A stretch of DNA of 44,214 nt. Source: an uncultured Pelagibacteraceae bacterium (GTDB lineage Bacteria > Pseudomonadota > Alphaproteobacteria > Pelagibacterales > Pelagibacteraceae). Under the pieces are notes generated by a model. That model was not told where the DNA came from. It saw only the letters and a program-made list of their open reading frames with translations, and did no database searches. The translations under genes and the position numbers were made by a program. Location of the stretch: NCBI GenBank assembly GCA_902560225.1, contig CACEKT010000007.1:1-44214 (forward strand), in the 5' to 3' direction. Shown here one piece after another: positions 1 to 44,214 of the stretch (position 1 is the stretch's first letter; every line of letters begins with the position of its first letter).

Positions 1-981
1 ATCTGGGAAATTGATGAAAAAAATCACGAGGAAGGTTTAGTAATGCATACCGCAGGATGGCCCTTAGACAATAGTACTTATGGTGGAAGTTTTATGTATC
101 ATGCAGAAAATAAACAGATTTTTTTAGGTTATGTAATAGGTTTAGACTACAAAAATCCTTATTTATCGCCCTATGATGAATTTCAAAGATTTAAAACTCA
201 CCCAGCAATAAAAAAGATTATTGAAGGTGGAAAAAGAATTTCTTATGGAGCAAGAGCGTTAATTGAGGGAGGAATTCAAAGTCTTCCCAAAATGTTTATG
301 CCTGGAGCTTTACTAGTTGGATGTGATGCAGGTACTTTAAATATGCCAAAGATAAAAGGTTCTCATACCGCAATGAAAAGTGGTATGATAGCTGCAGAAG
401 CTATTCATTATCATTTAAATCATGGGGATGAGTTATCGTTGTATGGTAAACTTTTTAAGGAAAGTTGGTTATATAAAGAATTATTTCAAGCAAGAAATGT
501 GAAACCTAGTTTTAGCTGGGGTTTAATTTTAGGAATAATATTCACAGGTATTGATCAAATACTGTTTAGAGGAAAACTTCCTTTTACTCTTAAACATAAA
601 CACGCGGATCATGAAACTTTAAAATCTGCAAAAGATATGACCAAAATAGATTATCCAAAATATGATAATATTATTACATTTGATAAAACCAGCTCAGTTT
701 ATTTGACAGGAACCAATCATGCCGATAATCAACCTGTGCACCTAAAACTTAAAGATCCTGATTTACCAATCAAATATACATTAGAAAAATTTGATGAACC
801 TGCCCAGAGATATTGTCCAGCAGGTGTATATGAAGTTCAAAAAGAAAATGACGTAAATAAATTTGTAATAAATTCTCAAAATTGTATTCATTGTAAAACT
901 TGTGATATCAAAGAACCTTCTCAAAATATTATTTGGGTAACTCCAGAAGGTGGTGGTGGACCTAAATATGGAAATATGTAA
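1..981 (+). CDS. Electron transfer flavoprotein-ubiquinone oxidoreductase (ETF-QO), 3' part
   Basis: The reading frame is open from base 1, so the gene enters from the left edge and only about the last 326 residues are present (the family is about 550). ETF-QO is an inner-membrane FAD/4Fe-4S enzyme that passes electrons from ETF, reduced by acyl-CoA and dimethylglycine/sarcosine-type dehydrogenases, to ubiquinone. The C-terminal ferredoxin-like end is visible: CPAGVYE, then CIHCKTCDIKEP, supplying four cluster cysteines, and the family-typical terminal GGGGPKYGNM. The internal segment LVGCDAGTLNMPKIKGSHTAMKSG is also characteristic of the FAD domain, with the ubiquinone-side helices upstream. 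The ATG at position 43 is only an internal methionine. It ends one base before the convergent DUF2237 gene. Identification is firm; the N-terminal FAD-binding motif lies outside the window. Confidence 0.96.
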   Translation: MWEIDEKNHEEGLVMHTAGWPLDNSTYGGSFMYHAENKQIFLGYVIGLDYKNPYLSPYDEFQRFKTHPAIKKIIEGGKRISYGARALIEGGIQSLPKMFMPGALLVGCDAGTLNMPKIKGSHTAMKSGMIAAEAIHYHLNHGDELSLYGKLFKESWLYKELFQARNVKPSFSWGLILGIIFTGIDQILFRGKLPFTLKHKHADHETLKSAKDMTKIDYPKYDNIITFDKTSSVYLTGTNHADNQPVHLKLKDPDLPIKYTLEKFDEPAQRYCPAGVYEVQKENDVNKFVINSQNCIHCKTCDIKEPSQNIIWVTPEGGGGPKYGNM

Positions 982-982
982 A

Positions 983-1357
983 TTAAGATAAGTCTATTGC
1001 AAATTTCTTTAAAGTTTCAATAGGCAAATGTTTAAGTGTATTCTCGTGTGTTCTTTTTAAAAATATTGGACAGCCTTTCCCTGCTTCAACTGCTTTAGCA
1101 TACCAGCTTGCACATAAACACCATCCATCTCCATCTTTTAAACCTGGAAATCCAAACTCAGGATGTGGAGTTATCAAATCGTTACCTGCCTCTTTCATCC
1201 ACTCTAAACATTCAGTTGTAACTTTGGCACAGACTGTATGAAGTCCATGATCATTTTCATCTGTATTGCAACAGCCATCACGAAACCATCCTGTTAATGG
1301 ATCATTTGAACACTCTTCTAAGTCCTCACCTAGGACATTTTTTTGTTTATCACTCAT
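983..1357 (-). CDS. DUF2237 family protein
   Basis: A 124-residue soluble protein rich in cysteine and tryptophan, matching the DUF2237 family in length and pattern: an N-terminal NVLGEDLEECS, DPLTGWFRDGCC, HTVCAKVT and GDGWCLCASWY. The function of the family is unknown; the conserved cysteines suggest metal binding or redox chemistry, which is inference. The start codon directly follows the stop codon of hisI, with no bases between, so both are probably read from one transcript. It is convergent with ETF-QO with a one-base gap. Confidence 0.88.
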   Translation of the reverse strand: MSDKQKNVLGEDLEECSNDPLTGWFRDGCCNTDENDHGLHTVCAKVTTECLEWMKEAGNDLITPHPEFGFPGLKDGDGWCLCASWYAKAVEAGKGCPIFLKRTHENTLKHLPIETLKKFAIDLS

Positions 1358-1825
1358 TTAAATTTTTGTTGGATTTGGTTGTCCTTTATAAACTTCTTCA
1401 GGATCAAATTTTTTTTCTTTTTCAAGAAATTCCATTTCAATTTTTCTACCATTATTTATTGGTCCCATAGGAATAGATCTATAAAAACAAGATCTGTATC
1501 CAACATGGCAACTTGCTCCATCTCCAATATCAACTGTTAACCAAATAGAGTCTTGATCATCATCAATTCTAATTTCAGTAACTTTTTGAGTAAATCCACT
1601 TGTTTTACCTTTATGCCAAATAGCTTTTCTGGATCTACTAAAATAATGTGCCTCTTTAGTTTCTATTGTTTTCTTTAAAGCTTCAACATTCATATAACCA
1701 TGCATTAAAACATCTTTCGTTTTTGAACACATAGTAATAACTGGTATTAGGCCATCATTATCAAATTTTGGCGAAAGAAGTTTTCCTTCCTCAATTTCAA
1801 GCACATTTTCTCTTTTTTTGAACAT
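1358..1825 (-). CDS. hisI: Phosphoribosyl-AMP cyclohydrolase HisI
   Basis: Histidine biosynthesis, third step: opens the purine ring of phosphoribosyl-AMP to give ProFAR. The 155-residue cytoplasmic protein carries the family motifs: WHKGKTSG near 70-77, the Mg-binding DDDQD at 88-92, and SCHVGYRSCFYR near 105-116 with the zinc ligands C106 and C113. It is the monofunctional form, with no HisE pyrophosphatase domain fused. It is the first gene of a two-gene minus-strand unit with the DUF2237 gene and diverges from folE across a 77-base gap. No other his gene except the HisN-like phosphatase far downstream is in the window, so his genes are dispersed here. Confidence 0.95.
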   Translation of the reverse strand: MFKKRENVLEIEEGKLLSPKFDNDGLIPVITMCSKTKDVLMHGYMNVEALKKTIETKEAHYFSRSRKAIWHKGKTSGFTQKVTEIRIDDDQDSIWLTVDIGDGASCHVGYRSCFYRSIPMGPINNGRKIEMEFLEKEKKFDPEEVYKGQPNPTKI

Positions 1826-1902
1826 ATAGAGTGATTATGTAGCACATATATCAATATATTAAATATTTTTAAAATGGGGTAATTACTGTATAAAAAAGCG
1901 TT

Positions 1903-2523
1903 ATGAAATTAGTAAAAGATATAGACAATAAAGAAATAAAGCAAAAACAAGTTTCTGATAAGGAAGCTGAAGAAGCAATTAGAACTATTTTATCTTGGAT
2001 GGGTGAAGATCCCAATAGAGAAGGATTGTTAGAAACTCCTAAAAGAGTTGTAAAAGCATTTAAAGAATATTTTCAAGGTTATGGAGAAGATGCTAAAAAA
2101 GTATTAGATAAGACTTTTGGAGATGTGGAAGGTTATAGCGATATGGTGGTTCAAAAAAATATATCTGTTCAAAGTCATTGTGAACATCATATGGCTCCAA
2201 TTATTGGAAAGGCTCACGTTGCGTATATTCCCAATGAAAGAGTTGTAGGATTAAGCAAAATTGCAAGAGTAGTTGAAATATTTTCAAAAAGATTACAGAC
2301 ACAGGAAAGACTAACAGTGCAAATAGCAAACACTTTAATGGAAGCTCTAGATGCAAAAGGCGTTGCAGTCACAATAGATTCAACTCACCAGTGTATGACT
2401 ATGAGAGGTATTAAAAAAGAACAAGCGACAACAGTAACTAATTTTTATTTAGGTCAATTTAAAGAAGATCTTAGTTTTCAAAATAGATATTTACGATTTA
2501 TTAGCACTACGTTAAAAGACTAG
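1903..2523 (+). CDS. folE: GTP cyclohydrolase I FolE
   Basis: Converts GTP to 7,8-dihydroneopterin triphosphate, the entry step to folate (and to queuosine-type deazapurines). The 206-residue protein has the type-I (FolE1) signature: SHCEHHMAPIIGKAHVAYIP beginning near residue 91, VVGLSKIARVVE, RLQTQERLTVQIA and QCMTMRGIKK. Predicted zinc ligands are C93, H96 and C164, in line with the zinc-dependent FolE of E. coli. The N-terminal 15 residues are lysine-rich and not conserved. The stop codon is one base before the GTG start of the following reductase, which indicates co-transcription although the functions are unrelated. Confidence 0.96.
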   Translation: MKLVKDIDNKEIKQKQVSDKEAEEAIRTILSWMGEDPNREGLLETPKRVVKAFKEYFQGYGEDAKKVLDKTFGDVEGYSDMVVQKNISVQSHCEHHMAPIIGKAHVAYIPNERVVGLSKIARVVEIFSKRLQTQERLTVQIANTLMEALDAKGVAVTIDSTHQCMTMRGIKKEQATTVTNFYLGQFKEDLSFQNRYLRFISTTLKD

Positions 2524-2524
2524 T

Positions 2525-3529
2525 GTGTCTGAACAATTTAAAGCGCTAATTCTAAATCAAGAAGGCGATAATTTTACTCGTGATGTTAAATCTATTGATA
2601 AAAGTTTCTTAAAGCATGGCGATGTAACAGTTAAAGTTGAGTATTCTGGTCTCAATTATAAAGATGCTTTAATTCTAAAAAATGGTGCAAGACTTGTAAA
2701 AGAATTCCCTCATATACCTGGTATAGATTTTTCAGGTATAGTTGAAGAAAGTGATAATGATAAATTTAAAAAAGGTGATGAGGTAATTTTAACTGGATGG
2801 AGAGTAGGTGAAATTTATTTTGGTGGCTATTCTCAGTATGCAAAAGTAAATGGAGAGTTTTTAGTTAAAAAACCTAAAACACTTTCATCAAGAGAAGCCA
2901 TGGTAATTGGAACTGCAGGAATAACAGCTTTACAATGTGCTTTTGCTACAAAAACAACCAGAGAAGAACTTTTATTAGGAGATAAAGTTGAAAATGTAAT
3001 TGTTAGTGGCGCATCTGGTGGAGTAGGCAGTATGGCAGTTATGATACTTAATAAACTTGGTTGCAATGTAACAGCAGTAACAGGTAAAGATAGTAACGCT
3101 GATTATTTAAAATCAATAGGTGCTAAAAACGTTATTAATACTAATGAATTAATGAAAGATGCAAGACCACTGGACAAAGGTTTATGGGATGGAGCAGTAG
3201 ATACTGTAGGAGGAAAAGTATTAGAAAATATTTTATCTCAAACAAAAGATGCTGGTATAGTTTCATCATGTGGTAACGCTGCTGATATTAAATTAAATAC
3301 GACAGTAATGCCTTTTATTATTAGGGGAGTTAAACTTTGGGGGATAAACTCTGTAACAACTTCTATTATAAGAAGACAATTTTTATGGAATGAGTCATCA
3401 AAATTAATTGACTTTCAATTATTAGAGAAATCAATAAAAGAAATTAGTTTAGAAAATTTAATGGATATTTATGTTAAGATGTTAAAAGGTGAAACTTCAG
3501 GTAAGTATTTAGTTAATTTAAATAAATAA
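2525..3529 (+). CDS. acuI: AcuI/YhdH-type acrylyl-CoA reductase (MDR superfamily)
   Basis: A zinc-independent medium-chain reductase of 334 residues. Motifs: YSGLNYKDALILKNG at the start of the catalytic domain, FPHIPGIDFSG, the nucleotide-binding GASGGVGSMAV near 160-170 and AVDTVGG. This subfamily (YhdH/AcuI, about 325-330 residues) reduces acrylyl-CoA to propionyl-CoA with NADPH. In marine alphaproteobacteria it detoxifies acrylyl-CoA formed from DMSP. The start is a GTG one base after folE; the family N-terminus (FKALILNQE) fits this start. Its stop codon shares a base with the ATG of the LysR gene. The family is clear; the acrylyl-CoA substrate is inferred from homology. Confidence 0.85.
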   Translation: MSEQFKALILNQEGDNFTRDVKSIDKSFLKHGDVTVKVEYSGLNYKDALILKNGARLVKEFPHIPGIDFSGIVEESDNDKFKKGDEVILTGWRVGEIYFGGYSQYAKVNGEFLVKKPKTLSSREAMVIGTAGITALQCAFATKTTREELLLGDKVENVIVSGASGGVGSMAVMILNKLGCNVTAVTGKDSNADYLKSIGAKNVINTNELMKDARPLDKGLWDGAVDTVGGKVLENILSQTKDAGIVSSCGNAADIKLNTTVMPFIIRGVKLWGINSVTTSIIRRQFLWNESSKLIDFQLLEKSIKEISLENLMDIYVKMLKGETSGKYLVNLNK

Positions 3530-4416
3530 TGGATTGGGATAAATTAAAAATTTTTCATGCAGTTGCTGAAGCAGGCAGTTTTACTAATGCAACAGTTAAT
3601 TTAAACCTTAGTCAATCAGCAATTAGTAGACAAATCCAATCACTTGAACAAGATTTAAAAGTTCAATTATTTGAAAGACACGCACGAGGATTAACCCTCA
3701 CTCAAAATGGAGAGTATGTCTTTAAAACTGCCCATGAAGTAATAGGTAAACTTAAAGAAGTTGAAACTTCCCTTGGTGATCAGAAAAATAAACCTACAGG
3801 AAAGCTAACAATTACAACTGTTAGAAGTTTTGGAACTCATTGGTTAACTCCTAGAATTCAAGAATTTATGAGGTTAAATCCTGAAATTGAAATAGAGCTT
3901 ATTTTTGATGATAAAGAATTAGATTTAAGCACCAGACAAGCAGATATTGGTATTTTTATGAGAAGACCAAAACAATTAAATTATATTCAAAAAAAATTAG
4001 TTGATATTAAATATTATATATATGGATCAAACAAATATTTGGAGAAATTTGGGATGCCAAAAAATATAAATGATTTAAATAAGCACAAGTTTATTTCATT
4101 TGGTAAAGGAGCGCCTTCTCCTGTTTATAATCCAGATTGGGCTTTAAAGTTAGGTGTGAGTGATGGGAAAAAAAGAAAAACAATAATGAGAGTTAATAGT
4201 GTAATGGGTTTGTTACTAGCAGTTGAATCTGGAGTAGGCTTAGCAGCATTACCAGAATATTTAGTATCAAATTCAACGAATGTTCTTAAGGTTTTGCCAA
4301 AATCAGAGGGACCAATTACCGAGGCTCATTTTGTCTATCCTCAATCTTTAAAAAATACCGCAAGAGTCCAAGCATTCCGAAATTTCTTATTTAGTAAAAT
4401 AGGTGATTGGAAATAA
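3529..4416 (+). CDS. LysR-family transcriptional regulator
   Basis: A 295-residue regulator. Residues 1-60 form the winged helix-turn-helix (LKIFHAVAEAGSFTNAT, then LNLSQSAISRQIQSLEQDL and FERHARGLTLTQNG). Residues about 90-290 form the effector-binding fold, starting with GKLTITTVRSFGTHWL. Its ATG overlaps the stop of the AcuI-like gene by one base, so it is translated from the same transcript and may control that gene or the iron importer that follows; neither is shown by the sequence. The effector is unknown. A 9-bp inverted repeat follows its stop. Confidence 0.93.
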   Translation: MDWDKLKIFHAVAEAGSFTNATVNLNLSQSAISRQIQSLEQDLKVQLFERHARGLTLTQNGEYVFKTAHEVIGKLKEVETSLGDQKNKPTGKLTITTVRSFGTHWLTPRIQEFMRLNPEIEIELIFDDKELDLSTRQADIGIFMRRPKQLNYIQKKLVDIKYYIYGSNKYLEKFGMPKNINDLNKHKFISFGKGAPSPVYNPDWALKLGVSDGKKRKTIMRVNSVMGLLLAVESGVGLAALPEYLVSNSTNVLKVLPKSEGPITEAHFVYPQSLKNTARVQAFRNFLFSKIGDWK

Positions 4417-4425
4417 GAATTTTTC

Positions 4426-4462
4426 AAAGCTTATATTTCTTAATTAACTAATAATAAGCTTT
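4426..4462 (+). repeat. 9-bp inverted repeat after the LysR gene
   Basis: Perfect arms AAAGCTTAT (4426-4434) and ATAAGCTTT (4454-4462) enclose a 19-base AT-rich loop. It begins 10 bases after the LysR stop codon and lacks a following T-tract, so it is a weak candidate terminator. It could equally be an operator or mRNA-end stabiliser lying upstream of the iron operon. Confidence 0.4.
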
Positions 4463-4485
4463 ACAACTGCGACAATATATGCGAT

Positions 4486-4516
4486 TGATAATCATTCGCA
4501 TTGAGAATAATTCTCA
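4486..4516 (+). promoter_or_regulatory. Tandem Fur-box-like operators upstream of the iron importer
   Basis: Two 15-base 7-1-7 palindromes lie 16 bases apart, centre to centre. The second, TGAGAATAATTCTCA (4502-4516), is a perfect palindrome. The first, TGATAATCATTCGCA (4486-4500), contains the 11-base core TGATAATCATT of the enterobacterial Fur consensus. Both lie 31-61 bases before the start of the iron-binding-protein gene, where bound repressor would block RNA polymerase. The binding regulator (Fur, or a Fur-like Mur/Irr protein) is inferred; its gene is not in the window. Confidence 0.82.
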
Positions 4517-4546
4517 TTCGCAAAATAACGATACAATAAGGATTAT

Positions 4547-5575
4547 ATGAAAAAAATATCAATTTTATCATTAATTATTTCATTATTTGCTTCAGCTTTT
4601 GCTGTTGCTAATGAAGTGAATATTTTTAATGCAAGGCACTACAAAGCTGATGCTGAGCTTTATGACAAATTTACAGCAGCAACTGGAATTAAAGTTAACT
4701 TAATTAATGGAAAATCAGGAGCTCTTGAAAAAAGAATGATTGAAGAGGGAACTGATTCTGCTGCAGATCTTTATATTACTGCTGATGCAGGTAGATGTGG
4801 AGCTTTCCAAGCAAAAGGTATGACACAAAGTGGATTAGTGTCATCAACAATTAAATCATCTGTTCCAAAAAACTTTAGAACAACTCATTGGGTTGGTGTA
4901 GCTAAAAGAGCAAGAATAATTTACTACTCACCAGAGAGAGTTACAGGAGCTGAATTATCTGGAATGACTTATGAAGGTTTAGCTGATCCTAAGTGGAAAG
5001 GTAGATTAGTAATTAGAAAATCAAGCAACATTTATAACAAATCTCTTGTAGCTTCATTAATTGAAAATAATGGAAAAAAAGCAACAGCTGATTGGGCAAA
5101 AGGTGTTGTTGCGAATATGGCTAGAGAGTCTACTGGTAACGATAGAGCTCAAATTATGGCAGTAGCTGCTGGAGAAGCAGATATTGCTGTAGCTAATACT
5201 TATTATTTAGCACTTATGTTGTCAGGTAACAAAGGTGCAGAACAACAAGCTGCTGCTAAAAAAGTTAAAGCGTTTTTTCCTAACCAACAAGGCAGAGGAA
5301 CACACATGAATATTAGTTGTGCTGCTTTAGTTAAAGGAGCGCCTAACAAAGCAAATGCTATAGCTCTTGTTGACTTTTTATTATCACCAGAATCTCAAGA
5401 ACATTTTACTAATAATACATTTGAGTTTCCAATGATTAGTGGAGTTTCACCAAGTCCATTAGTAGTAAATAATTTAGGATTAGATTTTAATCAAGATCTA
5501 TCAACAAAAGTTTCAAGCTACGGTAAAAATCAAGCTGCTGCTCTTGAAGTAATGACAGCTGCAGGTTGGAAGTAA
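4547..5575 (+). CDS. Iron(III) ABC transporter substrate-binding protein (FbpA/SfuC type)
   Basis: Periplasmic ferric-iron-binding protein of 342 residues. Residues 1-21 are a signal peptide (MKKI, hydrophobic core, cleavage likely after AVA or AVAN). The mature chain starts VNIFNARHYKADAELY, typical of FbpA/IdiA/FutA proteins, and carries the adjacent tyrosines of ANTYYLALML used for Fe3+ coordination. A ribosome site AAGGA lies at 4538-4542, four bases from the ATG. It is the first gene of the operon and sits directly behind Fur-type palindromes, so iron repression is expected. In SAR11 literature this operon is called sfuABC, with the binding protein as SfuC. Function is secure; ferrous versus ferric specificity is inferred from the family. 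Confidence 0.94.
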   Translation: MKKISILSLIISLFASAFAVANEVNIFNARHYKADAELYDKFTAATGIKVNLINGKSGALEKRMIEEGTDSAADLYITADAGRCGAFQAKGMTQSGLVSSTIKSSVPKNFRTTHWVGVAKRARIIYYSPERVTGAELSGMTYEGLADPKWKGRLVIRKSSNIYNKSLVASLIENNGKKATADWAKGVVANMARESTGNDRAQIMAVAAGEADIAVANTYYLALMLSGNKGAEQQAAAKKVKAFFPNQQGRGTHMNISCAALVKGAPNKANAIALVDFLLSPESQEHFTNNTFEFPMISGVSPSPLVVNNLGLDFNQDLSTKVSSYGKNQAAALEVMTAAGWK

Positions 5576-5582
5576 GGAATAA

Positions 5583-5777
5583 GTGAAAAAGAATTTATTT
5601 TATTTTGATAAAAATAATTCTTCTGATGCAAATGGTTCACTAGTAGGTCAGATAACATGTGAACCATGCGCAACAGAGTGTAAAAAAATCAAAAAAAAAA
5701 TAAACAATAGAAAGTTATCAGATATTAAAGACGATGAGGTTTCATACATCCTTTCTCCATTTAGTATTAATAGTTAA
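5583..5777 (+). CDS. Small Cys-rich protein inside the iron importer operon
   Basis: A 64-residue ORF between the iron-binding protein and the permease. It starts with GTG, seven bases after the previous stop, and is preceded by an AAGGA ribosome site at 5574-5578, which supports translation. The centre carries ITCEPCATECKK, a CxxCxxxC pattern, followed by a lysine-rich stretch; there is no signal peptide or membrane segment, so it would stay in the cytoplasm. I do not recognise a family. The cysteines and location suggest a role in handling or sensing imported iron, which is inference. It ends ten bases before a strong RNA hairpin. Confidence 0.6.
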   Translation: MKKNLFYFDKNNSSDANGSLVGQITCEPCATECKKIKKKINNRKLSDIKDDEVSYILSPFSINS

Positions 5778-5787
5778 TTTTCTACGA

Positions 5788-5850
5788 CAATGCTCACAGT
5801 TTAAAATTAGGATTTTTACCCTTTCCTAATAAACGATTGTGAGCATTCAA
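5788..5850 (+). other. Nested RNA hairpin between binding-protein and permease genes
   Basis: Outer arms AATGCTCACA (5789-5798) and TGTGAGCATT (5838-5847) are perfectly complementary, and three further G-U/A-U pairs can extend inward. Inside is a second perfect 7-bp stem, ATTAGGA (5806-5812) with TCCTAAT (5824-5830), closing an 11-base loop. There is no clean T-tract after it. It probably acts as a partial terminator or as a 3'-end block protecting the upstream binding-protein mRNA; a regulatory RNA role is possible. Confidence 0.72.
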
Positions 5851-5893
5851 AATTTCAGTATAAAAAATTTTTTAATACATTATAAAACTAAAG

Positions 5894-7519
5894 ATGTTTA
5901 AATATTTAAATATTTGGTTTTTTGCTTCTTTTTTAATTTCGATTAGTGTGGCAATCCCAATTGTTACTGTATTTTCAAGTTTTTTTGAGGATACTTCAAA
6001 TTATTTTGAAATTCTTAAACAAACTTTTTTTCTTGAATATATATTGAATTCTTTAATTCTTTTAATTGGTGTTTTGCTCTTAACATTTATTTTTGGGGTA
6101 GGTTCAGCATATCTAGTTTCTTTTTATCAATTTCCTGGTGTTAATTTTTTTAAGTGGGCTCTAATACTATCCTTTGCTGTACCTCCTTATATATACGCTT
6201 ATTCTTTATTTGCTTTTTTTGAAAATTATGGAACAGCATTTACAATTTTGAAAACTTTGTTTGGGGAGGCAAATTACAACAAAAATATTCCAAAATTTGA
6301 TGGTATGTTTGGCTTGATATTATCAATATCATTCTCACTGTTTGCTTATGTATATATCCTTGCAAGATCATCATTTTTATATCAATCACAAAGTCTAATA
6401 GAATTAGGAAAAAATCTTGGTTTTTCAAAATTTAAATCTTTTTATTCAATAATATTACCTTCAGCTCGACCAGCTATTGTTGCCGGGTTATCATTGGTCG
6501 CAATGGAAACATTAGCTGAATTTGGTGCAGTAGATTTTTTTTCTGTAAACACTTTAACAACAGGGATTTATAATGCTTGGATAACTTTTGATGACTTAGC
6601 ATTTGCAAATAGAATATCATTTTTTCTTTTAATATTTATCTTTATATTATTTTTGACTGAAAATTTATCCAGAAAAAAAGCAAAATATCATTTAGATGCA
6701 AAAGGTGGATTTAAGAAAAAAGAAAAAACTAAACTTTATGGAAGTAAGTCTTTTTTTGCATTTATTCTTTGTTTTACTTTATTTTTCTTAAGTTTTTTAT
6801 TTCCGTTAAGTCAAATGTTATATTGGACAATTAAATTTCCTGAAAATTTAAATGGTTTACAGATAACTGAACTTTTATTAAACACTTTATATCTAGTTTC
6901 ACTTTCAAGTTTAGTTTTAATAATTTTTGCTTTGATATCTAACTATGGAAATAGAGTTTCAAATAAAAAAATATTAAATATTTTGTCAACTTTTTCAATC
7001 TCTGGTTATGCAATACCTGGAGTTATTCTTGCTATAGCTTTTATAACTTTTATTGCGTGGTTTGATAATAATGTCATTAAATCATTAGGGTTTTTATCTA
7101 TAAAAAAAGTATTCATTGGTTCAATTTCAGGCTTAGTTGTTGTTTATTTTGTAAGATTTTATTCGTTAGCCTTTAATGGAATAAAGTCAGGATATGAAAA
7201 AATAAATATTTCTGTCGATGAAAGCGCTTATCTTCTTGGATATTCTAAGAGTAAAACTTTTTTAAATATTCACATTCCTTACTTAAGAAATTCTCTTTTA
7301 TTTGTTATTATATTAATTTCATTAGAAATAATTAGAGAATTACCAATTACACTTATTTTAAGACCATTTAATTTTGAAACTTTTGCTACTACAGCCTATA
7401 TTTCTGCATCTGAGGACTTATTAGAAGCTGCAGCTGTACCATCTTTGTGCTTAATAGTAATTGCAAGTTTTTTTATTTTGTTTACATCTAAATATATTTT
7501 AAGAGAGAACAATGAATAA
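5894..7519 (+). CDS. Iron(III) ABC transporter permease (FbpB/SfuB type)
   Basis: Inner-membrane permease of 541 residues with two internally homologous halves, each of about six helices, as in FbpB and ThiP. EAA-type cytoplasmic loops that dock the ATPase are seen in each half: LIELGKNLGFSKFKSFYSI near 175-193 and DESAYLLGYSKSKTFLNI near 442-460, the latter followed by RNSLLFVIILISLEIIRELP. It follows the hairpin at 5788-5847 and overlaps the ATPase gene by eight bases, so the two are translationally coupled. With the binding protein and ATPase it completes a ferric iron importer. Confidence 0.92.
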   Translation: MFKYLNIWFFASFLISISVAIPIVTVFSSFFEDTSNYFEILKQTFFLEYILNSLILLIGVLLLTFIFGVGSAYLVSFYQFPGVNFFKWALILSFAVPPYIYAYSLFAFFENYGTAFTILKTLFGEANYNKNIPKFDGMFGLILSISFSLFAYVYILARSSFLYQSQSLIELGKNLGFSKFKSFYSIILPSARPAIVAGLSLVAMETLAEFGAVDFFSVNTLTTGIYNAWITFDDLAFANRISFFLLIFIFILFLTENLSRKKAKYHLDAKGGFKKKEKTKLYGSKSFFAFILCFTLFFLSFLFPLSQMLYWTIKFPENLNGLQITELLLNTLYLVSLSSLVLIIFALISNYGNRVSNKKILNILSTFSISGYAIPGVILAIAFITFIAWFDNNVIKSLGFLSIKKVFIGSISGLVVVYFVRFYSLAFNGIKSGYEKINISVDESAYLLGYSKSKTFLNIHIPYLRNSLLFVIILISLEIIRELPITLILRPFNFETFATTAYISASEDLLEAAAVPSLCLIVIASFFILFTSKYILRENNE

Positions 7520-8573
7520 AAATTTTTTTGAAATTAAAAATGCTTCATTTAAAGTCGGGGGTACAATTAAGGTAAATAACATATCTTTTACAATTGAAAA
7601 TGAGGGTGATATTATTTGCCTTTTAGGACCATCTGGTATTGGAAAAACCACAATTCTTAGATCTATAGCTGGTTTAGAAAAAATTGAGACTGGTTCAATA
7701 AAACTTAAAGGAAAAACTCTTTCATCAGATGAAATAAATATAGAACCAGAAGATCGAAATATATCGCTATCATTCCAAGAAAATTCATTATTTCCTCATT
7801 TCACAGTCGAGGAAAATATTAATCTCGGCAAAATAAGAAAAAATTCAGGAAAAAAAAAGAAAATAAATATTAAAAAAATTATAAAATTACTTAATATTGG
7901 TAAAATATTACAACACTATCCACATCAAATTAGTGCAGGAGAAGCCCAACGAGTATCTCTAGCGAGATCATTAGCCTCTCAACCAGATCTTTTACTTCTA
8001 GATGAACCTTTATCTAATGTTGATCAAAGTTTTAAAGAAGAAATACAAGTTCAGTTAAAAAAGCTCTTAAAAGATTTAAAAATTACAACAATAATTGTTA
8101 CTCATGACTCATATGAAGCTTTTTATCTAGGTAATAAATGTGGAATAATTTTAAATAAACAACTCAAACAATTTGATGACCCTTATAACGTTTATCATTT
8201 TCCTAATTCAGTTGAGGTTGTGAATTTTCTAAATCGAGGAATTTTAATTCCAGCCAAAGTAACTGGGGAAAATACATTAGAAAATATAGATTTAGGAATT
8301 ATTAAAGGTAATTTTATAAAACATTATAAAAAGGGAACAGATGTTAAATTATTATTACAACCAGAAGACTTAGAACATGACGATCAAAGCAATCTAAAAT
8401 TAGAAGTGGTGGATAGAAAATTTAGAGGAACAAATTTTATTTATACACTTAAAACTTCAAATAATACTTTAATACCAGTGTTTGTTCATTCACATCACGT
8501 ACATCAACACGAAGTTGATGAAAAATTCGGAATTAAGCGACCAATAAATATTGATCATATAGTTTGTTTTTAA
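7512..8573 (+). CDS. Iron(III) ABC transporter ATP-binding protein (FbpC/SfuA type)
   Basis: The 353-residue ATPase energises the iron importer from the cytoplasmic face. Walker A GPSGIGKT lies at 39-46, the Q-loop at LSFQENSLFPH, and Walker B and D-loop at LLLLDEPLSNVD, with the switch histidine in VTHDS. Residues about 240-350 form a TOBE-like regulatory domain, as in FbpC. The signature loop reads ISAGEAQR rather than the usual LSGGQ, with Gly-to-Ala and Gln-to-Glu changes. Its start overlaps the permease stop by eight bases. Identification is firm from fold and context. Confidence 0.93.
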   Translation: MNKNFFEIKNASFKVGGTIKVNNISFTIENEGDIICLLGPSGIGKTTILRSIAGLEKIETGSIKLKGKTLSSDEINIEPEDRNISLSFQENSLFPHFTVEENINLGKIRKNSGKKKKINIKKIIKLLNIGKILQHYPHQISAGEAQRVSLARSLASQPDLLLLDEPLSNVDQSFKEEIQVQLKKLLKDLKITTIIVTHDSYEAFYLGNKCGIILNKQLKQFDDPYNVYHFPNSVEVVNFLNRGILIPAKVTGENTLENIDLGIIKGNFIKHYKKGTDVKLLLQPEDLEHDDQSNLKLEVVDRKFRGTNFIYTLKTSNNTLIPVFVHSHHVHQHEVDEKFGIKRPINIDHIVCF

Positions 8574-8582
8574 TAAAAATAA

Positions 8583-9269
8583 ATGCTTTCGAAAAAACAA
8601 TTATTAACTAAGGGTATACTTGATGTAGCACCACATATGTTGTCTGTAATTCCATTTGGAATAATTTGTGGAGCAATAGGTATTGAATTAGGTTTTAACC
8701 CGTACTTAGTTTATGCAATGTCCATAATTATTTTTGGAGGAGCGTCTCAAATAGTTTTTTTACAATTATTATCGGGAGGTGCTTCTGCTTTAATTGCTAT
8801 CACTTCAGTTGGTGTGATCAATTCAAGACATCTGCTGTATGGAGCTGTTTTATCTGAATATTTAGAAAAACTATCTTTTATAAAAAAATTATTAATTTCT
8901 TATTTAATTGTAGACCAAGGTTTTGCTGAGTCTAATAAATTTTTTAAAAAAAATAAAACAGAGGAAAATTTACATTATCATTTAATTGGTACTGGAGGAA
9001 CACTTTGGGTTTGCTGGCAAATTGCGACATTAACAGGAATAATATTAGGCTCATTTGTACCTGAAGAAATTGGATTGAAATTTGCAATTCCACTTACTTT
9101 TATTGCAATAGTTGTACAAGATTTAAAAAAGATGGATCATGTACTTGTTATGTTTGTTGCGGGTATAAGTTCTTTAATATTTTTTAATGCTCCATTTAAA
9201 TCATATATAATTATAGCACCAATTATAGCTTTACTAGTTGCAGCATTTATATTGAGGTTTAAAAAATGA
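8583..9269 (+). CDS. azlC: AzlC-family branched-chain amino acid exporter, large subunit
   Basis: A 228-residue membrane protein of the AzlC (LIV-E/YgaZ) family with about six to seven helices. Recognisable segments are LSVIPFGIICGAIG, the GGASQIVFLQLL stretch and GVINSRHLLYGAVLSEYL, whose N-RH-LYG pattern is diagnostic. AzlC works with a small AzlD partner to export branched-chain amino acids (valine/methionine in YgaZH). The azlD gene overlaps its end by four bases. It starts nine bases after the iron-importer ATPase, so it may be read with that operon; no iron link is evident. Confidence 0.93.
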   Translation: MLSKKQLLTKGILDVAPHMLSVIPFGIICGAIGIELGFNPYLVYAMSIIIFGGASQIVFLQLLSGGASALIAITSVGVINSRHLLYGAVLSEYLEKLSFIKKLLISYLIVDQGFAESNKFFKKNKTEENLHYHLIGTGGTLWVCWQIATLTGIILGSFVPEEIGLKFAIPLTFIAIVVQDLKKMDHVLVMFVAGISSLIFFNAPFKSYIIIAPIIALLVAAFILRFKK

Positions 9270-9583
9270 CATGGTTATCAATTATAATTGCAGGAATTGT
9301 AACTTATTTTGCTAGAATGACCATGGTTGCAATAGTTAGTAGAGATATGTTGGGAGATAGAATTAAAGCTGTATTAGCTTATGTTCCTTCAGCAGTATTT
9401 CCAGCAATAATATTTCCAGCAGTATTTATTAATGATTATGGAACATTTATTGAAATGAATGATCCTAAAATATTTGGTGCTTTAGTAGCAATCATAGTTG
9501 GATATTTTTCAAGAAATGTAATTGCAACTATATTATCTGGATTATTTTCTTACTGGGTAATAATTTTTATATTCAATTCTTAA
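9266..9583 (+). CDS. azlD: AzlD-family exporter small subunit
   Basis: A 105-residue protein with about four membrane helices, matching AzlD/YgaH in size and in the conserved start (WLSIIIAGIVTYFAR) and middle (VLAYVPSAVFPAIIFP). Its ATG overlaps the end of azlC by four bases (ATGA), the standard coupled arrangement for these obligate partners. The stop codon is directly adjacent to the stop codon of the convergent methyltransferase gene, with no base between. Confidence 0.93.
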   Translation: MTWLSIIIAGIVTYFARMTMVAIVSRDMLGDRIKAVLAYVPSAVFPAIIFPAVFINDYGTFIEMNDPKIFGALVAIIVGYFSRNVIATILSGLFSYWVIIFIFNS

Positions 9584-10240
9584 TTAAATTTTTTTTTTAT
9601 TTACAACGAAAAACAATTTTCTTGGAAATTTGCCTTCTTCAAATTTTTCTAACAAAATATTTTTAAATCCTTTAAGTAATGAATTAACTTTTTCTTTTGA
9701 AAAATAATGTACTATGAAACCATCATTTTCATAAAGATCTTCGCCTATATAAATTCCATTTTTAAAATCTCCATCACCTACATGACGCACAGTATATATA
9801 TTTATACCTCCTGGTTTTAAAATTCTTAAAATTTCACTATTTAATTTTTCTAAATCATCTTGTGTTAAAGCCATACAATAAAGCATATGAGAGTAACATC
9901 CATCTATTGAATTATCTTCAAAAGGAAGTTTTTTTCTTATATCGAATATCTTTGTTGATAAAAAATTTGATAAGTTTTTTTCTTTATTTTTTTGGTTAAT
10001 TATTTCAATCCCAGCTTTACTATAATCTAACGCTATAGTATGAATTGAATTATTTGCAAATAAAATAGAATCTCTACCCAGTCCAGCACCTAGCTCTATA
10101 ATTTTTATTATTTTGTTTTCTTGAAATATTTTTAAAGCTTTTTCTGCAGACAAACTTGGCGTCAGACCAAACATCTCAGGCTTATTTGAGAAATTAATTT
10201 CCCAATGCTGAGATTGCTGGTCTAATTTTTTTTGATCCAA
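9584..10240 (-). CDS. Class I SAM-dependent methyltransferase
   Basis: A 218-residue Rossmann-fold methyltransferase. Motif I is ELGAGLGRDSILFA near 57-70, the acidic residue ending strand 2 is in HTIALDYS, and motif IV is DGCYSHMLYCMAL, followed by ILRILKPGG near 138-146. The resemblance is closest to TehB/thiopurine-type small methyltransferases, but the acceptor cannot be assigned. The best start is a TTG two bases after the peroxiredoxin stop, because the conserved N-terminus (HWEINFSNKPEMFG) needs it; the first ATG is at residue 22. It is the second gene behind the peroxiredoxin in a minus-strand unit. Confidence 0.85.
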   Translation of the reverse strand: MDQKKLDQQSQHWEINFSNKPEMFGLTPSLSAEKALKIFQENKIIKIIELGAGLGRDSILFANNSIHTIALDYSKAGIEIINQKNKEKNLSNFLSTKIFDIRKKLPFEDNSIDGCYSHMLYCMALTQDDLEKLNSEILRILKPGGINIYTVRHVGDGDFKNGIYIGEDLYENDGFIVHYFSKEKVNSLLKGFKNILLEKFEEGKFPRKLFFVVNKKKI

Positions 10241-10242
10241 AT

Positions 10243-10905
10243 CTATTTATGTGGATCAGGAACTTTTCGTAGATAAGGTTTTATCGTTTCCCATCCATCT
10301 GGATATATCTTTTTTGCTTCATCATTTGTTACTTTAGGAACAATAATTACTTTTTCTCCTGGCTTCCAATCAGCTGGTGTAGCAATTTGATGTTTAATAG
10401 TTCTTTGCATAGAATCTATAGCTCTTAAGATTTCATGAAAGTTTCTACCAGTTGTCATTGGATATGTTAAGAACAGACCAATTCTTTTATCAGGTCTTAT
10501 AACATAAACAGTTCTTACTGTTTCATTGTCAACTGCCGTTCTTCCTCCAGATGTAACACCTGCATCGTCCTCAAGCATGTTATAAAGTTTAGCGACTGCT
10601 AAATCTTCATCTGCAATAATTGGATATTCAGGTTTCATTCCACAAACATCAGTTATATCGTCTAACCATTTTACGTGATCATCTACTGGGTCTACACTTA
10701 AACCAATAACTTTAACATTTCTTGCATCAAATTCTGGCTTCATTTTAGCTAACGCACCGAGTTCAGTCGTGCAAACTGGTGTAAAGTCTTTTGGGTGTGA
10801 AAATAATACACCCCAGCTGTCTCCAAGCCACTCATGAAAAGAGATATCTCCCAATTGAGTTTTAGCTTTGAAGTCTGGAGCGACAGTATTTATTTTTAAA
10901 GTCAT
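10243..10905 (-). CDS. 1-Cys peroxiredoxin (Prx6 family)
   Basis: A 220-residue thiol peroxidase that reduces hydrogen peroxide and organic or lipid peroxides. The peroxidatic site is PVCTTE at 43-48 with C45, preceded by SHPKDFTP; PVCTTE is the hallmark of the Prx6 subfamily. The long C-terminal domain (QRTIKHQIATPADWKPGE) also fits Prx6 and not the 2-Cys types. A good ribosome site (AGGAG) precedes the ATG. It is divergent from the sulfide:quinone oxidoreductase gene across 133 bases, so a shared redox- or sulfide-linked control region is possible. Confidence 0.94.
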   Translation of the reverse strand: MTLKINTVAPDFKAKTQLGDISFHEWLGDSWGVLFSHPKDFTPVCTTELGALAKMKPEFDARNVKVIGLSVDPVDDHVKWLDDITDVCGMKPEYPIIADEDLAVAKLYNMLEDDAGVTSGGRTAVDNETVRTVYVIRPDKRIGLFLTYPMTTGRNFHEILRAIDSMQRTIKHQIATPADWKPGEKVIIVPKVTNDEAKKIYPDGWETIKPYLRKVPDPHK

Positions 10906-11038
10906 TTATTTTTCTCCTGTAATGTTTATTTTAGAATGATTATAAATTATTAACTTTATAATTCAACGTTTTTTAATATTTTAAGCGCAACTTATAGGAC
11001 ATGTTTTAAGTTACTATGTAAGATGCTAGTGTTTTGTT
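10906..11038. promoter_or_regulatory. Divergent promoter region between peroxiredoxin and SQR
   Basis: This 133-base AT-rich spacer must hold the promoters for both divergent transcripts. It includes the Prx ribosome site near 10908-10917. I can find no convincing sigma-70 boxes or perfect palindrome; an imperfect dyad around CTTATAGGACATG and ACTATGTAAG (about 10989-11022) is the only structured part. Confidence 0.45.
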
Positions 11039-12280
11039 ATGGAAAATTCAAATCACTCAGACGTATTAATTATAGGAGGAGGCTGTGCAGGTATCTCGGT
11101 TGCTTCTAGACTAAACAATTTAAAATCTAATTTAAAAATTTCAATCATAGAGCCATCAGATAAATCACTTTATCAAGCTGCTTGGACTTTAGTTGGTGCT
11201 GGAGCTTATGATAAAAATAGCACCATTAAACCAATGTCAGAGGTTATGCCAAGTTATGTTAATTGGATTAAAAGTTATGCTGAAACTTTTTTGCCAGAGC
11301 AAAATAAAGTTAAAACTTCAGATGGGGATTATACATATGATTATTTAATCGTATGCCCTGGTCTCAAATTAAATTTCGATGGAGTAGAAGGATTAAAAGA
11401 GTCTTTAGGAAAAAATAATGTTTGTACAAATTATGATGCTGACATGGCAGAATACACTTGGGAATGTTTGAAAAACTTAAAAGGTGGAAATTTATTATTC
11501 ACAGAGCCTCCCATGCCGATTAAATGTGCAGGAGCTCCACAAAAAATTGCTTACCTAGCAGCTGATCATTTAAAGAAAAAAGGATTACTTAAAGAAAGTA
11601 ATTTAGAATTTTTATGTGCTAAACCTGTAATATTTGGAGTTCCACATTTTCAAGGACCACTTAACGAAATATGCGACTCTTATGGGATTACTAGAAGTTT
11701 TCAGCATAATTTAAAATCTGTTAATGGCGATACTAAAGAAGCTGTCTTTGTTCAATCTGATAAAGATGGAAATACAAAAGAAGTTACAAAAAAATTTGAC
11801 TTTATTCACGTAACTCCACCACAAACTTCACCAGATTTTATTAAAAATAGTCCTTTAGCTGATGCTGGTGGATGGGTTGATGTTGATCATAAAGGCGGAA
11901 CATTAAGACACACAAAATATGAAAATATTTATAGTCTAGGAGATGTAATGAATGCTCCTAATGCAAAGACTGGTGCTGCAGTTAGAAAACAAGCACCAAT
12001 AGTGGCTCATAATATCATTAAAGATATTAATAAATCATCAGAAGAATATAGACTTTATGATGGTTATGGAGCTTGTCCACTAACTGTCGCATATGGCAAA
12101 GTTATGTTAGCAGAATTTTGCTATGGCGGAAAAGTTACACCAAGCTTCCCTTTTGATCCTACAAAACCAAGTTCTTTATATTGGCAGATGAAATCTAAAC
12201 TCTTTCCATATTTGCAGTGGAACGTTATGTTTAAAGGAAAAGAATGGAGTAAGCCGGCTCATAAAGCAGTTGAAAAATAG
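11039..12280 (+). CDS. sqr: Sulfide:quinone oxidoreductase, type II-like (SQR)
   Basis: A 413-residue FAD flavoprotein that oxidises sulfide and passes electrons to quinone, releasing a persulfide to an acceptor. The FAD-binding GGGCAG lies at 13-18. PIKCAGAPQKIAYLAADHL near 160-178 is typical of the eukaryote-like type II enzymes (SQOR), as is the C-terminal YDGYGACPLTVAYGKVMLAEF. Cysteines in FLCAKP and in YGACPL are available for the redox centre. The second FAD segment is YSLGDVMNAPNAKTGAAVRKQAP. The next gene encodes a persulfide dioxygenase, the standard partner. SQR function is strongly supported by that pairing. Confidence 0.9.
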   Translation: MENSNHSDVLIIGGGCAGISVASRLNNLKSNLKISIIEPSDKSLYQAAWTLVGAGAYDKNSTIKPMSEVMPSYVNWIKSYAETFLPEQNKVKTSDGDYTYDYLIVCPGLKLNFDGVEGLKESLGKNNVCTNYDADMAEYTWECLKNLKGGNLLFTEPPMPIKCAGAPQKIAYLAADHLKKKGLLKESNLEFLCAKPVIFGVPHFQGPLNEICDSYGITRSFQHNLKSVNGDTKEAVFVQSDKDGNTKEVTKKFDFIHVTPPQTSPDFIKNSPLADAGGWVDVDHKGGTLRHTKYENIYSLGDVMNAPNAKTGAAVRKQAPIVAHNIIKDINKSSEEYRLYDGYGACPLTVAYGKVMLAEFCYGGKVTPSFPFDPTKPSSLYWQMKSKLFPYLQWNVMFKGKEWSKPAHKAVEK

Positions 12281-12312
12281 TTTTAATTTAATAAATTTCA
12301 TTAATTATAATT

Positions 12313-13008
12313 ATGATTTTTGAACAGCTATTTGATACGAAATCCTCAACATATACTTACATTATTGCTAGCGGAAAAGGTAGAGAAGCGCTGGTGATAG
12401 ATCCTGTTATTGAAAAGACAGATGAATACCTTGAAGTTTTAAAGAATCTAGAATTAAAGCTAGTAAAGGTAATTGATACACATATTCATGCTGACCATAT
12501 AACTGGTCTAAATGAGCTGAATAAAAAGACAAATTGCACAAGAATTATGGGTGCAAAATCTAAATCTGAGGTAATTGATTTAAAAGTTAACGACAATGAA
12601 AATATAAAATTAGAGAATATTGAACTTAAAGCTCTTTATACACCTGGTCACACAGATTGTTCTTACAGCTACTTAATGGATGATAGAGTTTTCACTGGAG
12701 ATACGCTTTTGATTAATGGCACAGGCAGAACTGATTTTCAGAGCGGAAGTCCATATGATGCTTATGACTCATTGTTTAATAAATTGCTTAAATTGCCAGA
12801 GAAAACTCTAGTATTTCCAGCTCATGATTACAATGGTAAAAAAAATTCTACTATAGGAACTGAAAAAAATAATAATCCTCGACTTCAAGTAAGTTCAAGA
12901 GATGAATATGCAGAAATTATGAACAACTTAAAATTACCAAATCCAAAAATGTTAGATATTGCAGTTCCAGCAAATTTAAAAGGTTTAACACTAGATCAAA
13001 TAAATTAA
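12313..13008 (+). CDS. Persulfide dioxygenase (ETHE1/Blh-type metallo-beta-lactamase fold)
   Basis: A 231-residue mononuclear iron enzyme that oxidises glutathione persulfide to sulfite and glutathione. The metal motif THIHADH gives H57, H59, D61 and H62; PGHTD (H113) and FTGDTLLINGTGRTDFQ follow. The GTGRTDFQ segment is characteristic of ETHE1-like dioxygenases and not of glyoxalase II. FPAHDYNG supplies the last histidine. It lies 32 bases after SQR and would take the persulfide SQR makes. There is no fused rhodanese domain, so sulfite is the expected product. Confidence 0.91.
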   Translation: MIFEQLFDTKSSTYTYIIASGKGREALVIDPVIEKTDEYLEVLKNLELKLVKVIDTHIHADHITGLNELNKKTNCTRIMGAKSKSEVIDLKVNDNENIKLENIELKALYTPGHTDCSYSYLMDDRVFTGDTLLINGTGRTDFQSGSPYDAYDSLFNKLLKLPEKTLVFPAHDYNGKKNSTIGTEKNNNPRLQVSSRDEYAEIMNNLKLPNPKMLDIAVPANLKGLTLDQIN

Positions 13009-13018
13009 AAATTAAATA

Positions 13019-13456
13019 ATGACTCAAACGACATTTAATTGGAAGTGTAAGCATACTTGGAAAAAAAGTGCAAAAAATACTTTGTGGTGTGTAATCGGAT
13101 GTGCCATTGGTGATTTTGGTACAATATTTTTTTTTCAAATAAATCAAATTTTATTTCCTGTTTTAGCTATTATGATTTTGGCAATTATAAACGGTTTAAT
13201 AACTAGTATTTTGCTAGAAACTGTAATTTTAATTAGACAGGGTTTCTCATTTTATGGTGCACTAAAAACAGCCTCGGGAATGAGTCTTATTTCAATGTTA
13301 AGTATGGAAATAACAATGAACACAACTGATTATGTGTTAACAGGAGGAGCTATTTTAACCTGGTGGGTTATTCCAATTATGTTAATTGTAGGTTTCTTAA
13401 CTCCATGGCCTTACAATTATTGGAGACTTAAAAAATATGGTATTAATTGCCATTAA
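13019..13456 (+). CDS. DUF4396 membrane protein of the sulfide module
   Basis: A 145-residue protein with about four membrane helices, matching DUF4396. Features: an N-terminal KHTWKKSAKNTLWCVIGCAIGDFG with histidine and two cysteines, and an acidic SMEITMNTTDY in a later helix, which is the conserved family segment. The function is unknown. It is the third gene of the SQR-dioxygenase unit (10-base gap), so a role in sulfide or sulfite handling is reasonable inference. It ends three bases before the convergent EamA gene's stop. Confidence 0.8.
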   Translation: MTQTTFNWKCKHTWKKSAKNTLWCVIGCAIGDFGTIFFFQINQILFPVLAIMILAIINGLITSILLETVILIRQGFSFYGALKTASGMSLISMLSMEITMNTTDYVLTGGAILTWWVIPIMLIVGFLTPWPYNYWRLKKYGINCH

Positions 13457-13459
13457 ATT

Positions 13460-14344
13460 TTATTTAATTCTTCGATTATTTTTTTTACCTTCAGTATGTA
13501 TAAATAAAATACCAAAAATAATTATTCCAACCACACCTATGCTTTTATTAAAATCAAAGGGTACTCCAAAAATATAAAAATTTATAAGTGTTGACCAAAT
13601 CAATTGAGAATATTGAAAATTAGTAACAAAAGATAAATTTGATAACTGTATTGCAAATATTATTAAAAGATGGCTAGAAAAACCAAGGACTCCTAAAATA
13701 ATTAATCCTATCCATAAATTTACATTTTCAATAGGTGTCCATTTAAATACAATATAAATTGTAAAGGTAGTTGCACCAACTACAGCAGCATAAAATAACG
13801 CTACTAAGGGATTGTTACTACCAGAAATAAACTTAGTGAAAAATTGATATAAAGCCCAGCATATTGGTGGAATTAAAGGGAAAATTAAGTCCAAACCTAA
13901 AATTTTCATACTAGGACTCATAGAATAAATTATACAGCTAAAGCTTAATAACATTAAAATTATACCTTTTGGTGAAAGTACATCTTTTAAAAATAGGGCT
14001 GAGAGAATAGAGACTATTAATGGTGCTGAAAAAAATACTACGTAAATATCTACAAGATCAAATTTTTGTAAAGAGTGTATAAAAAAAAAGGTAGCAAAAA
14101 CCATTAGTATAGATCTAACTATATTAATTTTAAAATTATTTTTTAAATTTATCCTAGGTTTTAATATTGCAAACAATATTAAAATCAAAAGAAAATGAAA
14201 AAAAAATCTACCCCATATAATTTGATTCAAGGGCATCATAGTTCCGAGATATTTAGCAGTAGAATCTTGACAAACTAAAATAAAAAAACCTGTGGTTGCA
14301 AGAAATATTACTTTAATTAAATGTTTTTTTTGATTTTGAGACAT
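13460..14344 (-). CDS. EamA/DMT-family transporter
   Basis: A 294-residue inner-membrane protein with about ten helices in two EamA repeats (first near 10-140, second near 150-285). Recognisable parts are TAKYLGTMMPLNQIIWGRFFFH at the first repeat and FFSAPLIVSILSALFLKDVLS at its end. Members export or import metabolites; no substrate can be inferred. It is a single gene, convergent with the sulfide module and divergent from the next dehydrogenase gene over 125 AT-rich bases that hold a 7-6-7 palindrome (ATTATTA/TAATAAT) of doubtful meaning. Confidence 0.9.
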   Translation of the reverse strand: MSQNQKKHLIKVIFLATTGFFILVCQDSTAKYLGTMMPLNQIIWGRFFFHFLLILILFAILKPRINLKNNFKINIVRSILMVFATFFFIHSLQKFDLVDIYVVFFSAPLIVSILSALFLKDVLSPKGIILMLLSFSCIIYSMSPSMKILGLDLIFPLIPPICWALYQFFTKFISGSNNPLVALFYAAVVGATTFTIYIVFKWTPIENVNLWIGLIILGVLGFSSHLLIIFAIQLSNLSFVTNFQYSQLIWSTLINFYIFGVPFDFNKSIGVVGIIIFGILFIHTEGKKNNRRIK

Positions 14345-14469
14345 TTAGATTTTTGATTTAAATTATTATATAATTAATAATCTAAACAAGCCATTTTAAA
14401 TTATTTATGTTAGTAAAAAGAAAAGTTTCATTCTCAATAAAAAAAAATTTGAGGTTATCTTAAATTCAG

Positions 14470-15357
14470 ATGATAAAAAAAATTGGTTTTATAGGTACAG
14501 GCTTAATGGGCCTACCCATGGCAAAAAATATATTAAAATCTGGATATAATTTGACAGTATATAATAGGTCAAAAAATAAAGCTGAAACATTGAAAGAATT
14601 TGGAGGTGAGGTTGCCAACAACATAAAAGACATTGTACAAGATAGCGATATTATAATTACAATGTTAACTGATGATGATGTAATCGACAAGGTTATGGGT
14701 AGTTCGGACTTTTTAAACAATCTAAATGATGGAAATATAGTAATTGATATGAGTTCAGTTAAACCTGCTACAGCAAAAAAATATGGAAATAGTTTTAAAT
14801 CTAAAAAGGTTAATTATTTAGATGCTCCAGTCTCAGGAGGTACAATAGGTGCAGAAGATGCGTCTTTAGCTATAATGGTTGGAGGAGACCAAAATATATT
14901 TGATAATGTTTATGATATTTTAAAGACTATGGGTAATCCAACTTTAGTGGGTCCAATTGGAAGTGGACAAGTTTCTAAATTAGCAAATCAAATTATAGTA
15001 GGTCTTACTATAGGCGCTGTTGCTGAAGCAGTTACACTTTGTGAAAAAGCTGGAGTAAATCCAAATAAAATGATTAAAGCTTTATCAGGTGGTTGGGCAG
15101 ATAGTAAAGTTCTTCAAACACATGGAAAAAGAATGGTTAATAAAGATTTTACTCCTAAAGGAAGAACCTCTGTACAATTAAAAGATATGAATAACATTCT
15201 AGAATGTGCAAATAGTTTTAGTACTGAATTACCTATTTCAAATTTGGTAAAAGATATGTATAAAATTTTAGTTGAAAATGGATATGGTGAAATGGATCAC
15301 AGTTCACTTTATAAAGAAATTGAAAGGATAAATAATGAAACTATTAAGAGTAGGTAA
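14470..15357 (+). CDS. 3-hydroxyisobutyrate dehydrogenase-like NAD(P)-dependent reductase
   Basis: A 295-residue beta-hydroxyacid dehydrogenase. The dinucleotide site GFIGTGLMGLPMAKN occupies residues 6-20, the substrate-binding DAPVSGGTIGAEDASLAIMVGG is near 117-138, and the catalytic lysine is in SKLANQIIVG near 170-180. The GGWADSKVLQTHG region resembles tartronate-semialdehyde reductases (GarR/GlxR). Substrates could be 3-hydroxyisobutyrate, tartronate semialdehyde or succinic semialdehyde. It overlaps the FAH-family gene by 23 bases, so the two act in one pathway or are at least co-translated. Confidence 0.88.
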   Translation: MIKKIGFIGTGLMGLPMAKNILKSGYNLTVYNRSKNKAETLKEFGGEVANNIKDIVQDSDIIITMLTDDDVIDKVMGSSDFLNNLNDGNIVIDMSSVKPATAKKYGNSFKSKKVNYLDAPVSGGTIGAEDASLAIMVGGDQNIFDNVYDILKTMGNPTLVGPIGSGQVSKLANQIIVGLTIGAVAEAVTLCEKAGVNPNKMIKALSGGWADSKVLQTHGKRMVNKDFTPKGRTSVQLKDMNNILECANSFSTELPISNLVKDMYKILVENGYGEMDHSSLYKEIERINNETIKSR

Positions 15358-16177
15358 TAAAGGAAACGAAAAACCAGGAATTTTAGATATTGATGGAAAA
15401 ATAAGAGATATTAGTTCTCACATAAGTGATTTAAACCCTGAAAATTTAAACTTTGAGTTAATTTCAAAAATTCAGAAGATAGATCTTTCAAAACTTCCAG
15501 AACTTTCATCAAATGAAAGAATAGGCTCTTGCATTACGAGTCCTGGCAAGTTTGTAGCAATAGGTCTTAACTATTCAGATCATGCAGCTGAAGTTGGGGC
15601 AGAAATTCCTAAAGAACCTATAATGTTTATGAAAGCTACAAGTTCAATGTGTGGACCTAATGATGATATAGAATTAGTTGCAGGATCAAAAAAGCTAGAT
15701 TGGGAAGTTGAACTTGGAATAGTTATCGGTAAAGAAGCAAAACATATTACAGTAGCTCAATCACAAGATCATATATTAGGATATTGTCTAGTAAATGATG
15801 TTAGTGAGAGAGAATGGCAAATAGAAAAAATGGGACAATGGGTAAAAGGTAAATCTCATGATACTTACGGACCTACAGGACCTTATTTGGTAACAAAAGA
15901 TGAAATAAAAGATGTAAATAATTTAAAAATGATTTTGGATGTAAATAATGAGAGAAGACAGACTGGAAATACGAAGACTATGATTTTTGATGTTAATTAT
16001 ATTGTATCCTATGTAAGTAAATTCATGTCTTTACAACCAGGTGATTTAATTACTACGGGCACTCCCCCAGGTGTAGGCATGGGAATGAAGCCCCAGTTAT
16101 TTTTGAAAGCAGGAGATGAAATAAAACTTTCAATAGAAAATTTAGGTGAGCAAAATTCTAAAGTTGTACCTGTATAA
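15335..16177 (+). CDS. Fumarylacetoacetate hydrolase (FAH) family protein
   Basis: A 280-residue Mg-dependent enzyme: an N-terminal extension of about 70 residues and the FAH domain from ~75. Typical elements are FVAIGLNYSDHAAE, the metal ligands in LDWEVELGIVIG, LVNDVSEREWQ, KSHDTYGPTGPYLV and ITTGTPPGVGMG. This subfamily is often annotated ureidoglycolate lyase or 2,4-diketo-3-deoxy-acid hydrolase, and some members are acylpyruvases or oxaloacetate decarboxylases. Its start lies inside the end of the preceding dehydrogenase gene, and PEP carboxylase follows after seven bases. The exact substrate is open. Confidence 0.88.
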   Translation: MKLLRVGNKGNEKPGILDIDGKIRDISSHISDLNPENLNFELISKIQKIDLSKLPELSSNERIGSCITSPGKFVAIGLNYSDHAAEVGAEIPKEPIMFMKATSSMCGPNDDIELVAGSKKLDWEVELGIVIGKEAKHITVAQSQDHILGYCLVNDVSEREWQIEKMGQWVKGKSHDTYGPTGPYLVTKDEIKDVNNLKMILDVNNERRQTGNTKTMIFDVNYIVSYVSKFMSLQPGDLITTGTPPGVGMGMKPQLFLKAGDEIKLSIENLGEQNSKVVPV

Positions 16178-16184
16178 TTAAAAC

Positions 16185-18869
16185 ATGCAAAAAAGAGATC
16201 TATATTATGAAAGAATACCTACTAAACTTTTAAGAGAAGACGTTAAATATATAGGAAGTGTTTTAGGAAAAGTAATTAAAGAACAAGAAGGAGAAAAGTT
16301 CTTTAGCTTAGTTGAAAAAGTTAGAAAACTTTCAAAAGTAAACAAAATTAATTACAGCAATCATTCAAATGGAAAAATAATTAGGGTTATTAAAAATTTA
16401 AGCCCAAAAAATACCTTTAAATTAACAAGAGCTTTTACTCATTTCATGAATTTTGTAAACCTAGCTGAGTCATTAGATGCTTCGCGAAATTTAGATGAAT
16501 ATGAAAATAGTAAGAAAAAAAATTCTACTAAAAATATTTTTATTGAAGAAATTTTTGAAGATCTTTTTAATAATAAAAAATTGTCAGAAAATAAAATTTA
16601 TAATTTAGCAAAAAATTTAAATATAGGAATAGTTTTGACTGCTCATCCAACCGAAGTGAAAAGAAGAACCTTGATTCAAAAATATCATAAGATAATGGAA
16701 ATACTTGAAGCCAGAGATCTTTTAAAAAATTATCCATCAAAATTAAAGATATTAGATAAGAAACTTTTTGACGAATTTACAATTATTTGGAATACAGATG
16801 ATCTTAAAAGATCCAAACCAACTCCATTTGATGAAGCTAGATGGGGTTTGGCCATTATTGAGGATAGTCTATGGGATACTATTCCAAAAGTTTATAGAAG
16901 ATTGAATTCTATATTTGTTCAAAATATAGACAAAGGATTGCCTAAAAATTTTAACCCAATTGAATTTGGATCATGGATGGGTGGTGATAGAGATGGAAAT
17001 CCAAATGTTACTGCAGAAGTTACAAAACAAGTAATTTTACTCTCTAGATGGGAAGCAGCAAAACTTTATGAAAAAACTCTTACTAAAATAATTAGATCTT
17101 ATTCAATGGAAAAATGTTCAAAAAAAATATCTAGAAAAGTTGGTAAGACACATGAGCCTTATAGAGTTTATCTTCGACCACTAAGAGATAAAATGAGAAT
17201 AACGCATAGATCTATTGAGCAACACTTGGTTAGAAAAAAACCTTTAAATAAAAAAAAATTACTTAGTTCAAGAGAGGAAATATTAAAACCTTTAAGAGTA
17301 GTAAGAGAGTCTTTGGAGCAAAATAAAAATGAAAATATAGCAAGCGGAGAACTTCTTGATTTAATGAGAAGAGCAAAATGTTTTGGAATTAATTTGGCAA
17401 GACTTGATATTCGTCAAGAGTCGTCAAGGCATAGTCAAGTTATTGCTGAATTAGTTAAACGAAAGTATAAAAAAAATTATTATAAGTTTACTGAAGATCA
17501 GAAGATTAATTTTTTGAAATCAGCAATAAATTCAAAAAAAAATATTATAAATAATTACAAGTTTATAAACAAAGAAAATAAAGAAGTTTGGTCAACTTTT
17601 AGGACACTTTCTGATGAACCATCAGAGTGTTTGGGAGCCTATGTAATATCTATGACTACATCGGCATCAGATATTTTATCTGTTTCATTTTTACAAAAAG
17701 AAGCAAAAATTAAACATAAACTTAGAGTGGTTCCACTTTTTGAAACCCTAGATGATCTTATTAACGCTAAATCAATAATGAAAAGTTTATTTGAAAAAAG
17801 ATGGTATAGAAAACTGATTAAAAATAAGCAAGAAGTTATGATTGGATATTCAGACTCAAGTAAGGATGCTGGAAAACTATGTGCCAGCTGGCATCAGTAC
17901 AAAGCACAAGAGGAAATAGTTAAGTTGGCAAAAAAATACAACATTGACGTTACTTTTTTTCATGGAAGAGGCGGTTCTGCTGGAAGAGGTGGAGGTCCTA
18001 TTCAAGCAACTTTAAGATCTCAGCCACCTAATTCAGTAAATGGCAAAATTAGAATTACAGATCAAGGAGAAGTTATTCAGCAGAAATATGGATATGAACC
18101 TTTAGCAAAATATAATCTATGTAGTTACATAGGAGCTGTAGCTGAAGCAACTCTTAATCCACCTCCCGTTCCAAAAAATAATTGGAGGTCTTTAATTGAA
18201 AAAATGTCTGATATTTCTAAAAGTTCATATAGAAAAAATATAAATCAAAGTACTGAATTTATTAAATATTTTCAAACTGTAACACCGCATGTTGCTTTAG
18301 GAAAATTATCAATTGGATCAAGGCCTTCAAAAAGAAAAAATGTAGATAATATAAAAAGTTTGAGAGCTATACCTTGGGTATTTGCATGGACACAAATAAG
18401 ACTTATGCTACCAGCGTGGTTAGGAAGCGCTGAAGCATTGAGATATTCACACATCAAAGAGTTTAGAAAAATATTATATGATATGGAAAAAAATTGGCCA
18501 TTTTTTAATTCAATGTTAGATATGTTAGATATGGTAATTTCTAAAGCTGATCCTGATATTTCTAAAATTTATGAAGAATATTTAGCGGATGATGATTTAA
18601 AAAGAGTAGGAAAAAAACTTAGATTTCAGTTTGAAATTATTAAAAAACTAAATAAAAAAATTACACCTAAAGAAATAGCGAAATCAAGAAAGCAATTTAG
18701 AACTTCAGTGATTGTAAGAAGTATATACTCAGAAGTATTAAATATTATTCAACCAGTTGTTATTAAAAAACTTAAAGATAAAAAAAGTATAGATGATAAA
18801 AAATTTCTTGAAGACGCTTTAATGACTTCTATTGCAGGTATTTCTGCTGCCATGAAAAATACTGGATAA
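16185..18869 (+). CDS. ppc: Phosphoenolpyruvate carboxylase
   Basis: Makes oxaloacetate from PEP and bicarbonate, replenishing the TCA cycle. At 894 residues it is full length. All catalytic blocks are visible: VLTAHPTEVKRRT with H154, GSWMGGDRDGNPNVT, MIGYSDSSKDAG, FHGRGGSAGRGGGP with H593, and IPWVFAWTQIRLMLPAWLG. The C-terminus ends in AAMKNTG, matching the usual xxxxNTG end. Many lysines replace other residues, in line with the AT-rich genome. The next gene starts immediately after the stop. Confidence 0.97.
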   Translation: MQKRDLYYERIPTKLLREDVKYIGSVLGKVIKEQEGEKFFSLVEKVRKLSKVNKINYSNHSNGKIIRVIKNLSPKNTFKLTRAFTHFMNFVNLAESLDASRNLDEYENSKKKNSTKNIFIEEIFEDLFNNKKLSENKIYNLAKNLNIGIVLTAHPTEVKRRTLIQKYHKIMEILEARDLLKNYPSKLKILDKKLFDEFTIIWNTDDLKRSKPTPFDEARWGLAIIEDSLWDTIPKVYRRLNSIFVQNIDKGLPKNFNPIEFGSWMGGDRDGNPNVTAEVTKQVILLSRWEAAKLYEKTLTKIIRSYSMEKCSKKISRKVGKTHEPYRVYLRPLRDKMRITHRSIEQHLVRKKPLNKKKLLSSREEILKPLRVVRESLEQNKNENIASGELLDLMRRAKCFGINLARLDIRQESSRHSQVIAELVKRKYKKNYYKFTEDQKINFLKSAINSKKNIINNYKFINKENKEVWSTFRTLSDEPSECLGAYVISMTTSASDILSVSFLQKEAKIKHKLRVVPLFETLDDLINAKSIMKSLFEKRWYRKLIKNKQEVMIGYSDSSKDAGKLCASWHQYKAQEEIVKLAKKYNIDVTFFHGRGGSAGRGGGPIQATLRSQPPNSVNGKIRITDQGEVIQQKYGYEPLAKYNLCSYIGAVAEATLNPPPVPKNNWRSLIEKMSDISKSSYRKNINQSTEFIKYFQTVTPHVALGKLSIGSRPSKRKNVDNIKSLRAIPWVFAWTQIRLMLPAWLGSAEALRYSHIKEFRKILYDMEKNWPFFNSMLDMLDMVISKADPDISKIYEEYLADDDLKRVGKKLRFQFEIIKKLNKKITPKEIAKSRKQFRTSVIVRSIYSEVLNIIQPVVIKKLKDKKSIDDKKFLEDALMTSIAGISAAMKNTG

Positions 18870-19577
18870 ATGATTGAAATATTAGTTGCTTTTGGAGCAG
18901 GACTTATAAGTTTTTTATCTCCTTGTGTCTTACCTTTAATACCTGGGTACATATCTTTTATTTCTGGACAATCATTAAAAGAAATTTTAGATGATCAAAA
19001 AATTAATTTTTTTCCATTAATTTTATTCTGTTTTGGTTTTTCAACCGTATTTATTATTTTAGGGGCTTCAGCATCATTTCTTGGACAAGCTCTTTTACAA
19101 AATTCAGAGATATTAAGAATTTTAGCAGGAATAATAATAATTATTTTTTCACTTCAATTGATTGGATTAATTAATATTAGTTTTTTAAATTTAGAAAAAA
19201 GATTTGAAGCTAAAAGATCTAAAAACATATTATACCCATATATGATAGGTTTGGCTTTTGGTTTTGGTTGGACACCTTGCATTGGTCCAATATTAGGATC
19301 AATATTGGCTTTAGCATCTATTGAAGAAACTTTATTTAGAGCAGTTATTTTACTAAGCTTCTACTCTTTAGGTTTGGCAATACCATTTATTTTGTCTGGT
19401 TATCTTACTCAAAGATTTTTAATATTTTCTAAGAATTTTAAGAAAAACATAAATTTAATATCTAAAACAGGTGGCGTTATTCTATTAATAACAGGAATAT
19501 TAATTTTAACTAATCAATTACAAATAATTGGTTTTTATATACTTAAAATTTTTCCATTTATGCAAAATTTCGGTTAA
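18870..19577 (+). CDS. ccdA: CcdA-type cytochrome c biogenesis/thiol-transfer membrane protein
   Basis: A 235-residue inner-membrane protein of about six helices that carries reducing equivalents from cytoplasmic thioredoxin to the periplasm for cytochrome c maturation. The two redox cysteines are in FLSPCVLPLIPGYISF near residue 19 and FGWTPCIGPILGSIL near 135, both with the SPC/TPC-xxP pattern of CcdA/DsbD-beta. Its ATG abuts the ppc stop codon with no gap. No other cytochrome maturation gene is near. Confidence 0.93.
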   Translation: MIEILVAFGAGLISFLSPCVLPLIPGYISFISGQSLKEILDDQKINFFPLILFCFGFSTVFIILGASASFLGQALLQNSEILRILAGIIIIIFSLQLIGLINISFLNLEKRFEAKRSKNILYPYMIGLAFGFGWTPCIGPILGSILALASIEETLFRAVILLSFYSLGLAIPFILSGYLTQRFLIFSKNFKKNINLISKTGGVILLITGILILTNQLQIIGFYILKIFPFMQNFG

Positions 19578-19585
19578 AAGTATTA

Positions 19586-20173
19586 ATGAAAATTTACCAA
19601 ATAGATTCTAGTGCAAGAAAAAAAGGTTCTACCTCTCGAGCATTAGCAAAAAAATTATTAGATAAAGTTAAAAAACCAGGTGATGAAGTTATTTATAGAG
19701 ATTTAGATGATGAAATGCTTTTTGTTAGTGGTTTAACAGAGTCTGGAATGAAAATTGATGAAAAAGATCAGACAGAAGAACATAAAAAAATGTTTAAACT
19801 ATCTGATAAACTTGTAAGCGAACTTAAAGAAAGTGACATTATTATTATTTCTGCTCCAATCTATAATTATGGCCCCCCAGCAACATTAAAAGCTTGGTCA
19901 GACTTGGCTGCTAGAATTGGTGAAACTTTTAAGTTTAAACCCAATGGTAGAAGAGAAGGTTTACTTAAAAATAAAAGAGCTTATCTAGTTATAACTTCTG
20001 GTGGAACAAAACTTAATAGTTCAGAGGATTTTTTAACCCCTTGGCTAAAATTTATTTTAAATTTTTTTGGCATTGAAAAAATTGATATAATCTGTGCAGA
20101 CCAAATGGCTTTAGATTATGAAAAATCAATTAAAGAAGCAGAGGAACAAATAGAAAATTTATTTAAAGATTAA
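19586..20173 (+). CDS. Flavodoxin-fold FMN-dependent NADH-quinone/azo reductase (AzoR-like)
   Basis: A 195-residue cytoplasmic flavoprotein. The FMN phosphate loop is IDSSARKKGSTSRALAKKLL near residues 6-25, and SAPIYNYGPPATLKAWSDLAAR near 90-111 is the typical AzoR segment (normally PMYNF). C-terminal ITSGGTK and LNFFGIEKIDII complete the fold. AzoR-family enzymes make two-electron reductions of quinones, so protection from semiquinones is likely. Its last 11 bases overlap the end of the convergent dioxygenase gene. Confidence 0.87.
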   Translation: MKIYQIDSSARKKGSTSRALAKKLLDKVKKPGDEVIYRDLDDEMLFVSGLTESGMKIDEKDQTEEHKKMFKLSDKLVSELKESDIIIISAPIYNYGPPATLKAWSDLAARIGETFKFKPNGRREGLLKNKRAYLVITSGGTKLNSSEDFLTPWLKFILNFFGIEKIDIICADQMALDYEKSIKEAEEQIENLFKD

Positions 20174-21266
20174 ATTTTCTTTTTAAATGTCTGAGTTTTC
20201 CTTCAGTGCTATCGTAATCAATATAGCAACCTTGTAAATATCTTTCACCTTCACTGGTTTCATAAGATGTTCGTCCATGAAGTAATCTGTAATTATCCAT
20301 CATCATTAAATCTTTTGGCTCTAATTTAAATTCTATTCTGTAAGTATCTGAATTATACATTTCAGAAAGTTTCTTTCTTGCCTGATAGTACAAGTCTAAT
20401 TTTTCTTTTTCTAAAATTGGTACATAATCTAATCTAGGACTAAATCTTACTTGTTTGAAACTTTTATCTTCATGAAGTTCAATTAAAGGAGAAATAGTTT
20501 CTAAAATTACTTCTTTATCAATAAATTTAAATCTAACTTTTACTTCTGTTAAAATTTTATAAAATTCTGGATATTTATTCTTAAGATCCTCAGTAACATT
20601 ATAACCATCTACTAATGTTGATAGTCCGCCTGAAACCTTACTTTGAATGCAGTGCAAAAGCTGAATACATGGAACAGGATTTCTATAGGGATTATCAGTA
20701 TGAGGTGATAAAGCTAAAGACGTATAAGCTAAATCGTTTGGATTTGGTTTAGATTTTACATCAAAATACTCACCAAAATTTGTTCTTCGAACACTTCCAA
20801 TAGAATTAGCAAATTCAACAATATAATTTTTAGTAGTAGGTATATTTTTAATTATAACAAAGCCATACTTGTAAAAAGAGATAAGCAAATCATGCATTTC
20901 TTCACTATTGTAAAAGTTTTCTTGGTATTTAAAATTTTTAATATTTTCTAAAGTAGAGTCCCATTTTATTTTTTTAATTGATTTTACAACAGCATCTTCT
21001 TTGGAAAATTCTAATATAATTTTATCAATTTCTAATTTTGAATTTGTACCATCATTAAAATCAACTTCTAAATAATTTTCATTAATATTCACCTTATTTA
21101 ATGAAACATTATTATTCAAAAAAGTTGGATCATAAAGTCTTTGTTGAGTTGTACTATCTAAATACTCTTTATTATTAACTCTTTCTCTTAGCCAGAATGG
21201 ATGGATTTCTTTTTTCTCTACCCCATTATTGAAATAAACTTTGTTTTGAATGAGCTCGATTTTCAT
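20163..21266 (-). CDS. Gamma-butyrobetaine dioxygenase-like TauD/TfdA oxygenase
   Basis: A 367-residue Fe(II)/2-oxoglutarate dioxygenase with the two-domain layout of BBOX1/TMLH. Residues about 1-90 are the small N-terminal domain (IHPFWLRERV, then a DSTTQQRLYDP segment), and 110-365 is the TauD double-stranded helix. The iron ligands are H189 and D191 in SPHTDNPY and H330 in LLHGRTSYE; the arginine after GERYLQGCY fits 2-oxoglutarate binding. The substrate could be gamma-butyrobetaine, trimethyllysine or another quaternary amine. It is a single gene, convergent with the AzoR-like gene and divergent from hisN. Confidence 0.87.
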   Translation of the reverse strand: MKIELIQNKVYFNNGVEKKEIHPFWLRERVNNKEYLDSTTQQRLYDPTFLNNNVSLNKVNINENYLEVDFNDGTNSKLEIDKIILEFSKEDAVVKSIKKIKWDSTLENIKNFKYQENFYNSEEMHDLLISFYKYGFVIIKNIPTTKNYIVEFANSIGSVRRTNFGEYFDVKSKPNPNDLAYTSLALSPHTDNPYRNPVPCIQLLHCIQSKVSGGLSTLVDGYNVTEDLKNKYPEFYKILTEVKVRFKFIDKEVILETISPLIELHEDKSFKQVRFSPRLDYVPILEKEKLDLYYQARKKLSEMYNSDTYRIEFKLEPKDLMMMDNYRLLHGRTSYETSEGERYLQGCYIDYDSTEGKLRHLKRKFNL

Positions 21267-21333
21267 ATTGATAATCTAAGGATTATTTAAAATTTAACTT
21301 TAATCAACATAAATTAAATAGTATGAGTTCTTT

Positions 21334-22140
21334 GTGAATAATTTTGATTCAAAAAAATATCCAATCTATGCTAGTTTTTTAAATCAATTAGCAAAAGATT
21401 TGACGAGGTTTTATTACTCCAAGTTAAATAGACCCTTTAAAGTATCAAACAAGCTCAAAGGTAAAGGTTATGACCCAGTAACCACATCTGATAAAGCATT
21501 TGAAAAATTTATAAGATCCAAAATTTCTAAAAAATTTCCAAATCATCAAATTATTGGTGAAGAGTATGGTCACAAAAATACTAAAAGTGAATTTTCTTGG
21601 GTAATAGACCCAATTGATGGAACCAGATCATATGTAGTAGGTAATTCAAGTTGGAGCAATCTAATTTCACTCAATTACAACGGAGAACCTGTTTTAGGAT
21701 TAGCTAACTTTCCAAAAATGAAAAAATACTATTTAAATGTAAATAAGAATTCAGCATATGTTTTTGAAAATAATAAAAAAACAAAACTAAAAGTTGACAC
21801 TAAAGTAAATTTTTCAAATGCAAAATTAGCTGCTGCTTTTCATAATACTTTATCCTTAAAGCAACAGTCAAAAATTAGTAAGTTTATAAAACGTATGCAA
21901 TTTCCTTGTTTTGATGCATTGACATATTGTCAATTAGCAGAAGGGAGAATTGAAATAGTTGCGCAATGTGCGAATAAAATTTGGGATATTCATCCTATCA
22001 TTCCGATAGTAAGAGCAAGTGGAGCCATAGTAACTACTTGGGGTAACAAAAATCCTGTAGTAGGTGGAAATATTATTGTTTCAAATAATATAAGAAATCA
22101 TAAAAAAGTTTTAAAATTATTAAAACCGTTGGCTAAATGA
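21334..22140 (+). CDS. hisN: HisN-like histidinol-phosphatase (inositol monophosphatase family)
   Basis: A 268-residue Mg/Li-sensitive phosphatase. Metal ligands are in IIGEEYGH, WVIDPIDGTRSYVVG and, at the C-terminal site, KIWDIHPIIPIVRASGA. The last segment resembles HisN histidinol-phosphatases more than classic inositol monophosphatases. HisN supplies the histidinol-phosphate step in many alphaproteobacteria lacking a HisB phosphatase, fitting the presence of hisI at 1358. The only start that keeps the conserved N-terminus is GTG at 21334. A nearby ATG at 21323 is out of frame. Confidence 0.85.
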   Translation: MNNFDSKKYPIYASFLNQLAKDLTRFYYSKLNRPFKVSNKLKGKGYDPVTTSDKAFEKFIRSKISKKFPNHQIIGEEYGHKNTKSEFSWVIDPIDGTRSYVVGNSSWSNLISLNYNGEPVLGLANFPKMKKYYLNVNKNSAYVFENNKKTKLKVDTKVNFSNAKLAAAFHNTLSLKQQSKISKFIKRMQFPCFDALTYCQLAEGRIEIVAQCANKIWDIHPIIPIVRASGAIVTTWGNKNPVVGGNIIVSNNIRNHKKVLKLLKPLAK

Positions 22141-22700
22141 TACCAGATAAGGCTCAAAAAATTATTGATTTTTGGTTTAAGGAAACACCTTTTGAAAAAA
22201 GATTTAAGAGTGATCAAAATTTTGACCAACAAATAAAAGATAAATTTTTAAAAGATTATGAACTTGCAAGTCAAAATGAGTATGATGACTGGCAAGATCA
22301 GCCAATGAGCTGTTTAGCTTTAGTAATTATATTCGATCAGTTTTCTAGAAATATTTTTAGAAATGACAAAAAGGCTTTTGAGCAAGATCATAAAACAAGA
22401 TTGATTGTTAATGATGCGGTTTATGCAGGCTATCTTGAAACTATGAATCATGATCAAAGACTTTTTATGCTTTTACCGCTTATACACAGTGAAGAAATAA
22501 CAGATCACGATATGGCTTATTATTTATTAAGTAAATATTTAAGAGAACATGAGAACTATAATCAAATTAAAAAATTTTGGAAAGATCATACAAATGCTAT
22601 TAAAAGATTTTATAGATATCCTCATCGAAATAAAATATTAGGTAGAGAATCTACAGAAGAGGAAATTGCATTTCTTAATCAACCTAACTCCTCTTGGTGA
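22137..22700 (+). CDS. DUF924 family protein
   Basis: A 187-residue alpha-helical cytoplasmic protein of the DUF924 family (tetratricopeptide-like fold). Diagnostic elements are IIDFWFKETPFEKRFKSD at residues 6-23, ALVIIFDQFSRNIFRND near 61-77, and FMLLPLIHSE near 101-110, with the C-terminal FYRYPHRNKILGRESTEEE. The function of this family is unknown. Its ATG overlaps the hisN stop by four bases, so it is translationally coupled to hisN. Confidence 0.93.
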   Translation: MIPDKAQKIIDFWFKETPFEKRFKSDQNFDQQIKDKFLKDYELASQNEYDDWQDQPMSCLALVIIFDQFSRNIFRNDKKAFEQDHKTRLIVNDAVYAGYLETMNHDQRLFMLLPLIHSEEITDHDMAYYLLSKYLREHENYNQIKKFWKDHTNAIKRFYRYPHRNKILGRESTEEEIAFLNQPNSSW

Positions 22701-22702
22701 GG

Positions 22703-23047
22703 ATGAATTTAAAATATATTTATAAAATTATTGATAAAAATGATTGGTATAAAGCTAGAATATCAGGATCTTATTCAGGATCTTCAAAAGATATTGAGGA
22801 TGGTTATATTCATTTTTCTGGTGAGGATCAGGTTCTAGGTACACTTAAAAAATATTACAAAAATGAAAAAAACTTAGTGTTGCTTAAAGTTGAAACATTA
22901 AATTTAGATCATTTATTATGGGAGCAAGCATCTGATGGCAATATGTTTCCACATTTATACTCACCCTTAAACATTAAATACATAGTTGATGAATTAGATA
23001 TACTCATTGATGAACACGGTAATCATGTGTTACCAGACAATTTTTAA
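22703..23047 (+). CDS. DUF952 family protein
   Basis: A protein of about 114 residues in the DUF952 family (ADP-ribosyltransferase-like fold of unknown role). The family pattern is IYKIIDKNDWYKARISGSY, DGYIHFSGEDQV, LVLLKVETLNLDHLLWE and FPHLYSPLNI. I take the ATG at 22703; in-frame TTG (22694) and GTG (22697) would give slightly longer forms overlapping DUF924. It is the third gene of a hisN-DUF924-DUF952 unit. The stop overlaps the convergent SMR gene's end by four bases. Confidence 0.88.
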   Translation: MNLKYIYKIIDKNDWYKARISGSYSGSSKDIEDGYIHFSGEDQVLGTLKKYYKNEKNLVLLKVETLNLDHLLWEQASDGNMFPHLYSPLNIKYIVDELDILIDEHGNHVLPDNF

Positions 23048-23379
23048 CTTGAGCTACCAAGTAGGTTAACCATCAAAACTCCTATAATAATAAATCCTAA
23101 ACCAACTATCGTATAAAGATCTGGTATTTGATTAAATCTATAAATTCCCACAATAACTGTTGCAATAATTGTTAACCCTGCAAATGAAGCATAGGTAACT
23201 CCAACAGGAATATTTTTCATTACTATTGATAGAGTGTACATACAGAGCACTATTGTAATTGCTGTAATTATACTTGGAAAAATTACCGTAAAACCTTGAG
23301 CACTTTTTGCAAAAGTATTTGAGGTTACACCTAAAATAACTGCTAAGATTAAAACTAAGTATGAGCTGGTCATATTCAT
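23044..23379 (-). CDS. SMR-family (EmrE-like) membrane protein lacking the key glutamate
   Basis: A 111-residue protein with four membrane helices, matching the small multidrug resistance family in length and in segments SAQGFTVIFPSI, IPVGVTYASFAGL and LGFIIIGVLMVNLLG. The first helix (SYLVLILAVILGVTSNTFAK) holds no Glu or Asp, although E14 of EmrE is the essential proton/substrate-binding carboxylate. The aromatic W63 of EmrE corresponds to Phe here. It therefore may be a divergent SMR member with another transport mode or a non-transporting one. It lies 61 bases downstream of the HCCA-isomerase-like gene on the same strand. Confidence 0.85.
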   Translation of the reverse strand: MNMTSSYLVLILAVILGVTSNTFAKSAQGFTVIFPSIITAITIVLCMYTLSIVMKNIPVGVTYASFAGLTIIATVIVGIYRFNQIPDLYTIVGLGFIIIGVLMVNLLGSSS

Positions 23380-23440
23380 ATATGATATTTTATTATTAGT
23401 ATTAGATTATGATACTCTAATATTAGCCGAACATATATTA

Positions 23441-24031
23441 TTATTTATCTTCCCATTTAATAGCATCTTCCATTCTATCATCTCCCCAGAAGACTTCATT
23501 TTTAGATATAAAGGATGGGCTACCAAAAATTTTATGATTTCTAGCAGAGTCCGTATTTGATAAATATTTTTTTTCTATTTCATGATGTTTTGCGTTTGCT
23601 ATTATTTCATCCTTATTTAGATTTAATTCATTACAAACCTCAGAAATACTTGGATCTATTGCTGGTTCTTTTCCTTCTTGAAACCATTTTTTATAAGTAA
23701 GTCTCACATAATCTATGCCCCAACCTTTATCTAATCCTAAAATTGCAATTTGATTTGCTAAATCGAATTCAGATAAAGGGTAGGGAACAGGTGTTTTTGC
23801 AAAAAAACCATATCCTTCAGCACGTCTTTCAATATCTCTCCACATATAATCAACTTTATTTTTTTTATCCTTAGGGAAAGGGATATTGTTCATTTCTTTC
23901 ATAATCGCTCTAACGCTGAAAGGCTTCCAATTAAATTTCATATTATGTTTTTTTTCAACATCTAAAATTCTTGTTACTGAAAGATAAGTATATGTGCTTC
24001 CAATTGAAAAATAAAAATCAATGTTATTCAT
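23441..24031 (-). CDS. HCCA isomerase / DsbA-like (GST-kappa family) protein
   Basis: A 196-residue thioredoxin-fold protein with an inserted helical domain, similar to 2-hydroxychromene-2-carboxylate isomerase and GST kappa. The N-terminus FYFSIGSTYTYLSVTRI carries the conserved serine in place of a CxxC. The C-terminal FGSPSFISKNEVFWGDDRMEDA is the classic end of the family. The enzyme uses glutathione as cofactor for isomerisation in aromatic degradation, but no aromatic pathway is seen here. It is the last gene of the small-protein cluster that runs leftwards from 26203. Confidence 0.87.
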   Translation of the reverse strand: MNNIDFYFSIGSTYTYLSVTRILDVEKKHNMKFNWKPFSVRAIMKEMNNIPFPKDKKNKVDYMWRDIERRAEGYGFFAKTPVPYPLSEFDLANQIAILGLDKGWGIDYVRLTYKKWFQEGKEPAIDPSISEVCNELNLNKDEIIANAKHHEIEKKYLSNTDSARNHKIFGSPSFISKNEVFWGDDRMEDAIKWEDK

Positions 24032-24058
24032 GGTTTTTTTAATTTATAAAAGTTATAT

Positions 24059-24379
24059 TTATTTAGGCATTGGTGTAGCGCCAGTTTCTAAACTGACAAC
24101 TTTTCCATTATCATATTTATAGACTGCCATTACAGCTTCCACATTTCCATCATCAAATGTTACAAATGCATGATGAATACCAACTTCATCATTTTCGTAA
24201 ACAATTCTAACTTTATCTTGATTAATATCACCACTCATAGCCCATTTTATTACGTCAGCTTTACCTAAAACATTCCCTGATTTATGCATAGTGAATTTAA
24301 AATCATCATGCAAAAGTTCATTCATAGCTGCTTCATCTTTATTTTTCATTGCAGCACTGTATTTTTCTAATATAGACAT
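24059..24379 (-). CDS. NTF2-like (SnoaL-type) small protein
   Basis: A 106-residue protein with the NTF2-like cone fold: an N-terminal helix pair (ILEKYSAAMKNKDEAAMNELLHDDFKFT), then GKADVIKWA and strands HHAFVTFDDGNVEAVMAVYKYDNGKVVSLE. SnoaL-type proteins bind or isomerise small hydrophobic ligands; no substrate is apparent. A strong ribosome site AAAGGAG lies seven bases upstream, within the end of the DUF1330 unit. It is the fourth small alpha+beta protein in a row on this strand. Confidence 0.83.
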   Translation of the reverse strand: MSILEKYSAAMKNKDEAAMNELLHDDFKFTMHKSGNVLGKADVIKWAMSGDINQDKVRIVYENDEVGIHHAFVTFDDGNVEAVMAVYKYDNGKVVSLETGATPMPK

Positions 24380-24381
24380 AT

Positions 24382-24669
24382 TTATACTCCTTTTATTATT
24401 ATTTGATTTGTATCAGCGTTATCTAATCTGATTTGTCTTATTGGCTTATATTCTTCAGAATGATACCATTCTAAAGCTTTCTCGTAAGAAGGAAATTTAA
24501 TTACAATGTTTCTGGTATTTTTCCACTCACCTTCAACATGTTCAAATTCGCCACCTCTTACTAAGAATTCTCCTTCAAACTTAGTTACTATCTCTGTAAC
24601 ATTAGCTAAGTATTCTTTATAGCTTTCAGGATTTTTTACCTCAATTTGAGCAATTGCATAACCTGACAT
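24382..24669 (-). CDS. DUF1330 family protein
   Basis: A 95-residue ferredoxin-like (dimeric alpha-beta barrel) protein. The DUF1330 pattern is clear: YAIAQIEVKNPESYKEYLAN, then FLVRGGEFEHVEGEW, NIVIKFPSYEKALEWYHSEEY and QIRLDNADTNQIIIKG. The fold is shared with EthD, ABM monooxygenases and YciI-like proteins; the role of DUF1330 is unknown. It is three bases from the GYD-like gene upstream and two bases from the NTF2-like gene downstream. Confidence 0.91.
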   Translation of the reverse strand: MSGYAIAQIEVKNPESYKEYLANVTEIVTKFEGEFLVRGGEFEHVEGEWKNTRNIVIKFPSYEKALEWYHSEEYKPIRQIRLDNADTNQIIIKGV

Positions 24670-24672
24670 AAT

Positions 24673-25005
24673 TTAGTCAGCAGGTACTACTACGCTTTTA
24701 GAACCATCGGCAGCTTTTGAGAATGCTTTATTGTAGTCAATAACTTCATGTATCATTAAATCATCCATCAGTCCTGAATTTAAAAAAGCAACTTTCATTC
24801 CAACAACTGTTTCAGCATCTCCTTCTACACAACAGACTACATCAAAACGTCCACGAACCCATTCGTAACTAATCATTTTTCCACCGATAGCTTCAATAAC
24901 TTTTTTTGTTGATGCATGTCTATCCGCAGAAGGATCTTTTTGCATTCTTTTTAAAAGTTCTTTGCTTACTTTTCCGATTACATAATATTTTGCCATTTTA
25001 GACAT
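24673..25005 (-). CDS. GYD-domain-like small protein
   Basis: About 110 residues with a ferredoxin-like fold resembling GYD-domain proteins: KVIEAIGGKMISYEWVRGRFDVVCCVEGDAETV matches the GGK-xxSYYWTxGxYDxV pattern of that family, although here the diagnostic GYD/GRY is GRF. The C-terminal extension of about 15 residues is unstructured. ATG codons at 25005 and 24996 and a TTG at 25008 are all possible starts; the shortest begins MAKYYVIGK. It overlaps or abuts the end of the upstream gene. The function is unknown. Confidence 0.8.
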   Translation of the reverse strand: MSKMAKYYVIGKVSKELLKRMQKDPSADRHASTKKVIEAIGGKMISYEWVRGRFDVVCCVEGDAETVVGMKVAFLNSGLMDDLMIHEVIDYNKAFSKAADGSKSVVVPAD

Positions 25006-25288
25006 CAATCTTAGTTAATTCCCACACATCCATTTTGTTTACGCACTCATCATAAATTGGTTTTCCAATTGGATTTTTTCCAGACACCATCTCTTTCATT
25101 TTTTCCATATTATGAACAAATACCTTAAACATAACACCGCTTTTATCTGGTTTTACTGCTCCTATAGTTTTTTCTGGATGAGCTGCTGATTTTCTGACAC
25201 TCATTCCCTCATCTGATTGCATCCATCCCATAAATTTTTCAAGCTTTCCTTCTTTTAAATCTGCGATCACTAACACTTCTTTTTCCAT
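24998..25288 (-). CDS. Small protein of unknown family, possible dimeric alpha-beta barrel
   Basis: A 96-residue soluble protein I cannot place in a family with confidence. It starts MEKEVLVIADLKEGKLEKFMGWMQSDEGM, continues with VMFKVFVHNMEKMKEMVSG and ends IYDECVNKMDVWELTKI. The beta-alpha-beta pattern suggests a ferredoxin-like fold like its neighbours, which is inference. It has an exceptionally good Shine-Dalgarno site (AAGGAGG at 25294-25300), rare in this window, so it is probably made in quantity. It heads the sub-unit of four small genes ending at 24059, behind a 99-base gap. Confidence 0.78.
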   Translation of the reverse strand: MEKEVLVIADLKEGKLEKFMGWMQSDEGMSVRKSAAHPEKTIGAVKPDKSGVMFKVFVHNMEKMKEMVSGKNPIGKPIYDECVNKMDVWELTKIDV

Positions 25289-25293
25289 TATTT

Positions 25294-25300
25294 CCTCCTT
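25294..25300 (-). promoter_or_regulatory. Near-perfect Shine-Dalgarno site before the unknown 96-aa gene
   Basis: AAGGAGG on the minus strand, five bases before the ATG at 25288. Most genes in this window have weak or no such site. It supports both the choice of start and a high translation rate. Confidence 0.75.
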
Positions 25301-25387
25301 ATTTTTAATTTTAAATTATTAAGTTTAATTACTTTAGTATTTTTGTTGCACCTATTTCAACATATTTAATAATCATATTTTTCATCT

Positions 25388-25789
25388 CTATTTGACTGGT
25401 GTCATAATTTTTTGACCCTCAACTCCAATCGCAACAACAATTGCTTTAACAGGGATATCTCCAATATTTTTTGACTCATGCACCACACCCACATCCTCTA
25501 CAAATGCGTCTCCAGCTTTATAGATATAGCTTTTACCGCCTTGGGTGAGTTCAATCTCACCTTGTTGAATCATTATTAAAACTGGAAAAGAGTGAGTATG
25601 AGGAACAACTGGACCTCCAACAGGAACGTTAAATTCAAAAGCTGTTATCTTAGCTTTACCTGAGGGATATACTATTTCGTTACCCATTCCAGTTTGACTA
25701 GTGGATATAATTCTTTTTACATGTCCATCAGCTAAAACTGAATTATTTATAAAAAATACTGCAAATAAAGTGGCTATTAATTTTTTCAT
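25388..25789 (-). CDS. Secreted single-domain cupin protein
   Basis: About 133 residues starting MKKLIATLFAVFFINNSVLADG, a signal peptide with cleavage likely after LADG or VLA, so the mature protein is periplasmic. The rest is a cupin barrel: PHTHSFPVLIMIQQGEIEL (two histidines of motif 1) and AGDAFVEDVGVVHES (motif 2 histidine). These could bind a metal. The start at 25789 is preferred over an upstream in-frame GTG/ATG (25822) because it gives the signal peptide at the N-terminus and is preceded by AAAGGA. The ligand is unknown. It is the second gene of the small-protein cluster. Confidence 0.85.
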   Translation of the reverse strand: MKKLIATLFAVFFINNSVLADGHVKRIISTSQTGMGNEIVYPSGKAKITAFEFNVPVGGPVVPHTHSFPVLIMIQQGEIELTQGGKSYIYKAGDAFVEDVGVVHESKNIGDIPVKAIVVAIGVEGQKIMTPVK

Positions 25790-25828
25790 GTTTTTCCTTT
25801 CTAATTTAATCAGAACAACCAACCATTA

Positions 25829-26203
25829 CTATTTTTTCATTGAGTTAAAACTACTAAGCGTGTCATCAAAAGCCATAAACATTGACATCTTTCCATCTGT
25901 CACTTCAAAATAATGACCGAAAATAGTGTCCATTCCTTCAGCTGTTGCTTTACATTTAGCAAATACTTTGTTCCCTTCTGCAATCATAAATTCAGGAGTT
26001 ACTGAAAAATTATTCCAATGTTGTGGAATCAACGACATAGTTTTCATCATCGCTTCCTTACCTTTATGAGTTCCAGACATTGGATGTTTATCTCCAGGAA
26101 AAATCCAAGTTATATCATCATGAACTACTTCATTAAAGAATGTTTGCATATCTCCTTTGCCAAACAATTCATAACCTTTTTTTACAAGTTCTTTTGGTTC
26201 CAT
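25829..26203 (-). CDS. NTF2-like/SnoaL-type protein heading the cluster
   Basis: A 124-residue NTF2-like protein: ELVKKGYELFGKGDMQTFFNEVVHDDITWIFPGD, HKGKEAMMKTM, then VFAKCKATAEGMDTIFGHYFEVTDGKMSMFMAFDD. This is the SnoaL-like pattern of ketosteroid-isomerase-related proteins, with the conserved tryptophan and histidine in DITWIFPGDKHPMSG. A ribosome site AAGGAA precedes the ATG. It is the first gene of the minus-strand cluster and is a different subfamily from the NTF2-like gene at 24059. Function unknown. Confidence 0.84.
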   Translation of the reverse strand: MEPKELVKKGYELFGKGDMQTFFNEVVHDDITWIFPGDKHPMSGTHKGKEAMMKTMSLIPQHWNNFSVTPEFMIAEGNKVFAKCKATAEGMDTIFGHYFEVTDGKMSMFMAFDDTLSSFNSMKK

Positions 26204-26388
26204 CTTTATTTCCTTTCTATATTTTTTATTTTTACTTTATTATGTTAATTTAATCTGACCAAACGCTCAGTACCGACATTTCATATTAAAATTTATTTTA
26301 CATTAATCTATTCAGGTTACAGAAATGTTAAGATCAATTAAGAGATATGCATAAATCAAATAACGATTTAATTATAAATATAGATTTT
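26204..26388 (-). promoter_or_regulatory. Upstream region of the small-protein cluster with operator-like dyad
   Basis: This 185-base spacer separates cysK from the first cluster gene and must hold that gene's promoter. The sequence CTGACCAAACGCTCAG (26255-26270), 52-67 bases before the start codon, is an imperfect dyad with a GC-richer core in very AT-rich surroundings, similar in style to TetR-family operators (GACCAAACGGTC-like). The identification is tentative: 10 of 16 positions are symmetric. Confidence 0.42.
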
Positions 26389-27390
26389 TTACAACCAATT
26401 AGGGTAAGGAAGCCCTTTTTTCAAAAGAAACTCTTTGTTAAACATTTTGGTACTATATTTGTCACTTCTGTCGCAGAGGATTGTAACAATAGTTTTTCCT
26501 GGACCTAATTCTTTACCTAATCGAATAGCTCCAGCAATATTTATGCCACAGCTAGTTCCTAAGCTTAAACCTTCATTTTGAATTAAATCATAAAGAATGG
26601 GTAATGCTTCATGATCATCAATTGAATATGCATCATCAATTTTAGCATTTTCAAAATTTTTAGTTACTCGACTAGATCCAATACCTTCAGTAATAGACTC
26701 TCCCTCTGATTTTAGTTTTCCATTTTTAATATAGTTATAAAGAGAAGATCCTTTAGGATCTGATAAATAAATTTTAACATCTTTATTTTTTTCTTTTAAG
26801 GCATTGCTAATTCCTGAAATTGTTCCACCCGTTCCAGACGAACAAGTGAAACCATCAATTTTTCCTTCAGTCTGCTTCCAGATTTCTTGACCTGTTCCTT
26901 CATAGTGACCTTTAGCGTTTGCTGTATTATCAAATTGATTTGCCCATATTACACCGTTATTATTAGTAGGTCTTAATTCTTCTGCTATTCTAGAGGCAAC
27001 TTTTACAAAATTATTATCATCACTATATGGTTTTGGTGGAACTAATCTTAATTCAGCGCCTAAATTTTTAAGTAAATCTTTTTTCTCTTGAGTTTGATTA
27101 TCATTCATTACAATTATTGTTTTATATCCAAGTGAATTTCCCAGTAAACCTAAACCAATACCAGTATTACCAGCTGTACCCTCTACAACAATACCACCTT
27201 TGGAAATTAATTTTTTATCTTGTGCATCTTTAAGTAATGCTAATGCAGCTCTATCCTTAACAGATCCTCCCGGATTTAAAAATTCTGCCTTTCCATAAAT
27301 ATTACAACCTGTAATCTCAGATGCGGCTCTTAATTTTATTAAAGGGGTATTTCCTATACCGGAAATAAAATTATTTTGTATATTAGTCAT
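26389..27390 (-). CDS. cysK: Cysteine synthase A (O-acetylserine sulfhydrylase)
   Basis: PLP enzyme of 333 residues that forms cysteine from O-acetylserine and sulfide. The PLP lysine is in NPGGSVKDRAAL (near 43), the substrate loop is EGTAGNTGIGLG (usually TSGNTG), and the phosphate-binding SSGTGGTISG is near 178-187. The GLPYPNWL end and the EGTAGNTG variant are typical of the alphaproteobacterial subgroup. It directly follows cysE with a one-base overlap, so donor and synthase are made together. It would use sulfide, the same substrate the SQR module removes. Confidence 0.93.
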   Translation of the reverse strand: MTNIQNNFISGIGNTPLIKLRAASEITGCNIYGKAEFLNPGGSVKDRAALALLKDAQDKKLISKGGIVVEGTAGNTGIGLGLLGNSLGYKTIIVMNDNQTQEKKDLLKNLGAELRLVPPKPYSDDNNFVKVASRIAEELRPTNNNGVIWANQFDNTANAKGHYEGTGQEIWKQTEGKIDGFTCSSGTGGTISGISNALKEKNKDVKIYLSDPKGSSLYNYIKNGKLKSEGESITEGIGSSRVTKNFENAKIDDAYSIDDHEALPILYDLIQNEGLSLGTSCGINIAGAIRLGKELGPGKTIVTILCDRSDKYSTKMFNKEFLLKKGLPYPNWL

Positions 27391-27968
27391 TATTCTTCTT
27401 TGTCGTCACTATCAGCCGTAATACCATATGGTTTGAAATCGTCATTTGCAACACCGACATTTTTTGCTGGTATACCAACCATAACAGCTTTTTCAGGCAC
27501 ATCTTTTGTGACAACTGCGTTAGCACCAATTTTTGCAAACTTTCCAACAGTTACTGGTCCTAAAACTTGAGCTCCTGAACCTATGACAACACTATCTCTA
27601 ATTGTAGGGTGTCTTTTAATATTACGTTGATCATTAGAATTTATACTTGGAGCAATTCCTCCAAGTGTTGCCATATGATATATAGTTACGTTATCACCAA
27701 CATCTGATGTTTCTCCAATAACTACACCCATGCCATGATCTATAAATAAATTTTTTCCAATTTTTGCTTTTGGATGAATTTCAATTCCTGTTAAAAATCT
27801 AGAAAATTGTGAGATTATTCTTGCAATTAAATCAAACTTTGCGACAGAAAAAAAATTTGCAATTCTGTGAAAAAAAATAGCTTTAACACCCGGATATGTC
27901 AAAATCAAACTTAATTTTGATTTTGCCGCAGGATCACGGTCAATTATTGATTGTAAAAAATTGTTCAT
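27390..27968 (-). CDS. cysE: Serine O-acetyltransferase CysE
   Basis: A 192-residue left-handed beta-helix acetyltransferase (short EpsC/CysE type) making O-acetylserine. The active-site region [21 protein letters not shown] and [20 protein letters not shown] near 60-103 is diagnostic; [24 protein letters not shown] is the hexapeptide part. The C-terminus is acidic (SDDKEE) and lacks the terminal Ile that docks into CysK in the classic cysteine synthase complex. The coding end overlaps the cysK start by one base. Confidence 0.93.
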
Positions 27969-28168
27969 GTTAATTTTTTAATTTCTAATTAAGTTGTCAG
28001 TTATATAGTGATTTTATTAGATATTTAAAGTGTAACTTATGTTTTAAAATAGCAATTATTTCTAATGTATCTATAAAAAATAATCTGATTAATTGATTTT
28101 AAATTTTTAATTTCTAGTTAATTTTAATAAATTTATAGCACATGACCCATAATAGGGCGCAATATTCT

Positions 28169-28197
28169 TTGACACTAGATTTTTATTTTAGTTAAAT
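28169..28197 (+). promoter_or_regulatory. Sigma-70-type promoter upstream of proX
   Basis: TTGACA (28169-28174, a perfect -35), a 17-base spacer and TTAAAT (28192-28197, four of six -10 matches) lie 28-56 bases before the proX start. An AAAGGGGA ribosome site (28213-28220) sits five bases before the ATG. Nothing else structured is visible in the 256-base gap 27969-28224, the longest in the window. Confidence 0.6.
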
Positions 28198-28224
28198 TAA
28201 TTTTTAATAAATAAAGGGGATATA

Positions 28225-29187
28225 ATGAAAACAATTAAGACTTTACTTGTCGCTGGATTAATTTCTATATTTGTAACTGTTTCATCATTTGCTGAAAAAG
28301 TTAAGATAGGAGATCCAGGTTGGACAGGAGCAACAGCTATTGCAAATTTATTAGCAGCAGTAGTTACAGATAAAATGGGTGGAGAAGCAGAACTTGTTCC
28401 AGGAAACAATACTGCAATTTATGGAGCAATAGATAGAAGCAAAGGTGAAATTGAAGTTCATCCTGACATATGGTTACCCAACCAACAAGCTTATACTAAT
28501 GATTTAGTTCCAAAAGGAACTTTAAAATTAAGTAGCAAACCTTATGAAGGAAACCAAGGTTATTGTGTATCCCAACAGTTTGCAAAAAAAATGAACATCA
28601 CTGCAATTGAAGACTTAGGCAGACCTGAAGTTGTTAAAGCTATGGATAGCGATGGTAATGGCAAGGGTGAGTTTTGGATTGGTGCAGATGGATGGGCTTC
28701 AGCTAATGTTAACCAAGTTAAATTAAGAGACTATGGTTTATATGATGCTGGTATTGAGCCAATAAGAGCTGCTGAAGCAGTTAAAAATGCAAGAGTTCTG
28801 GATTCAATTAAAAAAGGTGAAGGATATGCATTTTATTGTTACAAACCACATGCAATTTGGGGAATGGCTGACGTAGTTATGTTAGAAGAACCAAAATTTG
28901 ACCCAGCTAAGTACAAAATGGTTCAACCTAAAGAAGATGCGGACTGGTATAACAAGTCTTATGTAGCTTCAAAAGATGCACTTAAACAAATCCAAATTGG
29001 ATGGGGCACATCTCTAGAAAAAAAATCACCAGCAATTGTAGAATTCTTTAAGAATTTTCAATTAACAGCAGATGATGTTTCGTCTATGGCATATGCAATT
29101 TCAGTTGAGAAAAAAGACCCAGCTGATGTAGCGAGAGCATGGATGAAAGCAAATAAATCAACTGTTGATGGTTGGTTAGGACTTTAA
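28225..29187 (+). CDS. proX: Glycine betaine/proline-type ABC transporter substrate-binding protein
   Basis: Periplasmic binding protein of 320 residues. Residues 1-23 form a signal peptide (MKTIKTLLVAGLISI, cut after SFA). The mature chain, KVKIGDPGWTGATAIANLL, followed by EVHPDIWLPNQQAY, is typical of OpuAC-family ligand-binding proteins, and conserved aromatics (W, Y, F) suit a cation-pi cage for a quaternary amine. The exact ligand (glycine betaine, proline betaine, choline, DMSP) cannot be read from sequence. It is followed by a perfect 13-bp hairpin, then proV and proW. Confidence 0.9.
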   Translation: MKTIKTLLVAGLISIFVTVSSFAEKVKIGDPGWTGATAIANLLAAVVTDKMGGEAELVPGNNTAIYGAIDRSKGEIEVHPDIWLPNQQAYTNDLVPKGTLKLSSKPYEGNQGYCVSQQFAKKMNITAIEDLGRPEVVKAMDSDGNGKGEFWIGADGWASANVNQVKLRDYGLYDAGIEPIRAAEAVKNARVLDSIKKGEGYAFYCYKPHAIWGMADVVMLEEPKFDPAKYKMVQPKEDADWYNKSYVASKDALKQIQIGWGTSLEKKSPAIVEFFKNFQLTADDVSSMAYAISVEKKDPADVARAWMKANKSTVDGWLGL

Positions 29188-29203
29188 TCTAAATAAAACT
29201 ATT

Positions 29204-29234
29204 TATACTCGGCAATTTAAGATTGCCGAGTATA
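29204..29234 (+). terminator. Perfect 13-bp hairpin between proX and proV
   Basis: Arms TATACTCGGCAAT (29204-29216) and ATTGCCGAGTATA (29222-29234) are fully complementary with a TTAAG loop, followed by TTTTCC. The stem is strong for this AT-rich genome. It lies between proX and proV, where partial termination or mRNA-end protection would raise binding-protein output over the transporter parts. proV starts 22 bases later. Confidence 0.83.
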
Positions 29235-29256
29235 TTTTCCTATATTAAAAGATAAA

Positions 29257-30318
29257 ATGGAATCATCAGATTCAGCTATAAAAATAGAAAATGTATGGAA
29301 AGTGTTTGGCAACACTTCAAACGAAGCATTGAATTCTATTCAAAACCAAGGAATTTCAAAAAATGAAGCATTAGAAAAATATAATTCAGTTATTGGAGTT
29401 TCTGATGTTTCTTTTGATGTAAAACAAGGGGAAATATTCTGTGTAATGGGTCTTTCAGGTAGTGGAAAATCTACATTGGTAAGACATATTAATAGACTTT
29501 TAGAGCCCACATCTGGAAAAATTTTAATTAATGATCAAGATATAATGAAATTTGATCGAGAAAGTTTACAAGAATTAAGAAATAAAAAAATAGGTATGGT
29601 TTTCCAAAACTTTGCCTTAATGCCCCACAGATCTGTTGTTGATAATATCGCAATGCCCCTAGAAATAAGAGGGATAAGTAAAAATGATAGATTAGATGCA
29701 GCTAATAAAATTTTAGATATTGTTGAATTACAAGGTTGGGGAAACAAATTTGCACATGAATTGTCTGGTGGTATGCAACAAAGAGTAGGGCTTGCAAGAG
29801 CATTGGCTGCTGATCCAGAATTCCTTTTAATGGATGAACCATTTAGTGCGTTAGACCCTTTAATAAGAAGACAATTACAGTCAGAATTTATTAAACTTTC
29901 AAAGCAAATGAAAAAAACAACTGTCTTTATTACTCATGATTTAGATGAGGCAGTAAGGGTAGGTCATCGTATAGCAATAATGAGAGATGGCAAAGTAATA
30001 CAAATAGGGACACCTGAAGAAATTGTAGTAAGTCCTGCTGATGAATATGTGGCAGATTTTGTTAAAGGAATTTCAAGACTTAAAGTTGTGCAGGCAAAAT
30101 CAATTATGCAAACTTTTGAGAATTATGAAAAAAAAAATGCCGAAATATCTAAAGATTTAGATAGTGTATATGAGCATGAATTATTAAGTAAACTTATAGA
30201 AGTTTCAAAATCAAATCAAAAACCACTAATAGTAAAGGATAGTAATAAAAAAAATGTTGGTGTGATTACACAATCAGATCTTTTAAAAGCAGTAATTGAG
30301 GGAAGTGATGGAGAATAA
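29257..30318 (+). CDS. proV: Glycine betaine/proline-type ABC transporter ATP-binding protein
   Basis: ATPase of 353 residues for the ProX system. Walker A GLSGSGKST lies at 65-73, LSGGMQQRVGLARAL and the Walker B LLMDEPFSALDPLIR follow, with the switch histidine in FITHDLDEA. The N-terminus has about 30 residues inserted between IENVWKVFG and GVSDVSFDV, as in ProV/OpuAA. The C-terminal part has one recognisable CBS-like unit (PLIVKDSNKKNVGVITQSDLLKA) where E. coli ProV (400 residues) carries two CBS motifs, so osmotic gating may be reduced. It overlaps proW by 11 bases. Confidence 0.92.
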   Translation: MESSDSAIKIENVWKVFGNTSNEALNSIQNQGISKNEALEKYNSVIGVSDVSFDVKQGEIFCVMGLSGSGKSTLVRHINRLLEPTSGKILINDQDIMKFDRESLQELRNKKIGMVFQNFALMPHRSVVDNIAMPLEIRGISKNDRLDAANKILDIVELQGWGNKFAHELSGGMQQRVGLARALAADPEFLLMDEPFSALDPLIRRQLQSEFIKLSKQMKKTTVFITHDLDEAVRVGHRIAIMRDGKVIQIGTPEEIVVSPADEYVADFVKGISRLKVVQAKSIMQTFENYEKKNAEISKDLDSVYEHELLSKLIEVSKSNQKPLIVKDSNKKNVGVITQSDLLKAVIEGSDGE

Positions 30319-31813
30319 ACAAATAAATAATCCTACCAGATCAGAATTAATTACAGAGTTTGTTAAGACAAATCACGAATATTACATTAAAGAATTCCAA
30401 AAAATTGGAAGCAAACCATCTTTTTCGTTCTCATTTAACTTATATGCTGCAATTCTTGGACCAATTTGGTTTGGTATGAGAAATATTTGGAATTGGGCAT
30501 TAGCTTTTTTGATTATTGAAACCTTTTCAGTTGTTCAAATTATAAGAGGTTTATTTGGTAATATTACAGCAGATGCAGTTCAAAAAATAGAGCAGGTTCA
30601 ATCCACTATCGCTTTTAGAAACAAACAATTGGAAGCTGCGATTACAAATAATCCAGACAAAGTCGATGTTTATAAAAGAAATATAAAGTCTTTAGAAGAT
30701 GCTATGCAAGGATATATAGATGAAGTAACTAGAATTGAAGCATCAGCTATCTGGATTACTATTTTTGGATTTATTTTATTAATTTCAATTAAAATAGTTC
30801 AAGGAATTTTAGCTAATTCTGTTATAGAAAAAAGATATTCTGAGTGGTTGTCGGACAAAACGATAAGTCCTGGTATGAAAATCAAAAACTATATCTCAAG
30901 CACTATTTTTACGTCAGTAATTATGTTTTTTTCTGTAGTTCATTATAGTTTTCCAGGCTTTATTACAATTATGGATAATTTTCCAACCCATCCAGATATC
31001 AGATTAACCTCAATAAAATGGGTAGAAACAATTTTTGATTTTGCAGTAATTAAAGGAGACGCATTATTTACAGCAATAACCATTGGAATTAGGTCTGTAT
31101 TAGATTTCTTAGAATTGCTTTTTGTTAAAACTCCTTGGATTGTAATTATAACAACCATAGTAACTTTAACTGGTTTAGCGGCGGGGCCTAGAGCCGCAAT
31201 ATATTCAACAGGATTTTTATGTTACATGGGTTTTTTAGGTTTCTGGGTTAAAGCTATGACTACTCTTGCACTACTTGGAACTGCAGCAGTATTAAGTATT
31301 GCAATTGGTATCCCACTAGGAATTTTTTGCGCAAGACGTCAAAGATTTTATTCAATGATTAGACCTATAATGGATTTTATGCAAACAATGCCTGCATTTG
31401 TTTTTATGATTCCAGTAATTGCTTTCTTTGGAACTGGAAAGGTTGCAGCAGTTATAATCACAATGATATTTGGTGGAACACCAGTAGTAAGATTAACAGT
31501 TCTTGGACTTAGAGGAGTTCCAGAAACAATTAGAGAAGCAGCAATAGCATATGGTGCATCTAAATGGTATTTATTAAGAAAAGTAGATTTACCTTTAGCA
31601 ACACCATCAATTCTGGCAGGAGTTAATCAAACTGTGATGTTAAGTTTGGCAATGGTTGTAGTAGCATCTTTAATTGGTGCGAAAGGACTTGGACAAGATG
31701 TTTTGGAAGCTTTACAATACGCAAATGTTGGACAAGGTATTTTAGCAGGTGTAGCAATTTTATTTGTTGCATTGATTCTTGATAGGGTTGTTCAAGGTAA
31801 AAAAAGAGTTTAA
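30308..31813 (+). CDS. proW: Glycine betaine/proline-type ABC transporter permease with N-terminal extension
   Basis: Membrane permease of about 501 residues; ProW is normally 280-355. The permease domain covers the last ~270 residues, with the EAA loop GVPETIREAAIAYGASKWYLL near 420-440. Residues about 1-210 are extra: a DUF2628-like membrane segment (FSFNLYAAILGPIWFGMRNIWNWAL), a hydrophilic probably coiled stretch (QKIEQVQSTIAFRNKQLEAA) and another helix. ATG 30308 is chosen because GAGGGA lies five bases upstream; the ORF could begin at TTG 30296. It overlaps proV. The extension is not found in standard ProW. Confidence 0.88.
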   Translation: MENKQINNPTRSELITEFVKTNHEYYIKEFQKIGSKPSFSFSFNLYAAILGPIWFGMRNIWNWALAFLIIETFSVVQIIRGLFGNITADAVQKIEQVQSTIAFRNKQLEAAITNNPDKVDVYKRNIKSLEDAMQGYIDEVTRIEASAIWITIFGFILLISIKIVQGILANSVIEKRYSEWLSDKTISPGMKIKNYISSTIFTSVIMFFSVVHYSFPGFITIMDNFPTHPDIRLTSIKWVETIFDFAVIKGDALFTAITIGIRSVLDFLELLFVKTPWIVIITTIVTLTGLAAGPRAAIYSTGFLCYMGFLGFWVKAMTTLALLGTAAVLSIAIGIPLGIFCARRQRFYSMIRPIMDFMQTMPAFVFMIPVIAFFGTGKVAAVIITMIFGGTPVVRLTVLGLRGVPETIREAAIAYGASKWYLLRKVDLPLATPSILAGVNQTVMLSLAMVVVASLIGAKGLGQDVLEALQYANVGQGILAGVAILFVALILDRVVQGKKRV

Positions 31814-31822
31814 CTATTCCTA

Positions 31823-32428
31823 ATGGAATATGTTTTATTAGGTTTTTTTACAGGATTAAGTTTAATTTTAGCATTAGGTGCGCAAAATATTTTTGTTATT
31901 GAGCAAGGTTTAAAAAAGCAACATGTATTTCTTGTTTGTCTAATATGTTCAGCATCAGATTTAATATTGATATTTTTAGGTATATTCCTCTTTCACTATT
32001 TTAATCAATACTTTAACAAAACAGTAGAATTAATATTTAATTTACTTTTGATCTTATTTTTACTGCATTTTATTTATACAAAAATTAAAACTCATTATTC
32101 AGAAATCAATTTTAATTATGAGTTAACAAATATTTCGAAAATAAATATATTTATAAGAACACTTGGATTTACTTATCTAAATCCACATGTTTATTCTGAT
32201 ACAGTTTTTTTTCTAGGAAATTTTTCTAAAAATTATCCATTAAATCAAAAAGTAGCTTTTGGATTAGGTGCATCTATAGCCTCATTTTTATTTTTTTTTG
32301 TGTTAGGTTATTTATCTAATTACTTATCAAAATATGCTAAAAGTAAAAAAATTTGGAAAATAATTAATATTTTTATTATATCTTTTATGAGTGTTTTAGT
32401 TTTTTATATTATTAAGGAAATATTATGA
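31823..32428 (+). CDS. LysE/ArgO-family amino acid exporter
   Basis: A 201-residue membrane protein of about six helices. The start GLSLILALGAQNIFVIEQGLKKQ and the later LGFTYLNPHVYSDTVFFLGNFS are diagnostic of the LysE/ArgO branch (NPHVY). These proteins export arginine or lysine; substrate here is inferred only. It is nine bases after proW and overlaps the alpha/beta hydrolase gene by four bases, so it may be read with the proXVW operon. Confidence 0.9.
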   Translation: MEYVLLGFFTGLSLILALGAQNIFVIEQGLKKQHVFLVCLICSASDLILIFLGIFLFHYFNQYFNKTVELIFNLLLILFLLHFIYTKIKTHYSEINFNYELTNISKINIFIRTLGFTYLNPHVYSDTVFFLGNFSKNYPLNQKVAFGLGASIASFLFFFVLGYLSNYLSKYAKSKKIWKIINIFIISFMSVLVFYIIKEIL

Positions 32429-33177
32429 GCAATATTTATGTAGATGATATTGGAAAAGGTTTTCCATTCGTTTTTGTACATGGGTATCTTGGTTCATCAG
32501 AAATGTGGTGCTTTCAGAAAAATTATTTTTCAAAATATTGTAGAGTTATAGCTCCTGCTTTACCTGGGTTTGGTGAAAGTCATAATGCGAAATCTTTAAA
32601 CTCTATAAATGATATGGCAAAAAACATAATTGAAATACTAAATCAAAAAAAAATTAATAGATTTAATTTAATTGGTCATTCTATGGGAGGCATGATTGTT
32701 CAAGAAATAACAAAAATAATTGGGCACAGAGTTAATAAGTTAATTTGTTTTGCGACAGGACCTATAGGAGACATTCCTGGTAGATTTGAAACAATGGATG
32801 AAACAAGAGAAAAATTAAAAAAAGATGGTACAAAAATTTCATTTTCTAGGGTTCCACCAAAATGGTTTGTAAATGGCAATAAAGATAAGAATTATTTTTT
32901 ATGTGAAAATGCAGTAATTAATGTTTCTTTAGAAGCAGCTGATAATGCTTTGCTTGCCATGAAAAATTGGAGAGGAATTGATAATTTAAAAAATATTGAA
33001 AATGAAACTTTAATTATTTGGGGAGATAAAGATATTTCATATAATTTTGATCAAGTTGATACATTGAATAAAAATATTAAAAATAGCCATTTAGAAATTT
33101 TTAAAGGATGTTGTCATAATGTACATTTAGAACAACCAGATAAATTTAATATTTTAATAAAAAATTTTTTAGATTAA
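32425..33177 (+). CDS. Alpha/beta hydrolase
   Basis: A 250-residue serine hydrolase. The oxyanion-hole FVHGYLGSSEMW is at 18-29, the nucleophile is Ser in GHSMGGMI near 89-96, the acid is Asp in IIWGDKDISY and the histidine is in GCCHNVHLEQPD. It resembles 3-oxoadipate enol-lactonase and haloperoxidase-type hydrolases, with no clear substrate. It starts inside the end of the LysE gene and ends 25 bases before the sugar-type ATPase. Confidence 0.88.
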   Translation: MSNIYVDDIGKGFPFVFVHGYLGSSEMWCFQKNYFSKYCRVIAPALPGFGESHNAKSLNSINDMAKNIIEILNQKKINRFNLIGHSMGGMIVQEITKIIGHRVNKLICFATGPIGDIPGRFETMDETREKLKKDGTKISFSRVPPKWFVNGNKDKNYFLCENAVINVSLEAADNALLAMKNWRGIDNLKNIENETLIIWGDKDISYNFDQVDTLNKNIKNSHLEIFKGCCHNVHLEQPDKFNILIKNFLD

Positions 33178-33202
33178 TGTTGTTAAAAAAATAAAAATTA
33201 TA

Positions 33203-34258
33203 ATGGCAAATATTAAATTTACTAGTGTACATAAATCATTTGGATCTAATAAGATAATTAAAGATTTTAATCTTAAAGGTAAAGAGGATGAATTTTTAGT
33301 TTTAGTTGGGCCTTCAGGCTGTGGAAAATCAACATTACTTAGAATGATAGCCGGCCTTGAAAAAATTGATGAAGGTGAAATATTTATAAACGATAAAAAA
33401 ATAAATGACCTCCACCCCTCGAAACGACAGACAGCTATGGTTTTTCAATCTTATGCTCTTTATCCTCACATGAATGTATTTGAAAATATGTCATTTGGTC
33501 TAAAAATAGAAAAAAGACCTAAGGAAGAAATTAATTCTAAAGTTATGCAGGCAGCAAAAATTTTAAAAATTGAAGAACTTTTGGAAAGAAAACCAAAACA
33601 ACTGTCTGGAGGGCAAAGACAAAGAGTTGCAATAGGAAGAGCTATAACCCGTAATCCAAAGATTTTTTTATTTGACGAACCTTTATCAAATTTAGATGCT
33701 GCATTGAGAGCAGAAATGAGAGTTGAAATCTCAAAGTTACATAATCAAATTAAAACTAATATGATTTATGTAACACATGATCAGGTAGAAGCTATGACTT
33801 TAGCTGATAGAATTGTTATATTAAATCAAGGCAATATAGAACAAGTTGGAACACCTGAGGAAATATATAACGATCCCGATAATATTTTTGTAGCTCAGTT
33901 TATTGGAACACCCAGGATGAATATATTAGAAATTAGTGAGGAAGATATTATTTCTGAGAATACAATTAAGTTATTTGATAATGATATTAAATTTGAAAAT
34001 TTAAAACTAAAAAAATCTAAACTTTTTATAGGCATAAGACCCGAACATCTAAAAACTGACTTAAAAACAAATTTTACTTTTAAACCAGAAATCGAATTAA
34101 TTGAAAATCTTGGTAATGAAAAAATTGTATATATGAAAAAAGATAAGCATCAATTAAGTGCAAAAATTCCTAGTAATATTAATTTTCAAAATTCAATTGG
34201 TTGTGATTTAAAAAACTTATTTGTTTTTGATCAAAATGGAAAAAGAGCAAGATTTTAG
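33203..34258 (+). CDS. Sugar-type ABC transporter ATP-binding protein (MalK/UgpC family)
   Basis: A 351-residue ATPase with Walker A GPSGCGKST at 36-44, Q-loop MVFQSYALYPHMNV, signature QLSGGQRQRVAIGRAI, Walker B IFLFDEPLSNLDA and switch VTHDQVEAMTLADR. The C-terminal MalK-type OB/TOBE domain (residues ~235-350, including GIRPEH) is present. This is the CUT1 pattern used by maltose, glycerol-phosphate and glycoside importers. The binding-protein, two permease and hydrolase genes follow. ATPase-first order is common in SAR11-type importers. Confidence 0.93.
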   Translation: MANIKFTSVHKSFGSNKIIKDFNLKGKEDEFLVLVGPSGCGKSTLLRMIAGLEKIDEGEIFINDKKINDLHPSKRQTAMVFQSYALYPHMNVFENMSFGLKIEKRPKEEINSKVMQAAKILKIEELLERKPKQLSGGQRQRVAIGRAITRNPKIFLFDEPLSNLDAALRAEMRVEISKLHNQIKTNMIYVTHDQVEAMTLADRIVILNQGNIEQVGTPEEIYNDPDNIFVAQFIGTPRMNILEISEEDIISENTIKLFDNDIKFENLKLKKSKLFIGIRPEHLKTDLKTNFTFKPEIELIENLGNEKIVYMKKDKHQLSAKIPSNINFQNSIGCDLKNLFVFDQNGKRARF

Positions 34259-34402
34259 TACAACTTTTAATTGATAATTTATTTCTTCTTTAGTTTTAAA
34301 AATTAAAAACCTATTTTGGGTTATTTTTAAATTGTATTTTTTTTTTAATCAATACAAAATTATTTTTTTAAAAAATACTCATATGATTAAAAAGGGGGAT
34401 CA
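34259..34402. other. AT-rich gap upstream of the sugar-binding-protein gene
   Basis: A 144-base spacer of almost only A and T. It contains weak dyads, including TTGTATT and AATACAA flanking a T10-AATC tract, which are too AT-rich to call. A strong ribosome site AAAGGGGGA sits just before the ATG of the binding-protein gene, and a promoter is expected here but no clear boxes can be named. Confidence 0.4.
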
Positions 34403-35728
34403 ATGAAAAATATAGTAAAAATATTATGCGTATTTGCATTTTTTTGTACAAATATTTCTTACGCAGATATTAAGTTTTGGACTACAGAAGTCCAGCCAGC
34501 ACGTATGGCTAAACAAGAAGAAATGGCTAAATCTTTTGAAGCTAAAACTGGAATTAAGGTTGAGGTAATTCCAATTGAAGAAAAAGATCTTGGTACTAGA
34601 GCGACTGCTGCAGCTGCTGCAGGTGATTTACCAGATGTAATTTATCATACTTTACAGTATGTTTTGCCTTGGGCTGAAGCAGGTATTTTAGATGTTGATG
34701 CTAATAATGATGTCGTAAAATCTCTTGGTAAAAAAACTTTTGCTCCAGGTGCACTTAATATGGCAAAATCTGGATCTAAAATTGCTGCTGTTCCAGTTGA
34801 TGGCTGGACTCAAATGGTTGTTTATAGAAAAGATCTTTTTGAGCAAGCAGGTTTAAAACCACCAACAAATTATGCAAACATTACTAAAGCAATAGAGACT
34901 TTATCAGGTAATAACATGTATGGTTTTGTTGCTGCAACTAAAACTGATGAAAACTTTATGAGTCAAGTTTTAGAGCATGTATTGTTAGCAAATGGTGTTA
35001 ATCTAGTTAAAAAAGGTGGAACAAAAAAACAAGGAAAAGCTCTTAAAAATTCATTAGAATTTTATAAAGTTCTTGCAAAAGCTAGTCCTCCAGGTGAATT
35101 ATACTGGAAACAGTCTAGAGCATTATACTTTGCTGGAAGAGCTCCAATGATTATTTGGTCACCATTTATTATGGACGAATTGGCTGGATTAAGAGATTCT
35201 GCACCACCTACTTATAATGTTGATCCAACATCAAATGAATTAGCTCAAAAAACTGGTTTTATAACTAATTTTAGTGGACCAAATAATAAAAAAGGTGCTG
35301 CTTGGGCTGATATTAGATATATGGGCGTTACAGCTGATGCTGATACAGATGAAGCTAAACAGTTCATAATGTATTCAATGGATGAAGGATATACAAGCAC
35401 ACTATCAATAGCACCAGAAGGTAAGTTTCCTGTAAGAAGAGGAAACTCAAGTGATCCAAGTGCATTTACAAAAGCATGGAGCAAGTTACCTGTAGGTGTA
35501 GATAGAAAAGCTCCACTGACCGATTTGTATTCTGCAGATGTTATAAACAATATAGTTGCAGGTTTGGATACAGCTAGCAGATGGGGAGTTAAAGAAGGAG
35601 AACTTTCTAGAGCATCTAAAATTATTAACGCTCAATTCTTAAATAGAATCACAAGAGAATACATTGACGATCAAATTTCTGTTGATGAAGCCGTTGATAA
35701 AATAAATGCAGAGTTAGCTAAGTTCTAG
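34403..35728 (+). CDS. Sugar-type ABC transporter substrate-binding protein
   Basis: Periplasmic binding protein of 441 residues, of the extracellular solute-binding family 1. Residues 1-21 are a signal peptide (MKNIVKILCVFAFF, cut after SYA). The mature protein starts DIKFWTTEVQPARM, and AAAAAGDLPDVIYHTLQY near 70-90 and VPVDGWTQMVVYRKDLFEQAG near 131-151 are typical of CUT1 sugar-binding proteins. Ligand identity is open; the downstream GH63-like enzyme points to a glycosyl solute. A strong AAAGGGGGA ribosome site and a terminator right after the gene suggest it is made in excess. Confidence 0.9.
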   Translation: MKNIVKILCVFAFFCTNISYADIKFWTTEVQPARMAKQEEMAKSFEAKTGIKVEVIPIEEKDLGTRATAAAAAGDLPDVIYHTLQYVLPWAEAGILDVDANNDVVKSLGKKTFAPGALNMAKSGSKIAAVPVDGWTQMVVYRKDLFEQAGLKPPTNYANITKAIETLSGNNMYGFVAATKTDENFMSQVLEHVLLANGVNLVKKGGTKKQGKALKNSLEFYKVLAKASPPGELYWKQSRALYFAGRAPMIIWSPFIMDELAGLRDSAPPTYNVDPTSNELAQKTGFITNFSGPNNKKGAAWADIRYMGVTADADTDEAKQFIMYSMDEGYTSTLSIAPEGKFPVRRGNSSDPSAFTKAWSKLPVGVDRKAPLTDLYSADVINNIVAGLDTASRWGVKEGELSRASKIINAQFLNRITREYIDDQISVDEAVDKINAELAKF

Positions 35729-35742
35729 CAATTTAAATTTGC

Positions 35743-35780
35743 AAAAAAAGCGGATAAGATTACTTATCCGCTTTTTTTTT
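35743..35780 (+). terminator. Rho-independent terminator between binding-protein and permease genes
   Basis: GCGGATAAG (35750-35758), loop ATTA, CTTATCCGC (35763-35771), flanked by A7 (35743-35749) and followed by T9 (35772-35780), making a stem of 16 pairs with the A/T flanks. It lies 14 bases after the binding-protein stop, and its last T is directly before the ATG of the permease gene. Transcripts reaching the permeases must read through it. Confidence 0.93.
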
Positions 35781-37040
35781 ATGAAAGATACACTAGCAAA
35801 CACAGAACGAAAAACTGCATATATACTAACCTTGCCTGCAGTTTGTTTAGTTTTTGCTGTCATTTTATTTCCAATTTTTGCAAATATTTGGATTAGTTTT
35901 AAAGAAGTTGAATTAAAAGATATCAGAATTCCTGAACCAAGGGCAAAAAAAATCGTTAAATCTATTTCAGGGGATCCTACTAAAATAAAGATTTTATATA
36001 AATTAAGAAATAGCTCCTTAATTCAAGAGTTAAGAGATGTTTCATTTCAAGACAAATTTCCCAAAAATTTTAAAATTGAAGAATTAGATTCAAGATGTGA
36101 GTTTAGAAAATCTATTTTAAAATGCAAGTTTGGCAATTGGCCAAAAAAATATAAAGAAAATTTCCAAGTAGTATTTCAAACAGATGATGGGTCAAAAATA
36201 GACAAAAAAAAACTTAAATTAATAAAACCTAAATTAGACGGTAAGTCAGACAATATTTTGTTAAACACAAATTTTACCTTAAAAAATTTTAAAAAAGTTT
36301 TATTTGAAAATGAGTTTATAGATTTACTACTAACAACATTTTACTACACTTTTTTTGGTACTATTGGTTCAATTGTATTTGGCATTCTTACAGCTCAAAT
36401 GGTAAATCAAAAATTTTATGGCAGAACATTTATGAGGAGTGTTTTACTTTTTCCATATGTGGCTCCTGTAGTAGCTTTAGCTTATACATGGGAACTTCTA
36501 TTAGACCCAACTAGTGGAACACTAAATAGTTTATTAATAAACTATCAAATTATTGAAACCCCCATAAATTTGCTAGGACAAAAATATGTTGAAATAAATA
36601 TTCTTGGATTTGATTTTAAATTAAGATTAGCTCTGACAACAGTTATAATGTTTGAGATTTGGAGATATTTTCCATTAGCGTTTTTATTTATTCTTGCAAG
36701 ACTTCAAGCTATTCCAAAAGAATTATATGAAGCTGCGGATGTAGATGGCGCCAGTCCATTCCAAAAATTTTTTAAAATAACTCTACCTCAAATTACAGCA
36801 GTAATTTCAATTTTATTTATGATTAGATTTATATGGAACTTCAATAAATTTGAGGATGTTTTTTTACTTACGGGGGGAGCATCAGGCACTAGAACTCTGC
36901 CAATAAATGTTTATCAACAAGGATTTGCAATTTCTGACATTGGAATGGGATCAGCTGTTTCAATGGTAATTGTAGTTTTACTTTTAATGTTTATGTTTTT
37001 TTATTTTAAACTTTTAGGGAAGAGAGTAGATGAGAACTAA
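35781..37040 (+). CDS. Sugar-type ABC transporter permease, MalF-like, with large periplasmic insert
   Basis: Inner-membrane permease of 419 residues; CUT1 partners of this type are usually about 290-330. After helix 1 (ILTLPAVCLVFAVILFP) there is a hydrophilic insert of about 140 residues (about 35-175) with two cysteines in SRCEFRKSILKCKFG, expected in the periplasm, somewhat like the P2 loop of MalF. The permease core follows, with EAA loop ELYEAADVDGASPFQKFFKI. I place the start at ATG 35781, since the longer ORF from TTG 35739 would read through the terminator stem. It overlaps the next permease gene by 11 bases. Confidence 0.9.
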   Translation: MKDTLANTERKTAYILTLPAVCLVFAVILFPIFANIWISFKEVELKDIRIPEPRAKKIVKSISGDPTKIKILYKLRNSSLIQELRDVSFQDKFPKNFKIEELDSRCEFRKSILKCKFGNWPKKYKENFQVVFQTDDGSKIDKKKLKLIKPKLDGKSDNILLNTNFTLKNFKKVLFENEFIDLLLTTFYYTFFGTIGSIVFGILTAQMVNQKFYGRTFMRSVLLFPYVAPVVALAYTWELLLDPTSGTLNSLLINYQIIETPINLLGQKYVEINILGFDFKLRLALTTVIMFEIWRYFPLAFLFILARLQAIPKELYEAADVDGASPFQKFFKITLPQITAVISILFMIRFIWNFNKFEDVFLLTGGASGTRTLPINVYQQGFAISDIGMGSAVSMVIVVLLLMFMFFYFKLLGKRVDEN

Positions 37041-38223
37041 AAATACAATTATATTTTCACTTATATCTACATTTTTCTTAATGTTCTTAATTTCAATTTG
37101 GAAAATATTAGCAACTCTACAGGGTTTAAAAATCCAAAATTTTAATTTACAGATAATTTTTATTCTTGGTTTTTTAATATCATTAGCTCATTTAACTATA
37201 AGTAATAAAATTAGAAATTTTTATAAATCAGTTATTTTTTCTTTAATTTTTGTAATTTGTGATGGCTACTTAATTCAAAAACTTCCTTTATGGTATAATA
37301 TAGGAGTATTTTTAATTTTATATTTTTTTGTAAATCAAATTAAGAAATATAACTTTAATAATTTAAAAGAAGAACATTCCACACAAGTAATATTTTTTGA
37401 TTTCTTAACTTTATTTGGAATTTTATTTTTTTCATTTGTAATACTTTTCCCATTTTACATGATGTTAGTTACAAGTTTTAAAACTCAAATGGCTTTATTA
37501 GTAAATCCTTTAGATTTTAGTATAAATTTTAGTCAAGATATCAAAGATTTATTTAAATCATATTTTGTAATTTTTAAATCTTATAAGTTTGGAAAGTACA
37601 TTCTAACCAGTACAATTGTATCATTGGGAACAGTTATAATAACATTACTTTTTGCAATTCCTGCAGCCTATGCAATAGCAAGACTGAATTTTTTTGGAAA
37701 AACATTTCTTTCAACATCAATATTAATAATTTATATGTTTCCAGCAATAGTACTTGTTATTCCTTTGTATACAGTTTTTAGTCAGCTAGGTTTAAGAAAT
37801 TCAATAGAGGGATTATTAATTGTTTATACAGCTACAACACTACCAGTAGCTATTTATATGTTACAAGGATATTTTAAAAGTATACCAAAAGAGCTAGAAG
37901 AGGCAGCAATATTAGATAAACTTAGTTGGTTTGGTATAATTTTTAAAATTATTATACCTCTAAGTATTCCTGCTATCTCATCAGTTGCATTATACGTGTT
38001 TATGATTGCTTGGAATGAATTTTTATTCTCCTTAATGTTTTTGGATAATCCTAATTCATTTACACTTTCTAGAGCTATACAGTATTTAAGCGGAGATGCA
38101 GAAACCCCAAGACAGTATTTAATGGCTGGATCAGTAGTAGTTACATTGCCAGTTCTATTTATATTTGTTTACTTTGAAAAATATTTAGTCAGTGGTTTAA
38201 CTGCGGGAAGTGTAAAAGGATAA
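37030..38223 (+). CDS. Sugar-type ABC transporter permease, MalG-like, with extra N-terminal helices
   Basis: Inner-membrane permease of 397 residues, about 115 longer than the usual MalG type (about 280). Residues 1-110 form about four additional hydrophobic segments (IIFSLISTFFLMFLISIW, IIFILGFLISLAHL, SVIFSLIFVICDGY, NIGVFLILYFFV) before the core begins near 120. Core features are PFYMMLVTSFK and the EAA loop ELEEAAILDKLSWFGIIFKI, with the typical C-terminal FEKYLVSGLTAGSVKG. Its ATG overlaps the previous permease, and its stop shares a base with the hydrolase start. Confidence 0.9.
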   Translation: MRTKNTIIFSLISTFFLMFLISIWKILATLQGLKIQNFNLQIIFILGFLISLAHLTISNKIRNFYKSVIFSLIFVICDGYLIQKLPLWYNIGVFLILYFFVNQIKKYNFNNLKEEHSTQVIFFDFLTLFGILFFSFVILFPFYMMLVTSFKTQMALLVNPLDFSINFSQDIKDLFKSYFVIFKSYKFGKYILTSTIVSLGTVIITLLFAIPAAYAIARLNFFGKTFLSTSILIIYMFPAIVLVIPLYTVFSQLGLRNSIEGLLIVYTATTLPVAIYMLQGYFKSIPKELEEAAILDKLSWFGIIFKIIIPLSIPAISSVALYVFMIAWNEFLFSLMFLDNPNSFTLSRAIQYLSGDAETPRQYLMAGSVVVTLPVLFIFVYFEKYLVSGLTAGSVKG

Positions 38224-39485
38224 TGACTAGTTTAATTAAAATTGCTCAAAAAATCTTAATAGGCAACAGAAGAAAAGGTTATACATTACCAACAAATAAC
38301 AAACTTTATCCAGCGCAGTGGAACTGGGACTCAGCTTTTATAGCATTGGGTTATTCTTACTTTAACTTTAACTTTGCAATTAAGGAAATCAACACTCTTT
38401 TGGACGGACAATGGAAAGACGGAATGGTTCCTCATATATTGTTTCACGATACAAATACTAGTTATTATCCAAATTACACAGCATGGAATTGTGGTAACAA
38501 AATTCATTCATCCGGTATCACTCAGCCACCAGTTCTTGCAAGTATTTTAAAACAAATTTTAGATAAAAAAAAAATTAACGAAAAGCAAAGTTTGGAAATT
38601 AAGAAAATTGTAAAAAAAATAAAAAAATTTCATGATTGGTTCATTAAATATAGAGATCCAAAAAGAACTGGATTGGTATCAATTCTGCATCCATGGGAAA
38701 GTGGATATGACAATTCTCCAATATGGGATGAACCAATGAAGAAAGTTGTTGTTGAAAAAAATATAAAATACAAAAGAGCAGACAATAAATTAATTAATCC
38801 AGATTACAGACCTTTAGACATTGATTATGATAGATATGTAACAATCAAAAATAATTTAAGAAAAAATAATTATAATCCAAAAAAAATATATAAATCTTCT
38901 TTGTTCAATGTAGTAGATGTTGGATTTAATTCTATTTTTCTTAAAGCAAACAAAGATCTGGTTTCTATACTAAAAAATTTTAATTTAGATTCATTTGATA
39001 TAAGTAAATATATAAAGATAACTGAAAAAAATATTCTAAAATTATTTGATAAAAGAAAAGGAACCTTTTTTTCATTAGATATAAAAAATAAAAAAAAAAT
39101 TGAAATTCCTTCAATTACAAATTATTTTATTTTATTTGCAGATTTAAATAATGAAAAGATTAACAATAAATTAATAAAAAATTTAAAAAAGCATAATCAG
39201 AAAGAAAAGTACTTCTTTTCATCTATAAAACCAAACCATAAAAGTTTCGAAGAAAAAAGATACTGGAGAGGTCCAGTTTGGATTAATTGTAATTGGATTT
39301 TATATAAAGGATTAAAAAATAAAGATCATTTATTTTCAAAAAAAATAAAAAATCTAACTATTAAATTAATCGAAAAAAAAGGAATTTATGAATATTATAG
39401 CTGTAAAAATGGTAAACCAATGGGAGCAAGTAATTTTTCATGGTCTGCAGCTCTTTATTTAGATTTAATATTAAGTAAAAATTAA
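38223..39485 (+). CDS. GH63-like mannosyl-/glucosylglycerate hydrolase
   Basis: A 420-residue glycoside hydrolase of the (alpha/alpha)6 barrel type, similar in length and motifs to bacterial mannosylglycerate/glucosylglycerate hydrolases (GH63). AQWNWDSAFIALG is at 31-43, DGMVPHILFHD follows, LHPWESGYDNSPIWDEP near 155-171 carries E159, and GPVWINCNWILYKGL begins near 350, ending PMGASNFSWSAALYLDL. There is no signal peptide, so it acts on imported solute in the cytoplasm. It is the last gene of the importer operon, with one-base overlap. Substrates could be glucosylglycerate, mannosylglycerate or a related alpha-glucoside. Confidence 0.82.
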   Translation: MTSLIKIAQKILIGNRRKGYTLPTNNKLYPAQWNWDSAFIALGYSYFNFNFAIKEINTLLDGQWKDGMVPHILFHDTNTSYYPNYTAWNCGNKIHSSGITQPPVLASILKQILDKKKINEKQSLEIKKIVKKIKKFHDWFIKYRDPKRTGLVSILHPWESGYDNSPIWDEPMKKVVVEKNIKYKRADNKLINPDYRPLDIDYDRYVTIKNNLRKNNYNPKKIYKSSLFNVVDVGFNSIFLKANKDLVSILKNFNLDSFDISKYIKITEKNILKLFDKRKGTFFSLDIKNKKKIEIPSITNYFILFADLNNEKINNKLIKNLKKHNQKEKYFFSSIKPNHKSFEEKRYWRGPVWINCNWILYKGLKNKDHLFSKKIKNLTIKLIEKKGIYEYYSCKNGKPMGASNFSWSAALYLDLILSKN

Positions 39486-40768
39486 TTTGAAAAACCGTAT
39501 TTTCTAAGTCTTGCGTCACCAGTTCTAGCATGCGCTTCCATACCTTCATATCTAGAAATTCGAGCACAAGCAGCCCCAACAGATTTTGTAGACTCTTTAG
39601 ACATTCTTTGAAAGCTTAGGGTTTTGATAAATTTACCAACAAATAAACCACCTGTATACCGACCTGCTCCTTTTGTAGGTAGAATATGATTAGTACCAGA
39701 ACATTTATCTCCATAAGCAACTGTAGTTTCTTCTCCAATGAATAATGAACCATAATTTTTTAACCTCTTATGAAACCACTCTAAGTTCTGAGTTTGTACT
39801 TCCAAATGTTCAGGCGCATATTCATCACTAATAGTAGCTATTTCTTCATCTGTATCACAAAGAATAACTTCACCATAATCTCTCCAAGCAGCTCCAGCAT
39901 TTTCTTTAGGTAGTTCTGGAAGTTCAGCAATTAATTCTGGTACTCTTTTAATTACATAATCAGCAATTCTTTTACTTGTTGTATAAAGCCACGCTGGAGA
40001 ATTATAACCATGTTCTGCCTGGCCAACTAAATCAACTGCAACTAACTCTTCGTCTGCCTTGTCATCAGCTATTACAGCTATTTCTGTAGGTCCTGCAAAT
40101 AAATCAATACCAACTTTTCCAAATAAAATTCTTTTTGCTTCAGCAACAAATTGATTTCCTGGACCAACTAATATATCTGCTGGCGCGTTTCCAAATAAAC
40201 CATTTGTCATTGCTGCGATTGCTTGTACTCCACCCAAATTTAAAATGGAGTCTGCTCCACAAAGGTCTGCTGTATATACAATAGAGGGATGAACTCCTAT
40301 TTTAGGTTTTGGTGAACTAGCAACAATAATATTTTTTACACCTGCAACTTTTGCTGTAGTTACGCTCATTACAGCAGAAGCAATATGAGCATATCTACCA
40401 GCTGGAACGTAACATCCAGCAGTATTAACAGGAATTAATTTTTGTCCAGCAAATAACCCATCCGATAATTCAACTTCGAAATCTTGTCCATAATTTTTTA
40501 ATTGTGCTTCAGCAAATTTTCTTACTCTTTCGTGAGAAAATTGAATGTCATCTTTAGTTTTTTGATCTAAATTTTTTTTAATTTCTTCAATTTTTTCTTT
40601 TGAGACAATCACATCACCTTCATATTTATCAAATTTTTTAGAAAGCTCTTTACAACCTTCTTCTTTAGTTTTTTCAATATCTTTAAGTATATTCTCAACT
40701 ATTTCTCTAGTTTTGCTATCGTCTGTTGAAGATGTTTTTGGAGATTTTTTTAGATATGTAATTGCCAT
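39482..40768 (-). CDS. HpsN-like sulfopropanediol dehydrogenase (histidinol dehydrogenase family)
   Basis: A 428-residue NAD-dependent dehydrogenase of the HisD fold. LVGQAEHGYNSPAWL carries the Gln and His metal ligands, and GPTEIAVIAD is the HisD-type region. The later GTNHILPTKGAGRYTGGLFVGKFIKT matches HpsN (2,3-dihydroxypropanesulfonate 3-dehydrogenase) better than HisD, which typically has a GxARxxSGLSVxDF pattern. HpsN oxidises DHPS, a phytoplankton sulfonate, to sulfolactate. No histidine genes adjoin. It lies 63 bases after the phosphate acyltransferase gene on the same strand and is convergent with the glycoside hydrolase by four bases. Confidence 0.78.
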   Translation of the reverse strand: MAITYLKKSPKTSSTDDSKTREIVENILKDIEKTKEEGCKELSKKFDKYEGDVIVSKEKIEEIKKNLDQKTKDDIQFSHERVRKFAEAQLKNYGQDFEVELSDGLFAGQKLIPVNTAGCYVPAGRYAHIASAVMSVTTAKVAGVKNIIVASSPKPKIGVHPSIVYTADLCGADSILNLGGVQAIAAMTNGLFGNAPADILVGPGNQFVAEAKRILFGKVGIDLFAGPTEIAVIADDKADEELVAVDLVGQAEHGYNSPAWLYTTSKRIADYVIKRVPELIAELPELPKENAGAAWRDYGEVILCDTDEEIATISDEYAPEHLEVQTQNLEWFHKRLKNYGSLFIGEETTVAYGDKCSGTNHILPTKGAGRYTGGLFVGKFIKTLSFQRMSKESTKSVGAACARISRYEGMEAHARTGDARLRKYGFSN

Positions 40769-40831
40769 TATTTTCTTAGTTCAAATTTTTCATTGGTTTA
40801 AACGAATTTTAATTAAATTTCAATTAAACTA

Positions 40832-41743
40832 TTAGTCTAAAGCAACTACGGCAGCAGCTATAGAGGCTAATCGTGCTTGTGCTTCATCAGATCGACTTGT
40901 TATTACTACTGGTACTTTGCCACCTACAACAACTCCGGCAGCGCAAGCACCCATAAAATAAATCATCATTTTAACTAGACTATTTCCTGTTTCTACACTC
41001 GGGACTAATAAGACATCAGCTTCACCAGCTACTATATTTTTAATTCCTTTTATTGCTGCTGATTTTTTTGAAATACTGTTATCAAATGCAAGAGGGCCAA
41101 AGACATCTGCGTCTAAGTTTTCTTTTTCAACAAGTTTTGTTAATTCAGCGGCATCAATTGAACTTGGTACACTTTCCAAGACTTCTTCAGTTGCAGATAA
41201 TATAGCAACTTTAGGTCTTAATATTCCTATTCTTTTTGAAAAATTAACTACATTTTTTAAAATATGCATTTTAGTTTTTACATTTGGCTGAACATTTAAA
41301 GCACCATCAGTAATTATTAATGGTTTATCATCTTTGTTTATAGTCATATGCCAGATGTGACTTAGTCTTTTTTTACCCAGTAAATTGTATTCTCTTTTAA
41401 GAACTTCTTTCATTAAAATATCTGTATGTATATGACCTTTAACTATTATTTTAATCTTTTCTTCACTAGCAAGTTTTGCTGCTACTTTTGCAGTATTGTT
41501 TTCAATGGGCTCATCTATAATTTCATATTCTGAAATATCCCATTTAATATCTTCTGCACATTTTAAAATTTCTTTTTTGTCCCCAATAAAAATAGGGTCA
41601 ATGAGATTTTCATTTACAGCATCTTGAGCTGAAAGCATAGGTAATGGTTTGCCTGAGTTTACTATGGCAACTTTTATACCTTTTTTTTTGTGTGCAAAAT
41701 CCAAAAGGTTGTTAGGACAAATAATTTCTTTATTTGAAAGCAT
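40832..41743 (-). CDS. Phosphate acetyl/butyryltransferase family protein
   Basis: A 303-residue phosphate acyltransferase (PTA_PTB domain), converting an acyl-CoA and phosphate to acyl phosphate. Family elements are GIKVAIVNSGKPLPMLSAQDAV, IIVKGHIHTDILMKEVL near 99-115, KRLSHIWHM, LIITDGALNVQPN and LLVPSVETGNSLVKMM near 250-265. In this lineage such proteins are often annotated as bifunctional enoyl-CoA hydratase/phosphate acetyltransferase, but here no N-terminal MaoC hydratase domain is present. It could serve acetyl-phosphate release after sulfonate degradation (Xsc type) given the HpsN-like neighbour, which is inference. It is divergent from the epoxide hydrolase. Confidence 0.86.
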   Translation of the reverse strand: MLSNKEIICPNNLLDFAHKKKGIKVAIVNSGKPLPMLSAQDAVNENLIDPIFIGDKKEILKCAEDIKWDISEYEIIDEPIENNTAKVAAKLASEEKIKIIVKGHIHTDILMKEVLKREYNLLGKKRLSHIWHMTINKDDKPLIITDGALNVQPNVKTKMHILKNVVNFSKRIGILRPKVAILSATEEVLESVPSSIDAAELTKLVEKENLDADVFGPLAFDNSISKKSAAIKGIKNIVAGEADVLLVPSVETGNSLVKMMIYFMGACAAGVVVGGKVPVVITSRSDEAQARLASIAAAVVALD

Positions 41744-41815
41744 AAATAATGATTATAAAAATATTACAGAAAGTATATAGTTGATTTTACAATTATTGAT
41801 AACAAATAATACAAA

Positions 41816-42961
41816 ATGATTAAAGATTTTAGAATAAATATTACCGAAAGTGAGTTATCATTAATTAAAACTAAAATTAAAAATTATCCATGGTCATCAA
41901 CTCAAGATATGGATGGATGGACTCACGGTACAAATAAAAAATATCTAAAAGAACTATGTGATTATTGGATAAAAGATTTTAATTGGAAAGATCACGAAAA
42001 ATTAATTAATAGTTTTTCAAATTTTAAAACTAGCGTTGATGATATAGATATTCACTTCATAAAAGAAGAGGGAAGCGGCAAGAATCCTAAGCCATTATTA
42101 TTAATGCATGGTTGGCCAGGATCAGTTGTTGAATTTTTAGAAATCATAAAACCTTTGGCGCATCCAGAAGAATTTGGTGGAAATATTGATGATGCATTTA
42201 CTGTTATAACACCATCTTTACCTGGTTTTGGTTTTTCTGGTGCGCCCAAAAAACCTATAGGTCCTAGAAAAATAGCTGAAATTTTAAATAAAATGATGAT
42301 CAAAAATTTAAACTATAAAGAATATTGTGCTCAAGGTGGAGATTGGGGAGCTACTATTGCCAATTGGTTGGGTTATGATCATTCAAATAACTGTAAAGCT
42401 ATTCATATTAATTGTTTAACAATGAGACATCCTGAGGGGCCACAAACTAAAGAGGAGAAAGAATGGCAAATAAAATTTGATAAAGATCAAATCATGCAAG
42501 ATGGATACAGAACACAGCAAGCAACTAAACCTCAAACTTTAAGTTATGCAATGTTAGATAGTCCAGTTGGTATTGCAGCATGGATTATTGAAAAGATACA
42601 TGGATGGTCAGATTTAAAAGATAATAATATTGAAAGTGTTTATTCCAAGGATGTTTTGCTAGCAAATATCATGATTTACATTTTGACAAATACATTTAAT
42701 ACTGCTTCTTGGATTTACTTTGGAAGACGAGAAGAAGGTGGTCGTTTTTTTCCAAAAGATTTTAAAAAAATAAATATTCCAACTGGTATTGCAATTTTTC
42801 CAAACGAAATGTCTGAATGGCCTCCTCGATCATATGTTGAAAGAATATTTAATATTAAAAAATGGACCAAAATGAAAAGCGGTGGTCACTTTGCAGCGTT
42901 AGAAAAGCCCAATTTACTTATAGAAGACTTGAGAACGTTTATTAGAGAAATTTTAAAGTAA
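41816..42961 (+). CDS. Epoxide hydrolase (EHN domain, alpha/beta hydrolase fold)
   Basis: A 381-residue epoxide hydrolase. Residues 1-110 hold the EHN domain (RINITESELSLIKTKIKNYPW, and the DIHFIKEEG segment). The hydrolase core has the HGWPGSVVEF oxyanion hole near 98-107, nucleophile Asp in QGGDWGATIANW near 175-186, and the histidine in GGHFAALEKP. The lid carries the tyrosine candidates in the TASWIYFGRREEGG region. It resembles juvenile-hormone/microsomal-type hydrolases. It precedes the BASS symporter by 41 bases. Confidence 0.9.
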   Translation: MIKDFRINITESELSLIKTKIKNYPWSSTQDMDGWTHGTNKKYLKELCDYWIKDFNWKDHEKLINSFSNFKTSVDDIDIHFIKEEGSGKNPKPLLLMHGWPGSVVEFLEIIKPLAHPEEFGGNIDDAFTVITPSLPGFGFSGAPKKPIGPRKIAEILNKMMIKNLNYKEYCAQGGDWGATIANWLGYDHSNNCKAIHINCLTMRHPEGPQTKEEKEWQIKFDKDQIMQDGYRTQQATKPQTLSYAMLDSPVGIAAWIIEKIHGWSDLKDNNIESVYSKDVLLANIMIYILTNTFNTASWIYFGRREEGGRFFPKDFKKINIPTGIAIFPNEMSEWPPRSYVERIFNIKKWTKMKSGGHFAALEKPNLLIEDLRTFIREILK

Positions 42962-43002
42962 ATTTCTTTTAACACCTTTAAAATCAATATATAAATTATT
43001 GT

Positions 43003-43851
43003 ATGGAAATTGTTACAAAGATTGCACCAATAGCTCTTGCATTAATAATGCTAGGTTTAGGCTTGGGACTTTCAATTAAAGATTTCACAAGAATTTTAAG
43101 AAATCCAAATGATTTTATAGTTGGATTTATTTGCCAATTAATTCTTTTACCAATAGTAGCTTACATATTAATTTTAATACTTAAGCTGCCTATAGAAATT
43201 GCTTTGGGATTAATGATAATTGCAGCAGCACCTGGAGGTGTAACTTCAAATGTTTTAACTAAATTTGCAAATGGCGATGTTGCTTTATCAATATCCTTAA
43301 CAGCGGTTATGAGTTTATTAAGTATTATTTCAGTACCTTTTGTAGTTTTAACATCAGCAAACTTGTTAGGATTTGCTGGTATATCATCAGACATTTCAAT
43401 GACTGGTATCGCAGTAAAGATGGCTTTAGTTGTGTCAGTTCCAGTAATTATTGGAATGGTAATAAGAGGTTTTGCAGAAAATTTTATTAATTCTAAAATT
43501 AATTTTATAAATAAAATTACATGGTTATTATTTATAATTGTTTTTGCAGCAATATGGATTGAAGAAAGAAACAATATATTTGATTATCTTGCTCAAGCTG
43601 GTTTGGCAGTATTAATCCTTAATGTTATAATGATGACTTTAGCATATTTTATATCAAAAAAATTTGTAACTGGTATTGCGCAAAGAAAATGTATTTCTTT
43701 AGAGTGTGGTTTGCAAAATGGAACACTGGCAGTGTTTGTGGCAACTTTATTGTTTAACGACGTAGCATACATGGTGCCAACAGCTGCATATGCGTTGATA
43801 ATGTATATTACAGGATTTATATTTATTTATATTTTAAAAAAATCTAATTAA
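43003..43851 (+). CDS. Bile acid:sodium symporter (BASS) family transporter
   Basis: A 282-residue inner-membrane protein of about nine to ten helices. The family signature GVTSNVLTKFANGDVALSISLTAVMSLLSIISVP is present near 80-113, and ECGLQNGTLAVFVATLL near 232-248 matches the conserved E-G-QN Na+-site segment. Bacterial members import organic anions such as bile acids, pyruvate-like acids or pantoate with Na+; substrate here is unknown. Its stop is one base from the convergent winged-helix gene. Confidence 0.9.
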   Translation: MEIVTKIAPIALALIMLGLGLGLSIKDFTRILRNPNDFIVGFICQLILLPIVAYILILILKLPIEIALGLMIIAAAPGGVTSNVLTKFANGDVALSISLTAVMSLLSIISVPFVVLTSANLLGFAGISSDISMTGIAVKMALVVSVPVIIGMVIRGFAENFINSKINFINKITWLLFIIVFAAIWIEERNNIFDYLAQAGLAVLILNVIMMTLAYFISKKFVTGIAQRKCISLECGLQNGTLAVFVATLLFNDVAYMVPTAAYALIMYITGFIFIYILKKSN

Positions 43852-43852
43852 T

Positions 43853-44214
43853 CTACCTAAGATAGCCTGGTATATAATCCTCATCATCATCATTATTATT
43901 ATTAGCATTAATAATTTTTATTTGATTAAAAACTCTGTAAATAAAATTACTTAAACTAAGCATATTTTTATCCAGCATTCGTGATGTTGTTTGAAAAGCA
44001 TTGTCTTTAGCGTCAAATGAAATTAACTTTTTTTCATTAATATGAAGATATTTCTTATCGATTAAAATTTTTAACTTTCTTACAACCGTTGGTCTTGGGA
44101 TACCTGTTATTTCAGAGACAGACATTGCATTTACACCTCTTAAATCTGACCCCATAACCTCTTTATTGAATGATCTAAGTTTTTTTCTTGGATTAAAATT
44201 TTTATTTTTAATTG
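43853..44214 (-). CDS. Winged-helix DNA-binding protein, N-terminus beyond the window
   Basis: The frame is open from the right edge through to a stop at 43853, with no start codon forced in the visible part, so the protein is at least 120 residues and continues out of the window. The visible part has a winged helix-turn-helix: AMSVSEITGIPRPTVVRKLKILIDKKYLHINEKKLISF, with the recognition helix IPRPTVVRKLKIL. The following DNAFQTTSRMLDKNMLSLSNFIYRVFNQI may be a dimerisation helix, and the tail is Asn/Asp rich (NNNNDDDED). It resembles MarR/IclR-type repressors in layout only. Target unknown. Confidence 0.78.
   Translation of the reverse strand, partial: IKNKNFNPRKKLRSFNKEVMGSDLRGVNAMSVSEITGIPRPTVVRKLKILIDKKYLHINEKKLISFDAKDNAFQTTSRMLDKNMLSLSNFIYRVFNQIKIINANNNNDDDEDYIPGYLR

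Follow-up and report, generated by a model that had tools for sequence, protein, structure and literature searches.

How could a single operon supply much substrate-binding protein (SBP) and little of the channel that the protein serves? The question is raised by three importer operons in the window, a stretch of 44,214 nucleotides from an uncultured Pelagibacteraceae bacterium, each of which carries a strong hairpin downstream of its SBP gene (Table 1). Cells of SAR11 rank among the most numerous on Earth, and binding proteins are plentiful in their proteomes. PotD is also reported as abundant in SAR11 proteomes (PMC8437039).

Table 1. Features of the three importer operons in the window
Feature	Position	Strand	Basis or remark
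AT-rich repeat upstream of iron SBP	4487..4518	+	unique in window (pattern taken from window itself)
Iron-type ABC SBP, sfuC-like	4547..5575	+	PF13416/PF13343; gene order
Conserved small ORF, 64 aa, motif CxxCxxxC	5583..5777	+	between iron SBP and hairpin
potC RNA (Rfam RF01751)	5784..5852	+	covariance-model score 62.5 bits, gathering cut-off 44
Iron ABC permease, two BPD_transp_1 stretches	5894..7519	+	PF00528
Iron ABC ATPase	7512..8573	+	PF00005
Betaine-type SBP, OpuAC (choline or TMAO also possible)	28225..29187	+	PF04069
Betaine-operon hairpin	29204..29234	+	13-14 bp; no long U tract, UUUUCC follows
Betaine-type ABC ATPase, next gene after hairpin	29257..30318	+	PF00005; TIGR01186 proV subfamily above cut-off
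Betaine-type ABC permease	30296..31813	+	PF00528 (scan from 30335)
Sugar-type ABC ATPase, upstream of SBP	33203..34258	+	PF00005
Sugar-type SBP	34403..35728	+	PF01547/PF13416
Sugar-operon hairpin	35743..35780	+	16 bp + U9 run; canonical intrinsic terminator shape
Sugar-type permease 1	35781..37040	+	PF00528
Sugar-type permease 2	37030..38223	+	PF00528

Three hairpins and their conservation

The three hairpins are present where the initial annotation placed them, and their arms were located exactly in the sequence. The iron hairpin (arms 5789-5812 and 5824-5847) folds into a 13-bp outer stem and a 7-bp inner stem capped by an 11-nt loop that contains UUUACCC. The betaine arms (29204-29216 and 29222-29234, 13 bp) and the sugar arms (35743-35758 and 35763-35778, 16 bp) are both 100% paired. 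With fold energies of -23.8 (iron), -19.3 (betaine) and -23.1 kcal/mol (sugar), z-scores of -6.5, -5.4 and -6.4 against dinucleotide shuffles, and 0 of 200 shuffles as stable as the native sequence in each case, the three hairpins lie far beyond chance expectation. The T run at the stem base measures 9 nt in the sugar, 4 in the betaine and 2 in the iron hairpin, and a terminator-like U run is found in the sugar hairpin only. A generic terminator scan of two regions returned 6 candidates against 6.8 expected and 8 against 7.5 expected; it lists the betaine stem and misses the other two.

All three hairpins had been described as separating a binding-protein gene from a membrane-component gene. 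This holds for the sugar operon, where a permease follows, but not for the iron operon, where a 64-codon ORF intervenes, nor for the betaine operon, where the next gene encodes an ATPase. In the sugar operon, the T run extends to 35780 and the permease AUG follows at 35781; the TTG start at 35739 chosen by the ORF finder would place the hairpin inside the permease 1 gene. The AUG lies within 0-3 nt after the U run in 23/23 distinct orthologous junctions (loci drawn from the top 30 places in the 65 matching genomes).

All three stems are kept in the relatives fetched, by compensatory changes in the betaine operon, by wholesale stem turnover in the iron operon and almost unchanged in the sugar operon. 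A loss of the stems in relatives, which the initial annotation had named as a refuting outcome, did not occur. For the betaine stem, an alignment of the best 80 of 230 orthologous loci has 98.1% of its cells paired, and 10 of the 14 unpaired cells (of 720) fall in one outer pair. Six of the 13 pairs are changed on both sides, giving 37 double-change cells against 8.6 in shuffles; these cells are not independent events because a single clade of 10 rows contributes many of the double changes. A further 24 cells are changed to G-U, which indicates RNA rather than DNA, and further pair types show no excess (13 against 12.9 in shuffles). For the iron stem, 92 distinct junctions were surveyed, three of which lack a stem by that search (L124 is truncated, L209 and L251 imperfect). 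The 70 distinct arm pairs form at least 8 bp with their own partner in 96% of cases and in 22% of cross combinations; since the arms were chosen by pairing, the cross-combination figure is the informative one. A stricter search finds the stem in 86 of 91 regions, against 13.0 in shuffles.

The iron-operon hairpin and potC RNA

By its covariance-model score, the iron hairpin is a member of the potC RNA family. The whole-window covariance scan gives this one match, and the betaine and sugar hairpins are not potC. The three stems had also been called unrelated in sequence; they are so by inspection, and the iron stem alone matches Rfam. Among 151 genomes, 16/16 above-threshold potC matches sit 208-217 nt after the iron SBP gene, and positional equivalents in many more SAR11 genomes score below the Rfam cut-off. 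Of the 92 distinct orthologous junctions, 86 hold a small ORF with a CxxC motif. The one that precedes the hairpin in the window has matches in 24/61 genomes; no Pfam or NCBIfam family matches it.

The repeat upstream of the iron SBP gene presumably resembles a Fur or iron box. The order of the operon is the order sfuC-sfuB-sfuA-azlC listed for Ca. P. ubique (Table 1 of PMC2864753). In the same table the operon is co-induced with falling ratios for sfuC (16.0), sfuB (10.4) and sfuA (5.0). These values express fold induction, not amount, and another gene, SAR11_1233 (3.36), does not fit a simple gradient. We found no earlier placement of potC in an iron operon in the literature; the additional files of Weinberg 2010 may describe its gene context.

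Stems behind SAR11 binding-protein genes

The arrangement extends well beyond the window. In the sampled stretches of the same genome, a stem of at least 9 bp occurs at 11 of 13 SBP junctions and at 0 of 32 other same-strand junctions (Fisher 8e-9). A 400-kb sample of a relative, G106, gives 9 of 10 SBP junctions against 4 of 65 others (Fisher 5e-8), the non-SBP genes with a stem being those for a symporter, GroEL, MetK and an inositol-phosphatase-like protein. Dinucleotide-shuffled SBP junctions carry a stem in 0.26 of 13 and 0.36 of 10 cases, respectively. In two of the G106 SBP cases (L282 and L293:906), the stem may simply end the transcription unit. TRAP transporters obey the same rule: across six SAR11 genomes, a stem follows the SBP gene at 18 of 20 evaluable loci (22 loci, L262 and L270 not being evaluable), in a search that ran 40 nt into the next ORF and had no control of its own. 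One TRAP type (L265/L266) has no stem. In other Alphaproteobacteria, a stem occurs at 6 of 23 same-strand SBP_bac_8 junctions, a count that may suffer from wrong crude gene calls in GC-rich genomes; these 23 remain from 30 class-level loci after removal of five on opposite strands, one with no gene call and L312 from the own genome.

Several choices define this census. The junction between the iron SBP gene and the small ORF was dropped, and that between the small ORF and the permease was counted as the iron SBP junction. Gaps longer than 350 nt and overlapping genes were left out, gaps shorter than 21 nt (42 and 94) contain no counted SBP, and a called start other than ATG was replaced by the first in-frame ATG within 75 nt. 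Both misses in the own genome are TctC loci with a strong hairpin and U run that the crude gene caller placed inside the next ORF, and they are still counted as misses; at one of them, L188, the hairpin precedes the Pfam-matched part of that ORF. The SBP labels carry a bias, as the Pfam scans were mostly of genes already seen with hairpins. A hydrophobicity screen, not Pfam, of 97 control genes flagged six, none of them SBP-like by eye over the first 45 residues.

Nearly every sampled SAR11 SBP gene has an RNA hairpin behind it, inside the operon. That the rule applies to almost all SBP junctions sampled, and to TRAP transporters too, strengthens the suggestion that this design was selected repeatedly. 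The stems of the 11 own-genome cases show no shared sequence family, such as a REP-like repeat, by inspection, and are therefore unlike a repeat family. Among the SBP stems, 6 of 11 in the own genome and 6 of 9 in G106 have a T run of at least 5 at their base, so one mechanism cannot fit all of them. The distances from stem end to next start in the own genome (2, 5, 11, 19, 20, 22, 27, 31, 46, 47 and 68 nt) leave little room for a promoter.

What the stems may do

The position and strength of the stems, their selective association with SBP genes, their conservation and compensatory change are established. We consider it probable that they mark the 3′ ends of abundant SBP messages within transporter operons, where SBP output would be raised by partial termination at stems with a U tract and by 3′ protection at U-less stems. 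The promoter of each operon would lie either ahead of the genes that precede the hairpin or inside them. Stems with a U run (sugar, dipeptide 1 and others) would act as leaky intrinsic terminators, releasing the majority of polymerases once the SBP gene is transcribed and letting the remainder continue into the translocator genes. Stems with no long U run (betaine, iron/potC, amino acid and others) would act as decay stops: following cleavage or Rho-type termination downstream, 3′-5′ exonucleases would halt at the stem, so that the SBP message survives and the translocator part is lost. The sugar stem abuts the permease AUG and leaves no space for a ribosome-binding site, and lower permease translation is therefore expected. 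The predicted outcome is much SBP and little channel from one operon. The single common scheme proposed in the initial annotation is too simple, as about half of the own-genome stems have a U tract and half do not, and the iron hairpin is a potC RNA behind a small ORF; partial termination or 3′ protection is nevertheless retained as the best reading of the sequence.

Quite unlikely is an alternative in which termination at the hairpins is complete, as at any ordinary terminator, and separate promoters serve the translocator genes, with no operon-internal control. The U-run stems (sugar, sbp8, sug2 and sug3) do look like strong terminators, 124 nt and 53 nt are free after the stem in two G106 SBP cases, and a promoter scan gives two weak matches (9 of 12) across the betaine hairpin, at 29209-29236 and 29217-29246. 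Such matches are, however, at chance level overall (110 against 110.1 expected; 104 against 111.8 expected), and the invariably adjacent AUG of the sugar orthologs, together with a stem-to-start distance of at most 22 nt in 6 of 11 own-genome cases, means that a promoter would have to overlap the stem. The joint induction of sfuB and sfuA with sfuC under iron limitation (PMC2864753) argues in the same direction, and permease promoters were set aside because the room for them after the stems is lacking. It is highly improbable that the inverted repeats are DNA elements, either operators or repeat-derived palindromes. Operators can take the form of perfect inverted repeats around short loops, and the betaine core is well conserved, but the G-U variants of that stem and the turnover of the iron stem fit RNA pairing rather than a protein-bound DNA site. 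The G-U variants and the lack of relatedness, on inspection, between stems of different operons led us to reject both an operator and a repeat family.

For the iron hairpin, a 5′ role has also to be weighed: potC might mainly regulate in cis the gene that follows it, whether permease or peroxiredoxin-type, for example as a riboswitch that responds to iron or by pairing of its loop with the ribosome-binding site to switch translation. We regard this as rather unlikely, even though potC is graded probably cis-regulatory in the table of Weinberg 2010 (PMC2864571). Loop motifs of the UUACCC and/or UCUCC-like type occur in 61 of 89 hairpins, and at 13 of 74 loci a loop of the UUACCC type could pair along 7-10 nt with the stretch directly ahead of the permease start. 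In the window itself the loop finds no complement of this kind. Other complements equally long are mostly rich in A-U or G-U pairs, and cognate pairing (11.7) is barely higher than non-cognate (10.4) or shuffled (10.1) pairing; loop pairing with the ribosome-binding site was accordingly rejected as a general mechanism. Moreover, 28 of 89 hairpins keep the stem with neither loop motif (in a few, the motif is split by the stem). The stem also stays with the upstream small ORF while the next gene varies, a non-permease gene lying 3′ of the hairpin in 14/92 distinct junctions (redoxin in 4/5 of those scanned), a pattern that a 3′ element explains no less well. A separate candidate noticed by eye, kissing of the UCUCC loop with a downstream AAGGCGGA segment, was discarded: loci with GGGG-type loops, such as L018, retain AAGGCGGA, so no loop-AAGGCGGA coupling is seen. 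A bolder proposal, which we hold to be doubtful and speculative, is that potC represents a version, specialised for the iron operon, of a 3′ element that SBP genes share across SAR11. Acting as a 16S anti-Shine-Dalgarno mimic or a CspE/CspL target, the pyrimidine loop of potC (of the UUUACCC or the UCUCC type) would switch what becomes of the sfu message according to iron supply, and the CxxC small ORF just before it would be a translated sensor or leader. We take this loop to resemble the 16S anti-Shine-Dalgarno end. The cold-shock proteins CspE and CspL have been proposed for SfuC (Smith 2010). If this were true, an orphan RNA class would gain a function.

Under the preferred reading of partial termination and 3′ protection, hairpins that follow almost all sampled SBP genes, across transporter classes, would let a streamlined genome fix the ratio of catcher to channel cheaply and with no regulator. 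Counts of SBP genes in metatranscriptomes may then not represent the whole operon. With potC placed at one fixed position of the iron operon, an Rfam family so far unassigned becomes an element open to testing.

Comparison with known systems

In its main-text table, Weinberg 2010 (PMC2864571) lists potC as marine only and probably RNA, with its riboswitch status open. The iron hairpin likewise precedes a transporter permease, and in some relatives a redoxin gene follows. That table gives no gene context, whereas here potC has a fixed place after the iron SBP gene and behind the CxxC small ORF.

In cellulolytic Clostridia, a single stem-loop is described in the gap after the SBP gene (Wu 2022, PMC9045158). 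Stem-loops are reported there in 193 long gaps of clusters with a 5′ SBP gene (87.3%), with tails from U-rich to U-poor, a measured termination of 20.7-96.1% and unequal messages. These internal intrinsic terminators share with SAR11 the position between the SBP gene and the next cluster gene, which in the iron operon applies only after the small ORF. The Clostridial work concerns ABC importers, with E. coli covered by prediction; the SAR11 set also includes TRAP and tripartite-tricarboxylate transporters, one of its stems is potC, and its termination is predicted.

For ABC operons of E. coli, malE-malF among them, Dar and Sorek 2018 (PMC5927463; citing Newbury 1987) describe protective 3′ hairpins. 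The malE-malF hairpin lacks a U run and lies between the SBP and channel genes, and the SBP part of the message is stable; the iron and betaine hairpins share this U-less shape. They differ in that the SAR11 stems look mutually unrelated, about half of those in the own genome have U runs, and their role in decay is predicted. The malE element belongs to the REP repeat family. Unequal output of SBP genes has been measured in both E. coli (PMC5927463) and Clostridia (PMC9045158). As the scheme of SBP excess is already published for these two, the SAR11 case is a broad new form of a known principle.

Hairpins behind substrate-binding protein genes

The three hairpins that the initial annotation placed in unrelated importers, each between the substrate-binding protein (SBP) gene and the membrane-component gene, were all recovered as inverted repeats at their positions and fold far better than shuffled sequences (z-scores of -6.5 for iron, -5.4 for betaine and -6.4 for sugar, with 0/200 equally stable shuffles each). 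Pfam bears out the three SBP-dependent importers, while the gene order needs revision in two. The iron hairpin lies past the SBP gene, but a 64-codon ORF keeps it from sitting directly between SBP and permease genes; the betaine hairpin follows its SBP gene, but the next gene encodes the ATPase rather than a membrane component. The sugar hairpin ends in U9, with the permease AUG immediately behind. With the earlier TTG start that the ORF list gives for this permease, the hairpin would fall inside the gene. Past the sugar permeases lies a mannosylglycerate-hydrolase-like glycosidase gene (PF22422, 283 bits), a neighbour hinting at a glycerate-type compatible solute as the substrate.

Coordinates of the features discussed; L-numbers are fetched loci and G106 is a relative
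Feature	Location	Strand
Iron hairpin	window 5789-5847	+
Betaine hairpin	window 29204-29234	+
Sugar hairpin	window 35743-35780	+
Sugar permease AUG	window 35781	
Glycosidase gene	window 38223-39485	
Small CxxC ORF	window 5583-5777; L001-L020, L101-L130, L193-L252	
Gene of ~180 codons behind iron hairpin	L002, L003, L017, L108, L111, L114, L118, L122, L123, L128, L198, L213, L242, L243 (14/92 junctions)	
potC-like hairpin outside iron operon	L275 (G106) 6843-6945	-
DctP2 junctions, no hairpin	L182 4268-4294; L265; L266	

Between same-strand neighbours, an unbroken helix counted as a stem if it had 9 bp or more, including 3 or more G-C pairs. In the source genome, sampled as the surroundings of ABC permease genes plus the window with crudely called ORFs, stems occur at 11/13 SBP junctions versus 0/32 others (Fisher 8e-9), and in an evenly spaced 400 kb of G106 at 9/10 versus 4/65 (Fisher 5e-8), SBP labels having mostly been assigned to genes whose hairpins were already noticed. 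Of the 97 control genes, a screen for secreted soluble proteins picked out 6, none SBP-like by eye. Dinucleotide-shuffled SBP junctions yield a stem in 0.26 of 13 and 0.36 of 10, respectively. The SBPs tested belong to the Pfam families SBP_bac_1/3/5/8, OpuAC, Peripla_BP_4/6 and DctP; two TctC SBPs, both scored as misses, have a strong hairpin and U run by eye. DctP, a TRAP protein, is followed by a stem at 18/20 evaluable junctions in six SAR11 genomes. One TRAP SBP type, DctP2, is the consistent exception, having no hairpin and a short gap of 27-28 nt to the next gene. At class level, SBP_bac_8 was searched in 39 genomes, the source genome included, and 30 loci were read. With the source genome excluded, stems occur at 6/23 same-strand junctions, and at 6/12 with gaps of at least 40 nt; thus the arrangement exists elsewhere but looks denser in SAR11.

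Stem classes and conservation

In 6/11 source-genome cases (sugar 1, 2 and 3, dipeptide 1, sbp8 and TRAP 1) and 6/9 from G106, five or more consecutive T residues close or trail the stem, whereas runs of at most 4 mark iron, betaine 1 and 2, dipeptide 2 and amino acid, among others. Class is mostly operon-specific, since 54 of 56 betaine rows have at most 4 (the remaining two have 5 and 6) and all 23 sugar rows have 5-9. Stems begin 10-16 nt past the stop codon in 8 source-genome cases and 26-35 nt in 3, positions roughly clear of the footprint of a terminating ribosome.

The best 80 of 230 orthologous betaine loci gave 55 distinct junctions and, with the window, 56 aligned rows. Standard pairs fill 98.1% of stem cells; 26-46% pair when the alignment is slid out of register. 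Both sides change at 6/13 pairs (37 cells versus 8.6 in shuffles), and each of 24 one-sided changes gives a G-U pair. Against this, further pair types equal the shuffles (13 versus 12.9), 14 cells are unpaired, and many double changes come from one 10-row clade. The sugar stem core is almost invariant across 23 distinct junctions from 30 loci, with AUG 0-3 nt behind the T run; variation is too small for a pairing test. For iron, 110 loci gave 92 distinct junctions, and the 89 hairpins found there represent 70 different pairs of arms. At least 8 bp form in 96% of cognate versus 22% of cross combinations, the arms having been picked by pairing, and a stricter search finds stems in 86/91 regions versus 13.0 in shuffles.

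The iron hairpin and its neighbours

The single Rfam match in the window is the iron hairpin itself, as RF01751 potC (62.5 bits, cut-off 44), a motif described in the available text of Weinberg 2010 (PMC2864571) as marine only, probably RNA and probably cis-regulatory. Among 151 genus genomes, 107 of which match the iron SBP, potC exceeds the cut-off in 16, always on the same strand 208-217 nt past the iron SBP; of two sub-threshold matches, one lies at the same place (237 nt) and the other elsewhere. Twenty iron loci scanned singly gave 3 matches above the cut-off, 1 below and 16 without a match, though nearly all junctions have a stem. Hence either the family extends beyond what the Rfam model captures, or the non-matching stems hold the equivalent position but are built differently. 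In 61/89 iron hairpins a loop motif, UUACCC and/or UCUCC-like, is present. Strong complementarity between a UUACCC-type loop and the region around the permease start is seen in 13/74 loci but not in the window, and overall it hardly exceeds background. The loop of a potC-like hairpin in G106, between inositol-phosphatase-like and ROK kinase genes, contains UUUUACCC, and UCUCC spans the loop edge. A second recurrent element, AUUAUAAGGCGGAUUAUAAU, was seen by eye directly 5' of the permease in some iron junctions (e.g. L013, L231, L232); a possible fold of it would put AAGGCGGA in the loop, with the start codon near or in the stem.

Between iron SBP and hairpin lies a small ORF of about 57-64 codons (consensus C.pC..EC.KI..riN.RklS), with CxxC in 86 and CxxCxxxC in 80 of the 92 junctions. 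It matches nothing in Pfam or NCBIfam and looks like an unannotated iron-operon microprotein. An extra gene, about 180 codons long (97 in L123), separates hairpin from permease in 11/92 junctions; 3 others show one past the hairpin, their permease lying beyond the fetched piece. Of five such genes scanned with Pfam, four are redoxins and that of L017 has no match. Where the extra gene is present, the hairpin still adjoins the small ORF, a position that favours a 3' element belonging to the upstream message.

Possible roles and published parallels

Under iron limitation in Ca. P. ubique, the accessible part of PMC2864753 gives inductions, not amounts, of 16.0 for sfuC (SBP), 10.4 for sfuB (permease), 5.0 for sfuA (ATPase) and 2.1 for azlC; SAR11_1233, at 3.4, breaks the gradient. 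SfuB peptides were not seen, which the authors partly blame on solubility. Co-induction supports one transcription unit, and the falling values are compatible with loss at the hairpin without proving it.

Beyond Weinberg 2010, a search for potC RNA, potC motif and RF01751 returned only a dataset paper. The available part of Meyer 2009 (PMC2704228), a survey of RNA motifs in SAR11 intergenic regions, tabulates the gap 5' of sfuC, and its text there does not contain sfuB. The literature matches listed include no report of hairpins after SBP genes for SAR11 or TRAP systems, subscription journals being mostly outside the search. Within that scope, both the breadth of the stem rule and the placing of potC are apparently new; the principle is already known. 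U-tract stems would act by termination, and leaky termination at Clostridia SBP genes has been demonstrated experimentally (PMC9045158, available text). U-less stems may instead protect the upstream message, as the available text of PMC5927463 documents experimentally for decay-resistant 3' hairpins without a U tract in E. coli, where in five named ABC operons the SBP gene is always the one stabilised.
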